A DNA stretch of 64,000 bases from Bauldia sp. (GTDB lineage Bacteria > Pseudomonadota > Alphaproteobacteria > Rhizobiales > Kaistiaceae). The notes below the pieces were generated by a model. The model was not told the origin of the DNA. It did not search any database and saw only the letters and a program-made list of their open reading frames with translations. The translations under genes were made by a program, and so were the position numbers. The DNA lies in contig JAHCJZ010000009.1 of NCBI GenBank assembly GCA_026126025.1, positions 1 to 64,000 on the forward strand, in the 5' to 3' direction. This document shows, one piece after another, positions 1 to 64,000 of this stretch (position 1 is its first letter; each line of letters begins with the position of its first letter).

Positions 1-867
1 CCGGGCATCATCACCACCGTCCTCATCCTCCTCGTCCTCGGCGGGGTGGGCGCGGCCATCGCCCTCAACTGGGACAAGGTGAGCGATCTCATCTCGTCGT
101 TCGATCAGGCCGCCGATGATGAGGGCCCGCCGCTCCTGGCTGAACCGGGCGCGGCCGAAGCGAACGCGGCCAATCCGCAGCCTGCCGCGCCGGCGGAAGA
201 CGTGCGCGTCGTCGGCGCGCCGCAGCAGCCCGATGTCGGCCTCGGCCAGGCCAATCCCGCCGCGCCGGCCAATGATGCGCTGGCGCTGGCGCCCGCCGAG
301 GAGGCAGGCGCGCCTGCCGCGGAAGCCGCCGCGGCGGCCGGAGCTGGGGCGGCCGCCGTCGCCGACGGCAACCGCGCCGTGCTCTACGAGCAGATCGCCG
401 AGACCAACGACGCGACGCGGCTGGAAGGCCGGGTGAGCTGGCGCACCAGCGTCGTCGACGGCACCACGACGCTCGTCGCCAACATCTCGGTTCCCGAGCG
501 CGGCCTCACGATCGTGCTGTCGTTCGAGCCGTCGGGGGACACGTTCGTCCTCAACATCCTGTTCGGCCTCCCCGAGGGCTTCGTCGGCGGGGGCATCGAC
601 CAGGTGCCGCGGGTCGTCGCCAAGCCCGAGGAGACCGTCTCCGGCGCCGAGCTCGCCACCGCCGCCTCGCCCTTCCCGCCCGACTTCTTCCGCCTCCTCT
701 TCGTCGAGGAGGCCGAGGCCTCGAACCTGGAGGCGCTGCGGACGAACGAATGGTTCGACCTGCCGGTCCTCTACGCCACCGGCCAGCGCGCGATCGTCTC
801 GTTCCAGAAGGGCGAGGAAGGCCGCGAAGCCGTTGAAACCGCCCTCGCCGCCTGGACCGGGCAGTAG
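1..867 (+). CDS. Membrane-anchored hypothetical protein (5' end outside window)
   Basis: The reading frame is open from the first base, so the gene begins upstream. The first internal start, a GTG at 46, would cut through the hydrophobic segment. The visible N-terminus is a transmembrane helix (ITTVLILLVLGGVGAAIAL) followed by an acidic stretch, then about 90 residues rich in Ala, Pro and Glu that look disordered. A folded C-terminal domain follows (from about residue 110 of the GTG-started form, VLYEQIAETND onward). This layout suggests a single-pass inner-membrane protein with a periplasmic domain on a flexible linker. I recognise no catalytic motif or family name. It ends two bases before the convergent acetyltransferase gene. 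Confidence 0.7.
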   Translation, partial: PGIITTVLILLVLGGVGAAIALNWDKVSDLISSFDQAADDEGPPLLAEPGAAEANAANPQPAAPAEDVRVVGAPQQPDVGLGQANPAAPANDALALAPAEEAGAPAAEAAAAAGAGAAAVADGNRAVLYEQIAETNDATRLEGRVSWRTSVVDGTTTLVANISVPERGLTIVLSFEPSGDTFVLNILFGLPEGFVGGGIDQVPRVVAKPEETVSGAELATAASPFPPDFFRLLFVEEAEASNLEALRTNEWFDLPVLYATGQRAIVSFQKGEEGREAVETALAAWTGQ

Positions 868-869
868 GG

Positions 870-1484
870 TCAGAGCTCCAGCCGCATCACGGTGCGGCGT
901 GAGCCGGCGGGGGCGACTTCGCGGAAGCCGGCGCGGGCAAAGGCGGGGACGAAGCCCATGAAGCGGTAGCTCGGCGAGTCGGGCTGCACGGGATAGGCCT
1001 CGAGCACCGCGGCGCCGCCGGCCTTCGCCGCCGCGATGGCGGCTTCGATCATGGCGTTGCCCTGACCCGCGCCGCGAAAGGCGCGCTTCAGATAGAAGCA
1101 CACCACCGACCAGACCTTCTGCGGCGCGTCGGCATGATCGTCCGGCCCCTTCAGGCGCTCGTAGGTCGGGCGCGGCGCGACCGACACCCAGCCGACCGGC
1201 TCGTCGCCGTCATAGGCGAGGAGGCCGACAGGCTCGCCCGCCTCGACGCGCTTCTTCAGCGCCGCGCGGCGGAGCTTGCCGGCTTCCGACAGTTCGCCGC
1301 GCTTCCCGGCCTTGGTCGCGGCGCCGGGCCAGCCGCGCCGCTCCGCGGCGTCGCCGCGCCACACCATGCACCAGCAATATTTCGGCCCGCCCGGCGCCAT
1401 GAAGAGACGCTCGACCTCCGGCCAGTCGTCGCGGCCGATGGATCTGAAGGCGAGGGAAGGGGTGGGCGTCGGCTTCTTGGGCAT
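870..1484 (-). CDS. GNAT family N-acetyltransferase
   Basis: A protein of 204 residues with a GNAT fold. There is an N-terminal beta-alpha unit (LAFRSIGRDDWPEVERLF), a central strand (VGWVSVAPRP) and the acetyl-CoA loop region FRGAGQGNAMIEAAIAAAK, which matches the R/Q-x-x-G-x-G/A motif. The protein should transfer an acetyl group from acetyl-CoA to an unknown amine. The ATG at 1484 was chosen because the longer frame upstream is Arg/Ser-rich and looks non-coding. A Cys-Trp-Cys-Met segment (YCWCMVW) near residue 35 recurs in one GNAT subfamily. The substrate cannot be inferred. Confidence 0.8.
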   Translation of the reverse strand: MPKKPTPTPSLAFRSIGRDDWPEVERLFMAPGGPKYCWCMVWRGDAAERRGWPGAATKAGKRGELSEAGKLRRAALKKRVEAGEPVGLLAYDGDEPVGWVSVAPRPTYERLKGPDDHADAPQKVWSVVCFYLKRAFRGAGQGNAMIEAAIAAAKAGGAAVLEAYPVQPDSPSYRFMGFVPAFARAGFREVAPAGSRRTVMRLEL

Positions 1485-1542
1485 GAGCCGGATTCCACGC
1501 GGCCGGAGCGGCAGGCGCAACCCGAAAAACGCAACGCCGCGT

Positions 1543-2556
1543 CTACCGGCGGACGAGCGCTTCCTCGTCGCAATTGACCTCGACGAGCTCGGCGATCTCG
1601 GCGAGAGGATCGGTCGGCGGTTCGACGGCGGCCGCCGGCGCGACCGGGCCATCGATCGCGAAGTGCCGCATGAAGCAGCGCATGACGTGCCGCACGCCGG
1701 CTTCGTTCACCGCACGAAGGTCGGGTGCGAAGTAGCTGCCGCGATTGAAGCTTCCGGTGACGATCTCATAGGACGGGAAGTAAGCCACCTCAGATTCGAG
1801 TTGAGCGACTTCATGCGCGGCGACAAGAAGCGCCGCCTTGGAATAGGAGGTCGCCACCAGAACATGCTCAGGCGATGCGGTCGCCTTCAGCGGCACCGGC
1901 GACACGGTGAGCAGCACGCGGCATTGCGGGTTGACGGTCCTTAGCCGCTTCACGAAAGCCCTGAGGTCGTCACGCAGATCGGCCGCCGAGAAATTCTCGA
2001 ATGCGTGGCGCGCCGGGTCGAACGCGCCTCCTGCCACGCCGGGGCAAAGCGGGAAGACCGCGCCGTCGCTACGCGCAACCCAGGCCTCGGTGAGGCCGAG
2101 GGTGAAGACGAAAAGGCCCGCCTCCTCGAACGCCCGGCGGCAGGCGGCGAAATGCTGCCGCCGGTCAGCGGCGTATTCCGCTTCGGTCGGGAAGCCGCCC
2201 GGCTGGATCTGCGGCCGGTAGGGGTCGACCAGGGTGCCGTCCGCCTCGCGCCAGACGTCCTCCTCCGGCGCGAAGGCGCCATAGGCGCGGTCGAACAGCT
2301 GGACCAGCTGCCGCGGCGTGTAGATGTTGCCGTAGCGCGCCGCGTAGACGCCGTAGTTGAAGCCCTCGGCGAGGTCGGCGGTCTCCGTCAGCGCGTGCGC
2401 GCGCTCGGTGATGTGGTGGTTGAACCCGGCGTCCGCGAGATGGCGGCCGAGATGCTGGGCGAAGCAGCTCCCCGCCGTCACGATTCGGTCGTCGCGGCCG
2501 ATCCGGAAGGGCGCGTCGATGACCGGATCGACATCCCCGGGCGCCGGGGCCGCCAC
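1543..2556 (-). CDS. GSCFA domain-containing protein
   Basis: The family name motif is visible as TAGSCFAQHLGRHL near the N-terminus. It is followed by the conserved YGNIYTPRQLVQLFDRAYG and FVFTLGLTEAWV blocks and a VLLTVSPVPLKAT strand, all typical of GSCFA (PF08885), an SGNH-hydrolase-like family found near polysaccharide genes. The start is a problem. The first in-frame start without a long overlap is GTG at 2556, yet homologous-looking sequence (HPYRGLTDAKRWDRAV) continues about 13 codons upstream, into the stop of the preceding gene. Either translation starts at a non-standard codon or the N-terminus has been disturbed. It probably acts with the gene just upstream. Confidence 0.75.
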   Translation of the reverse strand: MAAPAPGDVDPVIDAPFRIGRDDRIVTAGSCFAQHLGRHLADAGFNHHITERAHALTETADLAEGFNYGVYAARYGNIYTPRQLVQLFDRAYGAFAPEEDVWREADGTLVDPYRPQIQPGGFPTEAEYAADRRQHFAACRRAFEEAGLFVFTLGLTEAWVARSDGAVFPLCPGVAGGAFDPARHAFENFSAADLRDDLRAFVKRLRTVNPQCRVLLTVSPVPLKATASPEHVLVATSYSKAALLVAAHEVAQLESEVAYFPSYEIVTGSFNRGSYFAPDLRAVNEAGVRHVMRCFMRHFAIDGPVAPAAAVEPPTDPLAEIAELVEVNCDEEALVRR

Positions 2557-2582
2557 GGCCCGGTCCCACCGTTTGGCGTCTG

Positions 2583-3350
2583 TCAGCCCGCGATAGGGAT
2601 GGTCGCCGGGCGCGCTGCCGCCAGCGCCCCCAGCTGCTCCAGCACCGCCTGTCCATAGTGCGGATTGGCGTGGGTCGGGTCCTCCTGCCGCGCCTCCTGA
2701 GCCAGCATCCCATCCGGACCGATGAAACGGGAGGGCGGGGGCAGGAAGGTCGCCGGCAAGGACGCCGAAAACGTCTCGAGCACGCTTGCCTGAGTCAGCC
2801 ATAGCTTCAACCGCACATGATCCGGGGTCATACCGCTCCGCGCGATGCGGGCGGAAAAGCCGCGGGGATTGCTTCTCACATGCTCGCCGTCCAGAGGCGG
2901 CGGCGGACAGACCACGGCCAGCGGCACGCCTTCCAGCGCGCCGCTTTCGACGATGGCCCCGACGATCAGCTCCCAGAGCCGGACGGCGAGGCGGATCCGC
3001 CACCACATCATGTTAGCCGGGATCAGGCGCCGGGTCTCGTCGAGCGGCAGCTCCGGCCGGCCGGGCACGATGAAGTCGTAAGGCTCCGGGTGCGCGGCGA
3101 CGCCGAAGAGGAAATGCTCGTTGCCGTTCAGCATGAGGGCGGCAAGGTCCGCGCCGTCAGCGGCACGCCGGATCGCATCGGCCACGGCCTCATTGAGGAC
3201 GGGCCGATCGCCTACCATCACGAGGTTGGGGGTCAGCTCCGGATTGCGCAGCGCCACGATGCGCACGTCGGCGAAGGGCGCCGGCGACAGCCGGGCCGCG
3301 CTGCGCAGCGACGCGAGATGGCTGTGGCCTATGGCGACGAGGACGGTCAC
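2583..3350 (-). CDS. Hypothetical protein, SGNH-like, paired with GSCFA gene
   Basis: A protein of 255 residues starting at a GTG with a good ribosome binding site (AAGGAA) 5 bases upstream. The N-terminus VTVLVAIGHSHLASL and the block LAALMLNGNEHFLFG look like an SGNH/GDSL-type fold with a GHSH nucleophile-elbow analogue. I cannot name a family with certainty. The stop codon lies 26 bases from the annotated start of the GSCFA gene, and the conserved sequence of that gene overlaps it. The two are therefore almost certainly co-transcribed and functionally linked. Confidence 0.65.
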   Translation of the reverse strand: MTVLVAIGHSHLASLRSAARLSPAPFADVRIVALRNPELTPNLVMVGDRPVLNEAVADAIRRAADGADLAALMLNGNEHFLFGVAAHPEPYDFIVPGRPELPLDETRRLIPANMMWWRIRLAVRLWELIVGAIVESGALEGVPLAVVCPPPPLDGEHVRSNPRGFSARIARSGMTPDHVRLKLWLTQASVLETFSASLPATFLPPPSRFIGPDGMLAQEARQEDPTHANPHYGQAVLEQLGALAAARPATIPIAG

Positions 3351-3404
3351 GCGGTTCCTTGAGCCTGGACGGCACGTGCGACGCCAACCAAGAACAGCAA
3401 CCGG

Positions 3405-3441
3405 CGCAAAAGAAAAGGGGACCGCCAATGGCGGTCCCCTT
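3405..3441 (-). terminator. Rho-independent terminator of rpoH
   Basis: A perfect 12-bp inverted repeat (arms 3415-3426 and 3430-3441, loop AAT) is followed on the minus strand by a T-rich run (TTTTCTTTTG). It lies 24 bases after the rpoH stop codon, so it should end the rpoH transcript. It also separates rpoH from the GSCFA pair downstream. Confidence 0.9.
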
Positions 3442-3464
3442 CGTGTTCGGTTGCGGCGTCGGCG

Positions 3465-4379
3465 TCAGGCGTGCGCGGCTTCGAGCGCCGGGCGCTGCTC
3501 CATTGCGAGGGCGCCCTTCTTCACGGCGTCCTGCACCTTCTCGAAGGCGCGGACCTCGATCTGGCGGACGCGCTCGCGGCTGACGCCGAACTCGCCCGAG
3601 AGCTCCTCCAGGGTGATCGGCTCGTCGGCGAGGCGGCGCGCCTCGAAGATGCGGCGCTCGCGGTCGTTGAGGACGCCCATCGCGTCGCGCAGGAGCTGGC
3701 GGCGGTTGTTCGCCTCCTCCTGGTCGGCGAGCATGGTCTCCTGGTTGTCGGACTCGTCGACCAGCCAGTCCTGCCACTCGCCGGCGCCGGACTCGGAATC
3801 GGCGCGGATCGGCGCGTTGAGCGAGGTGTCGCCGCCGAGGCGGCGGTTCATCGAGATCACCTCGTCCTCGGTGACGCCGAGGCGGGTGGCGATCTCTCTC
3901 ACCTGGTCGGGACGAAGGTCGCCCTCCTCCAGCGCCTGAAGCTTGCTCTTCACCTTGCGCAGGTTGAAGAACAGCCGCTTCTGGTTGGCGGTGGTGCCCA
4001 TCTTCACCAGGCTCCACGAGCGCAGGATGTATTCCTGGATCGCGGCCTTGATCCACCACATCGCATAGGTGGCGAGGCGGAAGCCGCGCTCCGGCTCGAA
4101 GCGCTTCACCGCCTGCATAAGACCAACGTTACCCTCGGAGATGACCTCGCCGATCGGCAGCCCGTAACCGCGATAACCCATGGCGATCTTGGCGACGAGG
4201 CGCAGATGGCTGGTCACGAGGCGGTGGGCCGCCTCGCGGTCGTCATGCTCGTGATAGCGCTTGGCCAGCATGTATTCTTCCTGCGGCTCCAGCATCGGGA
4301 ACCGGCGGATCTCCTCCAGATAGCGGGTGAGGCCCGCTTCTCCCGAAGCAATGGCTGGCAGAGCGATGGAACTAGCCAT
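3465..4379 (-). CDS. rpoH: RNA polymerase sigma factor RpoH (sigma-32)
   Basis: A full-length heat-shock sigma factor of 304 residues. Region 2 is unmistakable (NVGLMQAVKRFEPERGFRLA then TYAMWWIKAAIQEYILRSWS), and so is the RpoH box (KMGTTANQKRLFFNLRK) at about residues 126-142. The region 4.2 helix-turn-helix (LEELSGEFGVSRERVRQIEV) lies near residue 260. It directs core polymerase to heat-shock promoters. The start has the ribosome binding site GAGGAAGG 14 bases upstream. The adjacent rluD upstream in the same direction is the usual rhizobial arrangement. The leader contains a 7-bp hairpin at 4473-4491 whose role is unknown. Confidence 0.97.
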   Translation of the reverse strand: MASSIALPAIASGEAGLTRYLEEIRRFPMLEPQEEYMLAKRYHEHDDREAAHRLVTSHLRLVAKIAMGYRGYGLPIGEVISEGNVGLMQAVKRFEPERGFRLATYAMWWIKAAIQEYILRSWSLVKMGTTANQKRLFFNLRKVKSKLQALEEGDLRPDQVREIATRLGVTEDEVISMNRRLGGDTSLNAPIRADSESGAGEWQDWLVDESDNQETMLADQEEANNRRQLLRDAMGVLNDRERRIFEARRLADEPITLEELSGEFGVSRERVRQIEVRAFEKVQDAVKKGALAMEQRPALEAAHA

Positions 4380-4687
4380 GGCGGCGCATCCTTCCTCGCC
4401 CGAACAACGCCGACGGGATCGGCGGGTTGCGGGCGTTTCGTGTTCGATACTGCACGATTGAGGCTGAAAGGTGCGTCCGGTGAACGGACGCGGTTTCCGA
4501 AGTTCAAATCCGCGCGACGATTATTGCGGCGTGGCCTTCATTTCGGAACTCCCCCTCAGCTGCTTCGGCAATTCCCCGATGTGTCAGATGGGACTTTCAT
4601 ACACCGCCCGCAAGACGACGGTTGTGCGAATTGCGCATGACCGGCGTGCGTCCGGTACGGTGGGGTCAGGGACAGTGACAGTGGTTC
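4380..4687. other. Intergenic region: rpoH leader/promoter region, no gene
   Basis: No coding sequence is credible here. The stretch holds the rpoH ribosome binding site next to 4379 and a hairpin with arms GCGTCCG and CGGACGC at 4473-4491. It presumably also contains the rpoH promoter, but I could not pick a convincing -35/-10 pair. Confidence 0.6.
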
Positions 4688-4829
4688 AACCCTCCCCTTG
4701 CGGGAGGGTCGAAACCGCGGAGCGGTTTCGGGGAGGGGTGCTGACGGGCAGGCTTTGACACCACCGAAGCTCAGCACCCCCGCCCGAACCGGCTTCGCCG
4801 GCTCGACCTCCCCGCAAGGGGGAGGTTGA
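4688..4829. repeat. Composite palindromic intergenic repeat
   Basis: Two related palindromic units lie in inverted orientation. The first reads CCCTCCCCTTGCGGGAGGG and goes on to a GAAACCG/CGGTTTC stem and GGGGAGGGGTGCT. The second contains AGCACCCCCGCCCG, a CCGGCTTCGCCGG hairpin and CCTCCCCGCAAGGGGGAGG. Together they can fold into a long cruciform or hairpin. This form is typical of REP/RPE-like intergenic elements scattered in alphaproteobacterial genomes. Its place downstream of rluD suggests it may also end or stabilise that transcript. Confidence 0.75.
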
Positions 4830-4856
4830 AAAAGGGCTCGCGACAATATCCGCTGT

Positions 4857-5879
4857 TCAGGCCGCGTCCTGTATGAAACCGAGCGCTTCGGCCAATGCCG
4901 CCATGTCCGGCGGAAGGGGGGAGGTGAAGCGCAGCGTTTCCCCGGTCACCGGGTGTTCGAAGCCGAGGAGCCAGGCGTGGAGGGCCTGGCGGCCGAGGCT
5001 CTTCGCCAGCGTGCGGGCCGGCTCGGGCAGCTTCTCGGCCTTGGTGGCGAAGCCGGCGCCATAGACCGGGTCGCCGATCACCGGGTGGCCGAGCGCGGCG
5101 AGGTGGACGCGGATCTGGTGGGTGCGGCCGGTCTCCAGCCGCAAATCCATCATCGCGGCGAGGACGTCGCCGCGCCGCGGATGGACCGCCTCGACCGCGT
5201 AATGCGTGATCGCCTCGCGTCCGCCTTCCCTGGCGATCGCCATCTTCTGCCGGTTCTTCGCCGAGCGGTCGATCGCGGCGTCGATCACCCCCTCGCGGCG
5301 GTCCGGGGCGCCCCAGACCAGGGCCTTGTAGCCGCGCTCGAGCGGCCCTTCGCGGCCATGATCGGCGAACTGCGCGGCGAGTCCCTGATGGGCGCGGTCG
5401 TTCTTGGCGACGACGAGGAGACCGCTGGTGTCCTTGTCGAGGCGGTGAACGATGCCCGGGCGGCGCACCCCGCCAATGCCCGACAGGCTGTCGCCGCAAT
5501 GGGCGATCAGCGCGTTGACCAGCGTGCCGCCGGAATGGCCCGGCGCCGGGTGGACGACGAGGCCGGCCGGCTTGTCGATGACGACGAGGTCGGCGTCCTC
5601 GTGGACGATGGCGAGCGCGATGGCCTCGCCCCGCGGCGTCGCCGGCTCCGGCGGCGGCACGTCGACCGTCACCACTTCGCCGGCCGTGACGGCGCGCTTC
5701 GGCTCGGTCGCGGCGATGCCGTCGACCGACACCGCGCCGGCAAGGATCAGCGCCTTCGCCCGGCTGCGCGAGAGCGTCGGCGCTGCCGCGGCGAGGAAGG
5801 CATCGAGGCGCGTGCCGGCCTCGCCGATGGCGACGGGGAGCTCGAGACGATCGGGGGCGGCGGACACGCGGCAAGCCAT
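4857..5879 (-). CDS. rluD: 23S rRNA pseudouridine synthase RluD-like (RluA family)
   Basis: A protein of 340 residues with an N-terminal S4 RNA-binding domain (TRLDAFLAAAAPTLSRSRAKAL) and the RluA catalytic motif GIVHRLDKDTSGLLVVAKND at about residues 140-160, where the Asp of HRLDKDTSG is the nucleophile. The ETGRTHQIRVH and HPVIGDPVYG motifs are also present. It converts specific uridines of 23S rRNA helix 69 to pseudouridine. The start ATG at 5879 follows a short divergent intergenic region shared with the gene at 5940. The adjacent rpoH fits the rhizobial rluD-rpoH neighbourhood. Confidence 0.95.
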   Translation of the reverse strand: MACRVSAAPDRLELPVAIGEAGTRLDAFLAAAAPTLSRSRAKALILAGAVSVDGIAATEPKRAVTAGEVVTVDVPPPEPATPRGEAIALAIVHEDADLVVIDKPAGLVVHPAPGHSGGTLVNALIAHCGDSLSGIGGVRRPGIVHRLDKDTSGLLVVAKNDRAHQGLAAQFADHGREGPLERGYKALVWGAPDRREGVIDAAIDRSAKNRQKMAIAREGGREAITHYAVEAVHPRRGDVLAAMMDLRLETGRTHQIRVHLAALGHPVIGDPVYGAGFATKAEKLPEPARTLAKSLGRQALHAWLLGFEHPVTGETLRFTSPLPPDMAALAEALGFIQDAA

Positions 5880-5939
5880 AGCAGCGCCGGCAGCGGGCCG
5901 CCTAGCGGCAGCGGCGCGCGCCTGATAAAGGCGGGCGCG

Positions 5940-6323
5940 ATGGCTGCCCTCGACGACGACGAACCGCCCCTCGACCCGGCGCTGCTGCGGGTCCAGGCGA
6001 AGCTCCGCCGCCTGATGCTGATCGCCGGGCTGACGCTCGGCCTCGGCATCCTCGCCGTCTCGGTCGCGGTGATCTACCGCCTCGTCATCGCCGACAACGA
6101 CCCTCCGTCCGCGGCCGTCATCACCGCCGACGGCATCCCCGGCGCCGACATCGCCTGGTCCGACGCCGGGCTCGGCGCGGGCGCCGAGCTCCTGTCGGTC
6201 GCGCTTAGCGGCGACCGCATGGCGCTTGTCTTCGCCGACGCCGGCCGTACGGTCACGCTCCTGGTCGACACACGCACGATGGCGGTCATCGGCCGGCTCG
6301 GCATCGGCGGCGCGGCGCCGTAG
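5940..6323 (+). CDS. Single-pass membrane protein, DUF6476-like
   Basis: A protein of 127 residues with an acidic cytoplasmic N-terminus and one transmembrane helix (LMLIAGLTLGLGILAVSVAVIY, about residues 25-46). A C-terminal beta-rich domain of about 75 residues ends in a strand pattern like ALVFADAGRTVTLLVDTRTM. Size and layout match the alphaproteobacterial DUF6476 family, but I cannot check the assignment. It is divergent from rluD. Confidence 0.75.
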   Translation: MAALDDDEPPLDPALLRVQAKLRRLMLIAGLTLGLGILAVSVAVIYRLVIADNDPPSAAVITADGIPGADIAWSDAGLGAGAELLSVALSGDRMALVFADAGRTVTLLVDTRTMAVIGRLGIGGAAP

Positions 6324-6391
6324 CGCGGCTGCGTTCCTTGTCAAAGGACCGGCCGGCAGCTATATGCCGAAACCTTGGCCCACGCGGCCCC

Positions 6392-6467
6392 GCTCCCTTC
6401 GTCTAGCGGCCCAGGACGTCGCCCTCTCACGGCGAAAACAGGGGTTCGATTCCCCTAGGGAGCGCCA
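6392..6467 (+). tRNA. tRNA-Glu(CTC)
   Basis: The gene folds as a canonical cloverleaf. It has a 7-bp acceptor stem (GCTCCCT/AGGGAGC), anticodon stem TCGCC/GGCGA with loop CTCTCAC (anticodon CTC), T stem GGGGT/CCCCT with loop TCGATT, and encoded CCA. The integrase gene starts 19 bases beyond the CCA and points toward it, so the 3' half is the attachment site of the prophage. Confidence 0.97.
6435..6467. mobile_element. Probable attL (3' half of tRNA-Glu)
   Basis: Tyrosine integrases of this class usually recombine within the anticodon-to-3' portion of a tRNA. Here that portion is intact and directly abuts the integrase end. No second copy of the T-arm/acceptor sequence occurs in the rest of the window, so attR must lie beyond 64000. 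The exact core cannot be set without it. Confidence 0.65.
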
Positions 6468-6485
6468 CCGCCTTCCAGAAACCGT

Positions 6486-7550
6486 TCATTTCTGCGCCTT
6501 TCCGGTCCAGTTAGACACCACCCCCTGCCGAGGGTAGACACTCGACTGCTTTTCCACGGCCGCCTCGCTGAGGCGCTCTTGGTCCGCAGCCCGCGTGTAG
6601 CGCTCGACTTCTGCCAGCGTCTTGTGGCCGGTGACGGCCATGATCTCATGGACGGTGCAGCCTGCTTCCGCGAGCCGGCGCGCCGCCGCCTTGCGCAGCC
6701 CGTGGGCAACGCAGCGGTCCGGCAAGTCCGCGCGCCGGATCGCGGCCGACATGAAGTTGCCGAACCCCTTCACCGTGAAGGCTCGACCCCATTCCGTGAC
6801 CATGATCGCGATGTTATCCCGCGCGGCCGAAGCAAGCGCGTCCGACAGCTTCGGGTGGATGGCGATCGACAGTTTCTCTCCTGTCTTCTGCTGGACCACC
6901 CTGATCTTCGATCCGGCAATGTCCGACCAGATCATCCGGTGCACGTCGGAGCCGCGTTGGCCGGTGTAGAGGAGGAGGGCGAAGCCGAGACGCTGCTTGG
7001 AGCCGATCGGCCACCGAGTCTCGAATTGTGCGATCTCCTCCTCGGTCCAGGTGTGCCGCTCCTTCGACTTCCACGCGCGGGCGCCCTTTGTCGGGTCGCG
7101 GTCGATCATGCCGAGCGCCGTTGCGTAGTGGAGCAGCGTGCGGATGCGCTTGAGGAGCACCTGTGCTGCGCTCGGGGTTGCGTGCATCGCTCCAATGATC
7201 CGATCCACATGCTCGCGCCGTAATTGATCGACCCGCCTGCGCCCGTGGGCTGAGAGGAAGGAGTCGATCACCCGGCGATAGTTCCGCTGCGTGGTCGACG
7301 AGAGAGCGAGGAAGTTGGGGGACGCGAAATAGGCCCCGGCGAGGGCGTCGAATGTCCCGGCATTGACCGGCTGGCGCTTCACCGCCGCTGGGAATTCGAC
7401 GCTCAGGCACGCCGCATAAGCGTCCATGAACTCGGCCGAGCCGGGCTGGCCTGGCAGGACCGTTGTCTTGCCGTTGCGGCGGAAATAGTGCCGCGGTTTG
7501 CCGAGACGATCGACATAGCTCTTGACGTAGCGCAGGTTGACGAGCGCCAT
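6486..7550 (-). CDS. int: Phage integrase, tyrosine recombinase
   Basis: A protein of 354 residues. The N-terminal SAM-like/core-binding part (about 60-150) is followed by the catalytic domain with R199 in LLYTGQRGSDVHRM, the H283-x-x-R286 motif in HGLRKAAARRL, H309 in VTGHKT and the nucleophile Y318 in VERYTRAAD. All catalytic residues are present, so the enzyme should be active. It catalyses integration at tRNA-Glu. The ATG at 7550 overlaps the stop of the upstream gene (TGATG) and has the strong site GGAGGGG, so it is preferred over the in-frame ATG at 7565. Confidence 0.95.
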   Translation of the reverse strand: MALVNLRYVKSYVDRLGKPRHYFRRNGKTTVLPGQPGSAEFMDAYAACLSVEFPAAVKRQPVNAGTFDALAGAYFASPNFLALSSTTQRNYRRVIDSFLSAHGRRRVDQLRREHVDRIIGAMHATPSAAQVLLKRIRTLLHYATALGMIDRDPTKGARAWKSKERHTWTEEEIAQFETRWPIGSKQRLGFALLLYTGQRGSDVHRMIWSDIAGSKIRVVQQKTGEKLSIAIHPKLSDALASAARDNIAIMVTEWGRAFTVKGFGNFMSAAIRRADLPDRCVAHGLRKAAARRLAEAGCTVHEIMAVTGHKTLAEVERYTRAADQERLSEAAVEKQSSVYPRQGVVSNWTGKAQK

Positions 7551-7792
7551 CAGATCCCCTCCCATGTGTCCTCCTCGTCAGGGGTGTCGGATAGGGCGTC
7601 GATGGCAAGGTCGAGCTTGCGAATGTCCCACAACACACAGGCGTCGATGCGGAACGGCTTCGGCATCCGGCCGTCCGCCACCAGCTCGTCAAACTTGGTA
7701 GCGCTGATCCCGACATAGGCCGCCGCATCCTGCCGGCGCAGACCGCGGCGAGGTGCGAGGCGCATGGTGCCGGGATCGAGCGCGATGTTCAT
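7550..7792 (-). CDS. Excisionase-like HTH protein (AlpA/MerR-like)
   Basis: A protein of 80 residues with a winged-helix DNA-binding motif (LRRQDAAAYVGISATKFDELVADGRMPKPFRI), the pattern of AlpA/Xis-type directionality factors. The conserved RMPKP turn is visible. Its stop overlaps the integrase start, which fits a recombination directionality factor that bends attachment-site DNA and favours excision. It may also act as a regulator. Confidence 0.8.
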   Translation of the reverse strand: MNIALDPGTMRLAPRRGLRRQDAAAYVGISATKFDELVADGRMPKPFRIDACVLWDIRKLDLAIDALSDTPDEEDTWEGI

Positions 7793-7829
7793 GGCGCAGG
7801 GGACACCGGATAGGGGCGATGCTCGGCGG

Positions 7830-9554
7830 TCACGAGAGCCACTCCGCGGCCGTCACCAAGCCCTTCGCCGGGTAGTCGATCAGCCCGAGCGTTCGCAGCG
7901 AGCCGAGGAGGTTTCCGAACCCGCCGCTGGTCGGGCTGTAGCCCGTCGCATCGCCAAGGGCCTCCCGCGTAATATCACCACGCGCGTCGAGCACCGCGCG
8001 CAGCACCCGCTGTTGCGGACCGCTCAGGATGGACATGGCACGATCGACAACGGATGTGCCGCCAGCCTCAGGCGCCGATGCGCGGCCAGTGTCGGTCAGC
8101 GAGACGAGGCCTGATGCCGGGTAGTCGATATGCCCTGCGGTCCGAAGCTGACCCAAGAGGTTCCCGAAGCCGCCTGATGTCGGGGAATAGCCCGCCACAA
8201 CGCCGACCTGGATCCGGGTCGGCCGATCGAACCCGAGGCCGGACCAGAAGGCCAGAGCCTCAATGACCTTCATCTGCGGGCCGGTGAGGTCGCCAGTCGG
8301 TTGCGGAATTGAAGCCGGTTTCGGCTTTGGTTGCGGAGCGGATCGCGCAACCGTTGGTCGGTGTCGGCTGGCAACGTCGTCAGCCATCGCGACGGTGAAC
8401 CCAGAAAAGCTGGACAGCAGGCGGCGCGCGTCACCAGCGGCGCTCTCCGCTCGCGCCAGAGCGTCGGCTAGGTCGCTCGCCAGAGCCGCCACAGCGCGGA
8501 GCGTCTTGTCCGCCCCATCCTCATGGCCGCGCTGGTAGCCGCGCTCCTCAGCCTCCGCGAGCGCTGCCGGGTCCGGGATATTCTTCGGAATATTTTGCGC
8601 GGCTTTCAGTTCCCGGGTGAGCCGGGCGATCTCGGCTTTCAGCACCCGCGGATCGTTCGCTTTCGCTTCCGCTTCGACCGTCGCCAGCCGGTCCTTCAAC
8701 GCCCCGAGGTCCAGTGCTTTCAGCAAGGCGGCCTTGACCTTCTCGCCGCGGGCGGGAGTGCGCGAGGAGTCGAACGTCGCCTTGACCGGAAATTGCTCGG
8801 TCGAGAGAACGCCCCGGCCGGGAACCCACACTACGGCGCGGCCGCGGTCCATCGCCGGCAGGGACGCGAGAATCGCCTTGCCCTGTTCCCGGTCGGCTTG
8901 CCCCTCGATCCAGTCACCAAGCGCTTTGCGGTCCTGCGAGGCGGTGAGCTTGAACGCGATCAGTCCGTCGACCTGACTGAGCACGTCCTTGTTGACGACG
9001 GCCGGCCGCTGCGTGATCAGCCACGGGATGAACCCGGCTACCCGGCCTCGCCGGACGATCGTCTCCATCATGCCGAGCAGTTTTGCCGGGTCCTGGTCGC
9101 GGTCGCGGATGACCTGTGGTGCCCACATGTCGGCTTCGTCGAACACGAGATGCAGCGGGTTCGGCCGCGCCCTCTGAGCCCGGTAGAGCGCCGTGAGGAA
9201 CGCCAGCATGAAGCGGCGCTCGGCGGCCTTGGTACCGAGCTGGGAGAGGTCGAGGATCGCGCTCTCCTTCATCCCCGCGACCGTCTCGCCGATGATCGCG
9301 CCGGCGTGTTCGTTGATGGTCAGGTCGCCATGCCGGCCACCGAAGATCACCACCTCGAAAGGCGAAGGCGTCGTGCCGTCAGAAAGGAGGCGTAGGCCGT
9401 ACCAGACGCCCAGCGGGTCGATGACGATGCAGCGGTTGCCCTTGCTCAGGACGCGCTCCAGCGCAGCGCCAGCGCCGTAGGTCTTTCCTGAGCCAGCCGT
9501 GCCGACGAAGCCGAGCCGGTCGTCGAGCGCCGCGTCGGGAATCGGATGTGTCAT
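7830..9554 (-). CDS. HerA/FtsK-type ATPase with tandem winged-helix repeats
   Basis: A protein of 574 residues. Walker A GTAGSGKT lies at 18-25 and Walker B LHLVFDEAD at about 134-142. A HerA-like sensor/arginine-finger segment follows (TQRPAVVNKDVLSQVDGLIA). A charged helical region covers about 280-400, and the C-terminus has two copies of one domain (GYSPTSGGFGNLLG occurs twice, about 75 residues apart, each leading to IDYPA-GLV). The repeats look like winged-helix DNA-binding domains. It is likely a hexameric DNA pump or helicase. Its place in the integration/recombination operon suggests DNA processing; defence or exclusion is an alternative. Confidence 0.75.
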   Translation of the reverse strand: MTHPIPDAALDDRLGFVGTAGSGKTYGAGAALERVLSKGNRCIVIDPLGVWYGLRLLSDGTTPSPFEVVIFGGRHGDLTINEHAGAIIGETVAGMKESAILDLSQLGTKAAERRFMLAFLTALYRAQRARPNPLHLVFDEADMWAPQVIRDRDQDPAKLLGMMETIVRRGRVAGFIPWLITQRPAVVNKDVLSQVDGLIAFKLTASQDRKALGDWIEGQADREQGKAILASLPAMDRGRAVVWVPGRGVLSTEQFPVKATFDSSRTPARGEKVKAALLKALDLGALKDRLATVEAEAKANDPRVLKAEIARLTRELKAAQNIPKNIPDPAALAEAEERGYQRGHEDGADKTLRAVAALASDLADALARAESAAGDARRLLSSFSGFTVAMADDVASRHRPTVARSAPQPKPKPASIPQPTGDLTGPQMKVIEALAFWSGLGFDRPTRIQVGVVAGYSPTSGGFGNLLGQLRTAGHIDYPASGLVSLTDTGRASAPEAGGTSVVDRAMSILSGPQQRVLRAVLDARGDITREALGDATGYSPTSGGFGNLLGSLRTLGLIDYPAKGLVTAAEWLS

Positions 9555-9610
9555 CCCCTTCCCTCCAGCATCTCCAGCGCCCTGCGGTAGCGGGCCTCCA
9601 TCTTCGGCAT
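9551..9610 (-). CDS. Possible 19-residue peptide
   Basis: The tiny frame MPKMEARYRRALEMLEGRG starts three bases after the stop of the upstream gene. Its stop overlaps the start of the ATPase (ATGA). The spacing fits the overlapping layout of this operon, and the sequence is amphipathic-helical. It may be a real micro-protein or simply a coupling device for translating the ATPase. Confidence 0.3.
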   Translation of the reverse strand: MPKMEARYRRALEMLEGRG

Positions 9611-9613
9611 TGT

Positions 9614-10186
9614 CTATTCCACCAAGTGCATTTCGTTGCGGGCGCGAAGCGATCGCTTGTGATCGACGATCGCCTGAACGTCGGCGGCCGAAACTTCCGG
9701 CATCAGCGTCGAGATGTCAGGCATGTTGGCGAGGAACTGCTTCGCCGCATCGGAGTCGAGCCCGGACGCGAGAATGTTCGTCTGCGCCTCCAAGCTCATG
9801 TGCTCGATCTTGGTGAGCGCAGCGCGCTCGATCGACTCGATCTTCGCCTTGGCGGCTCGGCGCAATTCGGCCTGCCGTTCCTTCACCGCATTCTGGCCGC
9901 GTCCGTGCCAGAACATGTTGATGCCCGGCGCGAACTCCGGCGGGATGCCGAGCGCCCGGCAGCGCTTCTCGATCTCCGCCTGTGCGGCCGCCAAGGCTTC
10001 CTGAGCCTGGGCGAAGGCGGTCTTCCAAACCGCATCGTCGTCGAACGAATAGATTGTCGCGGACTGTGCCTCGAAGTCGGCGAGGAGTTGCGCGGAGCGC
10101 TGTTCGGCCGCTTTCTTCAGAACGGCTTCGCGCTTTTTGACGAGCCGCAGAAGATCGTCGCGCTCGCCCTTTGTCATCGTCGCCAT
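9614..10186 (-). CDS. Phage protein with long coiled coil, function unknown
   Basis: A protein of 190 residues, mostly helical, with heptad-like stretches (DDLLRLVKKREAVLKKAAEQ and VKERQAELRRAAKAKIESIE). A conserved-looking block, EFAPGINMFWHGRGQNA, lies in the middle. It starts with an ATG that overlaps the stop of the upstream gene (TGATG). I recognise no enzyme motif. Its place between an HNH-like gene and the HerA-like ATPase suggests a DNA-associated role. Confidence 0.65.
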   Translation of the reverse strand: MATMTKGERDDLLRLVKKREAVLKKAAEQRSAQLLADFEAQSATIYSFDDDAVWKTAFAQAQEALAAAQAEIEKRCRALGIPPEFAPGINMFWHGRGQNAVKERQAELRRAAKAKIESIERAALTKIEHMSLEAQTNILASGLDSDAAKQFLANMPDISTLMPEVSAADVQAIVDHKRSLRARNEMHLVE

Positions 10187-10623
10187 CAGCGTTTACCTCT
10201 CGCAAACGAGTTCCCGCCGCGCAGGCTGCGCTTCGGCCATTTCGACTTGGGGAGGGCCTCGCCCTGGTCCCGCGCCAGCATCCGGCGGCGGGACTCCTCC
10301 TGCGCCTTCGTCAGCCGGCGCACCTTGGCGATGGCGTGGATATCGCTTCCAGCGCTGGTCGCCTTCGTGCCGCTCGTCTTGGCCGCGTGGGCGGCCTTCC
10401 GCATCGGGCGGATCGCGTGCGGATCGTTCGGGTGCGGGATCAGCTCGCCCGTGGCCGGGTCAACGAGACGCAGCCCAAGCGCGGGCCAGTGGTCCCATTC
10501 AATGCCGCCCTGCGTGATCTCCTCGTCGGTGTAGCCGAGTAGCAAGAGGCAGGCGTGAAGCTTCACGCCGACCGGGATATGGCGACGGTGCTCGCGGGTG
10601 AGGAGGCGGCGAGGCGCCCTCAT
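10186..10623 (-). CDS. HNH-nuclease-like phage protein
   Basis: A protein of 145 residues. The segment IEWDHWPALGLR and the later HPNDPHAIRPMRKAAHAAKT look like the D-H ... N ... H-x-x-K pattern of an HNH fold. The Lys/Arg-rich C-terminus (WPKRSLRGGNSFARGKR) could bind nucleic acid. The start ATG at 10623 overlaps the stop of the preceding gene (ATGA); the longer frame upstream is non-coding in composition. The nuclease call is an inference from motif spacing only. Confidence 0.55.
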   Translation of the reverse strand: MRAPRRLLTREHRRHIPVGVKLHACLLLLGYTDEEITQGGIEWDHWPALGLRLVDPATGELIPHPNDPHAIRPMRKAAHAAKTSGTKATSAGSDIHAIAKVRRLTKAQEESRRRMLARDQGEALPKSKWPKRSLRGGNSFARGKR

Positions 10624-10850
10624 CCGGCACGCCTCCGCGCTGGAGTCGCGATCGTCTTGAGCGTGCCGTCGAGCCCGAAGATGTACTCGACGCCTTCTAG
10701 CGTCACGCTGCGCGCGCCGCCCTCTACTGCCGCTCGAAGGCCGGGCGCGTCGAGGATGCATTCACGGAGCTTGTCGACGTTCAACCCGTAGACCCGCTCC
10801 AGCCAGCGGACGAGGGCATGGTCGGAGACGCGGAGGGCAGACCGTTTCAT
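10620..10850 (-). CDS. Small phage protein, function unknown
   Basis: A protein of 76 residues with the block VSDHALVRWLERVYGLNVDKLRE near its N-terminus, a pattern that recurs in small proteins of rhizobial prophages. A C-terminal beta hairpin follows (SVTLEGVEYIFGLDGTLKTI). ATG 10850 was chosen because it overlaps the stop of the next upstream gene. It is probably part of the recombination/early left operon. Confidence 0.65.
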   Translation of the reverse strand: MKRSALRVSDHALVRWLERVYGLNVDKLRECILDAPGLRAAVEGGARSVTLEGVEYIFGLDGTLKTIATPARRRAG

Positions 10851-11020
10851 CCCCGGAACCCTCCGAAGTAGCGCTCGCAGTCGATCGCCTCGGCGTCGAC
10901 AACTCCGTCCCATGTCTTCGCCTTCTCTACGGCGAGCTCCTGGGCGGCCTGCTCGTCGCCGGCGGTGACGTAGACGTCGGCGTCCTTGGTGATGCGGACG
11001 GAGATGCGATATCTGGCCAT
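10847..11020 (-). CDS. Small protein of 57 residues, function unknown
   Basis: The frame from ATG 11020 to TGA 10847 encodes an alpha/beta peptide that begins MARYRISVRITKDADVYVTA and ends ERYFGGFRG. It follows the TAG of the upstream gene directly and overlaps the start of the next by four bases. That tight coupling supports it as a real gene. Confidence 0.6.
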   Translation of the reverse strand: MARYRISVRITKDADVYVTAGDEQAAQELAVEKAKTWDGVVDAEAIDCERYFGGFRG

Positions 11021-11173
11021 CTACCGGAACCCTCCGACGATCGCCGCTGCGATTCCGCCGACCAGGAGCCAGGCGGCGCCGGCCAGGATGACGACGGCAA
11101 GCGCGATCAGCGCGCGGCGGGCCCAGCGCGGGAACGCGGCCTGATCCTCGGGAAGAGGGTTCTTGGTGGGCAT
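11021..11173 (-). CDS. Small membrane protein (50 residues)
   Basis: Starts at ATG 11173, overlapping the stop of the upstream micro-protein (TGATG). The N-terminal half is polar (MPTKNPLPEDQAAFPRWARR). The C-terminal half is a single transmembrane helix (ALIALAVVILAGAAWLLVGG). It is too small to name. A holin-like or membrane-modifying role is possible but not shown. Confidence 0.6.
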   Translation of the reverse strand: MPTKNPLPEDQAAFPRWARRALIALAVVILAGAAWLLVGGIAAAIVGGFR

Positions 11174-11289
11174 CACGGCTTCACCGTGAAGCAAACCAGC
11201 AGCACGCCCGCGGCGAGCAGGATCCAGAGCCACCATGGCGGCGGCCCTCCTACGCCACCCGTCGGTTCAGGGGGGCGATCCTTCGGCAT
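11173..11289 (-). CDS. Micro-membrane protein (38 residues)
   Basis: ATG 11289 to TGA 11173. A Pro/Gly-rich N-terminus (PEPTGGVGGPPPWW) leads into one transmembrane helix (LWILLAAGVLLVCFTV). The stop overlaps the start of the next membrane micro-protein, and the start lies just after the stop codon of no other gene but immediately below the 514-residue gene. The pair of adjacent single-helix proteins may form one complex. Confidence 0.5.
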   Translation of the reverse strand: MPKDRPPEPTGGVGGPPPWWLWILLAAGVLLVCFTVKP

Positions 11290-11290
11290 T

Positions 11291-12835
11291 CTAGCGATCT
11301 CCCGCGAACATATCGTCGACCTGCTTCGTCGCCCGCATCAGCATCCCCTCGACGGCGTCTTCGACGGCCTCGACGGTCCACTTCTTCTCGCCGTCGGCGC
11401 GCTTGACGTGCCGCTCGACGGCAAACGCGATCGCCTTGAAGAGCGGCGAGATCGACGTCGCGCCGTGCTGCTTGAGCGTCGCCTCGGCCGCGGCCCTGAT
11501 GCTCGCCACGTCATCCATGCCGGCGAGCGCCTTGTGCAGCACCCGCACGACCGATTCCTCGGAGGAAGAGAGGCCGGCCGGCGCGGAGGATCGGCCAGCC
11601 GGCCCCGGTGACGCCGCGGACGGAAGGGCAGCATCACCAGCCGCCGGGGAGGACTCGGCGGCGTCGGAATTGGGTGGAGGGGGCGCGGTCTCCTGCGCGA
11701 CCGCAACGGTTTCCGTAACCACCGCGGCCTGAGCCGCCCCAAGTGCAAGCCTTTCATCAGTTTGTGGGTTGGCAGTGGAATCGCCCGCGCCGCCCGCAGG
11801 AGCGTCGCTGGCGGGTGAAGCCTGGGGCGGCCGGTCCGTCACAGCGGACCCCGGCGCCGCCCCGCCAGCATCGCCTGATGCCGCCTTCGCGGAGGCCGTG
11901 GGCTCATCACCCTTGACGGGGGCGGCGTTTGTCTCAGCGACCGCCCCCCGCTGTGCCCCCGATTGGACTTCTCCGGTCTCTGGGTCGATCGTCTCATCCG
12001 AGAGCGGATTGGCCACGGTTGCGTGGCCGGGACCGGCCTTCACGGCAGGCGCGAACATCTCCTCGACGGTGGACTCCCCGTTCTTCAGCGCGGCGTACAT
12101 GCCGCGCAGCACCGGGATGTGGTCGAGCGCGATGTCGATCTCGCTCGCGAGGCCAAGCGACTCGAATACCTGCGCCGGGGAGACCCCGAAGCGCGCGAAT
12201 GCGCTGACGGCCTTCTCCCGATTTTCGCTGAGGGTGATCTGGTCGCCGGCGATCACGCGCTGAACGGCGTCGTAAGCCTTCCGCCACACCGGCTTGGGGA
12301 CGCCGGACAGGATCGCGTTGCGGAGCGCGATCGAGCACGCGGCGTTCCCGGTGACGATAATCATGTCGTTCGAGAACAGGCGGTTGTGCTTGTCGACGAT
12401 TCGGCGCCGGACCTCGGCCTTGCTGGCGGCGTTGGTCTCGAGGTCGTGGAAAATGCCTTCGGCGATGACGACCTTCTCGACCCTGTCCACGTGGACGATC
12501 CGCGCCGCCACCCTGCAGTTGCCGAACGACGCCTTCAGCGCCTCGGCGAACCGGATGCTTGGCCCTTTGATCGGCTTGCCGCCGCGGGGCAGCGCGTACA
12601 TGCACTCCTCGGCCGTCTCCTCGTCGAGGGTGACGTAGGTCAGGAGCCGGTTGCGCACGTCAGTCAGCTCGCGCGGGAACCGCCGCGCCGTCGCGATCTG
12701 CGTATCGATCTCCGCGCGCGTCAGGCCAACGGCGAGGGAGGCGTCAACCTCGTCGGCGCTGATCGGCGCCGGCAGAATGTCGGCCTCGTCGACGATCTCG
12801 GCGGTGGCAGTCTTGGCTTCGGCGCGCTTGTTCAT
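11291..12835 (-). CDS. Phage recombination-associated protein, probable annealing-protein analogue
   Basis: A protein of 514 residues. The N-terminal 240 residues hold the conserved core (YALPRGGKPIKGPSIRFAEA, then EVRRRI, then MIIVTGNAACSIALRNAIL). This resembles a widespread phage family found where RecT/Erf-type single-strand annealing proteins usually sit. A long low-complexity Ala/Pro/Ser linker (about 270-430) and a small helical C-terminal domain follow. A PD-(D/E)XK nuclease gene lies immediately upstream in the operon, the classical exonuclease plus annealing-protein pairing. The start could also be a GTG one codon earlier. Annealing activity is inferred from context. Confidence 0.65.
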   Translation of the reverse strand: MNKRAEAKTATAEIVDEADILPAPISADEVDASLAVGLTRAEIDTQIATARRFPRELTDVRNRLLTYVTLDEETAEECMYALPRGGKPIKGPSIRFAEALKASFGNCRVAARIVHVDRVEKVVIAEGIFHDLETNAASKAEVRRRIVDKHNRLFSNDMIIVTGNAACSIALRNAILSGVPKPVWRKAYDAVQRVIAGDQITLSENREKAVSAFARFGVSPAQVFESLGLASEIDIALDHIPVLRGMYAALKNGESTVEEMFAPAVKAGPGHATVANPLSDETIDPETGEVQSGAQRGAVAETNAAPVKGDEPTASAKAASGDAGGAAPGSAVTDRPPQASPASDAPAGGAGDSTANPQTDERLALGAAQAAVVTETVAVAQETAPPPPNSDAAESSPAAGDAALPSAASPGPAGRSSAPAGLSSSEESVVRVLHKALAGMDDVASIRAAAEATLKQHGATSISPLFKAIAFAVERHVKRADGEKKWTVEAVEDAVEGMLMRATKQVDDMFAGDR

Positions 12836-12848
12836 CACGGTCTCCAGT

Positions 12849-13808
12849 TCACGCGGCGCGGTCCCACCACGGCGGCAGGTCGCTTTCGTCCATTTCGTTG
12901 ATCGGTTCGGCGAGCACCCACGCCTCGTCGGGGCCGAAGCGCTCCGAGAAGGCCCTGAAGCGCTCGACGGCGCGGTCGATCGCGTCCTGGCCTTTGGCGA
13001 GGATCGGGTTCTCGGGCGAGAGCTGGTATGCCCAGGTGATCGGCGCGTCCTCCGCCTGCCAGAACACGAACACGAAGGCGAAGGCCGTCACGCTGATCAC
13101 TCGGCTGAGCCAGTCGGCATCGTGCTCGCCGGCGACCCGGCCATCGCGCACCAGCGCGCCCATGGCGCGGCGGCCGTTACTGTAGTGGCGGGCCTGGATA
13201 TCGAACCGGCTGTCACCAGCGCGGCGCTTGCACGCCTCGACGAAGTCGATCTCGCGGCTATTGCGGATCGACTTCAGATCCGCGATGGCGCGGAGCTTGA
13301 GGTAGTCGAACCGGCACTTCATCGGGACGCCGTCCTGATGCCAGAACACGCTAACCTCGGCCGCGCCTCCCGAGAACGCGTCGGCGAGATTGGGATTGAG
13401 CGCGATCATCGAACCGGCGATTGCGATCCGATCGTAGTCGGCGCGGCGGAGCGCGATGCGTCCGCTTGCCTCGATCTCGGCGCGCTCGTCCTTCCCCGCC
13501 TTGATGTTCCCGGGGTACTCCGCCGGCGCGTAGCGACGCTCGAACGCCGCGGCGCCCTCCAGCACGCGGCGATGCACAGCGCGGCCGAAGATCAGTGCCT
13601 CGGTCGGCCTGTCTTCTGGCCGGGCGGGGTTCATCCATGAATGCCACCAGAAGTCCGGGGCGGAGCGGCGGAGGCGGCGAATGTCGGTGGAGCCGAGCCA
13701 CGGCGAGCGGTGATAGGTATTCTCGTCGAGGCCGAAGTAGACGCCGGCTTCGGTAATGATCTCGCCGGGCGCGAGGGTGCGGGGCTGGATCACCGTTCGA
13801 TCCTCCAT
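12849..13808 (-). CDS. PD-(D/E)XK nuclease-like protein (RecE/YqaJ-type phage exonuclease)
   Basis: A protein of 319 residues. Features of RecE-like DUF3799-type nucleases are seen: GVYFGLDENTYHRSPWLGST and ALIFGRAVHRRVLEG near the N-terminus. The active-site-like segments MKCRFDYLK (acidic residue on a strand) and IADLKSIRNSREIDF (D-x-K) come next, followed by DIQARHYSNG. It should degrade one strand of duplex DNA and hand the product to the neighbouring putative annealing protein. The ATG at 13808 is preferred; the longer frame overlaps the upstream gene. Confidence 0.8.
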   Translation of the reverse strand: MEDRTVIQPRTLAPGEIITEAGVYFGLDENTYHRSPWLGSTDIRRLRRSAPDFWWHSWMNPARPEDRPTEALIFGRAVHRRVLEGAAAFERRYAPAEYPGNIKAGKDERAEIEASGRIALRRADYDRIAIAGSMIALNPNLADAFSGGAAEVSVFWHQDGVPMKCRFDYLKLRAIADLKSIRNSREIDFVEACKRRAGDSRFDIQARHYSNGRRAMGALVRDGRVAGEHDADWLSRVISVTAFAFVFVFWQAEDAPITWAYQLSPENPILAKGQDAIDRAVERFRAFSERFGPDEAWVLAEPINEMDESDLPPWWDRAA

Positions 13809-14017
13809 CCCGCGCGCTCCAGCGCCGCGAGACCATCCGCGGCTTCGGCTCGAAAGCAATCCTGGACGACGGGTCTCGCGCGGCCCCACATGCGCTCAGG
13901 CGTCTCGCCAATGTCGATCGCCCGGCGGAATCGCCCGTAGATGCCGATCGCCAGCGTCTCGACGCGCTCGTCGAGTTCGGCCGGGTCCAGTTCGCGGGTG
14001 AGCTCGGGGAGGTCCAT
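13790..14017 (-). CDS. Small helical phage protein, function unknown
   Basis: A protein of 75 residues, mainly alpha-helical (LDERVETLAIGIYGRFRRAI), ending 19 bases inside the nuclease gene. The start ATG overlaps the stop of the upstream gene (TGATG). No motif is recognised. It is an early left-operon gene. Confidence 0.6.
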   Translation of the reverse strand: MDLPELTRELDPAELDERVETLAIGIYGRFRRAIDIGETPERMWGRARPVVQDCFRAEAADGLAALERAGWRIER

Positions 14018-14241
14018 CAGAATGGCAGCCCATCGTCGGGAACCAGCAGCAGCGTGGTGTCGACCGGATCGCGGAGCGTGGAGACCGACACTGCGCGCAG
14101 CACGAAGAACGAGTGCCGCGGGTTCGCCGCCGCAAGTCGGCGCGCTTCCTGGTCGGCCGCGGTGAACGTCTCGTGCCGCACGGTGGGATTCCACCCGGAC
14201 GGGTTCCACACGACCCAGAACGCCGCCTGCTCGCCGGCCAT
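14017..14241 (-). CDS. Small phage protein, function unknown
   Basis: A protein of 74 residues with an alternating beta/alpha pattern (AAFWVVWNPSGWNPTVRHET then SFFVLRAVSVST). The N-terminal block resembles small proteins that annotate phage DNA-metabolism loci. Both ends overlap neighbours by one base (TGATG). Confidence 0.6.
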   Translation of the reverse strand: MAGEQAAFWVVWNPSGWNPTVRHETFTAADQEARRLAAANPRHSFFVLRAVSVSTLRDPVDTTLLLVPDDGLPF

Positions 14242-14510
14242 CACGCGTGCGCCTGGTCGGCGACGGCGGGGAGGCCGGTCGAGAGAAGGTCGTCTTGCGC
14301 GCTGTCGGGCGCATCCGCCGGCGCTTTCGTCCGCCGGCTGCGCGCGACGATCGCGCTGCTCTCGACCACCATGATCTTGTGGAGGTCGGTGAAGTCGCCA
14401 GCCTTGGCCTTCTGCAGCGCGGCGATCGCGGCGGCGTGCTGGTCGAGGTTCTGCGGGTCGGCCGCCACCCAGCCTTTGATGGCGACGACATAGCCGGTTT
14501 CCATGCTCAT
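14241..14510 (-). CDS. Small phage protein, function unknown
   Basis: A protein of 89 residues beginning MSMETGYVVAIKGWVAAD, with a helical middle (AAAIAALQKAKAGDFTDLHK) and a basic, disordered tail. ATG 14510 gives a natural N-terminus; a second ATG two codons later is equally possible. No family is recognised. Confidence 0.55.
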   Translation of the reverse strand: MSMETGYVVAIKGWVAADPQNLDQHAAAIAALQKAKAGDFTDLHKIMVVESSAIVARSRRTKAPADAPDSAQDDLLSTGLPAVADQAHA

Positions 14511-14536
14511 CGGGTGGCGGTCCCTCTCGGTGTGGT

Positions 14537-15046
14537 TCAGGCCGCGCTCGGCGGCGGGGCGGTCGCAGCCGCGTGGAAAGCGTCGGCCCAGCGCTCCAGC
14601 ACGTCCGCCAGCCGGTCGTGATCCTCGGCGGCGCCGGCGAACATCGCCGCGTGCTCCCCGCCCTTGGCGGCGCTCTCCCGGCACGCCTTGGCGGCGTGTC
14701 GGTTGTCCCGGGCCCTGGTCAGGAGCCGGCGGATGCGGAGCGTCTGCCACGGCGTCGTCGCCAGCTTGACGAACTCGTCTCGCAGCGATTGGTCGATGAA
14801 TTTGTCGCCCGTGGCGTCGACCGGCGGCGCGTGGACGCCCTCCAGCAGCCCAACGCGATCGCCCTCGGCGTACCAGCCGACGGCATCCGCCACGCCGGCG
14901 AATTTGGTCCGCATGTCCTGGAACCGCCTGCCGTGCATCGGGACGACGTTGCTCGCGTCCTCGAGCATCCGGGCGACCGCAGCCCGATGACCGCGCGCGC
15001 GGCGCGGCCAGTCCTCCTCCGGGTTCCATTCACGACGGTCATCCAT
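14537..15046 (-). CDS. Phage protein, function unknown (169 residues)
   Basis: A largely helical protein with an acidic N-terminus (MDDRREWNPEEDW). The central segment FAGVADAVGWYAEGDRVGL and the C-terminal DHDRLADVLERWADAF are visible. No catalytic motif is recognised. The start overlaps the small frame upstream by eight bases, which supports translational coupling. Confidence 0.6.
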   Translation of the reverse strand: MDDRREWNPEEDWPRRARGHRAAVARMLEDASNVVPMHGRRFQDMRTKFAGVADAVGWYAEGDRVGLLEGVHAPPVDATGDKFIDQSLRDEFVKLATTPWQTLRIRRLLTRARDNRHAAKACRESAAKGGEHAAMFAGAAEDHDRLADVLERWADAFHAAATAPPPSAA

Positions 15047-15140
15047 GGCGGCGACCCCGGTGGACGATTCGTGAGAGCAACAGCGCGGCGCAGGCCGAGA
15101 CAGCGATCACCCCGGCGGTGAGGAGGAGGGTCAGGAACAT
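15039..15140 (-). CDS. Micro-membrane protein (33 residues)
   Basis: ATG 15140 overlaps the stop of the Dam gene (TGATG) and the frame ends at 15039, inside the next gene. The peptide is one transmembrane helix (TLLLTAGVIAVSACAALLLS) with a short basic tail. Tight coupling on both sides supports it. Confidence 0.5.
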   Translation of the reverse strand: MFLTLLLTAGVIAVSACAALLLSRIVHRGRRHG

Positions 15141-16012
15141 CAGTCGCTCCCCGCGGAGAGCCTAAGGCGACCATCATCCAGCCGCGTTGCGGCCAGCGGG
15201 TTGATCCACAGCGCTTCGGTGCGTTTGCGGGCGCCATCGGCCAGCGCCTCGGTCTCGACACGGTGCCAATCGGCGAGCGCATGCTCGTAGAGCTCGGACG
15301 GGTAGCCCGAGAGCACCACCATGCCGGTGAGGCCGCGAAGGAAGCCGAGCAGCTCCTCATGATCGGCATCCGACATTTCGTGCCGGTACATATGCTTGCG
15401 GTCGTACGGATGGCCCGGATTCCGCAGCGACAACAGATAGGGCGGGTCGACGTAGTGCAGCGTCTCGGGACCGTCGTGAGCGGCCATGACCTGCACCGCC
15501 GGCCGATGCTCGACGACCACGCCGGCCAAACGATCGATCACCGCGGCGAGGGTGTCGGGATAGTTCCCCCAATCTTGCGCCGGCGTCGTTCCGGAACGGT
15601 TTGAGTTGGCCCGGAAGCCGGTCTGCGCCCGATTGGTGCCGGTGGTGGCGTGTGCGTTCGAGCCGAATCCCATGCGTGACCGGATGCACAGGCGCCGCGC
15701 CGACTCGATCGGGTCGTCGGTTGGCTGGTAGCATTCGTAAAACTCGGTCCGGGCAAAGGGGGTGAGACGGAGCAATTCGACCAGGCGAGCCGAAGCCTCG
15801 GGATCGCGCAACACGCGGAAAAGGCTCACCACCTCGTCGTCGAGATCGTTGTAGACCTCCGCAGCGGCACGCGGCTTGCGGAGCAGCACGGACCCGGCGC
15901 CGCCGAACGGCTCGACATAAACCCTGTGCGGCGGGAAGTGCCCGATGATCCACGGGGCCAGCCGCCACTTGCCGCCATGCCAGCGCAGAACGGGGCGCGT
16001 CGGCGCGTTCAC
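15140..16012 (-). CDS. Phage DNA adenine methylase (D12 class, Dam-type)
   Basis: A protein of 290 residues that transfers methyl from S-adenosylmethionine to N6 of adenine. Residues 8-18 hold the WHGGKW box, residues 32-43 the AdoMet loop VEPFGGAGSVLL, and residues 188-192 the catalytic VDPPY. The helical target-recognition insert lies between them. The GTG start at 16012 has the site GGGAG and overlaps the stop of the micro-protein upstream (GTGA). The recognition sequence is unknown. Phage Dam enzymes usually protect against host restriction or alter packaging and gene timing. Confidence 0.9.
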   Translation of the reverse strand: MNAPTRPVLRWHGGKWRLAPWIIGHFPPHRVYVEPFGGAGSVLLRKPRAAAEVYNDLDDEVVSLFRVLRDPEASARLVELLRLTPFARTEFYECYQPTDDPIESARRLCIRSRMGFGSNAHATTGTNRAQTGFRANSNRSGTTPAQDWGNYPDTLAAVIDRLAGVVVEHRPAVQVMAAHDGPETLHYVDPPYLLSLRNPGHPYDRKHMYRHEMSDADHEELLGFLRGLTGMVVLSGYPSELYEHALADWHRVETEALADGARKRTEALWINPLAATRLDDGRLRLSAGSD

Positions 16013-16101
16013 ATCGCGCTCCCGACGATCACCCACGCCCCGATCCACAGCAGGACAGCGGCTAGAGACGCGATGGTGTGGATGGTCTCGCGGGTGGTCA
16101 T
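16009..16101 (-). CDS. Micro-membrane protein (30 residues)
   Basis: ATG 16101 with the site GGAG nine bases upstream; the stop overlaps the GTG of the Dam gene. The peptide is a single hydrophobic helix (TIASLAAVLLWIGAWVIVGS). Like the other single-helix frames in this operon it is below usual annotation size limits. Confidence 0.5.
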   Translation of the reverse strand: MTTRETIHTIASLAAVLLWIGAWVIVGSAM

Positions 16102-16106
16102 GGCGA

Positions 16107-16841
16107 CTACTCCGCTGCGTCCGGCTGATCAGCCGCGGCGGCAGGCTGATCGCCCAGCGCGCCCTTGTCCGTCTCGACCAGCGTGCCGTAGCAGACCTCG
16201 CCCTGGACAAGCCGCTTGCACTCGACGCGGGTTTCCTCCGGCTTCGGCCGGCGCCACATGCACAGCCCGGCGAAGATGCGCAGTCGCGCGCTGAGGGTCG
16301 CCTTGCAGATGATCGACCAGCCGGCCTTAATGCCCTCGCCGGCCTCGATGCCCAAGCCGGCCTCGATGCCCGAGCCGGCCTCGATGCCCGTGCCGGCCTT
16401 AATGCCCTCGCCGGCCTTGATGCCCAAGCCGGCCTTAATGCCCTCGCCGGCCTTGATGCCCAAGCCGGCCTCGATGCCCGAGCCGGCCTCGATGCCCTCG
16501 CCGGCCTCGATGCCCCAGCCGGCCTTGATGCCCGAGCCGGCCTTGATGCCCAAGCCGGCCTCGATGCCCGAGCCGGCCTCGATGCCCCAGCCGGCCTCGA
16601 TGCCCGAGCCGGCCTCGATGCCCAAGCCGGCCTCGATGCCCGAGCCGGCCTCGATGCCCGTGCCGGCGAGGGCGCGGATGCGGCCCTTCGCGGCGACGCG
16701 CGCCTTGAAGCGGACCCAGCCGAGATCGGCGGCAATCTCGATGTGGCCGGCGAAGTCGGAGACATCGGTCGCGCCGACATAGGTGTTGTCGGCGTCGAGA
16801 TCGGCCTTGGTGATGGTGAGCGTGGGCAGTTCGTGGGTCAT
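16107..16841 (-). CDS. Hexapeptide-repeat phage protein
   Basis: A protein of 244 residues in three parts. The N-terminal domain (residues 1-62) is beta-rich (LPTLTITKADLDADNTYVGA ... FAGHIEIAADLGWVRF). Residues 63-176 are 19 consecutive copies of I-E/K-A-G-x-G, where x is S, L, W, E or T. The C-terminal domain has a CKAT...CMW...C pattern and an acidic tail. A strict six-residue period with Ile at one face and Gly at turns suggests a beta-solenoid. Similar repeats occur in phage proteins of unknown role. It lies between a small early gene and the methylase. Confidence 0.7.
   Translation of the reverse strand: MTHELPTLTITKADLDADNTYVGATDVSDFAGHIEIAADLGWVRFKARVAAKGRIRALAGTGIEAGSGIEAGLGIEAGSGIEAGWGIEAGSGIEAGLGIKAGSGIKAGWGIEAGEGIEAGSGIEAGLGIKAGEGIKAGLGIKAGEGIKAGTGIEAGSGIEAGLGIEAGEGIKAGWSIICKATLSARLRIFAGLCMWRRPKPEETRVECKRLVQGEVCYGTLVETDKGALGDQPAAAADQPDAAE
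16314..16655. repeat. 18-bp tandem repeat array (19 units)
   Basis: Units such as GCCGGCCTCGATGCCCGA on the plus strand repeat without spacers for 342 bp. They encode the I-E/K-A-G-x-G hexapeptides of the overlapping gene. Third-base and codon-choice differences between units are few, so the array may expand and contract by slippage or recombination. Confidence 0.9.
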
Positions 16842-17083
16842 AGCGGGGCTCCTTCGTAGCCATCGGTTTTGGCATCGGCCGGATCAGACAGCGCCTCCCG
16901 CAATGCGGTGAGAGCGACCGACCCCTCACCGAGGCCTGCGATGTCGCGGCGCTCCCATGCCTCCAGCACCGCCCGCGCTGCCGTCCGCAGCCGCTCGTGT
17001 GCAGCGGTGAGGTCTTGCAGGTCCGCGAACACCGGGTCGATCACCGGCGCGTCGGTGAGGTCGTAGTCGCGGTGTCCGGTCAC
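16838..17083 (-). CDS. Small phage protein, function unknown (81 residues)
   Basis: Starts MTGHRDYDLTDAPVIDPVFA and continues as helices (HERLRTAARAVLEAWERRDI). The stop overlaps the start of the hexapeptide-repeat gene (ATGA), and its own start overlaps the stop of the gene upstream. No motif is recognised. Confidence 0.6.
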   Translation of the reverse strand: MTGHRDYDLTDAPVIDPVFADLQDLTAAHERLRTAARAVLEAWERRDIAGLGEGSVALTALREALSDPADAKTDGYEGAPL

Positions 17084-17463
17084 GCGTCCACCTCGTGTCC
17101 GAGGCTGCGGTCAGCGTCGTACTCGTCGGCGTGGTAGTCCGCCCGCGCTGCGCGCTCCTCGGCCTCGGGCGACGGCGTCAGCCAGCCGAACAGATCGCGC
17201 TCGTCATAGCTACGGTCCGGGCCGACGAACCGGCCGTCCATCCGCTCGACCCGCACGATTCGCAATCCGTCCCGGGTGATGGCGTTAACGACCGTCCCGT
17301 CATTCGGGACGGACGCCATCGGCATGACGTGGGCGAGCGCGGCAAGGCGCTGGTTCGCCAGCATGGAGTCCAGCTTGGCGGCGGCAGCCCCGGCCGCATC
17401 GCCACCCGTCTCGCGGGCTTCAGCGAGGGAACCGGCAAAGGCGGCGGCGTTGGCGGGGTGCAT
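17080..17463 (-). CDS. First gene of the leftward early operon, function unknown
   Basis: A protein of 127 residues with a helical N-terminus and the core VNAITRDGLRIVRVERMDGR then SYDERDLFGWLTPSP. The tail is acidic. ATG 17463 is preferred over the ATG at 17496. It has the site GGAGG nine bases upstream, and the predicted transcription start from the promoter at 17499-17527 falls close to the earlier ATG. It is the promoter-proximal gene of the repressed leftward operon. Confidence 0.6.
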   Translation of the reverse strand: MHPANAAAFAGSLAEARETGGDAAGAAAAKLDSMLANQRLAALAHVMPMASVPNDGTVVNAITRDGLRIVRVERMDGRFVGPDRSYDERDLFGWLTPSPEAEERAARADYHADEYDADRSLGHEVDA

Positions 17464-17498
17464 CGGCGGGTCCTCCGTCCCGGGGGTCGATGGCATAC

Positions 17499-17527
17499 CG
17501 GGTACACCTCGTACCCTATCACGTCAA
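17499..17527 (-). promoter_or_regulatory. Leftward early promoter PL with repressor operator
   Basis: The -35 element TTGACG (17527-17522) is followed by a 17-bp spacer and the -10 element TACCCG (17504-17499). A perfect 17-bp palindrome, GGGTAC-GAGGT-GTACCC, fills the space between them (17500-17516) and overlaps the -10. The same palindrome occurs at the Cro-side promoter. Binding of the prophage repressor here would block transcription of the integration/recombination operon. Confidence 0.75.
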
Positions 17528-17542
17528 GCGAAAAGATATGGA

Positions 17543-17571
17543 TTGTACCCTAGTCGGGTACGAAATATCCT
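17543..17571 (+). promoter_or_regulatory. Divergent promoter with inverted operator
   Basis: TTGTAC (17543-17548), a 17-bp spacer and TATCCT (17566-17571) form a promoter pointing right. The spacer contains GTACCC-TAGTC-GGGTAC (17545-17561), the same half-sites as the operator but in the outward arrangement. The predicted start of transcription (about 17578) coincides with the GTG at 17579, so the mRNA could be leaderless. Confidence 0.55.
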
Positions 17572-17578
17572 GTCGTGC

Positions 17579-18706
17579 GTGGTCGCCCTTTCTCTCCAGA
17601 GCATCGCTTCGGCCCTCGGCGGACGTGTCGTCCGCGGCAAAACCGAGCGCGTCGTAGCGCCGGGGCCGGGTCAGAAGCGCCGGGATCGGTCGCTGACGGT
17701 GTGGTTGAACGGGGACCGAATCGCAGCGCACAGTCATCGCGGCCTGCCGTGGCAGGACTGCCAGCGCTACGTCCTCGACCGATGCGGAGTGGCGCCGCGC
17801 GCCTGGTCGCGACGAAGAAAATTGCCGGTTGCGCCGGAGACGCGTCACCAGTTTTTCGGGGAGACGCTGCGGGTCTGCCGGCTGAGGCGGCGAATCACCC
17901 CGGCTCAATTCGCACTACTGGCGAACGATCTTCGGCTCGCCGGCGGCGAGGCGCGACTCGGGGTCTACGCCCAGGAGTTCGCGATGACGCCGACTGCCGT
18001 GGCGACCGCTCTCGCCGCAGAGCCGAGGCACTACACAGCGGACGACCGCGCAAAGATTCTCGCCGTCACCTATGCCGAGCGCCAGCAGCTCGGCCTGCGC
18101 AGAACCGGCGCGGTCGACGTCGACAAGGCAGGGCGGGAACGAGCCCGCCGAGACCGCTACAACGCCAAGCGAAGGGCTGCGCGACAGGCCGCTGCAGCAG
18201 GGCTGGCGTCAATAGATATTCCAAGTTCACAGGCGGTAGCAGTAGCTACCAAAACACCCCCTCCATCATCGGAGGATTCCACAACCTCAGAGCAAGAGAG
18301 GTGGTATGGCGCGCGCGAGAACAATTGTGGTCGGCAAGAACGGACCTCCGTGCCCTCGATGCGAGCGCCCGATGGAAATCAGGGAGCACGCGAAGATCAC
18401 GGACAAGCACCTCAGGCAGGCCGTCCACTACACCCGCTGGTACTGCTGCACGTCGGGGAAATGCCAGACCACGCTGGTCATGCCGCCGGAGTTTGCTGTT
18501 TGGCGGGACGGGAAGCCCCAAAGGCGCATCGACCATGGTCCGAGCGCGATGGATACACCGGAAGCCGCTGTCCGCCGCGTCCTCGAGGAGACGCCGCCGC
18601 TCACGCCGTCCCAGCGTGGCGACGGCGACCCGGCGAAGCTGCTGCACCAACTCGTCATGGCGGTCATCAACGCCGGCCAGGCGCACATCTTCGCCGGATG
18701 CCCTGA
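17579..18706 (+). CDS. Primase-N-domain-like phage protein; 3' end uncertain
   Basis: The N-terminus (IASALGGRVVRG, then VAPGPGQKRRDRSLTVWLNG, then HSHRGLPWQDCQRYV) matches the domain at the front of rhizobial phage primase/VirE-like proteins. A middle segment (ADDRAKILAVTYAERQQLGL, then DVDKAGRERARRDR) matches small proteins that often follow it. The frame stays open to 18706, but from about 18300 it overlaps the convincing zinc-ribbon gene by 400 bases. The last 130 codons are therefore probably not native sequence; the original stop may have been lost by mutation or frameshift. The GTG start directly follows the promoter. Confidence 0.5.
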   Translation: MVALSLQSIASALGGRVVRGKTERVVAPGPGQKRRDRSLTVWLNGDRIAAHSHRGLPWQDCQRYVLDRCGVAPRAWSRRRKLPVAPETRHQFFGETLRVCRLRRRITPAQFALLANDLRLAGGEARLGVYAQEFAMTPTAVATALAAEPRHYTADDRAKILAVTYAERQQLGLRRTGAVDVDKAGRERARRDRYNAKRRAARQAAAAGLASIDIPSSQAVAVATKTPPPSSEDSTTSEQERWYGARENNCGRQERTSVPSMRAPDGNQGAREDHGQAPQAGRPLHPLVLLHVGEMPDHAGHAAGVCCLAGREAPKAHRPWSERDGYTGSRCPPRPRGDAAAHAVPAWRRRPGEAAAPTRHGGHQRRPGAHLRRMP

Positions 18707-18872
18707 GGTGATTGCCCACTATGGCGGTCGCTTCCCCGACGCAGACGAGTTCGCCGCGGCGATCGGTATCTCGCGAGACCAGGTTCCGCTGCCCGATGGC
18801 CGCGTGCTGAGCTATGCGATCGCGGGGCCGGCGGTGGCGCGGCGAGTCGACTCACATGGTCAGATCGACTAG
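18306..18872 (+). CDS. Zinc-ribbon phage protein
   Basis: A protein of 188 residues with the site GAGGTGG before its ATG. A zinc ribbon is clear: CPRCERPM, then HLRQAVHYTRWYCCTSGKC, giving C-x2-C and C-C-x4-C knuckles. This is a form common in small proteins of alphaproteobacterial phages. The C-terminal half (AIGISRDQVPLPDGRVLSYA) is a separate small domain. It probably binds nucleic acid or a protein partner in the immunity region. The exact role is unknown. Confidence 0.65.
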   Translation: MARARTIVVGKNGPPCPRCERPMEIREHAKITDKHLRQAVHYTRWYCCTSGKCQTTLVMPPEFAVWRDGKPQRRIDHGPSAMDTPEAAVRRVLEETPPLTPSQRGDGDPAKLLHQLVMAVINAGQAHIFAGCPEVIAHYGGRFPDADEFAAAIGISRDQVPLPDGRVLSYAIAGPAVARRVDSHGQID

Positions 18873-19181
18873 CCGCCAGCGACCGCCGCTCGTGTATTCG
18901 ACATCCGCCTGATAGGCAGTCCGGATATTCGCGCCAAAGCCGTTCTGAGCATCGACATAGGCGCGCACGCGGAAAAGGCATCCGCCGCGGTGGGTCGACG
19001 ATACGCCGCTGGCCGTGATGTACGGGAACCGGGCCGTTGCCGGTGCGCGCAGCGCGTTCGTGACAAACCGCTGGCTCATCACGAACGCTTCGATTTCACC
19101 ATCCTCGGAGCAAACGTTGCGTTCGCCGCAGGCCGCGAGCGTGACGGCCAACACCGCAGCCGGCAACAGCATCCTCATCAT
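18852..19181 (-). CDS. Prophage lipoprotein, co-transcribed with the repressor
   Basis: A protein of 109 residues with a lipoprotein signal: Met-Met-Arg, a hydrophobic stretch (LLPAAVLAVTLAAC) and a lipobox ending at Cys18. The mature part has two further cysteines (NVCSEDGE and GGCLFRV) that could form a disulphide. Its start overlaps the stop of the repressor gene (ATGA), so it should be made in the lysogen. Lipoproteins in this position often act in superinfection exclusion or lysogenic conversion; that role here is inference. Confidence 0.75.
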   Translation of the reverse strand: MMRMLLPAAVLAVTLAACGERNVCSEDGEIEAFVMSQRFVTNALRAPATARFPYITASGVSSTHRGGCLFRVRAYVDAQNGFGANIRTAYQADVEYTSGGRWRLVDLTM

Positions 19182-20002
19182 CCGACCACCCCGAATCGCC
19201 GCACGACGCGGCCAAAAATCGCCATCTCCGACAGCCGCCGTTCCTTCGGGCTATGGCGCGGGTTGTCTGAGATCACCCGGATCAGCGCGTCCTCCTCCGA
19301 TCGCGGCGAAACCACCTCAAGCCGCTTCACCACCACTCCGCCGAACTCGTCGGCCAGCGCATAAAGCCCGTCGGGCGACGGCAGGGTGTGGCGGATGTCG
19401 ACGAAGACGAAGTCGCCCTCGGTCAGGGTATCGGCCATAGAATCGCCCTGCACCGGCAGGATTGCTACATCGCGGGCGCGGAGTCCGAGCGCGCCGAGAA
19501 CCTCGTCCGGCAGGCGCCAATAGCCGCGCACGACATCGGCTGAATAGGTGTGGCCGGACTTATGGGGGACGCCTTCCGCGTGCATCGTGACCCCGCCGCC
19601 GCCCAAACCGGCTGTGAGATCGAATTGGGGGATGCCGTCGGGAGGAATCCCGCGCCTGCCGGTCACACGCCCAACGGTGGCCTCCTCGTCTGAGACTCGG
19701 CGAGGGCCATATTCGTCAGGCATGATCGGCGCGTCGCCGCGCGCGTAGTAGAGCCAGTCCACGGTGGTATTGAACGCGATCGCATACTCCGCCGCGGTAT
19801 CAGCATCAAAGCCGTTTCGTCCGAGTTCGTGAGCCTTGTAGGTGTTGATGTTCCAGCTTGGGTGCCGGCGGATTACGTCTGTCGGCCCTTGATACCCTGC
19901 CGCCTTGCGGGCGAGGCGGAGCCGCCTGCCGCGCGCGAAGTTATCCGTTTCGCGGCGCTCCTGCTTCATGGGTACGGTTGGTACTCTGGGGGTCAGGTAC
20001 AT
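19178..20002 (-). CDS. Prophage repressor, LexA/CI-like (S24 peptidase type)
   Basis: A protein of 274 residues. An N-terminal helix-turn-helix (RLRLARKAAGYQGPTDVIRR ... INTYKAHELGRNGF) spans about residues 25-65. The C-terminal S24 domain has the nucleophile segment LPVQGDSMADTLTEGD and the lysine segment GVVVKRLEV, and an Ala-Gly-like cleavage region (FDLTAGLGGGG) precedes it. Cleavage under RecA control would induce the phage. ATG 20002 has the site GGGAAGG. A later ATG at 19969 lacks one but directly follows an operator. It should bind the palindromes at 17500 and 19970-20068. Confidence 0.88.
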   Translation of the reverse strand: MYLTPRVPTVPMKQERRETDNFARGRRLRLARKAAGYQGPTDVIRRHPSWNINTYKAHELGRNGFDADTAAEYAIAFNTTVDWLYYARGDAPIMPDEYGPRRVSDEEATVGRVTGRRGIPPDGIPQFDLTAGLGGGGVTMHAEGVPHKSGHTYSADVVRGYWRLPDEVLGALGLRARDVAILPVQGDSMADTLTEGDFVFVDIRHTLPSPDGLYALADEFGGVVVKRLEVVSPRSEEDALIRVISDNPRHSPKERRLSEMAIFGRVVRRFGVVG

Positions 20003-20068
20003 GTCATACCTTCCCGCTTGACTTTCGGGGGGTATCGGGCGTACCCAATGCGGGTATGTCACATACTC
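19970..20068. promoter_or_regulatory. Immunity operator region (four palindromic sites)
   Basis: Four 17-bp sites share the form GGGTAY-N5-RTACCC. They are 19970-19986 (GGGTAC-GGTTG-GTACTC), 19995-20011 (AGGTAC-ATGTC-ATACCT), 20030-20046 (GGGTAT-CGGGC-GTACCC) and 20052-20068 (GGGTAT-GTCAC-ATACTC). The third lies in the spacer and -10 of the rightward promoter, and the fourth covers the start codon of the Cro-like gene. The first two lie around the repressor start, which suggests autoregulation. Confidence 0.75.
20018..20047 (+). promoter_or_regulatory. Rightward early promoter PR
   Basis: TTGACT (20018-20023), an 18-bp spacer and TACCCA (20042-20047). The operator at 20030-20046 overlaps the spacer and -10, the same design as the leftward promoter. 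Transcription should begin about 20054, so the Cro-like mRNA starting with ATG at 20056 would be essentially leaderless. Confidence 0.65.
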
Positions 20069-20289
20069 CGCTCATCGACCGCTGGCCGTCCCTCTCCGTC
20101 TTCGCCGAAGACATCAACGTCGCCTACGGCACTGCCAAGGCTATGCGGCGCCGCGGGACCATCCCATCGGAATACTGGGCCGCTGCGGTCGAGAAGTCCG
20201 CTCAACGTGGCATCGCCGGCGTAACCTTTGAGACGCTCGCCCAAGCGGTCGACAAGCGGCAGCCCACCCCCGCCGGTGCCGCGGCATGA
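20056..20289 (+). CDS. Cro-like HTH protein (carph-isopro/YdaS-like)
   Basis: A protein of 77 residues with a compact helix-turn-helix (WPSLSVFAEDINVAYGTAKAMRRRGTIPSEYW), the pattern of small Cro-type regulators in rhizobial prophages. It is the first gene of the rightward operon and faces the repressor across the operator region. By position it should oppose the repressor and promote lytic development. Confidence 0.8.
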   Translation: MSHTPLIDRWPSLSVFAEDINVAYGTAKAMRRRGTIPSEYWAAAVEKSAQRGIAGVTFETLAQAVDKRQPTPAGAAA

Positions 20290-20540
20290 CGCGGGCCGAC
20301 TACTACGCTGCGGGTCTTGAGGCCGGGTTCCTCACCGAAGCCGAGGCTCGCTTTGCCATGGCTAGGTTGGCGGCCGATGCGATGGCCGCAGCGGCTATTG
20401 CATCCCCGGAATCCGCTGCCGAGCGGCTTGAGCGTATTCGGCGGCAATTGCGGCAAGTCGGCGTGTCGTCGCCTGGCCGGGGCCGTCGGCGGCACCGCCG
20501 CTGTACCTGCCAAGCTCGCCCGAAAGGTCGCTGCAAATGA
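20286..20540 (+). CDS. Small phage protein, function unknown
   Basis: A protein of 84 residues whose start overlaps the Cro-like gene stop (ATGA). The first 60 residues are helical (YYAAGLEAGFLTEAEARFAM ... AERLERIRRQLRQ). The last 20 are Arg/Cys-rich and may not be native. The 3' part overlaps a plausible gene on the opposite strand. Confidence 0.5.
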   Translation: MTRADYYAAGLEAGFLTEAEARFAMARLAADAMAAAAIASPESAAERLERIRRQLRQVGVSSPGRGRRRHRRCTCQARPKGRCK

Positions 20541-20676
20541 CGGCCGCTATTTTCGGGTCCTGCGCGGCCAAGCCTATCGCAAAGGCTTTGATGGCGGCGC
20601 CGAGTGCGAATTCGAGGCCCACCAACCAATCGCCTGCGGCCTTCGCCTCATGCGTGAGTGCCAGCTTCAACTCCAT
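20395..20676 (-). CDS. Possible antisense gene inside the rightward operon
   Basis: The frame starting at ATG 20676 has the site GGAG nine bases upstream. It encodes 93 residues that look like a genuine alpha-helical protein (LALTHEAKAAGDWLVGLEFA and AAIKAFAIGLAAQDPKIAAV). The opposite-strand frame here is Pro/Ser/Arg-rich, as expected of a shadow. If real it is transcribed against the early operon and overlaps the end of the gene at 20286. Confidence is limited because position and strand are unusual. Confidence 0.4.
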   Translation of the reverse strand: MELKLALTHEAKAAGDWLVGLEFALGAAIKAFAIGLAAQDPKIAAVICSDLSGELGRYSGGAADGPGQATTRRLAAIAAEYAQAARQRIPGMQ

Positions 20677-20906
20677 TCCCGTCTCCATCGGTTGCGCGCA
20701 CCGGCCGATGGTAGGCCGGCCGAGGGGAGTGGGCCACGCCCTGCGGCGCGGTTCGCTTTCCTCGGTCCCCGTCATTCCCGTTTCCATTCCGGTCTCCACG
20801 ACCAAATCCCCGGCCCGGCGCGCGCCAACGCACCGGCCGATCACGCCCGCGGCTCCGCCAAGAGCCAGCGCGCGACGCCCCGAACCTCTCACGATGGAGC
20901 GTCGCA

Positions 20907-21314
20907 GTGTCTGAATTCTCGTCCAACTTTGATGGCCCGCTGTCGCCCGCCGGATCGCTTGCCGATGCCCGCGCCGTTGCCGACCGAACCATCAGGCTGA
21001 CCGCCCGCACCGCCGGCACCAAGGAAGCCGCGGTCTACTCGCTTTCGCGCCGCTACGGGTTCGGCTCCTGGCTGAAGCGCTTGGCGCGCGGCGATTCCAA
21101 GATCAGGATTGATCTGCACCTCTATCGGCGGCTCTGCCGGGCGCTGGAGGAGGCGATCAAGGAGGAGGAGCGGCGCCTTGCGCATGACCGCAGGGTGCTC
21201 GCCGCGATCGAGGCCAACCATGCGGCTTCCCATGCTGATGGCGCGCTGGCTGTGGCTGAAGTTGCGCCGGCTCGGCGTCCGGTTCTCCATCTGGTGGCGG
21301 AGCCGGCGCGATGA
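20907..21314 (+). CDS. Helical phage regulatory-region protein, function unknown
   Basis: A protein of 135 residues starting with GTG and a GGAG site. The block KEAAVYSLSRRYGFGSWLKRLARG followed by a long helix (RRLCRALEEAIKEEERRLAH) matches a small protein often found after Cro in rhizobial prophages. No enzymatic motif is seen. Confidence 0.65.
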   Translation: MSEFSSNFDGPLSPAGSLADARAVADRTIRLTARTAGTKEAAVYSLSRRYGFGSWLKRLARGDSKIRIDLHLYRRLCRALEEAIKEEERRLAHDRRVLAAIEANHAASHADGALAVAEVAPARRPVLHLVAEPAR

Positions 21315-21579
21315 CCGCCGGCGCCGTACCGCACCCGGAACCCCCGACGACTCGGGGCCCTAGCGGCAGACGGAAAGAGGGCCCGCCTGCGTACCACCGC
21401 GTGGCGAGCCCTCTGGAACCATCGACAATGCTGCACAATCCGCGTTCAGCGGGGACACTTCAAGTCCCCTTCATCTACTCGGGCGTGAAGAAGATTCCGG
21501 TCGGGACTGGATTGGTATCGAAGACAATCCGGTTCAGCGCGACACGGAGCGCCGCGCCAAGGCCGCCGAGCATCTTAGG

Positions 21580-22362
21580 GTGTTCGACGATACCCACCGT
21601 CGCGTGGCGGTGGGCGTGCTGCCCTCGGGCAAGATGATCAAGATCGATGGGCACACCCGCGCCTTCGTTTGGGCCGGCGGACTGGCGCAGGGAGTGCCAA
21701 CCCCGCTTGTTCTCGATGCCGACGTCTACAAGTTGCGCGATCGCGAGGCCGCGGTCGAGCTCTACACGCGCTTCGACAGCCGGGTCGCGGTGGAGACGGC
21801 TCAGGACCAACTCTTCGGCGCCGCACGGGAGGCAGACCTCCACTTCGAGTCGCCAATGCTGCGCGCAGGGCGATACGGCAATGCGCTGAAGCACCTCTAC
21901 CAAGTCCTGTTCGGCGTGTGGGGCGAGCGCCACTCTGACGCCAGGTTCACGTACCGCGTTGTCGATTACTTCAAGCCGGAGCTTCTTCGGTTTGATGCCG
22001 CGAAGCCGGTTCACAGCGACTACACCGGCATCATCATCGCGGGCGCGATTCTGACCTTCATGAGGCACGGCGACGACGCTCTTGAATTCTGGGGCCGCTA
22101 CGGGCGCAACGAGGGCATCAAGGATCGCGGCTCCTGCGACGGTGTGCAGGCTGTGCGCAACCTCCTCTCGTACGTCCGCGTCGAGAAGAAGCACGGCTCA
22201 TCGCACTTCGAGGAAATCCTCGGTCGGACCGTCAACGGCTATGAGATGTTCCGATCCGGTCGGCTCTACACCGGGAAGGGCGGACTGCCCCACGCGAAGA
22301 AGGGCGACGAGCTCCAGCGCTTCATCGACGACGCACGTAAGGCCAAGGAACGTCGCGGGTGA
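21580..22362 (+). CDS. ParB-like protein, N-terminus split by a frame break
   Basis: The frame contains the ParB/Srx-like core MIKIDGHTRAFVWAGGL and a helical C-terminal region of about 180 residues. Its first usable start (GTG 21580) falls inside conserved sequence. Codons upstream in the same frame read DWIGIEDNPVQRDTERRAKA, the expected ParB-like lead-in, but no start codon exists back to the TAG at 21361. The natural N-terminus (MLHNPRSAGT ... FIYSGVKKIP, from ATG 21428) is in the next frame, so a one-base shift is needed near 21500-21505. It is either an inactivated gene or a sequence error. The function may be regulation or partition-like DNA binding. Confidence 0.65.
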   Translation: MFDDTHRRVAVGVLPSGKMIKIDGHTRAFVWAGGLAQGVPTPLVLDADVYKLRDREAAVELYTRFDSRVAVETAQDQLFGAAREADLHFESPMLRAGRYGNALKHLYQVLFGVWGERHSDARFTYRVVDYFKPELLRFDAAKPVHSDYTGIIIAGAILTFMRHGDDALEFWGRYGRNEGIKDRGSCDGVQAVRNLLSYVRVEKKHGSSHFEEILGRTVNGYEMFRSGRLYTGKGGLPHAKKGDELQRFIDDARKAKERRG

Positions 22363-23030
22363 ACGCGATGCTCCCCTTCGACTACTCCGGCGTGGCCGAG
22401 GTCGAGCCGATCCGTGAGGCGGCGGTTCGCATTCGGCTGCGCATGTCGAGGACGGCGCAGGACATCATCGAGATCGGCCGCGACCTCATCGAAGTAAAGT
22501 CGCGGCTCGGCCACGGGCGGTTCCTCGGCTGGATCGAGGCCGAATTCGGGATGAGCGACCGCGCGGCCCGAAACTTTATGGACGTTGCCGATCGTTTCGG
22601 GTCCGTCAAATCGGAAACGATTTCCGATTTGACTCCGACCGTCCTCTACGCCCTCGCCGCGCCGTCCACTCCCGATGAAGTGCGAGAGGAAGTCGTCCAA
22701 CGCGCCGCCGCCGGCGAGTCCATCACCACCGAAGAAGTGCGCCGGCTGAAGAAGCAGGTGGAGGAGCGCGATGCGTCCCTCCGCACTCTCAAGGGCCAGA
22801 AGGACGCGCTCGCATCCGAGAACCAGCGACTGAGCGAAGCGGATCGCGCCAAGGCGGGGGAAATCCGCCGCCTCAACGAGGCACTTGCTGAAGCCGAGGC
22901 CGGCGCCCCGCCGGAGGTCAAAACCGTCACGGTGACGGATATCGGCCCGTGGATGGAGGCGTTCCGCGCGCTTTGGCTTTCGGCGCCCGAAGAGGCCCGA
23001 AGCCAGATCAAGGCGGAGATCGTCGCGTGA
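22359..23030 (+). CDS. DUF3102-like phage protein with coiled coil
   Basis: A protein of 223 residues starting at a GTG overlapping the stop upstream. The N-terminal block RTAQDIIEIGRDLIEVKSRL followed by FLGWIEAEFGMSDRAARNFM is the DUF3102 signature, a helical DNA-binding-like domain common in phages and plasmids. A coiled coil (LKKQVEERDASLRTLKGQKD onward) covers about residues 125-180. It is likely a DNA-binding regulator or replication accessory. Confidence 0.75.
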   Translation: MNAMLPFDYSGVAEVEPIREAAVRIRLRMSRTAQDIIEIGRDLIEVKSRLGHGRFLGWIEAEFGMSDRAARNFMDVADRFGSVKSETISDLTPTVLYALAAPSTPDEVREEVVQRAAAGESITTEEVRRLKKQVEERDASLRTLKGQKDALASENQRLSEADRAKAGEIRRLNEALAEAEAGAPPEVKTVTVTDIGPWMEAFRALWLSAPEEARSQIKAEIVA

Positions 23031-23359
23031 TCCCCACCCCCGACACCGCGGACCTCCCGTTCCTCCCGCCGGCGGAGACGCTGACGCCGGAGCAGATCGA
23101 GCGGAACATGGCGCGGTCGGCCCGGATCGAGGCCGTCGCCCGGAAGCTTGATCCGGAGGCGTTTGATCTTCTTCCGAGCGGTGCATTCGCCGTTGATACC
23201 GGGTGGCAGCACCGCGCCACGAGCGCAGCAGAACTCCGGTTCCGCCGGGCTATTGACGACGCGATCGCGGCCGCGCGGCGTGAGGCACAGATCGCCCGCC
23301 GCGACGCGGCAACTCGATTTGCCGAACACCTCCTGAACACGGGAGCGGTCCGGCCATGA
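23027..23359 (+). CDS. Small phage protein, function unknown (110 residues)
   Basis: Starts at GTG 23027 overlapping the stop upstream (GTGA). The N-terminus is Pro-rich (IPTPDTADLPFLPPAET) and is followed by helices, ending in FRRAIDDAIAAARREAQIAR. No family is recognised; it is an early operon gene. Confidence 0.6.
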   Translation: MIPTPDTADLPFLPPAETLTPEQIERNMARSARIEAVARKLDPEAFDLLPSGAFAVDTGWQHRATSAAELRFRRAIDDAIAAARREAQIARRDAATRFAEHLLNTGAVRP

Positions 23360-24273
23360 ACACCTGTCGCATGCCTCTCGGATCAGACCGCGGGGCCACT
23401 CAGCCGGTCCGTGGCGCCAGTCGCGGCCTGACCATCGAACAGACGATGGCGGAGATGCAGTGCTCGCGCGCCACCGTCGCGAATCTTCGGCGCCAGGCGG
23501 GGATCAGTGATCGGCCGGGGCGCAAGGCCTCGGCGGGGCGCAATGCGACGCGGCACGACGCGCGGCCTATCCTCGACAAGCCCGCGACCATGCCGCCGGT
23601 GTCGCATCCGGCTCTCACCGAAGCGCGCACCCTGTACCCATCGACGGTCGTCCCTGTCGACGGCCTGCGGAACCTGCTCGTCTCGGGCCAGAACTCCTGG
23701 AAGGTCGGCGCCGTCGTCACCAAGGGGCGGTGGAAGGGCTTTCCGATCTTCACGCTGACGCTCGAGGAAAGGGCGACCTGCCCGACCTCCTGCGGTCACT
23801 GGCGGTCCTGTTACGGGAACGCGATGCACATGGCGAACCGGATCGCCCATGGTCCGGCGTTCGAGGAGAGGCTCGGCCACGAGCTCGCCATTCTCAACTC
23901 CCGCCACCCCGGCGGCTTCGCGGTCCGCCTTCACATTCTCGGCGACTTCTACTCGGCCGCCTACGTTGATCTGTGGGGCGGCTTCCTCGATCGCTTCCCG
24001 GCGCTTCACGTTTTCGGCTTTTCCGCGCGCTGGAACCGAACAGACCCGATCGCCCGCGCTCTGCTCGGGCTCGTGATGGAGCGGTGGGACCGCTTCGCCA
24101 TCCGCTTCTCCAATGCGCCGTCGGATGAATGCTCGACGGTCTCGATTGAGCACCCGGTCCAGAAGCCGGCCGACGCGGTGATCTGCCCGGCGCAGCTCGG
24201 GAAAACTGACAACTGCGGGACCTGCGGCCTGTGCTGGGCAACGACCCGGCGCATTGGGTTTGTGAGGCACTGA
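23356..24273 (+). CDS. Gp88-like phage protein, cysteine-rich
   Basis: A protein of 305 residues. An N-terminal helix-turn-helix-like segment (TIEQTMAEMQCSRATVANLR) precedes the main domain. That domain contains ATCPTSCGHWRSCYGNAMHM, LHILGDFYSAAYVDLWGGFL and a C-terminal CGTCGLCW knuckle. This layout matches the phage Gp88 family, which has metal- or Fe-S-ligand-like cysteines resembling distant radical-SAM relatives (Gp37/Gp68). The biochemical role is unknown. Confidence 0.65.
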   Translation: MNTCRMPLGSDRGATQPVRGASRGLTIEQTMAEMQCSRATVANLRRQAGISDRPGRKASAGRNATRHDARPILDKPATMPPVSHPALTEARTLYPSTVVPVDGLRNLLVSGQNSWKVGAVVTKGRWKGFPIFTLTLEERATCPTSCGHWRSCYGNAMHMANRIAHGPAFEERLGHELAILNSRHPGGFAVRLHILGDFYSAAYVDLWGGFLDRFPALHVFGFSARWNRTDPIARALLGLVMERWDRFAIRFSNAPSDECSTVSIEHPVQKPADAVICPAQLGKTDNCGTCGLCWATTRRIGFVRH

Positions 24274-24482
24274 TGCGCCGCGTCTCCGAACGCTTCCTAT
24301 TCTCCGCCGAGGCCGTCAACGAGCGCGGCGAGACGGTCGATTCCTTCGACCTGTCGGAGCCGGCGCGGGACTCTCTTGTGGCGGAGGCCGAGCGGCGCGG
24401 CATATCGCCGTCGGCGCTCTCGGTCCTGATCCTCGAGACGGTCGTCCGCGACAATCTCTTCTCGGCGGTGCTCGATGAGTGA
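24273..24482 (+). CDS. Small RHH-like protein
   Basis: A protein of 69 residues starting one base into the stop of the previous gene (TGATG). A strand followed by two helices (SEPARDSLVAEAERRGISPS then SVLILETVVRDNLF) resembles ribbon-helix-helix regulators. The C-terminus overlaps the next start. Confidence 0.5.
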   Translation: MRRVSERFLFSAEAVNERGETVDSFDLSEPARDSLVAEAERRGISPSALSVLILETVVRDNLFSAVLDE

Positions 24483-25626
24483 CCGCCAGCCACCCATCAT
24501 CGGTAGCATCGAATATCTCGTCCTGACCGAAGGCGAGGGCGTCCACCACGTCGTCATCCGGCGTGACTTATCGGAGTGGTTCCAGCGGGTCGCGACCTTC
24601 CCGCTGAAGGAGCGCGCCGAGGACTACGCCGAGAGCGAGAACAACTACCTCCTCATGGACACCCCGGACGATGTGTGGGGGCACCAGCGCCTTGAGGCAG
24701 GTGACGCGCCGCCTGAGACGCCCGCGCCGCCGTCGGCCATCAAGCCCGAGAACTTCCGGCTCGCGGAACCGCCCCGACCGGAACCGCCCGCCCCCCCGGT
24801 CGCGGCGTCGTCGCCCGCGCCCGATCCCGTCGCGGTCGCGCTCAACGGCTCGCGCTTCGAGGACCAGGTCGAGCGACCGGAAGACGACGCCGACGACGAG
24901 GTTCCGGCGCCGAGGGAATCGGCCGCAGAGGATGCGCCGTCAAACCCGACCCGATCCCTCGCGGCGATGCTCGAAGAGCCTGAGCCGCAGGAGCGAGCCC
25001 GCCCGACCAAAAAGACCGAGGAATGGAACAAGCCGAAGCCCGTCACCAATTGGGGCGGCAACAAGCGCGACCCGCTGCTCATGAAGAATGGCGATGTGGC
25101 GAAGCCGGCGGATATCCCGGCGGGGTCGTCGGCCGACCAACTCGCCGACCGTCTCGCGGTGGACCTCCCGCGCCTCGTGGAGCGCGGCGGCTACGCGCTA
25201 GGCATGACGGCCCACGACATCGCCTCGCTCTACAAGGTGCCGGAGCCGCGCGCCCGCGACGCGATGGTGAAGATGTTCGCCCGCCGCGAGGGACGGCTCG
25301 TCCGCACCAACGGCAAAGAGCAGCGGCTTGTCCCGTCCGATTGGGAGGAGCCAGCATCGTCGCTGCGCGACGTTCAGCGCGCCGCGCGCGGCAATGACGA
25401 GGTCCGCGCGCTCGAAGCCCTGCGTTCCGAGGCCGGCCCGAACGACCTCGTCCAGATGTCGCTCAAGGCGATCTCCGACAAGGCCGGGATTGCGCTCGGC
25501 AGTGTGACCTTCGTGATTGCCGAGCTGCAGAAGCGCGGCGCGATCGAGGTTGCCGCCAAGGGCGCCCAGGGCAGCCGCACCCCCACCACCTATCGCATCC
25601 TTGCAACCGAAGGAGCAGGCGCATGA
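24475..25626 (+). CDS. Phage protein with C-terminal winged-helix domains
   Basis: A protein of 383 residues. The N-terminal 70 residues form a small beta-rich domain (GSIEYLVLTEGEGVHHVVIR). A long acidic Pro/Ala linker follows to about residue 190. The C-terminal half contains DNA-binding-like helices (AHDIASLYKVPEPRARDAMV) and a terminal winged helix (ISDKAGIALGSVTFVIAELQ then TPTTYRIL). It looks like a regulator or a replication-initiator-type protein with two wHTH units. I cannot name the family. Confidence 0.6.
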   Translation: MSDRQPPIIGSIEYLVLTEGEGVHHVVIRRDLSEWFQRVATFPLKERAEDYAESENNYLLMDTPDDVWGHQRLEAGDAPPETPAPPSAIKPENFRLAEPPRPEPPAPPVAASSPAPDPVAVALNGSRFEDQVERPEDDADDEVPAPRESAAEDAPSNPTRSLAAMLEEPEPQERARPTKKTEEWNKPKPVTNWGGNKRDPLLMKNGDVAKPADIPAGSSADQLADRLAVDLPRLVERGGYALGMTAHDIASLYKVPEPRARDAMVKMFARREGRLVRTNGKEQRLVPSDWEEPASSLRDVQRAARGNDEVRALEALRSEAGPNDLVQMSLKAISDKAGIALGSVTFVIAELQKRGAIEVAAKGAQGSRTPTTYRILATEGAGA

Positions 25627-26306
25627 AGCGCGCAGCGAAGAACGGAAAGTCACGCGAGTCCCAGGCCGACAAGGAGCTGGCGGAGCACGTCGCTGCCGCC
25701 AACGGCAATGGCGCAACCCTGCCGCCGAAGGACCACAACCAGCTCACCGACGACCAGCAGCGGGTGATCTTCTTCGACCACCTCGCCAAGGTCCGGAAGG
25801 CGAAGGACAAGATCGCGTCCGCGACGGCAGAACTCCGCAACCTCTACAAGTTCGCCAAGGCGGACTCGATCTCGAAGAAGGACATCGACCATGCCCTTCG
25901 GCTTGAGACGGCCGACGAGGCGGACCTGATCGAGGAGCGGAGGCGTCTGGATCAGATCGCCCGCTGGATCGGCTCGCCCGTAGGGACGCAGGCGGAACTG
26001 TTCGACGGAACCGACCGAACCCCGCTCGTCGATCGCGCCAAGGAAGCGGGCAAGATCGTCGGCCTCAAGGGCGAGGTCTGTTCGGTCCCGGCGCAGTATC
26101 AGGGCGCCGGCGAGCAAGCCTGGATCGACGGGTGGCACCTCGGCAACGACGCTCGGCAGGAGACGATCAAGGCCCGCACCGAAGCCGAACTCAACTCGGC
26201 CGAAGGGCAGGCGACGCTCGCCCAGCTCGGCGCCATCGGCAAGGGCGAGGGCGCACCGGAGAACACCTCCGGGACCGGCGCCGACCCCTTCGCCACCCAG
26301 CACTAA
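25623..26306 (+). CDS. Phage protein with Rmf-like C-terminal motif
   Basis: A protein of 227 residues. The N-terminal half is helical (DDQQRVIFFDHLAKVRKAKD). Near residue 160 the segment VPAQYQGAGEQAWIDGWHLG resembles the W-x2-GW-x-G signature of ribosome-modulation-factor-like domains common in rhizobial phage proteins. A polar tail ends the protein. The function is unknown. Confidence 0.55.
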   Translation: MKRAAKNGKSRESQADKELAEHVAAANGNGATLPPKDHNQLTDDQQRVIFFDHLAKVRKAKDKIASATAELRNLYKFAKADSISKKDIDHALRLETADEADLIEERRRLDQIARWIGSPVGTQAELFDGTDRTPLVDRAKEAGKIVGLKGEVCSVPAQYQGAGEQAWIDGWHLGNDARQETIKARTEAELNSAEGQATLAQLGAIGKGEGAPENTSGTGADPFATQH

Positions 26307-26331
26307 CGCGAAGCCCGTCGGGGGACAGGTC

Positions 26332-26910
26332 GTGGAGCTGCTTGGGCTCGATATAGCGACTCGCGCGGGCTGGGGGTTGTCGCCCCCGTTCCGCGAGGTC
26401 GAGCGCATTCGGGTCGGGTCGTGGCAGCTCCCCGCCGGTGCGCCGACGCACGAAAAGTGCGCCGCGCTCGCCGGCCACCTGAACAACCTCTGCCGCACGA
26501 CGGCGATCGGCTACGCGGTGCTCGAACTGCCGATGTCGGCCCCGCCGGCGCGGCGGAAGGTCGTGAAGGAAACGCCGCTCGGATTGCAGGTTGAGGAGGT
26601 CGCCGCCGGCTCGATACAGGCGCAGACCATCCTGTGGTCTCTCCACGGCGCCGCGGTGGCGGTGCTCGCGTCGTGGGGCGTCCCGTTCCGCACGGTGGCG
26701 GTGTCGACGTGGCGCAAGGACGTGCTCGGCAGCGGCCGGCTCAAGAACGACGAGGCGAAGCGGCTCTGCCGGGAGAAGCTCGAGGCCCGCGGCGTCCACG
26801 TCCCGAACATCGACGCCGCGGAGGGCGGTGCGCTGATGATCTACGCGCAGCGGCACTATCGGCGCTGGCAGGCCGAGGACGAAGCCCTGCGCCGGAGCGC
26901 GGCCGCATGA
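26332..26910 (+). CDS. RuvC-like Holliday-junction resolvase
   Basis: A protein of 192 residues with the RNase H-like fold of RuvC: the first acidic residue in LLGLDIATRAGW (D7), the second in YAVLELPMSA (E65), and the C-terminal pair in HVPNIDAAEGGALMIYA. It should cleave four-way junctions formed during phage replication or recombination. The start is GTG 26332, 25 bases after the gene upstream. Confidence 0.75.
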   Translation: MELLGLDIATRAGWGLSPPFREVERIRVGSWQLPAGAPTHEKCAALAGHLNNLCRTTAIGYAVLELPMSAPPARRKVVKETPLGLQVEEVAAGSIQAQTILWSLHGAAVAVLASWGVPFRTVAVSTWRKDVLGSGRLKNDEAKRLCREKLEARGVHVPNIDAAEGGALMIYAQRHYRRWQAEDEALRRSAAA

Positions 26911-27152
26911 GCGAGCGGCTCCCCAAGATGGTCCGGCATATCCTCGCCGAGGCCTCGGAAATCTGCGCTCCGCACGGCATCGCCGTCGTCTATCAGCACG
27001 GCACCAGGCATCCACGCCTGATCCTCACCGGACTCGGCCAGCGGCGCGTGAAGGCGCTGTCGAAGTCGCCGCGTGACGAAGACAACGCCGAGAAGATGGC
27101 GCTGGCGGATGTGCGCCGGATCCTCCGCGAAATGACCGAGGCGGTGGCGTGA
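26907..27152 (+). CDS. Small phage protein, function unknown (81 residues)
   Basis: Starts MSERLPKMVRHILAEASEIC at ATG 26907, overlapping the resolvase stop. It has an alpha/beta pattern with a strand IAVVYQHGTRHPRLILTG. The stop overlaps the next gene (GTGA). No motif is recognised. Confidence 0.6.
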   Translation: MSERLPKMVRHILAEASEICAPHGIAVVYQHGTRHPRLILTGLGQRRVKALSKSPRDEDNAEKMALADVRRILREMTEAVA

Positions 27153-27793
27153 ACGAGTGGCCCTTCATCAATGCCGACGGGTCGGCACTCGAGCGGGGCG
27201 CCTACGACGTCACCGTCGTCGATCCTCCCTGGGATTTCAAAGGCAACTCTGTCGCGAAGCCTGGACGCAACGCGCGCCGGCATTACCGGGTCATGTCGCT
27301 GAAGGAAATTGCAGCGCTTCCTGTGGGCGATCTCTGCCGGCCATCGGGTGGCAACATCGTGTGCTGGATCACGGGGCCGTTCCTCGCCGCGGGCGCACAC
27401 CTGCCGCTGTTCAAGGCCTGGGGCTACAAGCCCACCGCGATCTTCGCGACATGGATCAAGTTGAAGCGGAGCCACAATCCGAAGCAGCTTCGAGTCCTGC
27501 CGTCCGCAGACGGCGACTTCCACGTCTCGACGGGGATGACGACGCGGAAGAACGCGGAGTTCGTCATCATCGGGAAGAGGGGCCGGCCTCTGCGCCGGGC
27601 GCGCGGCGATGTCCGCGAGCTGATCATCGCGCCGGTCCGCGAGCATTCGCGCAAGCCCGACGACCTTCGCGATCGTGTGGCGGCCTATTTCGGGCCGGCG
27701 GCGCGGGTCTGCGAGCTCTTCAGCCGCGAGGATCGCCCCGGCTGGGATTGCTGGGGCGACGAAGCCGGCAAGTTCGACGCGAGGGCCGCATGA
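27149..27793 (+). CDS. MT-A70 family adenine methyltransferase
   Basis: A protein of 214 residues. The catalytic motif YDVTVVDPPWDFKG (DPPW at residues 25-28) lies near the N-terminus, followed by MSLKEIAALPVGDL and the MT-A70 segments STGMTTRKNAEFVIIGKRG and PDDLRDRVAAYFG. It should methylate adenine N6, probably in DNA for a phage enzyme. It starts at GTG 27149 with a four-base overlap. Confidence 0.88.
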   Translation: MNEWPFINADGSALERGAYDVTVVDPPWDFKGNSVAKPGRNARRHYRVMSLKEIAALPVGDLCRPSGGNIVCWITGPFLAAGAHLPLFKAWGYKPTAIFATWIKLKRSHNPKQLRVLPSADGDFHVSTGMTTRKNAEFVIIGKRGRPLRRARGDVRELIIAPVREHSRKPDDLRDRVAAYFGPAARVCELFSREDRPGWDCWGDEAGKFDARAA

Positions 27794-28113
27794 CGGACCG
27801 CCAGCGCCTCCCCGCCCGCCGTGGTGCCCTGAACTTCGAGGTCGAGCACAACCTCCGCCGCTACACCGCGACGCTCGGCTTTCACGACGACGGCCTGGTC
27901 GGGGAAGTGTTTGTCACCTCAACAAAGGCGGCGTCCGACTCCCAGATCATCGCCAACGAGGCGTCGGTCGCGGTGTCGTTCGCGCTGCAGTATGGCGCGC
28001 CCCTTGATGCGATGGCGGCGGCGATGCCGCGCAACGAGGACGGTACGCCCCAAGGGCTCACCGGAGCCGTCCTTGATGCGGCGCTCGCCATCATGTCGGA
28101 GGTCGCGCTGTGA
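27790..28113 (+). CDS. TSCPD/ribonucleotide-reductase-like small protein
   Basis: A protein of 107 residues. The order strand-strand-helix (RRYTATLGFHDDGLVGEVFV, then ANEASVAVSFALQYGAPLDA) matches a phage family related to the TSCPD C-terminal domain of ribonucleotide reductases and NrdJ. Here it stands alone, without the reductase. The first gene of the primase-helicase group overlaps it. Confidence 0.6.
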   Translation: MTDRQRLPARRGALNFEVEHNLRRYTATLGFHDDGLVGEVFVTSTKAASDSQIIANEASVAVSFALQYGAPLDAMAAAMPRNEDGTPQGLTGAVLDAALAIMSEVAL

Positions 28114-29195
28114 GGTCGGCCGCCTACGAGGATTGGGTCGCCCGCGCCCGCGAAGCCGACATTATGTCGGTGGCGACGCGGCTTGGCGCAAAGCTGAAGC
28201 GCGCCGGCCGGGAATGGGTCGGGCCCTGCCCGGGCTGCGGCGGCCGCGACAGGTTCGGGGTGAACCCGCAGAAGAGGGTGTTCGTCTGCCGCGGCGCGGC
28301 GGGTGGCGATTCCATCGCCATGGTCGAGCACGTCCTCGGCTACGACTTTCGCGGCGCCGTCGCGTGGATCACCGGGGAGCAGCCGCCGGACGGGCGAGCC
28401 GGCGCCGTCGACCCCGCGGCCGAGGAGCGTTCGCGTCGACGGCGCGTCGACGCCGAGCGGAAGCATGCCGCCCGCGATCGCACCGAGGCCCGGAAGCGGG
28501 AAACCTCCCGGGAGACGGCCTATCGCTGGTGGCGGGAGGCAAAGCCGCTGATCGGCAGCGTCGCCGAATCGTACCTCCGCGCCCGCGGTATCGACTTCGA
28601 CCTTGCGCCGTACAGCAACGTGCTGCGCTGCCACCCGGGCCTGTCCTACCCGTTCAACGACGCCGGCGAGGTCACCAAGGATGGCCCGGTCCTCCCGGCG
28701 CTGGTCTGCGCCGTCCAGCACCACACGGGGCAATTCCGCGGCCTGTGGCGCATCTTCCTGAAGCCGGACGGGTCGGGGAAGGCGCTCGTCGTCAACCCGA
28801 AGCTCGGCAAGGGGCCGTGCGCCGGCGGCGGCGTGTGGCTCGGGCCGCGTTCCGGAATCCTCAACACCTGCGAAGGCGTCGAGACCGGGCTCGGCATCGT
28901 CGGGATTCTCGGCGGACGCGAGACCGTCGTCGCCACGCTCTCGACGTCGCTCATGCAGGACTTCGATGTTTCACATGAAACACCGTTGGAGCGCGTGTGG
29001 CCGGACGGCGATAGCGATCGCATCAAGAGGCGGAGTGACGGACGCGAGGTCATCGACCCGGCGCCCGGCCGCCGCGCGGCCGAAGCGCGCGTCGCGAAAG
29101 AGACCGGGGCCGGCCGGCGCTGCGTGATGCAGGAGCCGCCGCGCCTAGGGCGCGATTTCCTCGACGTCTATGTGGCGACGCGGAGGGCGGCCTGA
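28110..29195 (+). CDS. Phage DNA primase (zinc finger plus Toprim-like)
   Basis: A protein of 361 residues starting GTG 28110. Residues 39-62 carry a CHC2-type zinc finger (GPCPGCGGRDRFGV then VFVCRG). The C-terminal part has a Toprim-like strand and acid (ILNTCEGVETGLGIVG) and a later DGDSD-like motif (VWPDGDSDRIKRR), which are the metal-binding residues of primases. It should make RNA primers for phage replication. The helicase gene starts at its stop codon. Confidence 0.85.
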   Translation: MRSAAYEDWVARAREADIMSVATRLGAKLKRAGREWVGPCPGCGGRDRFGVNPQKRVFVCRGAAGGDSIAMVEHVLGYDFRGAVAWITGEQPPDGRAGAVDPAAEERSRRRRVDAERKHAARDRTEARKRETSRETAYRWWREAKPLIGSVAESYLRARGIDFDLAPYSNVLRCHPGLSYPFNDAGEVTKDGPVLPALVCAVQHHTGQFRGLWRIFLKPDGSGKALVVNPKLGKGPCAGGGVWLGPRSGILNTCEGVETGLGIVGILGGRETVVATLSTSLMQDFDVSHETPLERVWPDGDSDRIKRRSDGREVIDPAPGRRAAEARVAKETGAGRRCVMQEPPRLGRDFLDVYVATRRAA

Positions 29196-30589
29196 TGGCC
29201 CGGCTCGCCCTCGAGAACATCCCCGGCGAGCGCGCGGTGCTCGGCGCGGCGCTCCGCGATCCCGGCATCTTCTGGCAGCACCGGGCCCGGTTCCGGCCGG
29301 AGATCTTCGTCGGCAAGCTGCACAGCCGGATCGTCGCCGTGATGAACAAGCTGGCGGATTCCGACCGCGAGATAGCGTCGCCGGCGATCCTCGGCTTCCT
29401 CGCCGTCGACGAAGACGATGGGGTGTCCCCGGAAGGCTACCTCGCCACGCTGATGACCGAGGAGGCGGACAACGCGCTTGCGGCGGACCTCCTCGACGAC
29501 CTCTCCGAGACCTGGGCGCGGCGGCAGATGGCCACGTTCGGTGAGGCGCTCCTGAAGGAGTCGACCAAGGACAGCCGGGATTCCGCGATCGAGCGTCTCG
29601 ACCGCGCGGTTGCGACGGTGAAGGCGATTGCCGAGACCCTCGATTCCGATCGCGTCGGTTCGGCCGACGCGGCGATCGACCGGATGATCGCCCAGGTCGT
29701 GAAGGCGCATCAGGTCGGTCACAGCGACGGCATTCCGTGGTTCCTGCCGGAGCTGCAGCGCATCACCGGGGACGACCTCGAGTTCTCCCGGCTGATCGGC
29801 CTTCTCGCCGACACCGCCGGAGGCAAGACAAGTCTCATGCTGCAGCAGGCGGCGAAGACGGCCGAAACCGGCGTGCCGGTGCTCGTCCTCTCCGGCGATC
29901 AGACGCCGGAGGAGTGCTACATGCAGATCGCCTCGCAGGCGCTTGGCATCGAGTCCGCCGCGCTCCGGAAAGGGCAGTTCACGTCCGCCGAGTTCTCCCA
30001 GATTGAGACTTTCACCCGTGGGCTGAAGAGGCTGCCGATCGAAATCAGGCGCATCTTCCGTCCTTCGACGCGGGACATTTCGAACATGGTGCGGTCGTTC
30101 GTCCGGCGCCGCGGCCGCGGGCTTGTAGCGATCGACCACGCCAAGCGCGTCGTGTTCGATGATCGGCGGGCCGGGATCTCGGAAGGCGTCAACCAGGTGT
30201 TCGGCGACCTGAAGGCCCTGATGGGCGCGACGGGCTGCGTTGGCCTCGTCCTGATGCAGCGCAATTCCGAGGGCAACCGCCGCGACGATCCGCGGCCCAT
30301 GCTCGGAGACATCTACGGCGGGATGGGCGCGGCGGAATCGTTCGACACGGTGATCGCGCTCTATGTCGAGGAGCGATTCCTTGCCCTGCAGATGAAGAAC
30401 GGCGCCGGCCGCATGAAGAGCGAGCAATGGGACAGGATCAACGCGCGGCTCAACAACGTGCGCGGCAAGGCGGAATTGATCGGCCTCAAGGTTCGCTTCG
30501 GGCCGCCCGACCTTGCGGAGCATGTCGAACGCGAGGCTCGGTTCACCCGGTTCGTGTCGAGCCGAGCGGCGCAGCCGGAGTTTCTCTGA
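29195..30589 (+). CDS. DnaB-like replicative helicase
   Basis: A protein of 464 residues. The N-terminal DnaB domain (NIPGERAVLGAALRDPGIFW) is followed by the RecA-like ATPase with Walker A ADTAGGKTS (about 205-213), Walker B GLVAIDHAKRV and the DnaB H4-like GCVGLVLMQRNSEGN. It unwinds DNA at the phage fork. The usual G-x-x-G-x-GKT of Walker A is altered (Ala-Asp-Thr-Ala-Gly-Gly), as in several phage homologues. Confidence 0.88.
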   Translation: MARLALENIPGERAVLGAALRDPGIFWQHRARFRPEIFVGKLHSRIVAVMNKLADSDREIASPAILGFLAVDEDDGVSPEGYLATLMTEEADNALAADLLDDLSETWARRQMATFGEALLKESTKDSRDSAIERLDRAVATVKAIAETLDSDRVGSADAAIDRMIAQVVKAHQVGHSDGIPWFLPELQRITGDDLEFSRLIGLLADTAGGKTSLMLQQAAKTAETGVPVLVLSGDQTPEECYMQIASQALGIESAALRKGQFTSAEFSQIETFTRGLKRLPIEIRRIFRPSTRDISNMVRSFVRRRGRGLVAIDHAKRVVFDDRRAGISEGVNQVFGDLKALMGATGCVGLVLMQRNSEGNRRDDPRPMLGDIYGGMGAAESFDTVIALYVEERFLALQMKNGAGRMKSEQWDRINARLNNVRGKAELIGLKVRFGPPDLAEHVEREARFTRFVSSRAAQPEFL

Positions 30590-30906
30590 TGGGGGCGCGG
30601 CGGCACGACGACCGGATCCGCTACATCATCGAGGTTCTCTGGCTGATCGGGCACACGGCTTCGGAGATTGCGGCGCTGATCAATTACCGCTTCCCGAGAT
30701 CGCCGCTCACCCGCAAGGCGGTACAGGGGATTATCGAGCGCGGATCATTCGCGAAGCGGTCGGAAATGACCGACGGCCAGCGGCAGCGGCGCTTGGACGA
30801 GCTGATGAAGGACCGGCTCGATCGCGGCGTTCTCGCCGCAGACGATTTCAGAGTGATGAAGTTGGGAGGCCAGCAGGTGAAGCTCCGGGAGCCCGTCGGC
30901 GCATGA
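30589..30906 (+). CDS. HTH phage protein, function unknown
   Basis: A protein of 105 residues starting at ATG 30589, overlapping the helicase stop (TGATG). The N-terminal helices IIEVLWLIGHTASEIAALIN and SPLTRKAVQGIIERG look like a helix-turn-helix. It could regulate later genes. It is the second-last gene before the convergent boundary. Confidence 0.55.
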   Translation: MGARRHDDRIRYIIEVLWLIGHTASEIAALINYRFPRSPLTRKAVQGIIERGSFAKRSEMTDGQRQRRLDELMKDRLDRGVLAADDFRVMKLGGQQVKLREPVGA

Positions 30907-31814
30907 AGGCGAAGAAGCCGCCCGGCTGGTACTCGTCCGCGCAGCGGAAGGCGCGGCGCGAGGCACGGGAGCACCGCCGCCGGGTCCGGGTCCTCGAGAA
31001 GGCCCTTAGCGAAGCGCGGGCCGCGCGGATCGCAGAAATGACGGCGAACCTGGCGGCGTCGGCCGATTCCGCGGTCGCGCGGATCACGACGCGCAGCACG
31101 GCAAAAGTGCCTGCCACGAAGGGGAAGAAGAAGGGGAAGGCCGCGCCTGTGATCGGCCGCGATGGCCGCGCGCAGGAGATCCGGGACGCAGGTCATCGCG
31201 ACCTCCCGAAGGACCGCCGGCCGAAGGTCGACATCAACGCCGACCCTCTTCTCTGGCTCGACCAGCGCAACATCCTCCGGGATCCGCTGTCGATCGGCCT
31301 GTCGGCCGCGCAGCTTGAGGCGACCCGCGGGGCGGCGATGTACCGCCTCGAAGCCGGGAAGAAGGCCGCGGAGCTCTTCCGGCGCGCCCAGGTGAGCCCG
31401 GTCAAGGCGGCGTCGTGGGGGATGCACGTCGACCAGTCCGGCGGCCCGCGGTCACTCACAGCGGGCGCTTACCAGGCGCTCGAGGAAGTCGGCGCGCTGC
31501 GGAAGATGCCCGCGCTTCTGTTCGATCTTCTCCATGGGATCGCCGCCGGCGACCTCTGGCCCTGGAACCACGCCGGGGCGAGCCGCGGCGTGGTCTATGG
31601 GGAGATTCGGCTGGCGCTGGATATGGCCGCCGTTCACTTCGGCCTGATGCGCCGGCGGGATTTCAGCGTACGGTGGCCCGGAGTCGCTTTGCCGTGGCCT
31701 CCAAGGCCGCCACGTTCCGCGCCGCCGCCCGATGGGCTTCCGGCGAGAGAAGCAGCAGGACCGGCATCGCCTCCATCAACCCGCGCCATTCCTTCGCCAT
31801 CTCGTAGCCGTTGA
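30903..31814 (+). CDS. Last gene of rightward early operon, function unknown
   Basis: A protein of 303 residues. A basic N-terminus (MKAKKPPGWYSSAQRKARRE) leads to a long helix, then a C-terminal domain (ALRKMPALLFDLLHGIAAGD and IRLALDMAAVHFG). The last 45 residues are Pro/Ser/Arg-rich and overlap the convergent gene by 153 bases, so the native end is probably near 31670. Its helical terminal domain resembles small DNA-binding phage proteins. I cannot name it. Confidence 0.55.
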   Translation: MKAKKPPGWYSSAQRKARREAREHRRRVRVLEKALSEARAARIAEMTANLAASADSAVARITTRSTAKVPATKGKKKGKAAPVIGRDGRAQEIRDAGHRDLPKDRRPKVDINADPLLWLDQRNILRDPLSIGLSAAQLEATRGAAMYRLEAGKKAAELFRRAQVSPVKAASWGMHVDQSGGPRSLTAGAYQALEEVGALRKMPALLFDLLHGIAAGDLWPWNHAGASRGVVYGEIRLALDMAAVHFGLMRRRDFSVRWPGVALPWPPRPPRSAPPPDGLPAREAAGPASPPSTRAIPSPSRSR

Positions 31815-32085
31815 TTTCCCGGATTGAGCCGGCGAGATCCTGGATCGCGAGCGAGCGGGCGACGTTGATCCGCTTGCCTTCGATGACGTAGCGCGACGCG
31901 ACGCGGCTCCCGACCTTCAGGAGTTCGTCAATCGTCATCGTTTGAGCGGCGATGACGTAGCGGTCGATTCCCGCTGCGATCGCTTCCGGCGCGTTCGCGT
32001 ATCGTCGCGCGGCCTTCATGGCAATGCGCTCGGCATCGAGCGGCCGCCGGCGCTTTGTCAGGAAGCGTAGGAGCCGCTCGATCAT
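31663..32085 (-). CDS. Helical phage protein, function unknown (140 residues)
   Basis: The last gene of the second minus-strand operon. It starts MIERLLRFLTKRRRPLDAER and is alpha-helical throughout. Its start overlaps the HTH gene stop (ATGA). No family is recognised. Confidence 0.6.
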   Translation of the reverse strand: MIERLLRFLTKRRRPLDAERIAMKAARRYANAPEAIAAGIDRYVIAAQTMTIDELLKVGSRVASRYVIEGKRINVARSLAIQDLAGSIREINGYEMAKEWRGLMEAMPVLLLLSPEAHRAAARNVAALEATAKRLRATVR

Positions 32086-32384
32086 TTCTGGCCCCCCTTC
32101 CGCTTCGGCCGCGCGCCCTGATGCTTCGCGGCCTCTACGACGTCACGAATGCCGCGCAGGGCAATGAGATCGGGCTCGACCTCTGGTGACCATGGCGGCA
32201 GTCCGACGCGAGCCGCGGACATTGCCAGGCGCTCCGTGACGCTCAGCTCGACCTCGCCGCGATTCCGGGCGCCGGCGGAAACCACCGTCATCCCGACCGC
32301 GTCCGCAACGCGCGCCATTTCCTTCTGGTGAAACCCCATGGCCTCGCGCCACAGGAAAAAGTCAGTTCTCGCCTTCGATTTCAT
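32082..32384 (-). CDS. HTH (Cro/C1-type) phage protein
   Basis: A protein of 100 residues with a helix-turn-helix in LWREAMGFHQKEMARVADAV and a second helical part (SVTERLAMSAARVGLPPWSP). The tail is Lys/Arg-rich. It is preceded by the conserved leader stem-loop (32403-32414), 18 bases from the ATG. It may regulate this operon. Confidence 0.6.
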   Translation of the reverse strand: MKSKARTDFFLWREAMGFHQKEMARVADAVGMTVVSAGARNRGEVELSVTERLAMSAARVGLPPWSPEVEPDLIALRGIRDVVEAAKHQGARPKRKGGQK

Positions 32385-32836
32385 CGGTCTCTCCTATCGT
32401 GTGTCACCGTTGACGTGACCTGCCGGGCGAGTTGAAGGGCGCCCGGCAGGGTAAAGGCCGCGAGGAGAATCCTCACGGGATGCGGGATCTCCTCGTTGCC
32501 GTCGATCCAGTCCATGACCCTCTTGTGGACGGAGCCATAGAGGATGGCGAATTCGGCCGGCGTGATCTGCAGGTCGGCCAGGGCGGCCGCAAACTCCGCC
32601 CCGCCCATTCGCTGGTAGCCGTGCTTGAGCGTGCCGCGGGTCCGGTCGTTGAGGGCATCGCAAAGAGCCTCGCCGGCGGCCGCAACCGCATAGCGGTCAT
32701 CGTCGAAGAGCGGCCCGTCCTCGGGGTGGACGCGCTGCACGTCCTTGCCGGGAAAGGTGAACTCTCCCAGGAATCCGTCGCGGACGGGGACGCTCCGCAC
32801 GAAATAGCGGCGGCTCGGCTTGGCCGGAGGCGGCAT
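32381..32836 (-). CDS. Phage protein, function unknown (151 residues)
   Basis: The start at ATG 32836 is chosen because the leader stem-loop at 32855-32866 lies 18 bases upstream, the spacing seen in the other genes. The N-terminus (PPPAKPSRRYFVRSVPVRDG) leads to a beta-rich domain and a C-terminal helical segment with DNA-binding-like residues (LQITPAEFAILYGSVHKRVM then DWIDGNEEIPHPVRIL). This looks like a Cro-like fold. Confidence 0.6.
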   Translation of the reverse strand: MPPPAKPSRRYFVRSVPVRDGFLGEFTFPGKDVQRVHPEDGPLFDDDRYAVAAAGEALCDALNDRTRGTLKHGYQRMGGAEFAAALADLQITPAEFAILYGSVHKRVMDWIDGNEEIPHPVRILLAAFTLPGALQLARQVTSTVTHDRRDR

Positions 32837-32888
32837 GTCATGGTCCTTTCCGGGGTCACGATCGACCGTGTCGAAGGCGGCGCGCATC

Positions 32889-34022
32889 CTAGTAGAACCT
32901 CCGCCCATCTTTCCAGACCCGCAGGATTCGCGTGTTGACGTAGGTTCCGGCCGCCGCGAATGAGCCGGGCGGCAGGTCGTCCCAGCCGGCTTTCATCCGC
33001 TCCATGAGCGCGCGGAAGGCGGTTGCCTTGCGGGTCTCGCGGTACTCGGTGCCCGCCGACATGATCGCCACCAGCATCCCGTCTGGCTTGAGGAAGTCCA
33101 GGGCGTGGGTAACGTGGTCGATGTCCCGCTCCAGGTCGAACGGCGGGTTCATGACGACGCGGTCATAAAGGCCGGTGGTGCCGGGCGTGAGGGTCAGGAA
33201 GTCTTGGGCATAGACCGCTCGGTAAATGGCTTCGGCGCGCAGCCCATCGGCCAGGTGCGGCTGCAGCTCGACGCAGTCAACCGCGTTGTCGAAGCGGTAT
33301 GTGGCGCGAAGTTTCTCAGCCGTGTCGTACCGATCAACGTGGTCGTCCACGCGCTGCACGCAGCGCCGCGCGAGATTGCCGGTCCCGGCGCTCGGCTCGA
33401 GGATGGTCAGGCGCGGCTTGTCGCGCTCCTGCAGCAGCGGAACGCGCTCCAGCAGCTTGTCAGCCGCGGCCGCTGGCGTCGGGAAGAAGCCGAACGCCTT
33501 GGCCGGCGTGGTCTTGCGGTTCTTGAGCGGGTCCGCTTCCTGGGTCCGCGCGTCACCGATGACCTCGCCGTAATAGTTGGCCAGGATTCGGTTGACCTTC
33601 TCGACCAGGTCGTCCCGTCTGAACCAGAGGTGGGCGTTGCCGTTCTTGAAAATCCGGACGCGGAAATATTCTGTCTCGCATTCGGATTGGGTGGGGTCGA
33701 AGATGTTGCGGCGCGAAGCCTCGATCGCGCCGATCGCCGGCGAATAGGACGAGCTCACGGTGCCGCCGTCCAGCACGAGAAAGGCGCGCTCGATGTCCAG
33801 CAGCGCGTCCTTCTGCTCGCCGTAGTAGTAGTTCCAGCGCCCATGCCCATTGAAGGCGCGCTCGAGGATGATTCGGGCGCCGACCTTGAAGCCGTCATGC
33901 GAGCGGAATCGGCGGTCGAGCCGCGAGAAGGCATTGGCGATTCCGCGCCGCCAGATCATGTCGGCGTCACCTGCCAGGCGTTCCAGCGTGGCGCGCACAT
34001 TGTCGACCGTGACCTCGGGCAA
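32889..34022 (-). CDS. DUF4942/N6-adenine methyltransferase, C-terminal part of a frame-broken gene
   Basis: A frame of 377 codons that opens only at a TTG (34022). It begins VTVDNVRATLERLAGDADMI, which is internal to DUF4942. It continues with GHGRWNYYYGEQKDALLDIE, an AdoMet-binding segment (LTILEPSAGTGNLARR) and the catalytic VVMNPPFDLERDI (NPPF). It should methylate DNA adenine. The N-terminal third of the same gene is in another frame, at 33967-34512; one base is extra or missing near 34035-34045. Confidence 0.75.
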   Translation of the reverse strand: MPEVTVDNVRATLERLAGDADMIWRRGIANAFSRLDRRFRSHDGFKVGARIILERAFNGHGRWNYYYGEQKDALLDIERAFLVLDGGTVSSSYSPAIGAIEASRRNIFDPTQSECETEYFRVRIFKNGNAHLWFRRDDLVEKVNRILANYYGEVIGDARTQEADPLKNRKTTPAKAFGFFPTPAAAADKLLERVPLLQERDKPRLTILEPSAGTGNLARRCVQRVDDHVDRYDTAEKLRATYRFDNAVDCVELQPHLADGLRAEAIYRAVYAQDFLTLTPGTTGLYDRVVMNPPFDLERDIDHVTHALDFLKPDGMLVAIMSAGTEYRETRKATAFRALMERMKAGWDDLPPGSFAAAGTYVNTRILRVWKDGRRFY

Positions 34023-34512
34023 GCCGCGGCCGACCTCCCTCCTCGGTAATCACCTGGCGCGAGTGCGGGTCGACGCGCTCCGGGACGTAGCGCATCTGAT
34101 CGCGCAGCTTCTTCTTCTCCTCAACATCCATCAGCCGTTCGATGTCGGTATGGGTGATGATCCATGACCAGACCCGAACATCCGTCAGGCGACGGGCGAC
34201 GCGGAGATATTGATCGCGCGCCGGCAGCTTCACGGCGTTCGCGAAGGCTTCGATTTCGGGCGCTCGCTCGTAGAGCCAGCCGCCGCCCTCCTGGCCGGGC
34301 GTGGCGCGGGCGACCATCCCTTCGGCCGCGGCAACCGCTTCGCTCGCCGCCTCGATCGCGGCGAATGCTTCCTCGTACAGCGCAACGGCGCGGTCCCTAT
34401 AGGCGCACACCTGTTCGATGGTGGACCGCGGGATCAGCTCGCCGGCGGATGGTGCGGGCTCGTCGTCGTCAATGCGGGCTTCGTGGATCTCCGCAGCAAT
34501 GTCTTGCAGCAT
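33967..34512 (-). CDS. DUF4942 N-terminal part of the frame-broken methyltransferase gene
   Basis: The leader stem-loop and ATG at 34512 belong to this frame. Residues 1-150 (MLQDIAAEIHEARIDDDEPA ... TDVRVWSWIITHTDIERLMD) match the start of DUF4942 proteins and end at RQVITEEG. After that the frame is Arg/Gly-rich noise, while the neighbouring frame continues the family sequence (LPEVTVDN). The run GAGGAGGGAGG is a likely place for a slip or miscall. Confidence 0.65.
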   Translation of the reverse strand: MLQDIAAEIHEARIDDDEPAPSAGELIPRSTIEQVCAYRDRAVALYEEAFAAIEAASEAVAAAEGMVARATPGQEGGGWLYERAPEIEAFANAVKLPARDQYLRVARRLTDVRVWSWIITHTDIERLMDVEEKKKLRDQMRYVPERVDPHSRQVITEEGGRPRLARGHGRQCARHAGTPGR

Positions 34513-34610
34513 GGTTGTCTCCTTTCGTTTCGCACGATTGCGAGGGGTGGATTCAGCAGGGAAGGGGACGCGCGCCGGGTGACGCGCGCCCCGGGATTCG
34601 GACGCGGGCG

Positions 34611-35867
34611 CTAGACCCGCATTGGCATGAGGATTGCGACCAGCCCAGGCGTTCCGGCCGCTTCGGCGCGGATCGGATTCCCGGCGTGATCCATGAACCA
34701 GGTGACGTCATCGCCGGCCATCGTGGCGAGCATGTCCAGCACATACTTGCCGTTGAAGCCGATGCTGACGGCGGTGATTGGAATCCAGTCGGCGCCCTTC
34801 TCCGCTGGCGGTGAGCGGCCGGCCTCGAACTGGCACGGGACGCGGAGCTCCGCGCTCGGCTCGTCGGCCTCGACGCCGCGGACGTAGACCCGCACGGTCG
34901 ATTCTTCAGCGGAGAACTCGAATCCGACGCTGCGCTGGTCCTTCTCGCGCACGGCAAGCACTTGTGCGACGGCATCCGCCATCGCCTCGCGCGAGAAGAT
35001 GGCGCGGGCCTTGTTCGCCGCCGCCACCATGACGCGGGTATAGTCGGGGAAGGTGCCGTCGATCAGCTTCGACCGCAGGACCGTTCCGCCGATCCTCGCC
35101 TCAATCTGAGTCCCGCAGATGGCGAGCTCGACGCTTTCGGGCGCGCCCTTGGCGCTGATCAGCTTGACCAGCTCCGCGACGGCGGCGAGCGGGACGATAC
35201 CGCCCTTGAGATCGCCGGCGCCAATCGGCAGCGGCTTGTCGATCGTCACCATGCGGTGCCCGTCCGTGGCAACCGCCCGCAGCGTGTTCGGGCCTTCCGG
35301 CCGGACAACCGCGGTCAGGTACACGCCGTTGAGATAGTAGCGAGTCTCCTCGGTCGAAACCGCGTGCATCGGCTTGCCGAGCAGCGCCAGGGCATCGGCG
35401 CTCGGGAGATCGAAGCGGGCGATGGTGCCTTCGCGCTTCGCGAGCGGAGTCGGCCAGTCCGCGACCGGCCGGACCGCCGGCATAGTCACCTTCAGCCCCT
35501 CGAAGTCCAGGGCGGCGGATTCGCCGGTGACGCAAAGGCCGACATGCTCGGTCGCCTTCACCTTGCGGAGCAGGTCGTGCAGCTTGTGGCACGGCAGGAT
35601 GACGGCAAGGCCGGGATCGGCCGCGCCGGCAACAAAGGTCGTGGTGACGCGGTCAAGGTCCGTTGCCTGAACCTCGATTCCGCCCGGGACGGCGCGGATC
35701 ATGGCGCCGGTGAGAACCGGGATGGCGCCGCGACGCTCCGCGACGCGAGCTGCGCTGGCGATGGCCGCGGCAAGCGGCGCGCGCTCGACAACGGCATTCA
35801 GGGCAGGCGCGGGATTGGTGTTCGCCGGGCTCGGGATCGCGACGGCGGCATTCGTGGTGGTCTGCAT
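34611..35867 (-). CDS. Phage-encoded DNA polymerase III sliding clamp (beta, DnaN-like)
   Basis: A protein of 418 residues. The three beta-clamp domains can be followed. Domain 1 has AIPVLTGAMIRAVPGGIEVQ and DLDRVTTTFV; domain 2 has YYLNGVYLTAV and LRAVATDGHRMVTI. Domain 3 has KLIDGTFPDYTRVMV and ends IRAEAAGTPGLVAILMPMRV, with the conserved M-P-M-R near the C-terminus. It should form a ring dimer that tethers polymerase. The leader stem-loop and an AGGAG site precede it. No phage polymerase gene was seen, so it may serve the host enzyme. Confidence 0.88.
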   Translation of the reverse strand: MQTTTNAAVAIPSPANTNPAPALNAVVERAPLAAAIASAARVAERRGAIPVLTGAMIRAVPGGIEVQATDLDRVTTTFVAGAADPGLAVILPCHKLHDLLRKVKATEHVGLCVTGESAALDFEGLKVTMPAVRPVADWPTPLAKREGTIARFDLPSADALALLGKPMHAVSTEETRYYLNGVYLTAVVRPEGPNTLRAVATDGHRMVTIDKPLPIGAGDLKGGIVPLAAVAELVKLISAKGAPESVELAICGTQIEARIGGTVLRSKLIDGTFPDYTRVMVAAANKARAIFSREAMADAVAQVLAVREKDQRSVGFEFSAEESTVRVYVRGVEADEPSAELRVPCQFEAGRSPPAEKGADWIPITAVSIGFNGKYVLDMLATMAGDDVTWFMDHAGNPIRAEAAGTPGLVAILMPMRV

Positions 35868-35949
35868 GGGTGACTCCTTTCGTTCGGCACAATTGCCTGT
35901 GGTGAAGCTGGCGCTTCGTGGGGCGCCCCTCGCGAGGCGCGGCGCTGCG

Positions 35950-37110
35950 TCAGGGCGCGACCTCGATTCCCTCCGCCTCGCAGCACTCCTCCCAGGTCCC
36001 ATAAGTCGCCGGGTGATCCTCCGCGCCGTCCGGCTCGTGACCATCCTCGCCGGACCAGGACGCGGCCGCCTTCCAGCTCCCGCTCCATGTCGCCGCATGG
36101 AAGATGAAACCGTCATTGTCGCCGCCATGCGTCCACCCCGCAGCGCGCGCGGCGAGCTCGTGCGGATCGGGCGCGGGCGCTGGTTCGGGCGCATGCGAAG
36201 CCAACAGGGCGGCGGCGGCATCTACCGCGGCGCGGGCCGCCGGAAGCGCGTCGTTATCCTCATAGGTCCCGTCCGCAGCGCCGGACTCCCAATCCTCGAC
36301 GTGCGCGGTCGCCAGCGGCAGGATCGCAGCAAGCGCCTGCAGGGCGTTCGGGTGATCCGCCGCCGGCGCCGTCACGGTCCGCTCGCCGCGCAGGGCCTCG
36401 CGCAGCATTTCGACCAGGTCGTGAACCTCGATTTCGGCCTCGGTCGCCGTGTCAGGGTCCGGCGAGTCGCCGCGGTGCGCGGCAATGATCGCAGCGATGG
36501 AGTCGCGGAGCGGGTCGTGCCCGACGCTCGCGGCCGCGTAGCCTTCCCGGGCGCGGTTCAGGATCGGCGCGTTGTCGGTCGCGTCCCACCCGGCGGATTC
36601 TGCCGCTTCGACCAGGTCGCGATATGCTGCAAGCGCCTCCGGGATGATCGTATCGGCGCCGCGCAGCGTGCGGACGATGTCAAACGCCAGGTCCTCCGCC
36701 CGGTCGTGAAACGCCATGTCCGGGTCAATGATCGCGATAACCCGCTCGCCGTCCACGATGCGGAATTCGGCATCGCCGGACCCGTGCGGAATGTGCGGCT
36801 CGACCGTGTAGCCGGCGAACATTGCCGACGGCGCCGCGGGCGCCTCTACGCGGTGCGGTCCTGTGATTTCCCATTTTCCCCAGGTCCCGGGATTCTCGGC
36901 CGCCAGGTGCTCGACCGCCGCGAGCCAGTTTCCCGGATATGGTAGGACGTTGCCTTCGTCGTCCTCGGGCTGGTTCGCGTCCCACTCGGCGCGCAGCATT
37001 TCGTCGGCATAGGCTTCGGCCGCGGCATAGGTGGTGAAGACGGACGGAAAGCACGGCTCCGCCTCGCCGGGAACGCACGTTGAAACTACCCAAAGCTCGC
37101 TGGTCGTCAT
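35950..37110 (-). CDS. Phage protein of 386 residues, function unknown
   Basis: An acidic protein. The N-terminus (LWVVSTCVPGEAEPCFPSVF) and a later block (FRIVDGERVIAIIDPDMAFH) are beta-rich. The middle is helical, and the end (GWTHGGDNDGFIFHAATW ... TWEECCEAEGIEVAP) is Trp/Cys-containing. Parts look like small phage modules joined by Ala/Pro linkers. The leader stem-loop (37132-37143) and the GAAAGG site precede it. Confidence 0.6.
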   Translation of the reverse strand: MTTSELWVVSTCVPGEAEPCFPSVFTTYAAAEAYADEMLRAEWDANQPEDDEGNVLPYPGNWLAAVEHLAAENPGTWGKWEITGPHRVEAPAAPSAMFAGYTVEPHIPHGSGDAEFRIVDGERVIAIIDPDMAFHDRAEDLAFDIVRTLRGADTIIPEALAAYRDLVEAAESAGWDATDNAPILNRAREGYAAASVGHDPLRDSIAAIIAAHRGDSPDPDTATEAEIEVHDLVEMLREALRGERTVTAPAADHPNALQALAAILPLATAHVEDWESGAADGTYEDNDALPAARAAVDAAAALLASHAPEPAPAPDPHELAARAAGWTHGGDNDGFIFHAATWSGSWKAAASWSGEDGHEPDGAEDHPATYGTWEECCEAEGIEVAP

Positions 37111-37170
37111 GGCTGGTTTCCCTTTCGTGTTGTCACAGTTGACAGTCAGGTGGTTGCGATCCGCCCGGGA

Positions 37171-37269
37171 TCAGGCGGCAGGCGGACAGATACGCGCCGC
37201 GCGCTCGGCTTCCTCGGCGCGTTCCGCCTCCGCCTCGGCTTCGAGCTCGGCTTCGATTCGGGCGCTCAT
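37171..37269 (-). CDS. Micro-protein (32 residues), acidic coiled coil
   Basis: ATG 37269 overlaps the stop of the gene upstream (TGATG). The peptide is nearly all Glu/Ala/Arg (IEAELEAEAEAERAEEAER), ending RICPPAA. It has no leader hairpin because it is coupled. The coding call rests on the overlap and is moderate. Confidence 0.45.
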   Translation of the reverse strand: MSARIEAELEAEAEAERAEEAERAARICPPAA

Positions 37270-37481
37270 GCCGGAACCTCGATCGGCCGGAAGGCCGAAA
37301 ACCACCGGCTTCCGATCACATAGCCGCAATGGACCGCGCGGCCGGCATTCGGGCCGGAGACCTTGTCAACGTACATGCGCGCCACGCGCCCGCCGCCGGA
37401 TTTCTGCCGGAGTTCGGAAACGGTCCACGCCCAAATCGGCGCGCCGTATTGGTCAATGTAGAGGGTGAGGATTCCACGCAT
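37266..37481 (-). CDS. Small phage protein (71 residues)
   Basis: A beta-rich protein that starts MRGILTLYIDQYGAPIWAWT and contains GGGRVARMYVDKVSG. The leader stem-loop 37500-37511 lies 18 bases upstream of ATG 37481. No family is recognised. Confidence 0.6.
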   Translation of the reverse strand: MRGILTLYIDQYGAPIWAWTVSELRQKSGGGRVARMYVDKVSGPNAGRAVHCGYVIGSRWFSAFRPIEVPA

Positions 37482-37561
37482 TCGAGTTGTCCTTTCGTTG
37501 CCACGATTGGCGGGAAGCCGCGCGACCAGGATCGGCCGCGCGGCGGTTTCAGGCGCGGGCG

Positions 37562-37660
37562 CTATGCCGCGAGAAACGCCTGTTTGTCCGCGATGCGCGC
37601 ACGGCGCACGGCGCGAAGGTCCAGGCGGCTCGGCTTGCTGTAGTAGACGCGGGATTTCAT
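37562..37660 (-). CDS. Micro-protein (32 residues)
   Basis: ATG 37660 to TAG 37562. A basic peptide (MKSRVYYSKPSRLDLRAVRR ...) below usual size limits. It is preceded by a leader stem-loop (37680-37691) and a good promoter (TTGACA-17-GATATT), which strongly supports a real gene. Confidence 0.55.
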   Translation of the reverse strand: MKSRVYYSKPSRLDLRAVRRARIADKQAFLAA

Positions 37661-37698
37661 TTGCTGGTTCCTTTCATGTGCCACGATTGGCAGAAACG

Positions 37699-37727
37699 AA
37701 TATCAGGGCGCGCGACAGGATTGTCAA
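37699..37727 (-). promoter_or_regulatory. Internal minus-strand promoter
   Basis: TTGACA (37727-37722), a 17-bp spacer and GATATT (37704-37699). The predicted start (about 37692) coincides with the first base of the leader stem-loop. The transcript would therefore begin with the hairpin. Confidence 0.65.
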
Positions 37728-37754
37728 ACGGAAAATCGCCCGCGCCCGATTTTT

Positions 37755-37976
37755 TTAGGCGCGGACGCTATCAGGGGCGCGCGCCATGACGCCCGATTTT
37801 TCGGACGCGAGCCCTATTAGGGACGCGCGGAGCCCGTCGCGCACAACCGGCCGCGCATCCTCCCGGGTGCGGGCGGGCGCGGGCGGCGCGCCTATCACGG
37901 GCGCCCGGCGCGCCGCCGGCATGATCCAATCCGCGTATTGCGCGAACGGGACGGACGGCGGCACGGGCGCCGGCAT
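37755..37976 (-). CDS. Small phage protein (73 residues)
   Basis: ATG 37976 overlaps the TAA of the 20-residue frame upstream. The sequence (PSVPFAQYADWIMPAARRAP ... SEKSGVMARAPDSVRA) has no recognised motif. Its 3' part is built from two diverged copies of a direct repeat (37751-37771 and 37797-37820), so the native end may have moved. Confidence 0.45.
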   Translation of the reverse strand: MPAPVPPSVPFAQYADWIMPAARRAPVIGAPPAPARTREDARPVVRDGLRASLIGLASEKSGVMARAPDSVRA

Positions 37977-38038
37977 TAGCAGGGACCAGCCGGCGAGCTC
38001 GCGCCGGCGGAATGCATGTTCATCGGGATAGCGTTCAT
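37976..38038 (-). CDS. Micro-protein or leader peptide (20 residues)
   Basis: The frame MNAIPMNMHSAGASSPAGPC starts at ATG 38038 and has the leader stem-loop (38058-38069) and an AAAGGAA site in the conserved positions. It stops with overlap on the next start (TAATG). It could be a leader peptide that couples translation to the next gene. Confidence 0.45.
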   Translation of the reverse strand: MNAIPMNMHSAGASSPAGPC

Positions 38039-38076
38039 TTGAGGTTCCTTTCGTGTTGCCACCATTGGCGAGAAAG

Positions 38077-38098
38077 CCGGGCGGATTGCTCCGCCCGG
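38077..38098 (-). terminator. Hairpin terminator after the 67-residue gene
   Basis: A perfect 9-bp stem (CCGGGCGGA/TCCGCCCGG, loop of 4) lies 7 bases beyond the stop at 38106 and is followed by CTTTCTC on the minus strand. It is directly followed by the next leader stem-loop, so read-through or antitermination must let the downstream genes be expressed. Confidence 0.55.
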
Positions 38099-38105
38099 TG
38101 GTTGA

Positions 38106-38309
38106 CTACCACTCCCCGTAAAGCCGACCGAACATCGGCTCAAACCAAACGGTCCAATTCGCGGTGCGCCCGTCTGGCAAAAGTGCAGTGATTTCGACCG
38201 TCGGAATCCCGTCCTCGCTGCCTTCGCGGGCGGACTGAATTTGAACGGTTTCGCCGTAGCCGGCATGCTGGTTCCGGACGTAAGCGGAGGCGGTTTCGAT
38301 GTTGAGCAT
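38106..38309 (-). CDS. Small phage protein (67 residues)
   Basis: A compact alpha/beta protein (MLNIETASAYVRNQHAGYGE ... PTVEITALLPDGRTANWTVW). ATG 38309 has a GGGAG site. It is the one non-coupled gene of the operon without the leader stem-loop. No family is recognised. Confidence 0.6.
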   Translation of the reverse strand: MLNIETASAYVRNQHAGYGETVQIQSAREGSEDGIPTVEITALLPDGRTANWTVWFEPMFGRLYGEW

Positions 38310-38330
38310 TGTGCGGCTCCCTGGTGGGCT

Positions 38331-38363
38331 GAAAAAGAAAACTCCCGCCTAAGCGGGGGGAGT
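38331..38363 (-). terminator. Terminator/attenuator after the first gene of the operon
   Basis: On the minus strand the arms ACTCCCCCCGC and GCGGGAGT form a stem followed by TTTTCTTTTTC. The stem overlaps the stop codon of the gene at 38349. It could end a short transcript of the first gene alone unless polymerase is modified. Confidence 0.65.
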
Positions 38364-38507
38364 CTCTTCCACGCGAGAGGTCACGACAGCGGCTGCCGGA
38401 TACGCGTCGCCAATGGCGTCCGCGACGAACGCGGCCAGGTCCTCGGCAGTCGACAGGTCGACCGAGCCGAGTTCGAAGCGGAGGGTGATTTCGAGAGTGG
38501 TATTCAT
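38349..38507 (-). CDS. First gene of the minus-strand early operon (52 residues)
   Basis: The protein MNTTLEITLRFELGSVDLST ... is alpha/beta with an acidic C-terminus. The leader stem-loop (38525-38540) lies 19 bases before ATG 38507 and a strong promoter lies just upstream. The function is unknown. Confidence 0.6.
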   Translation of the reverse strand: MNTTLEITLRFELGSVDLSTAEDLAAFVADAIGDAYPAAAVVTSRVEETPPA

Positions 38508-38545
38508 GTCGCGTATCCTTTCGTTTGCCACAATCGGCAAGGAAC

Positions 38546-38574
38546 AAGATAGCGACTCGCGGCCGAATTTTCAA
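38546..38574 (-). promoter_or_regulatory. Main promoter of the second minus-strand early operon
   Basis: TTGAAA (38574-38569), a 17-bp spacer and TATCTT (38551-38546), in a locally AT-rich stretch. The predicted start is at about 38540-38539, the first base of the leader stem-loop, so the mRNA would begin with the hairpin. No copy of the repressor operator is present here. Confidence 0.75.
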
Positions 38575-39150
38575 CACCTAAAAAGCGCTTGTAGCGAATT
38601 ATTTTCGGAAACCCAGAAAGCCGGGTTTCGTCCCTCGCCGCCCTGGTCAAACCCCGTCCCTGGGGACCGTGTCGCTGCCGGCGCCTAGTCGCCCCGCCAA
38701 TGCGGTCCCGTCCCCTGGTCCCGTCCGTCGCGTCCGTCCCGGCCCGCCGAACCAGGTAACCCCAGCAACCGAGTCGACATTGGGCATCTCGCATTCCCGT
38801 TCCACCACCCCGCACCACCCACCAGGGACAGGGCAGCGCCCGGCAACCTCGCCGCTATGGCCACCAGCTTGCGTGGTGCCTGCCACGCATCACGGCAGGC
38901 ACCACGCCACGCCAAGCAACGCGCACCACGCGCCTGCCGAGCGAAGCGCAAGGCACAGAGGCACACCGCGCGCCGGTGCCCGCGGCCCTGGACCCCTGGG
39001 GGGGTCGGAGTTAAGGAATGGGGCCCCCGGTCAGGACCGGCGTACGCGGTCGAAAACCGCGCGTGGTGAGAAACCCTGGGTGGCGGGAAATGGCGGGGGC
39101 GGCATCGAGCCACGAGGCCTTGTGCTCTGTGGCGTTCCGGGCACTGGATA
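38575..39150. other. Non-coding regulatory region between early and late operons
   Basis: No frame here looks coding; all are short, Arg/Gly/Pro-rich or antisense to a tRNA. It contains a 14-bp perfect stem-loop (arms 38871-38884 and 38894-38907), several smaller G/C palindromes, and the upstream parts of divergent promoters for the minus-strand early operon and the late operon. Confidence 0.6.
38871..38907. other. 14-bp perfect stem-loop
   Basis: Arms GCGTGGTGCCTGCC and GGCAGGCACCACGC flank a 9-base loop (ACGCATCAC). There is no T-run on either side, so it is not a typical terminator. It lies between divergent operons and may be a protein-binding or replication-related structure. Confidence 0.7.
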
Positions 39151-39181
39151 TTGACTTTCCCGGAAATGCGGGGCAGATATT
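39151..39181 (+). promoter_or_regulatory. Candidate late promoter
   Basis: TTGACT (39151-39156) and GATATT (39176-39181), spacer 19, or AGATAT with spacer 18. It points to the tRNA-Gly and then the packaging genes. The long spacer suggests it may need an activator. Confidence 0.5.
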
Positions 39182-39241
39182 TCGCGAATCGTGAAGTGCG
39201 CCCGGATGATCCGGAGCGCCCCGATCCATCCAGAAATCATC

Positions 39242-39316
39242 GCGGGTGTGGGCCAGTGGTTGGTCGCCGGCCTTCCAAGCCGTGCCAGGCCGGTTCGATT
39301 CCGGCCGCCCGCTCCA
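39242..39316 (+). tRNA. Phage tRNA-Gly(TCC)
   Basis: A complete cloverleaf of 75 bases. The acceptor is GCGGGTG/CGCCCGC, D stem GGCC/GGTC, anticodon loop CTTCCAA (anticodon TCC, reading GGA/GGG), T stem GCCGG/CCGGC with loop TTCGATT, and an encoded CCA. There is one mismatch at the top of the anticodon stem (C27-T43). It sits in the leader of the late operon. Confidence 0.93.
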
Positions 39317-39334
39317 ATTTCCCTCGAGGTTCCG

Positions 39335-39622
39335 ATGCTGGCTCCGAAATGCCGGACCTGCGGCACGGCGCATTGGAGCACGCAGCCATGCCCGGCGCTG
39401 AAATCCGGCAAATCTCGCGGCTCAGCGGCAAAATCCGTCAAAATCCGCGCCCAGGCGGCGAAACCAGCGCCGGCCGTCACTCACGCCGAGCGTGATAAAC
39501 GGCGTGATAAACGGCCCGCACCCGGGAAGGCGGCAGGCCGCGCGATCGACTGGCAGAAGCGAAACCCGGAACAGCACGCCGCGAACCAGCGGGCATATCG
39601 GGCCCGCAAGAAGAGCGCGTGA
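39335..39622 (+). CDS. Small cysteine-containing phage protein (95 residues)
   Basis: Starts at ATG 39335 (MLAPKCRTCGTAHWSTQPCP) with a GAGG site. The N-terminus has C-x2-C ... H ... C spacing like a zinc knuckle. The rest is basic and Ala-rich and ends KRNPEQHAANQRAYRARKKS. Such proteins commonly lie before HNH and terminase genes in rhizobial phages. The longer frame upstream runs through the tRNA and is not used. Confidence 0.6.
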   Translation: MLAPKCRTCGTAHWSTQPCPALKSGKSRGSAAKSVKIRAQAAKPAPAVTHAERDKRRDKRPAPGKAAGRAIDWQKRNPEQHAANQRAYRARKKSA

Positions 39623-39855
39623 TGAGGCTCACCCGCCGCGACCGCGTGCTCGTCGGAGGCCAGTTTCGCAAGATGGCCGAGGTGCGCGTCCTTCTCGACG
39701 GCGCCGAGCAGGCCGACGTGGTCTCGTTCGACCGAGAGAATGGCTTCGTCGAGCGGGTGCTGAAGGACGACAAGGGCAAGGTCGTGATCGACCGCCGCAA
39801 CGGTGAGATGGCGATCGAGGTCCTGCGCGGGGTGGTGACCGTCGAGGCGCGCTGA
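39622..39855 (+). CDS. Small phage protein (77 residues), function unknown
   Basis: Starts at ATG 39622 overlapping the previous stop (TGATG). It is beta-rich (RVLLDGAEQADVVSFDRENG then EMAIEVLRGVVTVEAR). The next gene follows within one base. Its late-operon position next to HNH and terminase genes suggests a packaging or DNA-binding role, but no motif is recognised. Confidence 0.6.
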   Translation: MRLTRRDRVLVGGQFRKMAEVRVLLDGAEQADVVSFDRENGFVERVLKDDKGKVVIDRRNGEMAIEVLRGVVTVEAR

Positions 39856-39856
39856 C

Positions 39857-40246
39857 GTGCCGGACGCCTTCCCGACATTTCGGCAGCGGAGGTTCCCGCA
39901 GGTCCATTCGCAGCCGCCGTCGGAGCGCTTCCGCGGATCGGCTCGCGACCGCGGCTATGACGCGCGCTGGGATAGGATCTCGAAGAGTCACCGGCGAAAG
40001 AATCCGTTCTGCGTGCTGTGCGAGCAGCAGGGGCTCGCGACGCTGGCCGACGACGTCGACCACATCGTACCGCTCGAGGATGGCGGCCTGAGATACGACC
40101 CGCTGAACCGCTGGTCGATCTGCCGCCGGCATCACAACACGACGAAGCGCTGGCTGGAGCGGTACGCGCGCAAGCACGGGATGCTCGACCAGCTGGTCGG
40201 CTGGTGCCGGGATCCCGATACGCGACCGCCGAGGTGTCCACGATGA
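39857..40246 (+). CDS. HNH endonuclease (packaging-associated)
   Basis: A protein of 129 residues with a full HNH motif: CVLCEQQG, then [31 protein letters not shown]. The cysteines C-x2-C are also present. HNH proteins next to terminase in HK97-like phages are needed for specific DNA cleavage at packaging. The start is GTG 39857. Confidence 0.85.
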
Positions 40247-40776
40247 CCAGATCCGTCCGAATCGATGGCGACCGCGCCATCGTGCAGTTGACCAAGGGGC
40301 TGGTGGCCATCATTGACGCCGCCGACGCTTCCTGGGCGGCGCAGTGGAACTGGTCGGCCTCTATCTCGGGGTCGAAGATTTACGCCGTTCGCGCCGTTCG
40401 GCGCCGGAGGGTCTATCTCCATCGCGACCTGCTCGCGGTCGGGCCTGCGATGCAGGCAGATCACATCAGCGGCGACACGCTTGACTGCCGGCGGTCCAAC
40501 CTCCGGGCCGCGACCCACGCTGAGAACGCCCAGAACAGCCGCCGCGGGCGTCGCAACACGTCTGGTTTCAAGGGAGTGGCCGCAACGTCTGCCGCGTCCG
40601 GGGCAGTCGGGTGGCGAGCATATATCCGCCTGCCCGGCCGCACCATTCATCTCGGCATTTTTGATAATGCGGAGACTGCGGCCCGGGCACACGACGAGGC
40701 GGCCCGCCGTCACCGTGGGCAGTTCGCCCGGCTCAACTTCCCGCGGCCGGGAGAACAGCCGGCCCTCGCCGCGTAG
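40243..40776 (+). CDS. HNH endonuclease with AP2-like DNA-binding domain
   Basis: A protein of 177 residues overlapping the HNH gene by four bases. The N-terminal HNH part has [20 protein letters not shown] then [20 protein letters not shown]. The C-terminal AP2-like domain reads [20 protein letters not shown] ... [19 protein letters not shown]. This architecture is typical of mobile homing-type endonucleases. It may be selfish DNA inserted before the terminase, or a second packaging nuclease. Confidence 0.85.
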
Positions 40777-40777
40777 A

Positions 40778-41227
40778 ATGCGCCACAGTCGATCGGACGA
40801 ACAGAAGCGCCAGCGCAACGGCGGGAGGATTGACGGGCGCTTCACCGAGGAAGCGCGGGCGATGCGGGAGGTCGACAAGGTCGTCGCCTTCCCGAAGCTG
40901 CGCGAGGTGCCGGAGCCGACGGTTCCGCTCGGCACGAATGGCCGAAAGACCTTCGATTTCTGGACCCGGCGCCTCCTCGAGGTCGGGCTCCTGACCGCGG
41001 TATCGATCGGCTACGTCGAGAACCTCGCCCTCGCCGATGACAAGATCCACGAGCGCCGCGCCGCGGGGAAGGAGGTTCCGGACAAGACGCTGGAGCTCCG
41101 CCGCAGCATGTTGCTCAAGCTCGAGGCCCTGAATGTCGACCAGAACCTCGTCCCGAACCCGGAAAAGACGAACAAGTTCGCTCGGAATGGTTTCCCGGGC
41201 CGATCTGTCGTTTCTGCCGGCGGTTGA
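40778..41227 (+). CDS. Terminase small subunit
   Basis: A protein of 149 residues directly upstream of terL. It is basic and helical (MRHSRSDEQKRQRNGGRIDG ... FWTRRLLEVGLLTAVSIGY), with a C-terminal tail that overlaps the terL start by 41 bases. It should recognise the packaging site. The family (P27-like) is inferred from size and position. Confidence 0.75.
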   Translation: MRHSRSDEQKRQRNGGRIDGRFTEEARAMREVDKVVAFPKLREVPEPTVPLGTNGRKTFDFWTRRLLEVGLLTAVSIGYVENLALADDKIHERRAAGKEVPDKTLELRRSMLLKLEALNVDQNLVPNPEKTNKFARNGFPGRSVVSAGG

Positions 41228-42992
41228 GGTCGACGGCCAGGAATATCCGGACTACCCGGGCATGGCCCGGATTTATGCTGAGGAGGTCGTCAGCGGGCGC
41301 CTGATTGCGTGCCGCTTCGTGAAGCTCGCGTGCCGGCGCTATCTCGACATGCTCGCCGAGGCCGGGGGCCCGAAGGCGAACTACTACTTCTCGGTCGAGT
41401 GGGCGGTCGACGCCTGCGACTTCGCCGAGAAGATGCCGCGGTCGAAGGGAGGGAGGCCCGGCGAGCGCATTGTCCTGCAGCCGTGGCAGTGTGTTGTCCT
41501 GTGCGCGGTGTTCGGGTTTCGCCGCGACGACCCTGATTTCCCGGCGACGAAGGGCCAGCGGCTCACCCGGGACGTCTACCTCGAGGTCCCGCGCGGCTCC
41601 GGCAAGTCGGAGATCCTCGCGATCGTCGCGCTCTACTGCTTCACCTGCGAGGGTGAGGAGGGGAGCCAGGTCTTCATCGGCGCGCCGAAGGAGGATCAGG
41701 CGCACAAGGTCTTCCTGCCGATCACGGCGATGATCGACAAGGAGCCGGAGCTGGTCTCCGCCTTCGGTCTCAAGAAGACGCTCAAGCACGTCACGAAGCA
41801 GGGCGATCCGTCGGCGGAGATCCGGATGGTCTCGTCGATCGCCGAGCGCGAGGACGGCCACGACCCGCATGTCGTGATCATGGAAGAGCTCCACGCCCAG
41901 GACGAGGGGCTCTACCACGTCATGCAGTCCGCGATGGGCAAGCGGACGAACAACCTCTTCATCTCGATCACCACGGCCGGGCGCCGGGCGACCGGGATTT
42001 GCTGGCAGGTGCGTGCCAGGCTCATCAGCGCGCTCGAGGGGCGCCACCGCGAGCCGGCCTTCTTCGGGATGATCTACACGGTCGACCCGGAGGATCTGAA
42101 GGACAAGCGCTCGCTCGGCAAGCCGGAGATCATCCGGAAGGCGAACCCGATGTACGGGATTTCGCTCGACCCGTCGCAGCTCATCGAGGCGCGGGTGAAG
42201 GCGCTTTCGCAGTCGCCCTCCGCCCTCCTCGATTGGGAGCGGACCCGTCTCAACATCTGGTCTAACGGTGCCGGCGGGCTGGTGCTGCCGGAAAAGTGGG
42301 CGGCCTGCCGAGCGAAGATGGCCCTGCAGGACTTCGCCGGCTGCGACGTGTGGATCGGTGCCGACCTCGCCTCGAAGCGGGACATCACGGCGATCGGCCT
42401 GATGTTCAACGAGGCCGGGAAGGTCCAGATCTTCAACCGCTACTACGTTCCGGAGCAGTCGGACTCGTTCGGCAACGCCAATGTCGGGGCGATGTACCAG
42501 AGCTGGGCGGCCGACGGCCACCTGATCGTCACCCCAGGCGGCGTAACGGACTACGAGTTCATCGAGGCCGACATTCGCGAGTGGGCGCGCACGTTCAACG
42601 CCCGGGCGATCGCCTTCGACAAGTGGCAGTCGAACCAGATCCTCTCACGGCTCTACAACGCCGGGCTTCCCGCGCTGCAGACGCCGTCCGGAATGCAGAC
42701 GATCTCCGACCCGGCAAAGGACTTCTTCGCCCTGATCGACGCCGGGCTCCTCGAGCACGACGGCCATCCGGTCACCGAATGGATGGCGATGAACGTCGTC
42801 GGCTACATCGACAAGCGGGAGAACCTGCTCCCGCAGAAGGATGAGCCGAACTCGGCCAACAAGATCGACGGGATCTCCGCGCTGATCGCGGCAAACGTGG
42901 TCCGGCTCGACGCAATGCTCGACGTCGAGACTAAGAAGCCAAACGTCTACGAGAAGCGCGGCCTCATGGGGTTCGATGATGCTCGAGCGTGA
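41187..42992 (+). CDS. Terminase large subunit (HK97-like)
   Basis: A protein of 601 residues. The ATPase has Walker A PRGSGKSE (135-142) and Walker B HVVIMEELH (about 228-236). The nuclease domain begins near VWIGADLASKRDITAIGLMF with its first Asp and continues with IAFDKWQSNQIL. It is the packaging motor and the nuclease that cuts concatemers. ATG 41187 overlaps terS; the earlier in-frame start adds a basic, non-conserved stretch. Confidence 0.95.
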   Translation: MVSRADLSFLPAVEVDGQEYPDYPGMARIYAEEVVSGRLIACRFVKLACRRYLDMLAEAGGPKANYYFSVEWAVDACDFAEKMPRSKGGRPGERIVLQPWQCVVLCAVFGFRRDDPDFPATKGQRLTRDVYLEVPRGSGKSEILAIVALYCFTCEGEEGSQVFIGAPKEDQAHKVFLPITAMIDKEPELVSAFGLKKTLKHVTKQGDPSAEIRMVSSIAEREDGHDPHVVIMEELHAQDEGLYHVMQSAMGKRTNNLFISITTAGRRATGICWQVRARLISALEGRHREPAFFGMIYTVDPEDLKDKRSLGKPEIIRKANPMYGISLDPSQLIEARVKALSQSPSALLDWERTRLNIWSNGAGGLVLPEKWAACRAKMALQDFAGCDVWIGADLASKRDITAIGLMFNEAGKVQIFNRYYVPEQSDSFGNANVGAMYQSWAADGHLIVTPGGVTDYEFIEADIREWARTFNARAIAFDKWQSNQILSRLYNAGLPALQTPSGMQTISDPAKDFFALIDAGLLEHDGHPVTEWMAMNVVGYIDKRENLLPQKDEPNSANKIDGISALIAANVVRLDAMLDVETKKPNVYEKRGLMGFDDARA

Positions 42993-44412
42993 TCGAACCC
43001 TTCAGGTGCTTCGCGACACGGTCGGGCGCCTGCCCGACGTCGCGTCGGCCGTCGAGAAGGCGACGAGCGCCGAGGGGCGCTGGACCCCCGAGTATTGGGA
43101 GACTCTTTCCGACGTCCTCGGCGTGAATGCGGTCGATCGGCCGCTCACGCTGAACGAGGCGATGCGCTTGGCGGCCTTCGTCGTCTGCGTCGACGTCATC
43201 TCGCAGGACATCTCGAAAGTCCGGATGATCCTGAAGCGCCGCGTGAAGAACGGCGCGGAGGAGGTGCTGCCGAAGGAGCATTGGGTCGCGCGACTCCTCG
43301 CGACCGAGCCGAACTCGCACCACACTTGGGTCGAGTTTTTCGAGATGGTGTTGATCCACCTCTCGACGCTTCGGACGGCCTTCATCGTCAAGCGTGGCGT
43401 GAATCGCCAGGGCGAGGCCGCGGAGCTGGTCCCGGTGATCCCGGGGCGGGTTCAGATCGACGTCAACTCGGACCGCAGCGACTTCGTCTATCGGATCTTC
43501 GCGACGACCGAGCACGAGGCGGTCCTCCTCGGCGGCACGAGCTTCACCCTGCGCTCGGATCAGATGATCCACCTGCGCGGGCGCATGTTTGACGGCCTCA
43601 ACGGCTTCTCGACGCTGGCGGCCGGCGCCAAGGCACTCGGCCTGTCGCAGGAGGTCGTGGACTACGAAACCCGCCTCTTCCGCAGCGACGCCCAGACCCG
43701 CGGCGTCTTCGAAATGCGCGAGGGCAGCGACCAGGAAGGCCTGAGCGAACAGGCGTTCATCCGGCTCAAGCAACAGCTCGCGGAGGGGATGCACAACCTC
43801 CGCCGCATCGGCAAGCCGCTGGTGCTCGAGGGCGGGCTGACTTTCAAGGGCATCTCGATGACCGCAGACCAGGCGGAGGTTGAGGCGGCGTGGAAGGCCG
43901 CGGTCATCGACACCTGCCGCCTGTTCCGGATGCCGCCGCACAAGGCGATGCACCTCGACGCGGTCAAGTACGAGAACCTCGAGGCGATGGAGCGGAGCTA
44001 CGTCTCCGACACCCTGATCCCGTACTGCATCCGGATCGAGCAGCGTTTCGCCCGGACCCTCCTGACCGAGGACGAGCGTCTCGACTATTCCCTCGAGTTC
44101 GACCGCGAGGCGCTCCTCCTTAGCGACCCGGAGAAGCTCGCCGCCGTGATGAAGGTCGGCCTCGGCCATGGCGCGCTGATGCTCAACGAATACCGCCGTC
44201 GCGTGGGCCTCAACGCCCTGCCGGGCAAGGCGGGCGATGTTCGCCTCGTCCCGTCGACGTTCAACGTCGTCGACAACGCGGGCAAGGTCGTCATCGCCGC
44301 CGGCGGCAAACAGCCCGGCCAGGCCGAGGCGCCGGACGAGAGCGAGGGCGACCAGAAGCCGCCCGGCAAGGGGGCGAATCCGCACCTGCGGGTCGTCGGC
44401 GAGGAGAACTGA
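42976..44412 (+). CDS. Phage portal protein (HK97 family)
   Basis: A protein of 478 residues starting ATG 42976, 17 bases before the terL end. Family features are the core FVVCVDVISQDISKVRMILK, the block GFSTLAAGAKALGLSQEVVD, and DTCRLFRMPPHKAMHLDAVK with YENLEAMERSYVSDTLIPYC. It forms the dodecameric ring at one capsid vertex through which DNA enters and to which the tail attaches. Confidence 0.93.
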   Translation: MMLERDRTLQVLRDTVGRLPDVASAVEKATSAEGRWTPEYWETLSDVLGVNAVDRPLTLNEAMRLAAFVVCVDVISQDISKVRMILKRRVKNGAEEVLPKEHWVARLLATEPNSHHTWVEFFEMVLIHLSTLRTAFIVKRGVNRQGEAAELVPVIPGRVQIDVNSDRSDFVYRIFATTEHEAVLLGGTSFTLRSDQMIHLRGRMFDGLNGFSTLAAGAKALGLSQEVVDYETRLFRSDAQTRGVFEMREGSDQEGLSEQAFIRLKQQLAEGMHNLRRIGKPLVLEGGLTFKGISMTADQAEVEAAWKAAVIDTCRLFRMPPHKAMHLDAVKYENLEAMERSYVSDTLIPYCIRIEQRFARTLLTEDERLDYSLEFDREALLLSDPEKLAAVMKVGLGHGALMLNEYRRRVGLNALPGKAGDVRLVPSTFNVVDNAGKVVIAAGGKQPGQAEAPDESEGDQKPPGKGANPHLRVVGEEN

Positions 44413-44415
44413 TCC

Positions 44416-45354
44416 ATGCGGAAGCCCGAACCGAAGTCGATTGCCGACGCCATCGAACTCCGCGCCCCGGAGGTTCACGCCTCCGACCGCGGCGAGACCT
44501 TGACGAAGATCTTCCGCGCGCCGGCGTCGTGGAACCAGGAGTCCCGGTCGGCCCGCTTCGTCATGTCGAGCCAGAATCCGGACCGGCCGTGGGGCGACGT
44601 CGTCGTCACCGACGGCATCGACACGACCGACTTCGAGAAGAATCCGGTGGCGCTGCTCTTCCACGCCAGCCGAAACTTCCCGGTCGGCCAGTGGAGTGAC
44701 TTGCAGAAGATGGCGACCAGCCGCCCGCCGCGGCTGGAAGGCACGATCACGCTGATGCCCGAGGGCGAGCTCGAGGAGGCCGACAAGGCCGCCGCGCTGG
44801 TGCGAAACGGCATCATGCGGGCGTGCTCGATCGGCTTCCTGCCGGTCGAAATGGAGCTCATCCGCGACGATGACGACAACTGGACCGGCGGCATCAAGTG
44901 GGTCGAGTCCGAGCTGCTCGAATGCAGCCTGGTGCCGATCCCGGCGCAGCCGCGGGCGCTCGTGAAGGCCGCCGAAGGCGACGTCGACGCCGCCAAGCGC
45001 GCCCTCGAGGCCCAGATCGACCTCTGGTTCAAGGGCCTCGACGACCTCGGCTTCAGCCGTGAGGACTACATCGGCGCGCTGCGCGGGGTCGTCGGCGAGA
45101 AGAAGCTGATCGTCCCGAACCCGACGCCGCCGGTGGTCGAAACCGCCGACTCCATCGTCGCCGAGCTCAAGGCCCCGGAGAACAAGGGGCTTTTGGCCCG
45201 GCTGAAGACGCTGTTCGCCTCCGAGGCCGGCGCCGAGCGGACCGAGCCGGTCGTCGACACCCCGGAATCGCAGGCGAAGCTGGTCGAGGGAAGCCTCGCC
45301 GCCGCGCAGGCGAGGAGCGCCGCGGCGCGCGAGCGTCTCGCCCGGCATCTCTGA
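44416..45354 (+). CDS. HK97-type prohead protease (U35)
   Basis: A protein of 312 residues. Catalytic His83 is in VALLFHASRNFPVG and the Ser in GIMRACSIGFLP (Ser138). The N-terminal strand set and the Pro-rich linker match. The protease cleaves the capsid delta domain during prohead maturation. The C-terminal 130 residues are extra and helical, possibly a scaffold. Confidence 0.88.
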   Translation: MRKPEPKSIADAIELRAPEVHASDRGETLTKIFRAPASWNQESRSARFVMSSQNPDRPWGDVVVTDGIDTTDFEKNPVALLFHASRNFPVGQWSDLQKMATSRPPRLEGTITLMPEGELEEADKAAALVRNGIMRACSIGFLPVEMELIRDDDDNWTGGIKWVESELLECSLVPIPAQPRALVKAAEGDVDAAKRALEAQIDLWFKGLDDLGFSREDYIGALRGVVGEKKLIVPNPTPPVVETADSIVAELKAPENKGLLARLKTLFASEAGAERTEPVVDTPESQAKLVEGSLAAAQARSAAARERLARHL

Positions 45355-45380
45355 CGGAATCCCTCCTCACCGAGGGTAAA

Positions 45381-45430
45381 CGCCCCCTTGGGGGCGAAGC
45401 GGAAGGCGGCCGGTGTGGGCCGCCTTTTCA
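45381..45430 (+). terminator. Two hairpins between protease and capsid genes
   Basis: A stem CGCCCCC/GGGGGCG (45381-45396) is followed by AAGGCGGCC/GGCCGCCTT (45403-45426) ending TTTTC. The second looks like an intrinsic terminator. Placed just upstream of the capsid gene it may act in processing or partial termination so capsid mRNA is adjusted. Confidence 0.6.
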
Positions 45431-45457
45431 TTCTGAGGCCCCAGGAAAGGGAAACCC

Positions 45458-46849
45458 ATGAAGACCCTGGAACAGCTTCGCTCCGACCTGAAGAAGGCCC
45501 TCGGGGCGATCACTGAGTTCGAAGCCGGCATCAAGGATGCCGACGGCAATCCGCGTGACTTGACGGCCGACGAGGTGAAGGCCCACGAGAAGCTCCACGA
45601 GACCGTGGAGTCGATCGAGGCCAACATCAAGGCCGTCGAGCGCAGCATGGCGGCGAAGGCCCGCAACTCGAAGGCGGCCGATGCGCCGATCGAGGGTGCC
45701 GACGAGGAGCGTACCGATCGCTCGGTCCCGGCGGCTCCGAAGATCGAGCTTAAGCCGCTCGAGAAGGCCGGCCTCATCGGCATGGCCGTCGCCGCGACCG
45801 CGTTCGCCCGCAAGGACTTCGGCGAGAGCGTGTCTCCGCTGGCGATCCTGCGCGACAACGGCTTCGGCTCCTTCGCCGAAGAGGTTGGGCGCCTCGCCAA
45901 GGCCAAGTCGGCGGTCATCAAGACCTTGTCGGCCGGCAATCAGGTGTCGGGCGGCTACCTCACGCCGGATCTGCAGAACACCGACATCATCGAACTGCTC
46001 CATCCGGAAACCACCTTCCTCCAGGGTGGTCCGCAGCGCCGCGCCATGCCCAACGGCACCTACCGCCAGCCGGCCGGCGCCTCGGGGGTGAGCGCATCGT
46101 ATCGCGGCGAGGGGACGAAGATCGGCACGAGCGAGCCGACCTTCCGCGAGATCGCCATGTCGGCGAAGTTCCTGGGCGTCATCGTTCCGATGACCCGCCA
46201 GATGCTCGACTTCTCGGTGCCGGGCGCGCGCGCCTTCATCGAGGGTGACATGCGCGAGGCCATGGGCCAGACGCTCGACGCGAAGGCCTACTTCGGCGCC
46301 GGAGACGACTACGAGCCGCTCGGCCTCGTGAACCAGCCCGGCATCCAGTCCTTCACGGTCCAGGGCACCACGACCGCCACCCTGGCCCAGATCGACGCCG
46401 TGTTCAGCGGCATGATGCTGAAGCTCTGGAACTCCAACATCCGGAACCAGGGCCGCTGGGCATGGGTCATTGCCCCGCGGACGCTCGAGTACCTGCGGAA
46501 CAAGCGCGTGGGCGACGATGACGGCCAGTTCGCCTATCCGAGCCTGCAGGGCGCCAGCCCGACGATGCGGGGCATCCCGGTGCTCTCCAGCACCCAGATC
46601 CCGATCAACCTCGGCGTGGCGAACAACGAGTCGTACATCCTCCTCGTCAACTTCGCCGACACGCTGTTCGGCATCACCGAGGATCTGATGATGGCGGCCT
46701 CGACCGAGGCGTCCGTCACCATCAACGGCTCGCTGGTGTCGGCCTTCGAGAACGACCTCGTGTTCGTGCGGGCGGTCTCCGCGCACGACATCGGCCTGCG
46801 CCGCGGCGCCTCCGTCGTGGTCTGCGCTGCGGTCAAGTGGGGCGCGTAG
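45458..46849 (+). CDS. Major capsid protein (HK97 gp5-like)
   Basis: A protein of 463 residues. The N-terminal helical delta/scaffold domain (MKTLEQLRSDLKKALGAITE ... VESIEANIKAVERSM) precedes the mature fold, which holds YLTPDLQNTDIIELLHPE, FLGVIVPMTRQMLDFS and DAKAYFGAGDDYEPLGLVNQ. It also has WVIAPRTLEYLRNKRVGDDD and the end DLVFVRAVSAHDIGLRRGAS. It assembles the icosahedral head after cleavage by the upstream protease. Confidence 0.95.
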   Translation: MKTLEQLRSDLKKALGAITEFEAGIKDADGNPRDLTADEVKAHEKLHETVESIEANIKAVERSMAAKARNSKAADAPIEGADEERTDRSVPAAPKIELKPLEKAGLIGMAVAATAFARKDFGESVSPLAILRDNGFGSFAEEVGRLAKAKSAVIKTLSAGNQVSGGYLTPDLQNTDIIELLHPETTFLQGGPQRRAMPNGTYRQPAGASGVSASYRGEGTKIGTSEPTFREIAMSAKFLGVIVPMTRQMLDFSVPGARAFIEGDMREAMGQTLDAKAYFGAGDDYEPLGLVNQPGIQSFTVQGTTTATLAQIDAVFSGMMLKLWNSNIRNQGRWAWVIAPRTLEYLRNKRVGDDDGQFAYPSLQGASPTMRGIPVLSSTQIPINLGVANNESYILLVNFADTLFGITEDLMMAASTEASVTINGSLVSAFENDLVFVRAVSAHDIGLRRGASVVVCAAVKWGA

Positions 46850-46887
46850 GCGCCCCCGACCTGACCTCACGCTGATCTTCCAACCCT

Positions 46888-46911
46888 GCGCGGGCTCTTC
46901 GGGGCCCGCGC
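46888..46911 (+). other. Stem-loop after the capsid gene
   Basis: Arms GCGCGGGC and GCCCGCGC with an 8-base loop, no T-run. It may stabilise the 3' end of capsid mRNA or pause transcription. Confidence 0.5.
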
Positions 46912-46924
46912 TCAGGAGCACCAC

Positions 46925-47320
46925 ATGGACCACAAGGTCACCAAGGAGCCGTTCGTGAAGGCGAACGGGCTCGTCACCTGCCGGTTTCTCAAGAGCTTCG
47001 CCGCCTACTCCCGGGGCACCGTGGCGGGCTTCACGCCGGAGGAGGCGACGCGCCTCCACGGGACCGGCCATGTCGAGTATCTCGCCCCGATTGACGCCGC
47101 GGTGCCCGCCGCAGCGCCGAATCCGCCGGCCGACCCGCCGTCGGACCCGCCGCCGGCGCCGCCGGAGGCATCCACCGTCGAGATTCCCGACGACTGGAGG
47201 TTGCTCCACCACATGGCGCGGCGATCCATCGCGAAGAATCTCGGCATCGAAGCCAAGAACGCGGAGGAGGCCGATCAGGCGATCGAAGCCGAACTCGCGC
47301 GCCGGGCCGCCGCTCAGTAG
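46925..47320 (+). CDS. Structural-region protein, function unknown (131 residues)
   Basis: A small beta domain (TKEPFVKANGLVTCRFLKSF ... GHVEYLAPI), a Pro-rich linker (AAPNPPADPPSDPPPAPPEA) and a C-terminal helical part (AKNAEEADQAIEAELARRA). Placed directly after the capsid gene, it may be a decoration or connector protein. No family is recognised. Confidence 0.6.
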   Translation: MDHKVTKEPFVKANGLVTCRFLKSFAAYSRGTVAGFTPEEATRLHGTGHVEYLAPIDAAVPAAAPNPPADPPSDPPPAPPEASTVEIPDDWRLLHHMARRSIAKNLGIEAKNAEEADQAIEAELARRAAAQ

Positions 47321-47350
47321 GGCGACGGGACCGGCAGATAGGAGCTCGAA

Positions 47351-47833
47351 ATGACGTTCGGAAAGACTCACGACGGCGGGCGCGACATCAAGTCGGCCTT
47401 TGCCGGTTATTCCTCGGCTACTGCCGGCAGCACCGGCGATGCGACTGAGGTCGACGGCCCGTACATCGACCGCAAGGATGCCGACGGCGGCATGGCGATG
47501 TGGGCCAAGCTGGTGATCACCTACCGCACCGTCCTTGCCGCGACCAAGACCTTGTCTGTCGCCGCAAACCTGCAGGACGACGCCGACGGCCAGGGCGCCG
47601 GCAACGACTATGGCGATGCTCTCGCCGCCACGGTGCAGGCCACCGGCGAGTCCGGCGGTTCGACCGAAACCGGCACGGTGGAGCTCGACTTCGACCTCGC
47701 CGGCGCCGAGCGGTACATTCGCGCTCAGTTCACGCCCGATCTGAACGCGGCCAATACCGATACGGCGATCCTGACCGCCACGCTGATCCTTGGTGGCTTC
47801 CAGTATAACCCGGTCTCGGGCGCGCAGAACTAG
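47351..47833 (+). CDS. Virion-region protein, possible decoration protein (160 residues)
   Basis: A Gly/Ser/Thr/Asp-rich beta protein with DGPYIDRKDADGGMAMWAKL and repeated strands (VATITYR-like LVITYRTVLAATKTLSVAAN). It resembles small head proteins found between capsid and connector genes. I cannot name it. The start ATG 47351 has the site GGAG. Confidence 0.55.
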   Translation: MTFGKTHDGGRDIKSAFAGYSSATAGSTGDATEVDGPYIDRKDADGGMAMWAKLVITYRTVLAATKTLSVAANLQDDADGQGAGNDYGDALAATVQATGESGGSTETGTVELDFDLAGAERYIRAQFTPDLNAANTDTAILTATLILGGFQYNPVSGAQN

Positions 47834-47843
47834 CGCCCGGGCG

Positions 47844-48497
47844 GTGGCTGACATCGAGAGCCGCCGGTGGCGTGTCGATCGGATCTGGCCCGGCCAGACC
47901 GTCGTCATCGTCGCCGGCGGCTCTTCTCTTACGCTGGGGCAGGTCCGCCAGATCGGCATCGCGAGAGCCCGCGGGTTTGCTCGCGTCATCTCGATCAACG
48001 ATGCGATCTACCCCTGCTGGTTCGCCGACATCGGCTATGCGTGCGACACGGATTGGTGGGAGCACCATCAGGGCGTCCCAGGCTTCCGTGGCAAGCGCTT
48101 GCAGCTTGCGACGCGGGTCGGAGCAGATGTCCGGGTCTGCCGCTACCCGAGCGTCGGCTTCATCGAGTTTTCCGGGACGACCGGCGTCGACCCCGACCCG
48201 CAGCGGCTCCGCTCCGGAGGGAACAGCGCCTATCAGTCCATCCAGCTCGCAGCAAACCTCGGCGCGGCGAAGATCGTGCTTGTGGCGCTCGACATGGACG
48301 GCGGCCCGCATTGGTTCGGCGATCACCCCGGCGCTCTTCACAAGTCGCCCGACTGGAATCTCCGCAGGGCTCAATTTGAAGCGCTCGCGGAGGCAATGCG
48401 CGAACGCGGCGTGCTGGTGGTGAACTGCTCACTCCGCACGAAGCTCAAGGCGTTCCCGCGCGGCATTCTCGAGACTGAGATCCGGCCGGCAGCATGA
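47844..48497 (+). CDS. MptE/DUF115-like Rossmann protein (first gene of glyco block)
   Basis: A protein of 217 residues starting GTG 47844. Pattern features are IWPGQTVVIVAGGSSLTLGQ, VISINDAIYPCWFADIGYAC, DTDWWEHH and the C-terminal LGAAKIVLVALDMDGGPHWF. This matches the MptE-like/DUF115 group that occurs in phages next to glycosyltransferases and uses a nucleotide-binding Rossmann fold. The substrate is unknown. The next gene starts four bases before its stop. Confidence 0.65.
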   Translation: MADIESRRWRVDRIWPGQTVVIVAGGSSLTLGQVRQIGIARARGFARVISINDAIYPCWFADIGYACDTDWWEHHQGVPGFRGKRLQLATRVGADVRVCRYPSVGFIEFSGTTGVDPDPQRLRSGGNSAYQSIQLAANLGAAKIVLVALDMDGGPHWFGDHPGALHKSPDWNLRRAQFEALAEAMRERGVLVVNCSLRTKLKAFPRGILETEIRPAA

Positions 48498-49801
48498 AGG
48501 TGAAGGCGGCAAGCCTGCTCCACCCGCGACGGTTGGACATCGTCCTCAAGGCGCGCTGGTTCGACGCGCTGCTCAAAGGGCAGGGCGGGGCGCGGGAAGA
48601 GGAACTCTACCGCTGGCACATCGCGCGGCGGACCGGAGGATTCGAGAAGGACTCCGTCTACGGCGGCCCGTCGACCAAGCGGACCGTCGACGATTATGTC
48701 GACGCGGGGCAGGCCCTGCTGGCGTCGATGCGCGCGCGGGGGTTCGACGAGGCCCATCCGGTGCCGGTGAGCCGGGACGGGATCATTCTCGCCGGCGCGC
48801 ATCGGGTGGCGGCCGCGCTGGCGCTCGGGATCGACGTTGAGGTGGAGATCCACGACGAGGCGACGCTCGCGAGCCCGTGGGGCGCCTCCTGGATGAGATC
48901 GAAGGGGTTGTCGAAGGACGATCTCATCCCGCTCCTCGACGATTATGTTCGCCTGGTGCCGGACGCCGTGGTCTTCGTGCTCTGGGGGACGGTCGACAAC
49001 GGTAGCCTCATGCGGCTCCTGGCGCCGGAGTTTCAGGCCGTCGGCGTGGTCGACCTCAAGGAGGCGCCGGAAACCATCGCGGCGATCGTGCAGGACGTCT
49101 ACGCGCTGCCGGGCAACGCGGATATTCCGTGGCTCGCCGGCGGCCTTGGCGGGAAGGTCGACCAGATCCTTGCCGGGTCCGGCGTCATCCGGGTGGTGGT
49201 CGCGCGAGGCGACCCCAAAGCCGCGCGGCGGGTCAAGGAGCGGATGCGGGAGCGAGCACATCCGAAGGTCGATCGCGCGCTCTATGCGACCTGTCACGCA
49301 TCTTCGTCGCGGGCCGAGGTCCTTCATCTCGCAAACCTGCTGCTTCAGCCGACGGCGCGGGAGCACCTTCGCCTGCGCCGCAGCCGCCTGCCGAGCGAGG
49401 AGATGCTGCGTTGGCTGGCGACAGCGCACGACACGCTGCGCCGGCTCAAGATCGCGCCGGCCGACGCCTGCGTGGTGGGAAGCGGCATTCTCGACCTGCT
49501 GGGCATCCGGAAGGCGACCGACATCGATCTCACCGTCACCGCGGCGGTCCGCAGGAGGCTCTTCGACCGGAGGGCGCAGCCGATTGGCGACGGCGTGGAC
49601 CTGGTGACCGAGGGCTATCACCGCACCGCCGGCAGGCGGATCAGCGATGACGTCCTGATCCACAATCCGGAGCATCATTTCTGGGCGTTCGGGCTGAAGT
49701 TCGCGGCCCTGAACATCGTCGCGGCGAGGAAGGCGTTTTCGGCGCGGCCGAAGGATCTCGCGGACATCGCCGCGCTCCAGGAAGGGGGCCTGATCGAATG
49801 A
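48494..49801 (+). CDS. ParB-like/nucleotidyltransferase fusion protein
   Basis: A protein of 435 residues with two recognisable parts. Residues about 60-120 carry a ParB/sulfiredoxin-like segment (PVPVSRDGIILAGAHRVAAA then LALGIDVEVEIHDE). The C-terminal third has a nucleotidyltransferase-like core: CVVGSGILDLLGIRKATDID then LTV, with the G-S and D-x-D elements. In between is FVLWGTVDNG and a linker region. It may activate a sugar or modify a protein by nucleotide transfer. No exact family is known to me. Confidence 0.65.
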   Translation: MKVKAASLLHPRRLDIVLKARWFDALLKGQGGAREEELYRWHIARRTGGFEKDSVYGGPSTKRTVDDYVDAGQALLASMRARGFDEAHPVPVSRDGIILAGAHRVAAALALGIDVEVEIHDEATLASPWGASWMRSKGLSKDDLIPLLDDYVRLVPDAVVFVLWGTVDNGSLMRLLAPEFQAVGVVDLKEAPETIAAIVQDVYALPGNADIPWLAGGLGGKVDQILAGSGVIRVVVARGDPKAARRVKERMRERAHPKVDRALYATCHASSSRAEVLHLANLLLQPTAREHLRLRRSRLPSEEMLRWLATAHDTLRRLKIAPADACVVGSGILDLLGIRKATDIDLTVTAAVRRRLFDRRAQPIGDGVDLVTEGYHRTAGRRISDDVLIHNPEHHFWAFGLKFAALNIVAARKAFSARPKDLADIAALQEGGLIE

Positions 49802-50571
49802 AGCTGGTTAACCGCGAGGGGTTCCGCGAATTCAACATCCGCTACCGCTGGTGGGAAGGGCGGGAGGACGGCATCTCGGCCGCCGTGAGGCTCCGGAACG
49901 AGGAGGAGTGGGTTGAGCCGGCGATCCGGTCGATCCTGCCGTGGTGCGACGAGGTCGTCGCGGCGCTGCAGTGCTGCACTGACCGGACCGAGGAGGTTCT
50001 GCGGTCGATCGACGACCCGAAGATCAGGATCGTCCACTACCCGTTCCTCAGCCACCCGAACGGGCCCGGCCACGATCAGCACCCCGACGATTCGGTCTAT
50101 GACCGCTCGTATTTCTACAACTGGACTTTGGCGCAGACCCGCTTCAGCCACGCGCTGAAATGGGACGGCGACATGGTCGCGTTCGACTGGCTCGGGATCG
50201 ACCTGAAGCTCGCTTCGGCCCGCTCCGACATTGTCCGGTTCAACGGGATCGACATCGTCGGGCCCGGCCTGAACCTCGGCGTGCGCCACCATACCGCGAT
50301 GGACCCGCGGCTCTTTCTCGTCACGCCGGAGACCTTCTACACGCAAGGGGCGCGCTGCGAGCAGTTCTCGGCGCGCCGGCTCCCGTCCGAGGCGCTGGAT
50401 ATGCCGGCTTACCTCCACTTCAAGTGGTCGAAGAGCCGGGCGAGCGCCACGAAATCATGGCCCGGCGGCTGGGAAAGCCTCGAGCACTTTCAGAAGATCA
50501 TGGAGCGGTCCGTTCCGGTGGCGCCGTACAACGGCCCGCTGCCGGCGGTCCTCGCGGGGAGATTTGCATGA
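49798..50571 (+). CDS. GT2-like glycosyltransferase
   Basis: A protein of 257 residues. The GT-A fold is suggested by the N-terminal SAAVRLRNEEEWVEPAIRSI and ALQCCTDRTEEVLRS. The metal-binding acidic motif LKWDGDMVAFD (D-x-D) and later YTQGARCEQFSARRLPSEAL are also seen. It should transfer a sugar from a nucleotide donor to an unknown acceptor. It overlaps its neighbours by four bases on both sides. Confidence 0.7.
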   Translation: MKLVNREGFREFNIRYRWWEGREDGISAAVRLRNEEEWVEPAIRSILPWCDEVVAALQCCTDRTEEVLRSIDDPKIRIVHYPFLSHPNGPGHDQHPDDSVYDRSYFYNWTLAQTRFSHALKWDGDMVAFDWLGIDLKLASARSDIVRFNGIDIVGPGLNLGVRHHTAMDPRLFLVTPETFYTQGARCEQFSARRLPSEALDMPAYLHFKWSKSRASATKSWPGGWESLEHFQKIMERSVPVAPYNGPLPAVLAGRFA

Positions 50572-51368
50572 TGGACGTGCGCGTGCTGGTTCCCAGGAAT
50601 CGGGAATCCCATACCGCGCACCGTCTCTTCGACTTCATGGAGGGGCTCCGGAGGCACGGCATTACCCCGACCGAGACCACCGACCAGACGACGGCGTGCG
50701 ACCTCTTCGTCATGTGGAATCACAGGGCCGTCCGATCGCACGCGACGCAGCGCGCCGCGGGCAAGCCCTACCTCGTCCTCGAGATGGGCTACGTCGGAGA
50801 TCGCTTCGTCCACACGGCGGCCGGCTTCAACGGGCTCAACGGGCGCGCCACCTTCCCCGCGTGTCTCGATTCAGGCGAGCGCTGGGACCGGCTTTTCGCG
50901 CAGCATGAGCGGGAGCAGTTCGACGGCGGCGACTTCATCCTCCTGATGGGGCAAGTGCCCGGCGACGCCTCGATCGCTCACGTCGACATCAACGAGTGGT
51001 ACCGACAGGTCGTCGACGCCTATGCCGACAGCGACCTGCCGGTGCGATTCCGGGCACATCCCAAAGCGGACGGCGCGCGCGTCACGGGCGCCGAGCTGAT
51101 CGGCGGCGACCTGGCGGACGCCGTGAAGAGCGCCGCTTTCGTCGTCACCTTCAACTCCAATTCAGGCGTCGACGCGGTCCTTGCGGGCCGGCCGGCGATC
51201 ACCTTCGACCGCGGAGCGATGGCATGGCCGGTGACAGACCATCGCCTCGGCGAGATCCCCGTTCACCACGATCGGACCGCGTGGAGGAACAGGCTCGCCT
51301 GGTGCCAGTGGACATCGGCGGAGCTCGCCGACGGGTCCGCGTGGGAAGCGTTGAAGACGTGCCTGTGA
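50568..51368 (+). CDS. GT-B-like transferase (CDP-glycerophosphotransferase-like)
   Basis: A protein of 266 residues. The C-terminal half has a GT-B donor-binding pattern: DLPVRFRAHPKADG (HPK), DLADAVKSAAFVVTFNSNSG and DAVLAGRPAITFDRGAMAWP, the form of glycerophosphotransferase/capsule-type enzymes. The N-terminal half starts VRVLVPRNRESHTAHRLFDF. It likely transfers a phosphate-linked or sugar group. ATG 50568 or 50571 can start it. Confidence 0.65.
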   Translation: MMDVRVLVPRNRESHTAHRLFDFMEGLRRHGITPTETTDQTTACDLFVMWNHRAVRSHATQRAAGKPYLVLEMGYVGDRFVHTAAGFNGLNGRATFPACLDSGERWDRLFAQHEREQFDGGDFILLMGQVPGDASIAHVDINEWYRQVVDAYADSDLPVRFRAHPKADGARVTGAELIGGDLADAVKSAAFVVTFNSNSGVDAVLAGRPAITFDRGAMAWPVTDHRLGEIPVHHDRTAWRNRLAWCQWTSAELADGSAWEALKTCL

Positions 51369-51405
51369 GGTATGTCGACCGGGCAGTCAGGGACTTCGTG
51401 CGGAA

Positions 51406-52107
51406 ATGAACCTGACCTGGACGACTCCCCCGACCGAGGCCGAGGTTCTCGCGCTGCTCAGCGTCGCCGAGCTCAAGGTCAACCTCCGCAAGGCGCATTC
51501 CGTCGAGGACGGCTTCTTCGGCGACTGCATCCAGGAGGCCTACGCCTATTTCGACGGCCCGACCGGGTGGTTCAACCGATCGATCCTCACGCAGACCTGG
51601 ACGCTCCGGCTGCCGGGCTTTCTTCGGCGGGAGTGGGCGGTCGCTCGCGACGGGCGGCCCTATGAGAGGTGGGTGGCGACCTCCGAAATCGAGATCCCGA
51701 AGCCGCCGCTGCAAAGCGTCACGCGCGTCCGCTACCGGGATGTCAATCTCGATTGGGTGACGCTTCACGACAGCGCCGACTCGCCGCCGGTGACCTCCGA
51801 CGTCTTCCATGTCGTCCCCGGCGAAACGTACGGGAAGATCGTACGGTTGCGAGGGCAAGCATGGCCGGCCGTCGGTCGTCACCCGGAGGCGGTCGAGATC
51901 ACCTTCGTCGCCGGCTATGGCGACGCCGCCGCTGTGAAGGAGCAGGCGCGCGGCATCGTTCACGCCCTGAAGCTCCTAGCCTCCGACTTCGCTACGAACC
52001 GCGAGGCGACCTACGCCGAGCCGCGCCTGGTGGCCGTCAACCGGAAGCTGATCTACGGCATCGAGAAGGCCGGCGGGAACTATCGCCTGCCGCCGGATCA
52101 CACCTGA
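51406..52107 (+). CDS. Head-tail connector (HK97 gp6-like, phiE125 gp8-type)
   Basis: A protein of 233 residues with an N-terminal helical domain (TEAEVLALLSVAELKVNLRK, then ECYAYFDG-like YAYFDGPTGWFNRSILTQTW) and a beta-rich centre. The C-terminal helix holds RGIVHALKLLASDFATNREA. These are the features of gp6-like adaptors that sit beneath the portal. Confidence 0.8.
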   Translation: MNLTWTTPPTEAEVLALLSVAELKVNLRKAHSVEDGFFGDCIQEAYAYFDGPTGWFNRSILTQTWTLRLPGFLRREWAVARDGRPYERWVATSEIEIPKPPLQSVTRVRYRDVNLDWVTLHDSADSPPVTSDVFHVVPGETYGKIVRLRGQAWPAVGRHPEAVEITFVAGYGDAAAVKEQARGIVHALKLLASDFATNREATYAEPRLVAVNRKLIYGIEKAGGNYRLPPDHT

Positions 52108-52505
52108 TGGCGCGCGCCGGAGCCTACAGCGCGTATCTGCGGATCGAGCAGAAGGTCGCGGGGGACGGCGCTTCGCCGGAGGTATTCGTCGACGCCCTCA
52201 ACGACCCGGTCTACAGTTGGGTGCCCTACCGGACCGTGTGGGTGAAGATCGAGCCGACGCGCGGTTACGAGCGGCAGGCGCTCAACGTCACACAGAACAC
52301 GGTTTCGCACCTGATCTATGGCGATTTCTACGACCTCGACGGCGTCACCGAGGCGATGCGGCTCGTCTATGACGAACAGGGCACCTACGACGACGAGGGC
52401 CGGAAGGTCTACTTCGACATCGAGGCGATCCGGAAGGACTTCACCAACCGGGCGGAGACGGTAATCGAGGCCCGGCAGACCACGCAGGCGGGCGCTTCTG
52501 CCTGA
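52107..52505 (+). CDS. Head closure/head-tail adaptor protein
   Basis: A protein of 132 residues with a small beta-barrel core (YRTVWVKIEPTRGYERQALN then TVSHLIYGDFYDLDG) as in SPP1 gp16/HK97 gp7-type head closure proteins (PF05521). It lies in the expected order after the gp6-like gene and overlaps it by one base. Confidence 0.75.
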   Translation: MARAGAYSAYLRIEQKVAGDGASPEVFVDALNDPVYSWVPYRTVWVKIEPTRGYERQALNVTQNTVSHLIYGDFYDLDGVTEAMRLVYDEQGTYDDEGRKVYFDIEAIRKDFTNRAETVIEARQTTQAGASA

Positions 52506-52975
52506 TGCGCCAGCCGCGGATCGTGGTGCATGGCGACCGGGCGCTGATGTCGACCCTCGCCGAACTCGGGCGCACCTTCGGCGGCGCGGCGCTCGATGCG
52601 TCGATGCGGAAGGGGCTGACGATCGTCCGCAACCAGGCGAAGACGAACCTGGTCGCGAACAGGTCGGTCCACCGGCCGGTCCTGATCAAGTCGTTCCGCA
52701 CCGCGAAGGACGCGGGCCGACATCGTCATCAGCCGCGCTTTCGCCTCGGCTTCGTCTCCGGCGGCCGCAGCATCGCCCACCTCGTCGAGTTCGGCACCCG
52801 GCCGCACTACCAGCCGCGGCGGGGGGTCATGCACCCCGGCGCCCGGCCGAAGCCCTTCGTCCGGCCGGCCTTCGATACGCAGGGGCCGCGGGCAATGGAC
52901 ATGATCCTGAAGGACCTGCGGACGCAGATCATCAGGAAGGCCGCGGCGCTGCGTGCGCGGAACATGAGGCGCTAG
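52505..52975 (+). CDS. Tail completion protein (HK97 gp10-like)
   Basis: A protein of 156 residues. The family features are seen in LRKGLTIVRNQAKTNL-like MRKGLTIVRNQAKTNLVANR, then SIAHLVEFGTRPHYQPRRGV and HPGARPKPFVRPAF. It closes the head-tail interface or completes the tail. The start overlaps the previous stop by one base. Confidence 0.85.
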   Translation: MRQPRIVVHGDRALMSTLAELGRTFGGAALDASMRKGLTIVRNQAKTNLVANRSVHRPVLIKSFRTAKDAGRHRHQPRFRLGFVSGGRSIAHLVEFGTRPHYQPRRGVMHPGARPKPFVRPAFDTQGPRAMDMILKDLRTQIIRKAAALRARNMRR

Positions 52976-53176
52976 ATGCAGGCCAAGGTGATCGTGAAGA
53001 CGCCGGCGATCGAGGGCGCCGAGGGCAAGACGCTGATGCTCTTCGACGAGAAGGGGCGCCTGCTTGCCGGCCAGGTCGGCTGCGAGATCGCGTCCGGTCT
53101 AAACGAGGATGGAGCGCTTGAGACCTTCATCACCGTCACCTTCCAGGTCGACGGGGACAAGGTCCGCTTCGCGTGA
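52976..53176 (+). CDS. Small structural-region protein (66 residues)
   Basis: Starts at ATG 52976, directly after the gp10-like stop. A compact beta protein (MLFDEKGRLLAGQVGCEIAS ... TFQVDGDKVRFA). Its stop overlaps the next start (GTGA). No family is recognised. Confidence 0.6.
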   Translation: MQAKVIVKTPAIEGAEGKTLMLFDEKGRLLAGQVGCEIASGLNEDGALETFITVTFQVDGDKVRFA

Positions 53177-53568
53177 GCGCCACCCAGATCGCAGTCAAGG
53201 CACTTCTGGCCGTCACGGGGGTCACCGCAATCGTCGGCCAGCGGGTGACGGCGGTTCGCGTTCCCGTCGGCTCCGCGCTTCCCGCCGTGGTGGTCAACGC
53301 CATTTCGGACGTCGAGGTCTACACGCTCGGCGGCGCCGGCGGCTACCCCGAAGCGCGGGTGTCGATCGAGTGCATCGCCGAATCTCCCGCGGGCGCCGAT
53401 GTGCTCGGCAACGCCGTCGTGGCGGGCCTCAAGGACTTCGCGACCACCGTCGGAGGCTTCCATGCAACATTCTTCAAGGAGGGCACCGATGTCTTCGACG
53501 AAAGCCCGGAGCACTCGACGGTCTCGCGCATCATCGACTTCGCCATCCGTTGGCGTGCCACAGCCTGA
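53173..53568 (+). CDS. Tail completion protein (DUF3168-like)
   Basis: A protein of 131 residues starting at GTG 53173. The pattern QIAVKALLAVTGVTAIVGQR, then LPAVVVNAISDVEVYTLGG and EARVSIECIAESPAGADVLG matches DUF3168/TCP proteins that connect tail tube and head. Confidence 0.8.
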   Translation: MSATQIAVKALLAVTGVTAIVGQRVTAVRVPVGSALPAVVVNAISDVEVYTLGGAGGYPEARVSIECIAESPAGADVLGNAVVAGLKDFATTVGGFHATFFKEGTDVFDESPEHSTVSRIIDFAIRWRATA

Positions 53569-53722
53569 CCCGAACCTGATCGACTCCATGGTCTACGCGC
53601 CGTGGGGCGGCCGGGGCCGGTGGACCTGTAGCCGGCGCGGGTGCGCCTTCGAGACCTTCAGCCGCGCCGAAGCGCAGCGGCACCCCTCCCAGGGGCCACA
53701 TAGTCGCTTCAACACCCCCTGA
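53555..53722 (+). CDS. Small C2H2-like zinc-finger protein (55 residues)
   Basis: The frame overlaps the end of the DUF3168 gene by 14 bases. It may start at GTG 53555 or ATG 53588. It contains CSRRGCAFETFSRAEAQRH then PSQGPH, giving C-x4-C-x12-H-x6-H spacing like a C2H2 finger. The region otherwise has no gene. Such a finger in a structural operon is unusual, so support is moderate. Confidence 0.45.
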   Translation: MPQPDPNLIDSMVYAPWGGRGRWTCSRRGCAFETFSRAEAQRHPSQGPHSRFNTP

Positions 53723-53745
53723 ACCTCTCTCCAGGAGACTGAGAC

Positions 53746-54204
53746 ATGCCCACCACGTCCGGCAAGATCGGCCGCGGCGTCACCCTGAAGATGGGGGACG
53801 GCGCTTCGCCTGAACAGTTCGCGGCCATCGCGAACATCGTGAACATCGACGGCCTCGAGGAGCAGCTCGGCACGGCCGACGCCACGCTGCTTGTATCGAC
53901 CCGCCAGGAGATCGTCCCGACCCTGTTCCAGGACGGGCCGGTCACGCTCACGGCTCACTTCGACCCCAATCACGCGACGCAGGACGACGCGACGGGGCTT
54001 CGGAAGGCGCTTCGGGACAAGACCCTGAAGCACTTCAAGATCGACTTCTCCGCGGCCTTCAGCACCGGCGACAACCTGTGCTCGTTCTCGGCCTTCGTCA
54101 CCCGCATGACGAACGGGCAGATTACCGTCGACGGCCTGATGGAGATCACCGTCGAGCTGACGCCTGACGGCTCCGCCGCGCCGGTGTGGGGCACCGCGCC
54201 TTGA
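53746..54204 (+). CDS. Tail tube (major tail) protein
   Basis: A protein of 152 residues in the tail-tube position between DUF3168 and the tail chaperone. The beta-rich sequence (IGRGVTLKMGDGASPEQFAA, then VTLTAHFDPNHATQDDATGL and MEITVELTPDG) fits the tube fold. It stacks as hexamers on the tape measure to form the tail. Confidence 0.75.
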   Translation: MPTTSGKIGRGVTLKMGDGASPEQFAAIANIVNIDGLEEQLGTADATLLVSTRQEIVPTLFQDGPVTLTAHFDPNHATQDDATGLRKALRDKTLKHFKIDFSAAFSTGDNLCSFSAFVTRMTNGQITVDGLMEITVELTPDGSAAPVWGTAP

Positions 54205-54677
54205 GCAACAAGGCCCGCGGCATGGTGGACGCCCCGTTCCTCGGCGAGGGCGTCTATCTCCGCTTCAACCTCAACGACATGGTTGAGGTCGAGGAGGTCT
54301 TCGGCACGGAATGGTGGATGCTCGCGCTCGGTCGCCTCGAGGCCGGCGAGCGCGAGCAGACGGTGCCGGCGAAGCTGGTCGACCACCTGCTCAAGGTCGG
54401 CGCCAAGAAGAATGGCGAGCGCGTCGCGGTCGACATCGAGGCGCTGGACCTCCCGCGGGTCTATCGACCGCTGATGGAGGCAATCTCGCTGGCGACGGCC
54501 GGCGTCCCGTTCGACGATCTCGTCGCGAAGATCCAGGCGCGGGCGGCCAAGGCCGAGGAAGAGCTGAAGGCGGAGGAAGAGCGCCGGGCAAACCCTCCGA
54601 AGCCGGACCCCTCATCGAAAGGCTCCGGAAGCGGGCCTACCGCGCAGGGCTCCGGCCGGACGAATTCTGGGGGCTGA
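54201..54677 (+). CDS. Tail assembly chaperone, upstream frame (gpG-like)
   Basis: The TTG start at 54201 overlaps the tail-tube stop; ATG 54222 is also possible. The product (about 158 residues) has LGEGVYLRFNLNDMVEVEEV and a helical end. A shifted second frame follows. About 95% of ribosomes should stop here if it behaves like lambda gpG; that value is from lambda, not measured here. It coats the tape measure during tail assembly. Confidence 0.75.
   Translation: MSNKARGMVDAPFLGEGVYLRFNLNDMVEVEEVFGTEWWMLALGRLEAGEREQTVPAKLVDHLLKVGAKKNGERVAVDIEALDLPRVYRPLMEAISLATAGVPFDDLVAKIQARAAKAEEELKAEEERRANPPKPDPSSKGSGSGPTAQGSGRTNSGG
54590..54596 (+). other. Programmed -1 frameshift site AAACCCT
   Basis: In the upstream frame the codons are GCA AAC CCT, an X-XXY-YYZ heptamer. 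A -1 shift gives AAA CCC TCC and leads directly to the conserved second frame (SEAGPLIERLRKRAYRAG). The site lies where gpG/gpGT frameshifts are expected. Confidence 0.7.
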
Positions 54678-54874
54678 CCTTCCACGAGGTCAACGAGTGG
54701 GCCGGCACGGTCCTCTCCGATCGGGTCGAGCACGGGCTGACGATCGCGTGGCAGACGGCTGCGCTGCATCTGACCAACCCGAAGAAGTTCCCGCCGCTCG
54801 ACAAACTCCTCGGCCGGACGCGGCCGCAGACGCCCGCCGAGATGATGGCGGCGCTCCGTAGCCGCACGGGGTAG
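54596..54874 (+). CDS. Tail assembly chaperone, frameshifted extension (gpT-like)
   Basis: The frame has no early start codon of its own and reads ...GPLIERLRKRAYRAGLRPDEF then WGLTFHEVNEWAG, a pattern seen in GTA-type and rhizobial tail chaperones. It is made as an extension of the upstream protein after a -1 shift. It ends just before the tape measure gene, as the T domain does in lambda. Confidence 0.75.
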   Translation, partial: SEAGPLIERLRKRAYRAGLRPDEFWGLTFHEVNEWAGTVLSDRVEHGLTIAWQTAALHLTNPKKFPPLDKLLGRTRPQTPAEMMAALRSRTG

Positions 54875-54879
54875 TAGCC

Positions 54880-57729
54880 ATGGCCGATCGCACCATCGTC
54901 GGGTCGCTGTTGATCACGGCGCAGGTGGACGGCACGCCGTTCGCCCGCGGCATGAACCGGATGGCGGCGATCACGGCGCAGCAGAGCGCCACGATGCGCC
55001 GGTCGCTGGTGCCGACGACGGCCAGTATCGCCGCTCTCCATGCGCAGGGTGCCCGTCCGTTCCGGACCGCTGGCTTCATCGCGGCGACCCGGGCCTTCAA
55101 CAACGTCAACCAGCGCGCGGACGCGCTGAAGACGACCCTGCTCGGCCTCGGTGCCGTGTTTGGCGGCTTCAGCTTCGCCCTCGCGACGAACGCGCTGATC
55201 TCCTACGCCGACAGCTATCGCGAACTGCAAAATCGCATTCGCGTCACGACAACCTCCACGCAGGAGATGCTGGCGGTCCAGGAGGCGCTCCTGGGGGTTG
55301 CCAACCGCTCGCGCTCCGGCTTCCGCGAGACAGCGATCCTCTATTCGCGCATGGCGATCGCGGGTCGCGAGCTCGGCCTCTCGCAGCAGCAGCTTCTCGA
55401 CATCACGGAGACCATCCAGAAGGCGTTTCTGGTGGGTGGTTCGACGCCGATCGAAGCGCGGCAGTCGGCGATCCAGTTGTCGCAGGGCATCGCCTCAAAC
55501 CGCCTCTCCGGCGACGAACTCCGATCGGTTCTGGAGAATCAGGCTCTCGGTCAGCTCATCGCCGACCAGCTTGCGGGCGGCAGCATCGGCGAACTCCGCC
55601 GGATGGCGGAGGCGGGGGAACTCACGGCCCGGGCCATCATGTCGGCATTCGCCGGCGCCGCGGAGGAAATCAACGAGAGGTTCGAAAGGATCGTGCCGAC
55701 GATCGGCCAGGCGTTCGTGGTGCTCGACAACGCCTTCACGAACTACATCGGCAAGCAGGACTCCGCCCTAGGGATCTCCGACGCCTTCATCAAGGGCATC
55801 ATGGCTCTTGCAAGAAACATCGACGTCGTCGTGAACTCGCTGGTGCTTCTCGGCGGCGTGCTGGTGACGAACTTCGTTACCCGCGGCATCACGCCGGCTA
55901 TCACGGGCACGATCCAATTCATCGGCCAGACGCGCGCGCTCCGCCTTGCCGCGGTGGCACAGACGCTCGCTATGAAGGAATCGGCGCTGGCGCTGCAGGC
56001 CGACGCGGCGGCCAAGCTCCGGAACGCGCAGGCGGGCCTGACCGCCGCCCGGGCCGGCGCCGCTCTCGGCGCGACGACCGCGCAGATGACGCGCACCGTC
56101 GCCCTCGCCCAAGTGGAGTATTCGCGGGCAACCCTCGCTGCCACCAGCGCAACGGGCGCCTTCAACGCCGCCCTCGCGGCGACCCGGCGGACAGCGATTG
56201 CCACCACAACCGTCATGGCCGGCCTGTCTCGGCTGATGGCGCTCTTTGGTGGACCACTCAACTTCGCCATCACCGCGGCGGTCGTCGGCTTCGGTGTCCT
56301 CGCCACCCGGCAGAATGCCGCCGCGATTGCCGCCGCGCAGCACGCCGACGAATTGGAGAACCTCCGCGCGAAGGCATTGGCTGCGGCAGGCGCCTCCGAC
56401 GAGCTGCAGCGCCAGCTCCGGGAAGAGGTGGACGCGATGTATGCGCGTTCCCGCCTGCAGTTGATTGCCCTGCAGATGGAGCGCGACAACATCATCGCCG
56501 AGCTCCAGGGAATGCTGGACTCGGAGTCGGGATGGGAGCGCGTGATGGGCGCCGGCGGCGCCTTCCTGATGTCGCCGCGCCTCAATGAGTTGACCGCCCA
56601 GATTCGAGAGGCCGAGACGCACGTCCAGAATATGGCGGAGGCAATGACCTTCGTCACCGAGACGCTCGACACCGGCGTTGCCGACCTCGACAGCGGCCTT
56701 GGCGGCGCCGCGGACAACGCGGAGAAGATCGCCAAGGCGATCGCCGAACTCCGGATGCAGGCGCGCGCGGGGCCGCTTGACGAATTCAACCGCTCGGTCG
56801 CGGAGGCCGCGCGTCAGGCGGGCTTCGCCGAAGAGGCAGTGATGCGGTTCATCGCCGCAGTGGAGTCGGGCGATTTCTCGGGAGTCGACAGCCGCATCCT
56901 CGACATGCGCACCCTCATGCAGATCAACGATGCATGGGAGGCCTACCACGAGATTATGAAGAGCGTCGGCCCCTCCTTGGCCGAGGTGTCTCAGAAGCAG
57001 GCGCAGCTCAACTATCTGGTGATGCAGGGAGCGATCACCTCCGCGCAGGCCCGGCTGGCCTTCGTTGAATATATGGCCGGGTTCGATCAATACGCGTGGA
57101 TCAACGAAACCGCGGAGGCCTTCACCGAGTTTGCCAAGTCGGCAATCACCGATTTCGAGAACGTTGGCGATGCGTGGGAGACGCTCGTCGACCGGATGCG
57201 GGACATGGTCCTGCAGGAGCTCATCCTCACGCCGTTCCAGAACGCGCTGAAGATGATGCTCGGCGGGCTGGCGTCGGCCTTCGGGGGCGGCTTCGGCGGC
57301 ATGGGCAGCTATGGTCTTCCCGGCGTCTTCCACGATGGCGGCCGCGTCGGCGCGCCAGGCGCGTTCCGAATGGTCGACCCGGCCGTCTTCGATCACGCCC
57401 CCCGCTTTCACCGCGGGCTTGGCGGCGACGAGTTCGCGGCGATCTTGCAGCGCGGCGAGCGCGTGCTGACCGAGCGCCAGCAGGGCGTCATCGGCGGGCT
57501 GCTCGGGGCGCTCGGCGGCCGGCGCGGCACGATCAAGGTCATGATCGAAAACTCCGGCCAGCCGAAGGAAGCCGAGGGCGAGGCGACGGAGCGATCGGAC
57601 GGCGGAATCGACCTGATCATTCGGATGATTGACCAGGTGACGGCGCAGAAGATCGGAGCGCCGGGCAGCCGGACGAATCAGGCGATTCGCAAGCACTTCA
57701 CCACGCGGCCGCGACTGACGGGACGGTAG
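54880..57729 (+). CDS. Tail tape measure protein
   Basis: A protein of 949 residues. The N-terminal tape-measure domain has YRELQNRIRVTTTSTQEMLA, AIQLSQGIASNRLSGDELRS and LTARAIMSAFAGAAEEINER. A long Ala-rich helical region and hydrophobic stretches (about 310-520) follow. The C-terminal end has GLGGDEFAAILQRGERVLTE. It sets tail length; at 949 residues the tail would be about 140 nm if the usual 1.5 Angstrom per residue holds. Confidence 0.93.
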   Translation: MADRTIVGSLLITAQVDGTPFARGMNRMAAITAQQSATMRRSLVPTTASIAALHAQGARPFRTAGFIAATRAFNNVNQRADALKTTLLGLGAVFGGFSFALATNALISYADSYRELQNRIRVTTTSTQEMLAVQEALLGVANRSRSGFRETAILYSRMAIAGRELGLSQQQLLDITETIQKAFLVGGSTPIEARQSAIQLSQGIASNRLSGDELRSVLENQALGQLIADQLAGGSIGELRRMAEAGELTARAIMSAFAGAAEEINERFERIVPTIGQAFVVLDNAFTNYIGKQDSALGISDAFIKGIMALARNIDVVVNSLVLLGGVLVTNFVTRGITPAITGTIQFIGQTRALRLAAVAQTLAMKESALALQADAAAKLRNAQAGLTAARAGAALGATTAQMTRTVALAQVEYSRATLAATSATGAFNAALAATRRTAIATTTVMAGLSRLMALFGGPLNFAITAAVVGFGVLATRQNAAAIAAAQHADELENLRAKALAAAGASDELQRQLREEVDAMYARSRLQLIALQMERDNIIAELQGMLDSESGWERVMGAGGAFLMSPRLNELTAQIREAETHVQNMAEAMTFVTETLDTGVADLDSGLGGAADNAEKIAKAIAELRMQARAGPLDEFNRSVAEAARQAGFAEEAVMRFIAAVESGDFSGVDSRILDMRTLMQINDAWEAYHEIMKSVGPSLAEVSQKQAQLNYLVMQGAITSAQARLAFVEYMAGFDQYAWINETAEAFTEFAKSAITDFENVGDAWETLVDRMRDMVLQELILTPFQNALKMMLGGLASAFGGGFGGMGSYGLPGVFHDGGRVGAPGAFRMVDPAVFDHAPRFHRGLGGDEFAAILQRGERVLTERQQGVIGGLLGALGGRRGTIKVMIENSGQPKEAEGEATERSDGGIDLIIRMIDQVTAQKIGAPGSRTNQAIRKHFTTRPRLTGR

Positions 57730-57736
57730 GATTCCG

Positions 57737-58108
57737 ATGGCTGAAACGTGGCCCAGCTCGCTGCCGCAGTCGCTCAAGCTCGACGACTACGAGGAGAAGG
57801 CGCCGAACATGGTCCTGCGGTCGCAGACCGACATGGGGCCCGGCAAGACCCGACGCCGCTCTTCCGCCGTGCCGAGCACGCTCAGCGGGAGCATGGTGAT
57901 GACGCAGGCCCAGCTCATCACGCTTGTCGGCCCCGACCGGCGCACAGGCTTCTTCGGGACCGCGATCCAAGGTGGAGCCGATCGGTTCATTTTCCCGGAT
58001 CCATGGGGCGGGACTCCTCTCCTCGTGCGTTTCACCGAGCCTCCGTCGTGGAGGGCCGTCGGCGGCGGCCGCTTCAACGTCCGCCTGCCGCTCGAGGCGG
58101 TCCCGTAG
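57737..58108 (+). CDS. Minor tail protein (lambda M-position)
   Basis: A protein of 123 residues after the tape measure. It is beta-rich (ETWPSSLPQSLKLDDYEEKA, then RRRSSAVPSTLSGSMVMTQA and GGRFNVRLPLEAVP). The order TMP, this gene, DUF1833, NlpC/P60, gpJ matches lambda H-M-L-K-J. Assignment to the M family is by position mainly. Confidence 0.6.
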   Translation: MAETWPSSLPQSLKLDDYEEKAPNMVLRSQTDMGPGKTRRRSSAVPSTLSGSMVMTQAQLITLVGPDRRTGFFGTAIQGGADRFIFPDPWGGTPLLVRFTEPPSWRAVGGGRFNVRLPLEAVP

Positions 58109-58633
58109 ATGGCCCGGACGCTCAGCTCGGCCTTCCTCGAGGCGATCTCGGCTGAAGAGACCGGCAAGGTCGTCGTCTTCCTCGTGACCATCACGCATGA
58201 GGATCTTGGGACGCCGCTTCGGTTCTCGTCCGACCCAACGCAGCGCCTTCTCGACGGCGATTCACAGGAACTCGACCCGGTCCAGTACGGCACCATCAGC
58301 CGCGGCCAGACCTACATCTTCATCCCGATGCGGCCGGTGCTGTCCGACGACAGCGAGGACACGCCGCCGACCGCGCGACTTGTGATCGACAATGTCGACC
58401 GGGAGATGGTCGCCCTGCTTCGGTCGACCTCGGAGCAGGCCGACGTCAAGATTGAGCTGGTGTTCGCCGACTCGCCGGACACCGTCGAGGTCACGATCCC
58501 GGCCATGAACCTCTTCAACGCCGAGTACGACGCGCTCGAAATCACCCTCCTGCTAGGGATTGATTCGATGGCGAGCGAGCCGTTCCCGGCTGGCACCTTC
58601 GGGCCTGGCGCTTTCCCCGGCCTCCACTCCTGA
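58109..58633 (+). CDS. DUF1833-like minor tail protein (L position)
   Basis: A protein of 174 residues. Pattern features are ISAEETGKVVVFLVTITHED, SDPTQRLLDGDSQELDPVQY and PPTARLVIDNVDREMVALLR, typical of DUF1833 tail proteins. It builds the distal tail between tube and tip. The start directly follows the previous stop. Confidence 0.8.
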   Translation: MARTLSSAFLEAISAEETGKVVVFLVTITHEDLGTPLRFSSDPTQRLLDGDSQELDPVQYGTISRGQTYIFIPMRPVLSDDSEDTPPTARLVIDNVDREMVALLRSTSEQADVKIELVFADSPDTVEVTIPAMNLFNAEYDALEITLLLGIDSMASEPFPAGTFGPGAFPGLHS

Positions 58634-58636
58634 CCG

Positions 58637-59032
58637 TTGATCCTCGACGACCTGGTAGGCCTGCCGTGGCGCGACTGCGGCCGGGATGAGACGGGGGTCG
58701 ACTGCTACGGCCTGGTGGTACTCGCCTATCGCGGAATGCTCGGCATCGAGTTGCCGTCCTACTCCGATCGCTACGTCACCAGCGCTGACCGCGCGGTCCT
58801 CGGGGCGCTGATCGAAGGCGAGAGGGGAAACTGGACCGAGATCGCGGCCGGCGAGGAGCGGCCGATGGACGTCCTCCTGATGATGCAGCAGGGCGTTGCC
58901 CAGCATGTCGGCGTCATCGTGAAGCCGGGGCTCGTGCTGCACATCCAGCCCGACAGCACGGCCCTGATCGAGAACTACAGGCGCTCCCGCCTCCGCGATC
59001 GCATCGCGGGCTTCTTCAGGTTTGCGCCATGA
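58637..59032 (+). CDS. NlpC/P60-type tail peptidase (K position)
   Basis: A protein of 131 residues starting at TTG 58637. Catalytic Cys23 is in DETGVDCYGLVVLAYRG and His90 in QQGVAQHVGVIV; both lie at the spacing of P60 enzymes. It likely cleaves peptidoglycan during DNA injection. Confidence 0.85.
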   Translation: MILDDLVGLPWRDCGRDETGVDCYGLVVLAYRGMLGIELPSYSDRYVTSADRAVLGALIEGERGNWTEIAAGEERPMDVLLMMQQGVAQHVGVIVKPGLVLHIQPDSTALIENYRRSRLRDRIAGFFRFAP

Positions 59033-62000
59033 CAGTTCCTCTCGCGCCCATCAACGGAGAGGTGATCCCGCCGGGCGACGGCATCACGGTCATCCTCGCG
59101 CCGCACCCGCTGAAGACGGCGCGGCTAATCCGGGTCCTCCCCATCGGGACGTCAATCTCGGATGCGGTCCGGGTGATGACCGGAGACGACCGCCGCTGGC
59201 GCTATCGGGCGTATATCGGCGCGGGAGAGCATGTCGTCCCGGAGGCGATCTGGGCGCGCGTCAAGCCGAAGGTGGGCACGACGCTCGTCATTCACGCGGT
59301 TGCCGGGAAGGACTCTCTCAAGTCGCTCGCGCTGATCGCGGTGGCGGTTGCGGCCTTCTTTCTGGCACCCGTCGTCGCGGGCGCGTTCTTCACGGCGGGA
59401 ACCGTCGGCTTTTCGGTTGTCTCGGGCCTCGCCGGTGCCGCCATCACCATGGGCGGCTCCTATCTCATCAGCAAGCTCTTCCCGACCCGCCCCGAGCAAC
59501 TCTCCGACGGCTCAGGCCGGCCCGTTGCCACCCTCACCGGCGCGCGCAACGTCGCCGAGCCGTTCGGGACGATCTCGGTCATCCTCGGGCGCACGCGGGT
59601 CTATCCGAAGCTCGGCGCGCAGACGATTACCGAGGTCACAGGCGGCGAGCAGTACCTCCGGATGCTTGTGGTGTGGGGCTACGGGCGGCTCAACATCACC
59701 GACCTGAAAATCGGCGACACGCCGATCCTGACCTACGATCCAGACGTCGAGATCGAGACCGTCTATGGCAGGCCGACGGATGACGGCCTGACCCTGTTCC
59801 CGAAGACGCCCTTCGAGAGACAGCTTTCGATCGAGCTCGACTACCAGGAGCAGAACATCCGCGTCAGCGAGGCCGACGTCGACGAGCTGACGATCGACCT
59901 GACGGCCCCGCAGGGTCTCTACACCCAGAAGAAGAAGGACGGCGTCCGCAGCGCCCGCACCGTCAACATCCGCGTCGATTATCGGCCTTTCCCGGGAGGA
60001 GGGGGGTGGACTCTATGGCAGACCGTCGCCTTCACCGGCAACACGGTCGACCTGAAGCGCAAGGGCATCCGGAAGAGGGTCTCGCGCGGCCAGTACGAGG
60101 TGCGGGTGACGCGGCAGACCTCGCTCTACACTGGCGACGATAACGTCGTTGTGGAGGCAGTCTACTGGACGGCGTTGCGCTCGTTCCGCAACGACCCGCC
60201 GGTCAACTTCCCTGAGCCGCTCGCCATGACCGCGCTGAGGATCAAGGCGGGGAAGCTCTCCGGCGTCATCGACGACCTCAACGGTGTCTGCACGTCGCTC
60301 GTGCGCTCGTGGGACGGCGCGGAGTGGCAGGCCAACACGCCGTCGAGCAATCCCGCTGATCTGTTCCGGGCCGTGCTGCAGCACCCCGCGAATGCCCGCC
60401 CGGTGCCGAACAACCTCATCGATCTCGACACGCTGGCGGAGTGGGCGGAGTATTGCGCCAGCGAGGGCTTCGAGTTCAACCAGGAGCGTGCCGGCCGGAC
60501 GTCGGTTTACGAGACGCTGGCCGACATCGCCGCGGCTGGCCGGGCTGTCCCCATCTTCGTCGACGGCAAGTGGAGCGTGGCCTGGGACCGGCCGGACGAT
60601 CCGATCGTGTGGCACTTCACGCCGCGCAATTCGTCTGGCTTCAAGGGTTCCCGCACCTACGCCCCGAAGCCGCACGCATGGCGGGTGCGGTTTCAGAACG
60701 AGAACAAGGGGTTCCGCGAGGACGAGCGCATCGTCTATGACGACGGCTACTCGGCCGCGAACGCGACGCGCTTCGAAGCGATCGAATTCCCCGGCGTCAC
60801 GCATCCGCGGCTGGTCTGGCGCCACGGGCGGTTTCATATCGCGCAGGCCCGGCTACGACCGGAGATCTACGAGACCACTGCCGACTTCGAGCACCTGCGT
60901 CTCACCCGGGGAAACCGAGTCCGGGTTACGCACGACGTCTCGCTAATTGGGCTGGTCTCTGGCCGGGTGAAGGCGGTCGACGGCAGCATCATCGCGCTCG
61001 ATGAAGTCGTGATCATGCAGGCGGGGGTGGACTACGGCATCCGCTTCCGGCTCCCGGACGGCACGAGCCTCCTGCGCGCGGTCGAGACCGTCGCCGGCGA
61101 AACCATGGAGGTAACGCTGGCCGGCAGCGGTGACGTGCCGTCGGCGGGCTGCCTGTTCGCCTTCGGCGAGTACGAACGCGAATCTGCTGTCATGCGGGTG
61201 CTCTCGATCGAGCCGCTCGAGGATCTCCAAGCGCGTATTCGCCTGGTCGACGACGCCCCGGAGATCAGCGAGGCGGACCACGGGACCATCCCGGAGTTCG
61301 ACAGCCAGATCACGGTCCCTCCGGACCCGTTCACGCTGCCGCCGGTTGCCCTGCGCGCGACGGAATTCTTCTCGGCCATCTCCGGGGGCGTCCGCGGCGG
61401 GGTCTACCTCTCATGGACAATCCCTCGCTTCGGCCAAGCGGACCGTTTCGAGACGCAGTTCCGCCAGAGCGGGGTGTCTGACTGGGACGCGGGCCCGACG
61501 GCCGCGGTCCCGCAGACCCATGCGCGGATCTATGACCTCGAGGCCGGCTCCTACGACTTCCGCGTCCGGACCGTTTTCAACGATGGGAAGGTGTCGGCCT
61601 GGGAGACTCTTTCCGCCTTCCCGCTCGATGGCCTCTCGCGCGAGCCGCCCAATGTCACAGTCTTTCGCATGGCGCTCACCGGCGACACGGCGACACTCCA
61701 TTGGATTGCTCCGGAAAGCATCAACATCAAGGGCTACGAGATCCGGTTTGCTCCGGTGACGGAGGGGGCATCGTGGAGCGGCGCAGTCGCGCTCTTCGAC
61801 GATCTTATCCCCGGCACCTCGGTCACGATCGTCCCGGTTCAGGGCACCTACCTGATCAAGGCGGTCTCTTTTCAGGGCGCCCAGAGCCTCAGCGCCGCCG
61901 CACTGGTGAACGGTGCCTCAGCGGCATCAAACTTCAACGTCGTCGAGGTCGTCGAGGAAAGCGCGGACGACGACCCGGCTTTTCCCGGCGACCATGACGG

Positions 62001-62715
62001 GACGGTTTACGATTCGACTGCTGGCGGCCTCCGTCTTGCGTCCCCTGCCGTTGATTTCTTCGCCCCGGACGACTTCTTCGATCCGCCGGATATGTTTCTC
62101 GGCTACGGCGTCGCTGGAACGGGCCGCTATCAGCTAGCCGAGACCAAGGACCTTGGTGAGGTCTTCACCTCGCGGGTGACGGCCGCGCTTACTGTCTCAG
62201 GCGTCGATCTTCTGGACAATATCTTTGACCGGCTCAACATCTTCAGCATCACGAACGTCTTCGGTGATGATCCTACGGTCTGGTCCGCGCATGCCGAGCT
62301 CCGCTACACGCTCGACGACCCCGGCGGATCCCCGGTGTGGAGCGAGTGGGAGCGCTTCGTCGCCGGCGACTACACGGCCCGGGCCTTTCAATTCCTGACC
62401 GAACTCACATCGACGCACTTCAGCATCACCCCGGTCGTGACGCGGGCGAAGGTGACGATCGACATGCCGGATCGGGTGGTTGCCGGCAACGACTTGGTCG
62501 TCACGACGTCCGGCCGCTCGGTCGCCTTCGATCCTGCTTTCCGGTCCTTGCAGGGGCTCGCGATCGTGGCCCAGGACCTCGCGACCGGCGACTACGCCGT
62601 CGTGTCCAACAAGGACGAGGAAGGCTTCGACATCATCTTCCGCAACTCCGCCGGATCCCCGGTGGAGCGGACGTTCGACTTCGTCGCCAAAGGCTACGGC
62701 CGCGTCATCTCCTGA
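59029..62715 (+). CDS. Host-specificity/tail-tip protein (gpJ-like)
   Basis: A protein of 1228 residues. The N-terminus has two strongly hydrophobic segments (ALIAVAVAAFFLAPVVAGAF and AAITMGGSYLISKLF), typical of gpJ-type proteins. The conserved hub region (SVILGRTRVYPKLGAQTITE ... LRMLVVWGYGRLNITDLKIG) and fibronectin-like beta domains from about 770 (RGGVYLSWTIPRFGQADRFE then GSYDFRVRTVFNDGKVSAWE) follow. The C-terminus should bind the receptor. The start overlaps the peptidase stop. Confidence 0.88.
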   Translation: MTVPLAPINGEVIPPGDGITVILAPHPLKTARLIRVLPIGTSISDAVRVMTGDDRRWRYRAYIGAGEHVVPEAIWARVKPKVGTTLVIHAVAGKDSLKSLALIAVAVAAFFLAPVVAGAFFTAGTVGFSVVSGLAGAAITMGGSYLISKLFPTRPEQLSDGSGRPVATLTGARNVAEPFGTISVILGRTRVYPKLGAQTITEVTGGEQYLRMLVVWGYGRLNITDLKIGDTPILTYDPDVEIETVYGRPTDDGLTLFPKTPFERQLSIELDYQEQNIRVSEADVDELTIDLTAPQGLYTQKKKDGVRSARTVNIRVDYRPFPGGGGWTLWQTVAFTGNTVDLKRKGIRKRVSRGQYEVRVTRQTSLYTGDDNVVVEAVYWTALRSFRNDPPVNFPEPLAMTALRIKAGKLSGVIDDLNGVCTSLVRSWDGAEWQANTPSSNPADLFRAVLQHPANARPVPNNLIDLDTLAEWAEYCASEGFEFNQERAGRTSVYETLADIAAAGRAVPIFVDGKWSVAWDRPDDPIVWHFTPRNSSGFKGSRTYAPKPHAWRVRFQNENKGFREDERIVYDDGYSAANATRFEAIEFPGVTHPRLVWRHGRFHIAQARLRPEIYETTADFEHLRLTRGNRVRVTHDVSLIGLVSGRVKAVDGSIIALDEVVIMQAGVDYGIRFRLPDGTSLLRAVETVAGETMEVTLAGSGDVPSAGCLFAFGEYERESAVMRVLSIEPLEDLQARIRLVDDAPEISEADHGTIPEFDSQITVPPDPFTLPPVALRATEFFSAISGGVRGGVYLSWTIPRFGQADRFETQFRQSGVSDWDAGPTAAVPQTHARIYDLEAGSYDFRVRTVFNDGKVSAWETLSAFPLDGLSREPPNVTVFRMALTGDTATLHWIAPESINIKGYEIRFAPVTEGASWSGAVALFDDLIPGTSVTIVPVQGTYLIKAVSFQGAQSLSAAALVNGASAASNFNVVEVVEESADDDPAFPGDHDGTVYDSTAGGLRLASPAVDFFAPDDFFDPPDMFLGYGVAGTGRYQLAETKDLGEVFTSRVTAALTVSGVDLLDNIFDRLNIFSITNVFGDDPTVWSAHAELRYTLDDPGGSPVWSEWERFVAGDYTARAFQFLTELTSTHFSITPVVTRAKVTIDMPDRVVAGNDLVVTTSGRSVAFDPAFRSLQGLAIVAQDLATGDYAVVSNKDEEGFDIIFRNSAGSPVERTFDFVAKGYGRVIS

Positions 62716-62731
62716 GAACGGGTAGTTCCGC

Positions 62732-63826
62732 ATGAGCCAAGCCATCACCTGGGGCGTCCCGCGTTCCAGCGCGGAAGCCGATCCGCCTGGCAGCGACGTC
62801 CCGATGACGCAGTATGCGACGAGGGACGACCAGGCCCTCGATGCTCTCCTGTCGGGGCACGCCGGCGACGAGGCGCCGGCCTATGCTGTCCTCGGCACGC
62901 GCTGGATCGACACGTCCGGGGCGCCCCTCCTCATCGAGAAGTTCTTCGACGGGACGAACTGGATCGTCGTCCGGTTTTTCCACGTCAACGACGACTACAC
63001 CCGGTCGACCGACTGTTTCCTCGGCACCTCCGGGGGCACCGCCACTGCAGTGACCTTGACCACTGTCTTCGGTTTGACCGCCTACCGCGACGGGATGCGG
63101 TTCATCTTCAAGATGGGGAGCAACGGCACCGGGGCGCTGACGCTCAACGTCGACGCCATCGGCGCGAAGTCGGTGAAGCTGCCGAACGGGTCGAACCCCG
63201 GCGCGGCCCAACTCCCGACGGACAGCCTTGTCGAGGTCGTCTACAACGCCGCGCTCGACACGATGGTCATGCTCGGCGGCGGTGTCCCCGCCATCACAAC
63301 CTTCGCCCGCTCGTTGCTCGACGACACGACCGCCGGGGCGTTCCTGACGACGCTCGGCGTCTCGTCCTTCGTCCAGACGATCCTCGACGATGCCGACGGG
63401 CCGGCGGTCCTGGCGACGATCGGCGCGATGCCGATCGCCGGCGGGACCTTCACCGGGGACGCCGTTCTTGCCAACGGAACCCCGGGCAGCCAGTTCTCGG
63501 CCGGCTTCCGCGCCCTCCCGGTGACCGCCGCCAATGCGGATCGCACGCTCGCCCGCGCGGACATCGGGCGCCTGATCCGGCACGCCGGCGGCACCCCTCA
63601 CGCCTGGACCATCCCGCCGACCTCCACCGGATCGTGGAACCTCGGCGACGGCTTCCTGGTCGCCAATATCGGCAGCGGCGCGCTCACGGTGCAGCGCGGG
63701 TCCGGCGTCACTCTGCGGAAGTGGGGGTCGGCAACCAGCCTGGACCTCACGCTCGCGGCGCACGCCATGGCGACGCTGATCTGTCTCAATACCGACATCT
63801 GGTACGCGAGCGGGATCGGCATCTGA
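62732..63826 (+). CDS. Tail fibre-like protein
   Basis: A protein of 364 residues. After an N-terminal part with GTRWIDTSGAPLLIEKFFDG there are repeated beta segments (ATAVTLTTVFGLTAYRDGMR, GTGALTLNVDAIGAKSVKLP, SLLDDTTAGAFLTTLGVS). The C-terminal part (GSGVTLRKWGSATSLDLTLA) fits a trimeric fibre tip. It likely adds host binding to the gpJ-like tip. Confidence 0.7.
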   Translation: MSQAITWGVPRSSAEADPPGSDVPMTQYATRDDQALDALLSGHAGDEAPAYAVLGTRWIDTSGAPLLIEKFFDGTNWIVVRFFHVNDDYTRSTDCFLGTSGGTATAVTLTTVFGLTAYRDGMRFIFKMGSNGTGALTLNVDAIGAKSVKLPNGSNPGAAQLPTDSLVEVVYNAALDTMVMLGGGVPAITTFARSLLDDTTAGAFLTTLGVSSFVQTILDDADGPAVLATIGAMPIAGGTFTGDAVLANGTPGSQFSAGFRALPVTAANADRTLARADIGRLIRHAGGTPHAWTIPPTSTGSWNLGDGFLVANIGSGALTVQRGSGVTLRKWGSATSLDLTLAAHAMATLICLNTDIWYASGIGI

Positions 63827-64000
63827 TGATCCGGTGCTCGGCGGTTCCGGCTTGGGTCGAATGGATCCGCTCGCCGTCGCACGACCGCGAGCAGCGGGCG
63901 GCCCGCGCGCTGCGCTATCGCGGCCGGCCGGCGACGGTGGCCACCGGCTTCTTCATGGCGGTCGCGGGCGCGCCGCGGCCCGTCACCCCCGGCAGCCAGA
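63826..64000 (+). CDS. Start of a further late gene (truncated by window end)
   Basis: ATG 63826 overlaps the fibre gene stop (ATGA). The visible part is basic (MIRCSAVPAWVEWIRSPSHD then RALRYRGRPATVATGFFMAV). It may be a tail-related or lysis-related protein; too little is present to tell. Confidence 0.5.
   Translation, partial: MIRCSAVPAWVEWIRSPSHDREQRAARALRYRGRPATVATGFFMAVAGAPRPVTPGSQ

Follow-up and report, generated by a model that had tools for sequence, protein, structure and literature searches.

The window, that is, the whole 64,000-nucleotide stretch of DNA analysed here, contains what its sequence presents as a lambda-like CI/Cro immunity region of a prophage, with an operator spacing unlike that of lambda. 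The palindrome GGGTAY-N5-RTACCC recurs in this region and most likely marks where the prophage repressor binds the early promoters, leftward as well as rightward. The probability of the whole reading, a lambda-like switch in which a CI-like repressor acts on GGGTAY sites, is estimated at about 0.92. The features involved are the following.

17080..17463, minus strand: first gene of the leftward operon, with GGAGG before its ATG at 17463
17499..17527, minus strand: putative early promoter PL, -35 TTGACG (17527-17522), 17-bp spacer, -10 TACCCG (17504-17499)
17500..17516: OL1, exact palindrome covering the PL spacer and -10
17534..17550: OL2, 34 bp from OL1, AGATATGGATTGTACCC, second-highest matrix score (18.6)
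17556..17572: OL3, weak operator in which one half is good, GGGTACGAA
17579..18706, plus strand: open frame beside OL3, true start and end uncertain
19181..19969, minus strand: CI-like repressor, 263 aa, with N-terminal HTH, disordered linker and C-terminal S24 domain
19970..19986: O3, immediately before the repressor start codon, containing the likely -10 of the repressor promoter
19978..20007, minus strand: candidate repressor promoter PRM, -35 ATGACA (20007-20002), 18-bp spacer, -10 TACCAA (19983-19978), 8 nt before the repressor ATG
19995..20011: O2, 35 bp from O1, containing the likely -35 of the repressor promoter; top matrix score
20018..20047, plus strand: putative early promoter PR, -35 TTGACT (20018-20023), 18-bp spacer, -10 TACCCA (20042-20047), 8 nt before the cro ATG
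20030..20046: O1, exact palindrome covering the PR spacer and -10
20052..20068: additional operator, 22 bp from O1, lying across the start codon of cro
20056..20289, plus strand: Cro-like protein, 77 aa, helix TAKAMRRRG, weak match to PHROG 9103 (0.004)

Five 17-bp palindromes with zero to two mismatches occur at 17500, 19970, 19995, 20030 and 20052, one at the leftward promoter and four around the repressor/Cro start, exactly as an earlier note on this DNA had described them. Two of them (17500 and 20030) are exact, a pattern that appeared in none of 100 shuffles. With up to two mismatches, the window holds nine matches against 2.56 expected and a maximum of 7 over the shuffles; six lie within 17.5-20.1 kb (the five above and 17534), while the other three (8119, 38782 and 57079) look like chance matches. 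Across the 3,216,610-base genome the exact pattern is restricted to the two window copies, and RGGTAY-N5-RTACCY is present three times in 3.2 Mb, always at this locus (17500, 19995, 20030; reversed control, 1). Copies with exactly one mismatch number two at this locus and four elsewhere. At up to two mismatches there is no genome-wide enrichment (105 against 136 for the reversed control), so that lone weak matches outside the cluster are meaningless. A chance origin of the palindromes was rejected on the shuffles and the whole-genome counts. Half-site spacings of 0 to 11 were also compared and those other than N5 rejected, as N5 alone gave several good matches (four of at least 11/12, against one each for spacings 3 and 6 and none for the others).

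Some phage switches are linked to regulators of the host, and the palindromes might be sites of one such as LexA. This is extremely improbable and was rejected on the whole-genome count: a LexA/SOS-box regulon has host-wide sites, whereas RGGTAY-N5-RTACCY exists nowhere else in the genome, and none of the 28 strict sites in 12 related virus records falls outside the immunity region.

The prophage repressor, the preferred reader of the sites, combines an HTH with a LexA-like S24 domain in which a Ser-Lys pair (S177, K215) and an Ala-Gly cleavage site (A120-G121) are predicted from sequence. It matches PF00717 (3.6e-11) and PHROG 4, transcriptional repressor (1.7e-22); its HTH matches no Pfam HTH model, and a PDB sequence search gave no match at 0.01. 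The first Foldseek matches are a lambda-186 hybrid repressor, LexA C-domains and lambda repressor, with TM-scores by query length of 0.23-0.33 against lambda repressor and LexA. The predicted recognition helix reads INTYKAHE (41-48) and is followed by GRNG (50-53); in the AlphaFold model, which is weak overall (pTM 0.46), K45 and H47 stand on this helix and R51-N52 directly after it.

Comparison gives strong support to the earlier proposal that the palindromes are the repressor's operators. Loci were collected by protein, dereplicated at about 80% and classified by the signature YK[AS][HY]E.GRN in the recognition helix. At least two sites stand within 150 bp around the repressor start in 18/18 signature repressors and in 0/35 without the signature, a count to be read knowing that the signature was picked after the loci had been inspected and that the alignment behind the larger search started from loci that had stood out because of their sites, the fetched loci being chosen by protein. 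The count leaves aside the window itself (L001, L002, L007 and L021); L070/L171, DNA-pattern finds on one contig; L017, which shares a contig with L020; the other loci found by DNA pattern (L051-L156 except L070); and those with no N-terminal match (L005, L006, L009, L010, L012-L016, L018 and L019). It was the sites of L017 that first pointed to the N-terminal domain. Among 119 permuted half-sites used as control, the near-identical GGGYAT gave 38 sites, the next best 7 and the mean was 0.7; GGGTAY gave 49. The sites follow the N-terminal DNA-binding domain, not the C-terminal one. A full-length query retrieved relatives mainly through the C-terminal domain, with other operators (L003-L006), and relatives by that domain (L003-L006, L008-L010) lack the GGGTAY cluster. 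The signature relatives (L157-L209, 18 representatives) are prophages of Rhizobium, Devosia, Nitratireductor, Shinella and a Bauldia MAG that share operators, spacing and signature with the window and vary in the C-terminal domain, four of their repressors (L162, L166, L170 and L172) being short (136-153 aa) without an S24 match. A DNA-pattern scan of viral contigs yielded 106 stretches, of which L070 alone encodes an HTH relative; a first scan of genome contigs for repressor relatives, an N-terminal-domain scan of viral sequences and a plasmid search returned none.

Eight Cro proteins encoded at the corresponding position in prophages that share these operators are 47-62% identical to the Cro-like protein. 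Cro probably binds the same palindromes, and would be expected on these operators since its helix changes along with them in relatives. Its helix AKAM is identical in all 14 signature loci with a recognised Cro, a constancy that would also suit operators meant mainly for Cro, or another phage regulator, with the CI-like repressor binding elsewhere. This is very unlikely: the sites follow the repressor signature in 18/18 loci, including four in which no intact Cro was recognised (L158, L160, L166 and L206), and L173, which pairs the Cro helix AKAM with an altered repressor helix, has no site of 10/12.

A scoring matrix built from the relatives only, with the window sites left out, ranks these sites first to seventh in the window, the seventh being tied with 57079. 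The scores of 19995 (22.0, the highest in the window) and 17534 (18.6) exceed those of all 40 Markov sequences, whose largest maximum is 16.3 and mean of maxima 7.9. The sites at 17500 (15.7) and 20052 (13.2) fall under the largest Markov maximum, and those at 19970 (6.9), 20030 (6.0) and 17556 (5.3) under the mean; for these five lower-scoring sites, support comes from position and conservation.

On the right arm, three sites separate the repressor and cro start codons and a fourth covers the cro start, at spacings of 25, 35 and 22 bp. The layout O3-24/25-O2-34/35-O1 beside the repressor start is conserved: a site of 10-12/12 occupies the place of O1 in 18/18 relatives, and O3, O2 and O1 all reach at least 10/12 at spacings of 24-25 and 34-35 in 12 of these, the other six having two. 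When the promoters of the relatives were compared, the search for O2 and O3 covered just a few bases on either side of the expected distance; the O2 of L160, L167, L168 and L209 and the O3 of L164 and L203 score below 10/12 there, and right-arm spacings of 36-37 therefore depend on weak sites. A counterpart of the operator at 20052..20068 is seen in L166 only. At PR, the proposed coverage of spacer and -10 by an operator holds across the family: TTGAC is the -35 in 19/19 loci (the window plus 18 relatives), and O1 contains a TACC-type -10 in 18/19 (17/18 relatives; the exception, L166, has AACCTT).

In each pair the early -35 (TTGAC) falls between the two operators, and an operator half-site doubles as the -10. 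Each 17-bp site, with 5 bp between its two GGGTAY half-sites, would be occupied by a dimer of the CI-like repressor. Dimers at O1 and OL1 would cover the -10 of PR and PL, and those at O2 and OL2, ~35 bp upstream, would flank the other side of the -35, so that each early promoter would be bracketed. A generic promoter scan of the window did not detect PL, PR or PRM, all three being poor sigma-70 matches. The repressor promoter seems to lie within O2 and O3; its -10 has better matches in relatives (e.g. TATAAT, TATTTT, TATGAT) than in the window, and the repressor and Cro mRNAs are probably both leaderless. Since these two operators cover its likely -35 and -10, the promoter would be shut off by Cro and, when abundant, by the repressor. 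In lambda, CI bound at OR2 activates PRM, and the general resemblance to lambda could suggest that the repressor at O2 likewise activates its own promoter. This is unlikely, because a repressor bound over the likely hexamers within O2 (-35) and O3 (-10) should block the polymerase, not help it, an argument that fails if the true PRM is elsewhere. Repression of PRM remains the favoured reading. After DNA damage, the repressor would cleave itself at A120-G121 under stimulation by RecA, which would free the promoters.

On the left arm, the window spacings are 34 and 22 bp. Among 18 relatives, 14 carry an OL1-34..37-OL2 pair on the far side of the repressor, three a single site, and no left-arm site was found in L209; GTCAA lies between OL1 and OL2 in 13 of the 14 pairs. 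The proposed coverage of the PL spacer and -10 by an operator is likewise conserved. A sixth element had been described at 17545-17561, with the same half-sites facing outward inside a third promoter. Its letters are as stated, both half-sites being exact (GTACCC at 17545, GGGTAC at 17556), and a promoter can be drawn there (TTGTAC-17-TATCCT), weak in the window. A distinct outward operator controlling this promoter in its own way is nonetheless quite improbable. The element is better read as parts of two adjacent sites, each of which has one good half: GTACCC belongs to OL2 as its right half and GGGTAC to OL3 as its left half. In relatives OL2 lies 34-37 bp from OL1 and OL3, where seen (L157, L163, L172), 23-29 bp beyond OL2, which makes the outward-facing inner halves a by-product; moreover, the matrix from which the window OL2 was left out gives it second rank. 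Its AGATAY left half recurs in the OL2 of L169, L206, L207 and L208, GGGTACGAATC follows OL2 in L157 and L164, and AGGTACGAATC follows it in L160. TTGAC just before the place of OL3 was found in four of the 14 relatives' left arms (L157, L160, L164, L169). The open frame at 17579..18706 has no family match.

The absence of sites at the promoters at 38.5 and 39.15 kb, which had been taken to suggest a different control, is real: the nearest match, 38782, is at chance level. It says little about their control, because strict sites in the 12 virus records are restricted to the immunity region. The 39.15-kb promoter precedes a tRNA-Gly gene at 39242-39316.

A sister clade (HENGQN) combines another repressor helix and another Cro helix with the operator CAACAY-N5-RTGTTG in the same geometry. 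The repressor of Rhizobium phage RHph_I3_18 is an HTH relative with a 17-bp operator geometry like that of the window, but with the half-site CAACAY and the helix STYRAHENGQN. Upstream of its gene, inspection by eye revealed one exact CAACAY-N5-RTGTTG and one of 10/12, and the 5.2 kb examined around it contain no GGGTAY site of at least 10/12. Outside its clade, CAACAY occurs at 10/12 in five loci (twice in L030, once each in L032, L211, L042 and L046), a chance level, and at 11/12 in none.

As in phage lambda, divergent repressor and Cro genes have operators between them, a second operator set (17500, 17534, 17556) accompanies the leftward early promoter, and the repressor is LexA-like. Recombination genes lie to the left (a DNA methyltransferase, exonuclease VIII and integrase farther left of 17080) and replication genes (primase, DnaB helicase) to the right. 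Lambda has three operators per arm (oL1-oL3, oR1-oR3) at about 23-24 bp, a regularity absent from the window. Here the half-site is GGGTAY, right-arm spacings are 24-25 and 34-35 bp, the PRM hexamers apparently fall inside O2 and O3, and the Cro mRNA too is probably leaderless. The operators of phage 16-3, a temperate phage of Rhizobiaceae, are of the 434 type, and GGGTAY is not a 434/16-3-type half-site. Phage 16-3 was not among the matches to the relatives searches (its presence in the searched collection being unconfirmed), and an organism tally included no Rhizobium or Sinorhizobium phage. Operators on both arms are a shared trait, one survey listing oL1, oL2, oR1 and oR2 for the 16-3 C repressor (PMC12429752).

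To our knowledge, operators have been mapped for few alphaproteobacterial phages. No report of a GGGTAY-N5-RTACCC operator appeared in the literature searched (titles and abstract openings). For phiLM21-like Sinorhizobium prophages, which may or may not be of the GGGTAY kind, the same 2025 survey gives operators identical to those of lambda or 16-3 as absent and leaves the real ones open (PMC12429752). For a whole prophage group at once, the comparison predicts a binding sequence, where it sits in each promoter and which residues probably read it; the sister group with its different sequence offers a built-in specificity swap for testing, and a switch without activation of the repressor promoter becomes a directly testable question. 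Tentatively, and with somewhat less than even odds, these loci may belong to a widespread alphaproteobacterial family of prophage switches. In such a family the repressor helix, the Cro helix and about six operators would change in concert as one exchangeable cassette (GGGTAY, CAACAY, perhaps a GTAC-core type), each early promoter would use the half-site as its -10, the repressor promoter would be contained entirely in O2-O3 and be subject to repression only, and both divergent mRNAs would be leaderless. If so, operator specificity, and hence immunity groups, would be readable from the repressor sequence.

The prophage lies in the window, which is part of a 3.2-Mb genome. The tRNA-Glu and the neighbouring integrase gene (6392-7565) are its probable attachment site. 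An 18-bp unit in 19.4 tandem copies (16319-16667), within a leftward frame of the operon of the early promoter PL, codes for GIEAG-type repeats.

Genes of the prophage around its immunity region:
left side of the prophage: integrase, adjoining tRNA-Glu
left of the immunity region: exonuclease VIII and DNA methyltransferase
19181-19969, minus strand: CI-like repressor, between leftward and rightward early genes
20056-20289, plus strand: Cro-like protein, divergent from the CI-like repressor
right of the immunity region: primase, DnaB helicase, terminase and head genes

The earlier note had claimed palindromes in the leftward promoter and around the repressor/Cro start, and these are seen at 17500 and at 19970, 19995, 20030 and 20052. 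Exact matches to the 17-bp GGGTAY-N5-RTACCC occur at 17500 and 20030 and in none of 100 window shuffles; the sites at 19970 and 20052 deviate from it at one position, those at 19995 and 17534 at two. The genome-wide consensus scan that the note had proposed places the exact form at two positions, both in the immunity region (reversed control 0), and RGGTAY-N5-RTACCY at three, again all there (reversed control 1). When up to two mismatches are allowed, genome-wide enrichment is absent (105 vs 136 in the reversed control), so isolated weak matches (38782, 8119, 57079) are to be disregarded. In 12 related virus records (549 kb in total, 11 with matches), 28/28 strict sites fall in the immunity region, with none in the reversed control. 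The absence of the site from the promoters at 38.5 and 39.15 kb holds as well, no operator standing above chance at either; separate control of the second is natural, because it stands upstream of tRNA-Gly (39242-39316). This tRNA-Gly (tcc) sits between the early and late regions.

Within the window's own bacterial family, a protein search turned up the first relative sharing these sites (L017/L020), which has the sites of JAGRKZ010000054.1, from a Bauldia MAG (L206). Three lie beside the repressor start, spaced by 25 and 35 bp, and a pair 36 bp apart lies on the far side of the repressor. In L020, at about 1874-1945, a stop interrupts the Cro frame of this Bauldia prophage; the operators are intact. 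Queried across the order, the N-terminal domain brought in L022-L024, and a search with an alignment of these domains yielded 19 virus and 34 genome loci, the latter by name Rhizobium in 28 cases and otherwise Devosia, Nitratireductor, Shinella, a Rhizobiales isolate and the Bauldia MAG. Loci that had stood out by their sites went into the seed of this alignment; those it retrieved were picked by protein, not DNA. After dereplication, 53 of 93 loci found by protein remained. All 18 repressors with the recognition-helix signature YK[AS][HY]E.GRN have at least two sites within a 150-bp stretch around their start (49 in total), as against 0/35 non-signature loci (two sites altogether); Fisher's p is about 1.5e-14, for a signature picked only after the loci had been inspected. 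Among 119 permuted half-sites (mean 0.7 sites), 38 sites come from the near-identical GGGYAT and no more than 7 from any other.

The sites track the DNA-binding domain of the repressor. Signature relatives sharing its HTH (40-53% identical) have the cluster despite differing C-terminal domains; the cluster is absent from seven relatives (L003-L006, L008-L010) that share the LexA-like S24 C-terminal domain (49-66% identical), their HTH being only 32-36% identical or unmatched. Four loci (L162, L166, L170, L172) combine signature and cluster with no S24 match. Their repressors share HTH and operators with the others and measure only 136-153 aa, so that, as read here, self-cleavage cannot be the basis of their induction. 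Helix 3 of the AlphaFold model comprises residues 41-48 (INTYKAHE; mean pLDDT 98 for residues 41-50), which is why K45 and H47 are predicted to lie on the recognition helix and R51-N52 directly after its end. The model of the whole repressor has a pTM of 0.46, with pLDDT <50 across linker 86-150.

A sister clade, with HENGQN (once HENSQN) in place of the signature, has CAACAY-N5-RTGTTG at the same position. CAACAY sites matching at least 11 of 12 half-site bases occur in 6/9 HENGQN loci, with a seventh (L044) at 10/12 and none in L027 and L049; they occur in 0/44 other representatives, five of which reach 10/12, the chance level. Fifty-nine permuted half-sites give at most 3 sites vs 9 for CAACAY. 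Conversely, the GGGTAY site at 11/12 is found in 0/9 HENGQN loci vs 17/18 signature loci, and no CAACAY site in the 18 signature loci. The isolated Rhizobium phage RHph_I3_18 is, judged by eye, of the sister kind. Cro helices change in step with repressor class: where a Cro was recognised, by a pattern fixing M and leaving the differing residues free, it reads AKAMRRR in 14/14 signature loci and A[SG]EM[KR]RR in 4/4 HENGQN loci. L173 departs from tight coupling, with AKAM in Cro, GKSSF in the repressor and no site reaching 10/12. Five loci (L025, L026, L031, L174, L175), with repressors near the signature clade and single GTAC-N5-GTAC palindromes, perhaps form a third specificity class.

The arrangement of the right-arm candidates O3 (19970), O2 (19995) and O1 (20030) recurs, all three scoring at least 10/12 in 12/18 relatives, with spacings of 24-25 and 34-35 bp; the remaining six have two at unchanged positions, and a targeted search there allows weaker third sites at 24-25 and 34-37 bp. 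In all 19 right arms (window included), TTGAC lies 16-18 bp upstream of the O1 right-half hexamer, which contains TACC in 18 (AACCTT in L166). On the left, OL1 and OL2 lie 34-37 bp apart (30-40 allowed) in 14/18 relatives, with GTCAA, the PL -35, between them in 13/14 pairs (GGCAA in L168); three others have a single left site and L209 none. From these positions in both arms, each early -35 would be flanked by two operators and each -10 would be an operator half-site, in agreement with the claim that the operator covers the spacer and -10 of PL and PR. A frame 40 or more codons long starts 6-9 nt past the PR -10 in 18/19 (shorter in L206), so that a leaderless cro mRNA is predicted. For the repressor promoter PRM, ATKACW in the O2 region of the opposite strand (11/18 relatives and the window) and a TATTTT/TATAAT/TATGAT-like hexamer in O3, with its end 7 nt upstream of the repressor start codon (16/18, not L206 and L209), are suggested as -35 and -10; they are suggestions only, because several gaps and spacers were tried and the best kept. 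The window candidate is ATGACA-18-TACCAA, ending 8 nt upstream of the ATG.

Left-arm candidates beside OL1 (17500):
17534-17550: OL2, AGATAT-GGATT-GTACCC, left half AGATAY also in L169, L206, L207 and L208
from 17556: OL3, by comparison with relatives' left arms

A sixth, outward element had been described at 17545-17561. Its letters stand (GTACCC-TAGTC-GGGTAC); the outward arrangement is most simply a by-product of the adjacent OL2 right half and OL3 left half. The left arm of relatives has OL1, OL2 and at times a weaker OL3, with left half GGGTACGAA (L157, L164) or AGGTACGAA (L160). A relatives-only matrix ranks 17534 second in the window and 17556 seventh, a rank tied with 57079 and alone not significant. 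Downstream of OL2 in L022, L024, L157 and L160, TTGAC is followed by RGGTACGAATC and a similar stretch (about AGTGATTGGGCGACC), and a third early transcript perhaps starts there.

We found no report of a GGGTAY-N5-RTACCC operator in the literature searched (titles and abstract beginnings). As read from sequence, the immunity region is a lambda-like switch with predicted operators, promoter use and leaderless starts; its operator spacing differs from that of lambda, and this candidate layout is conserved across many prophages.
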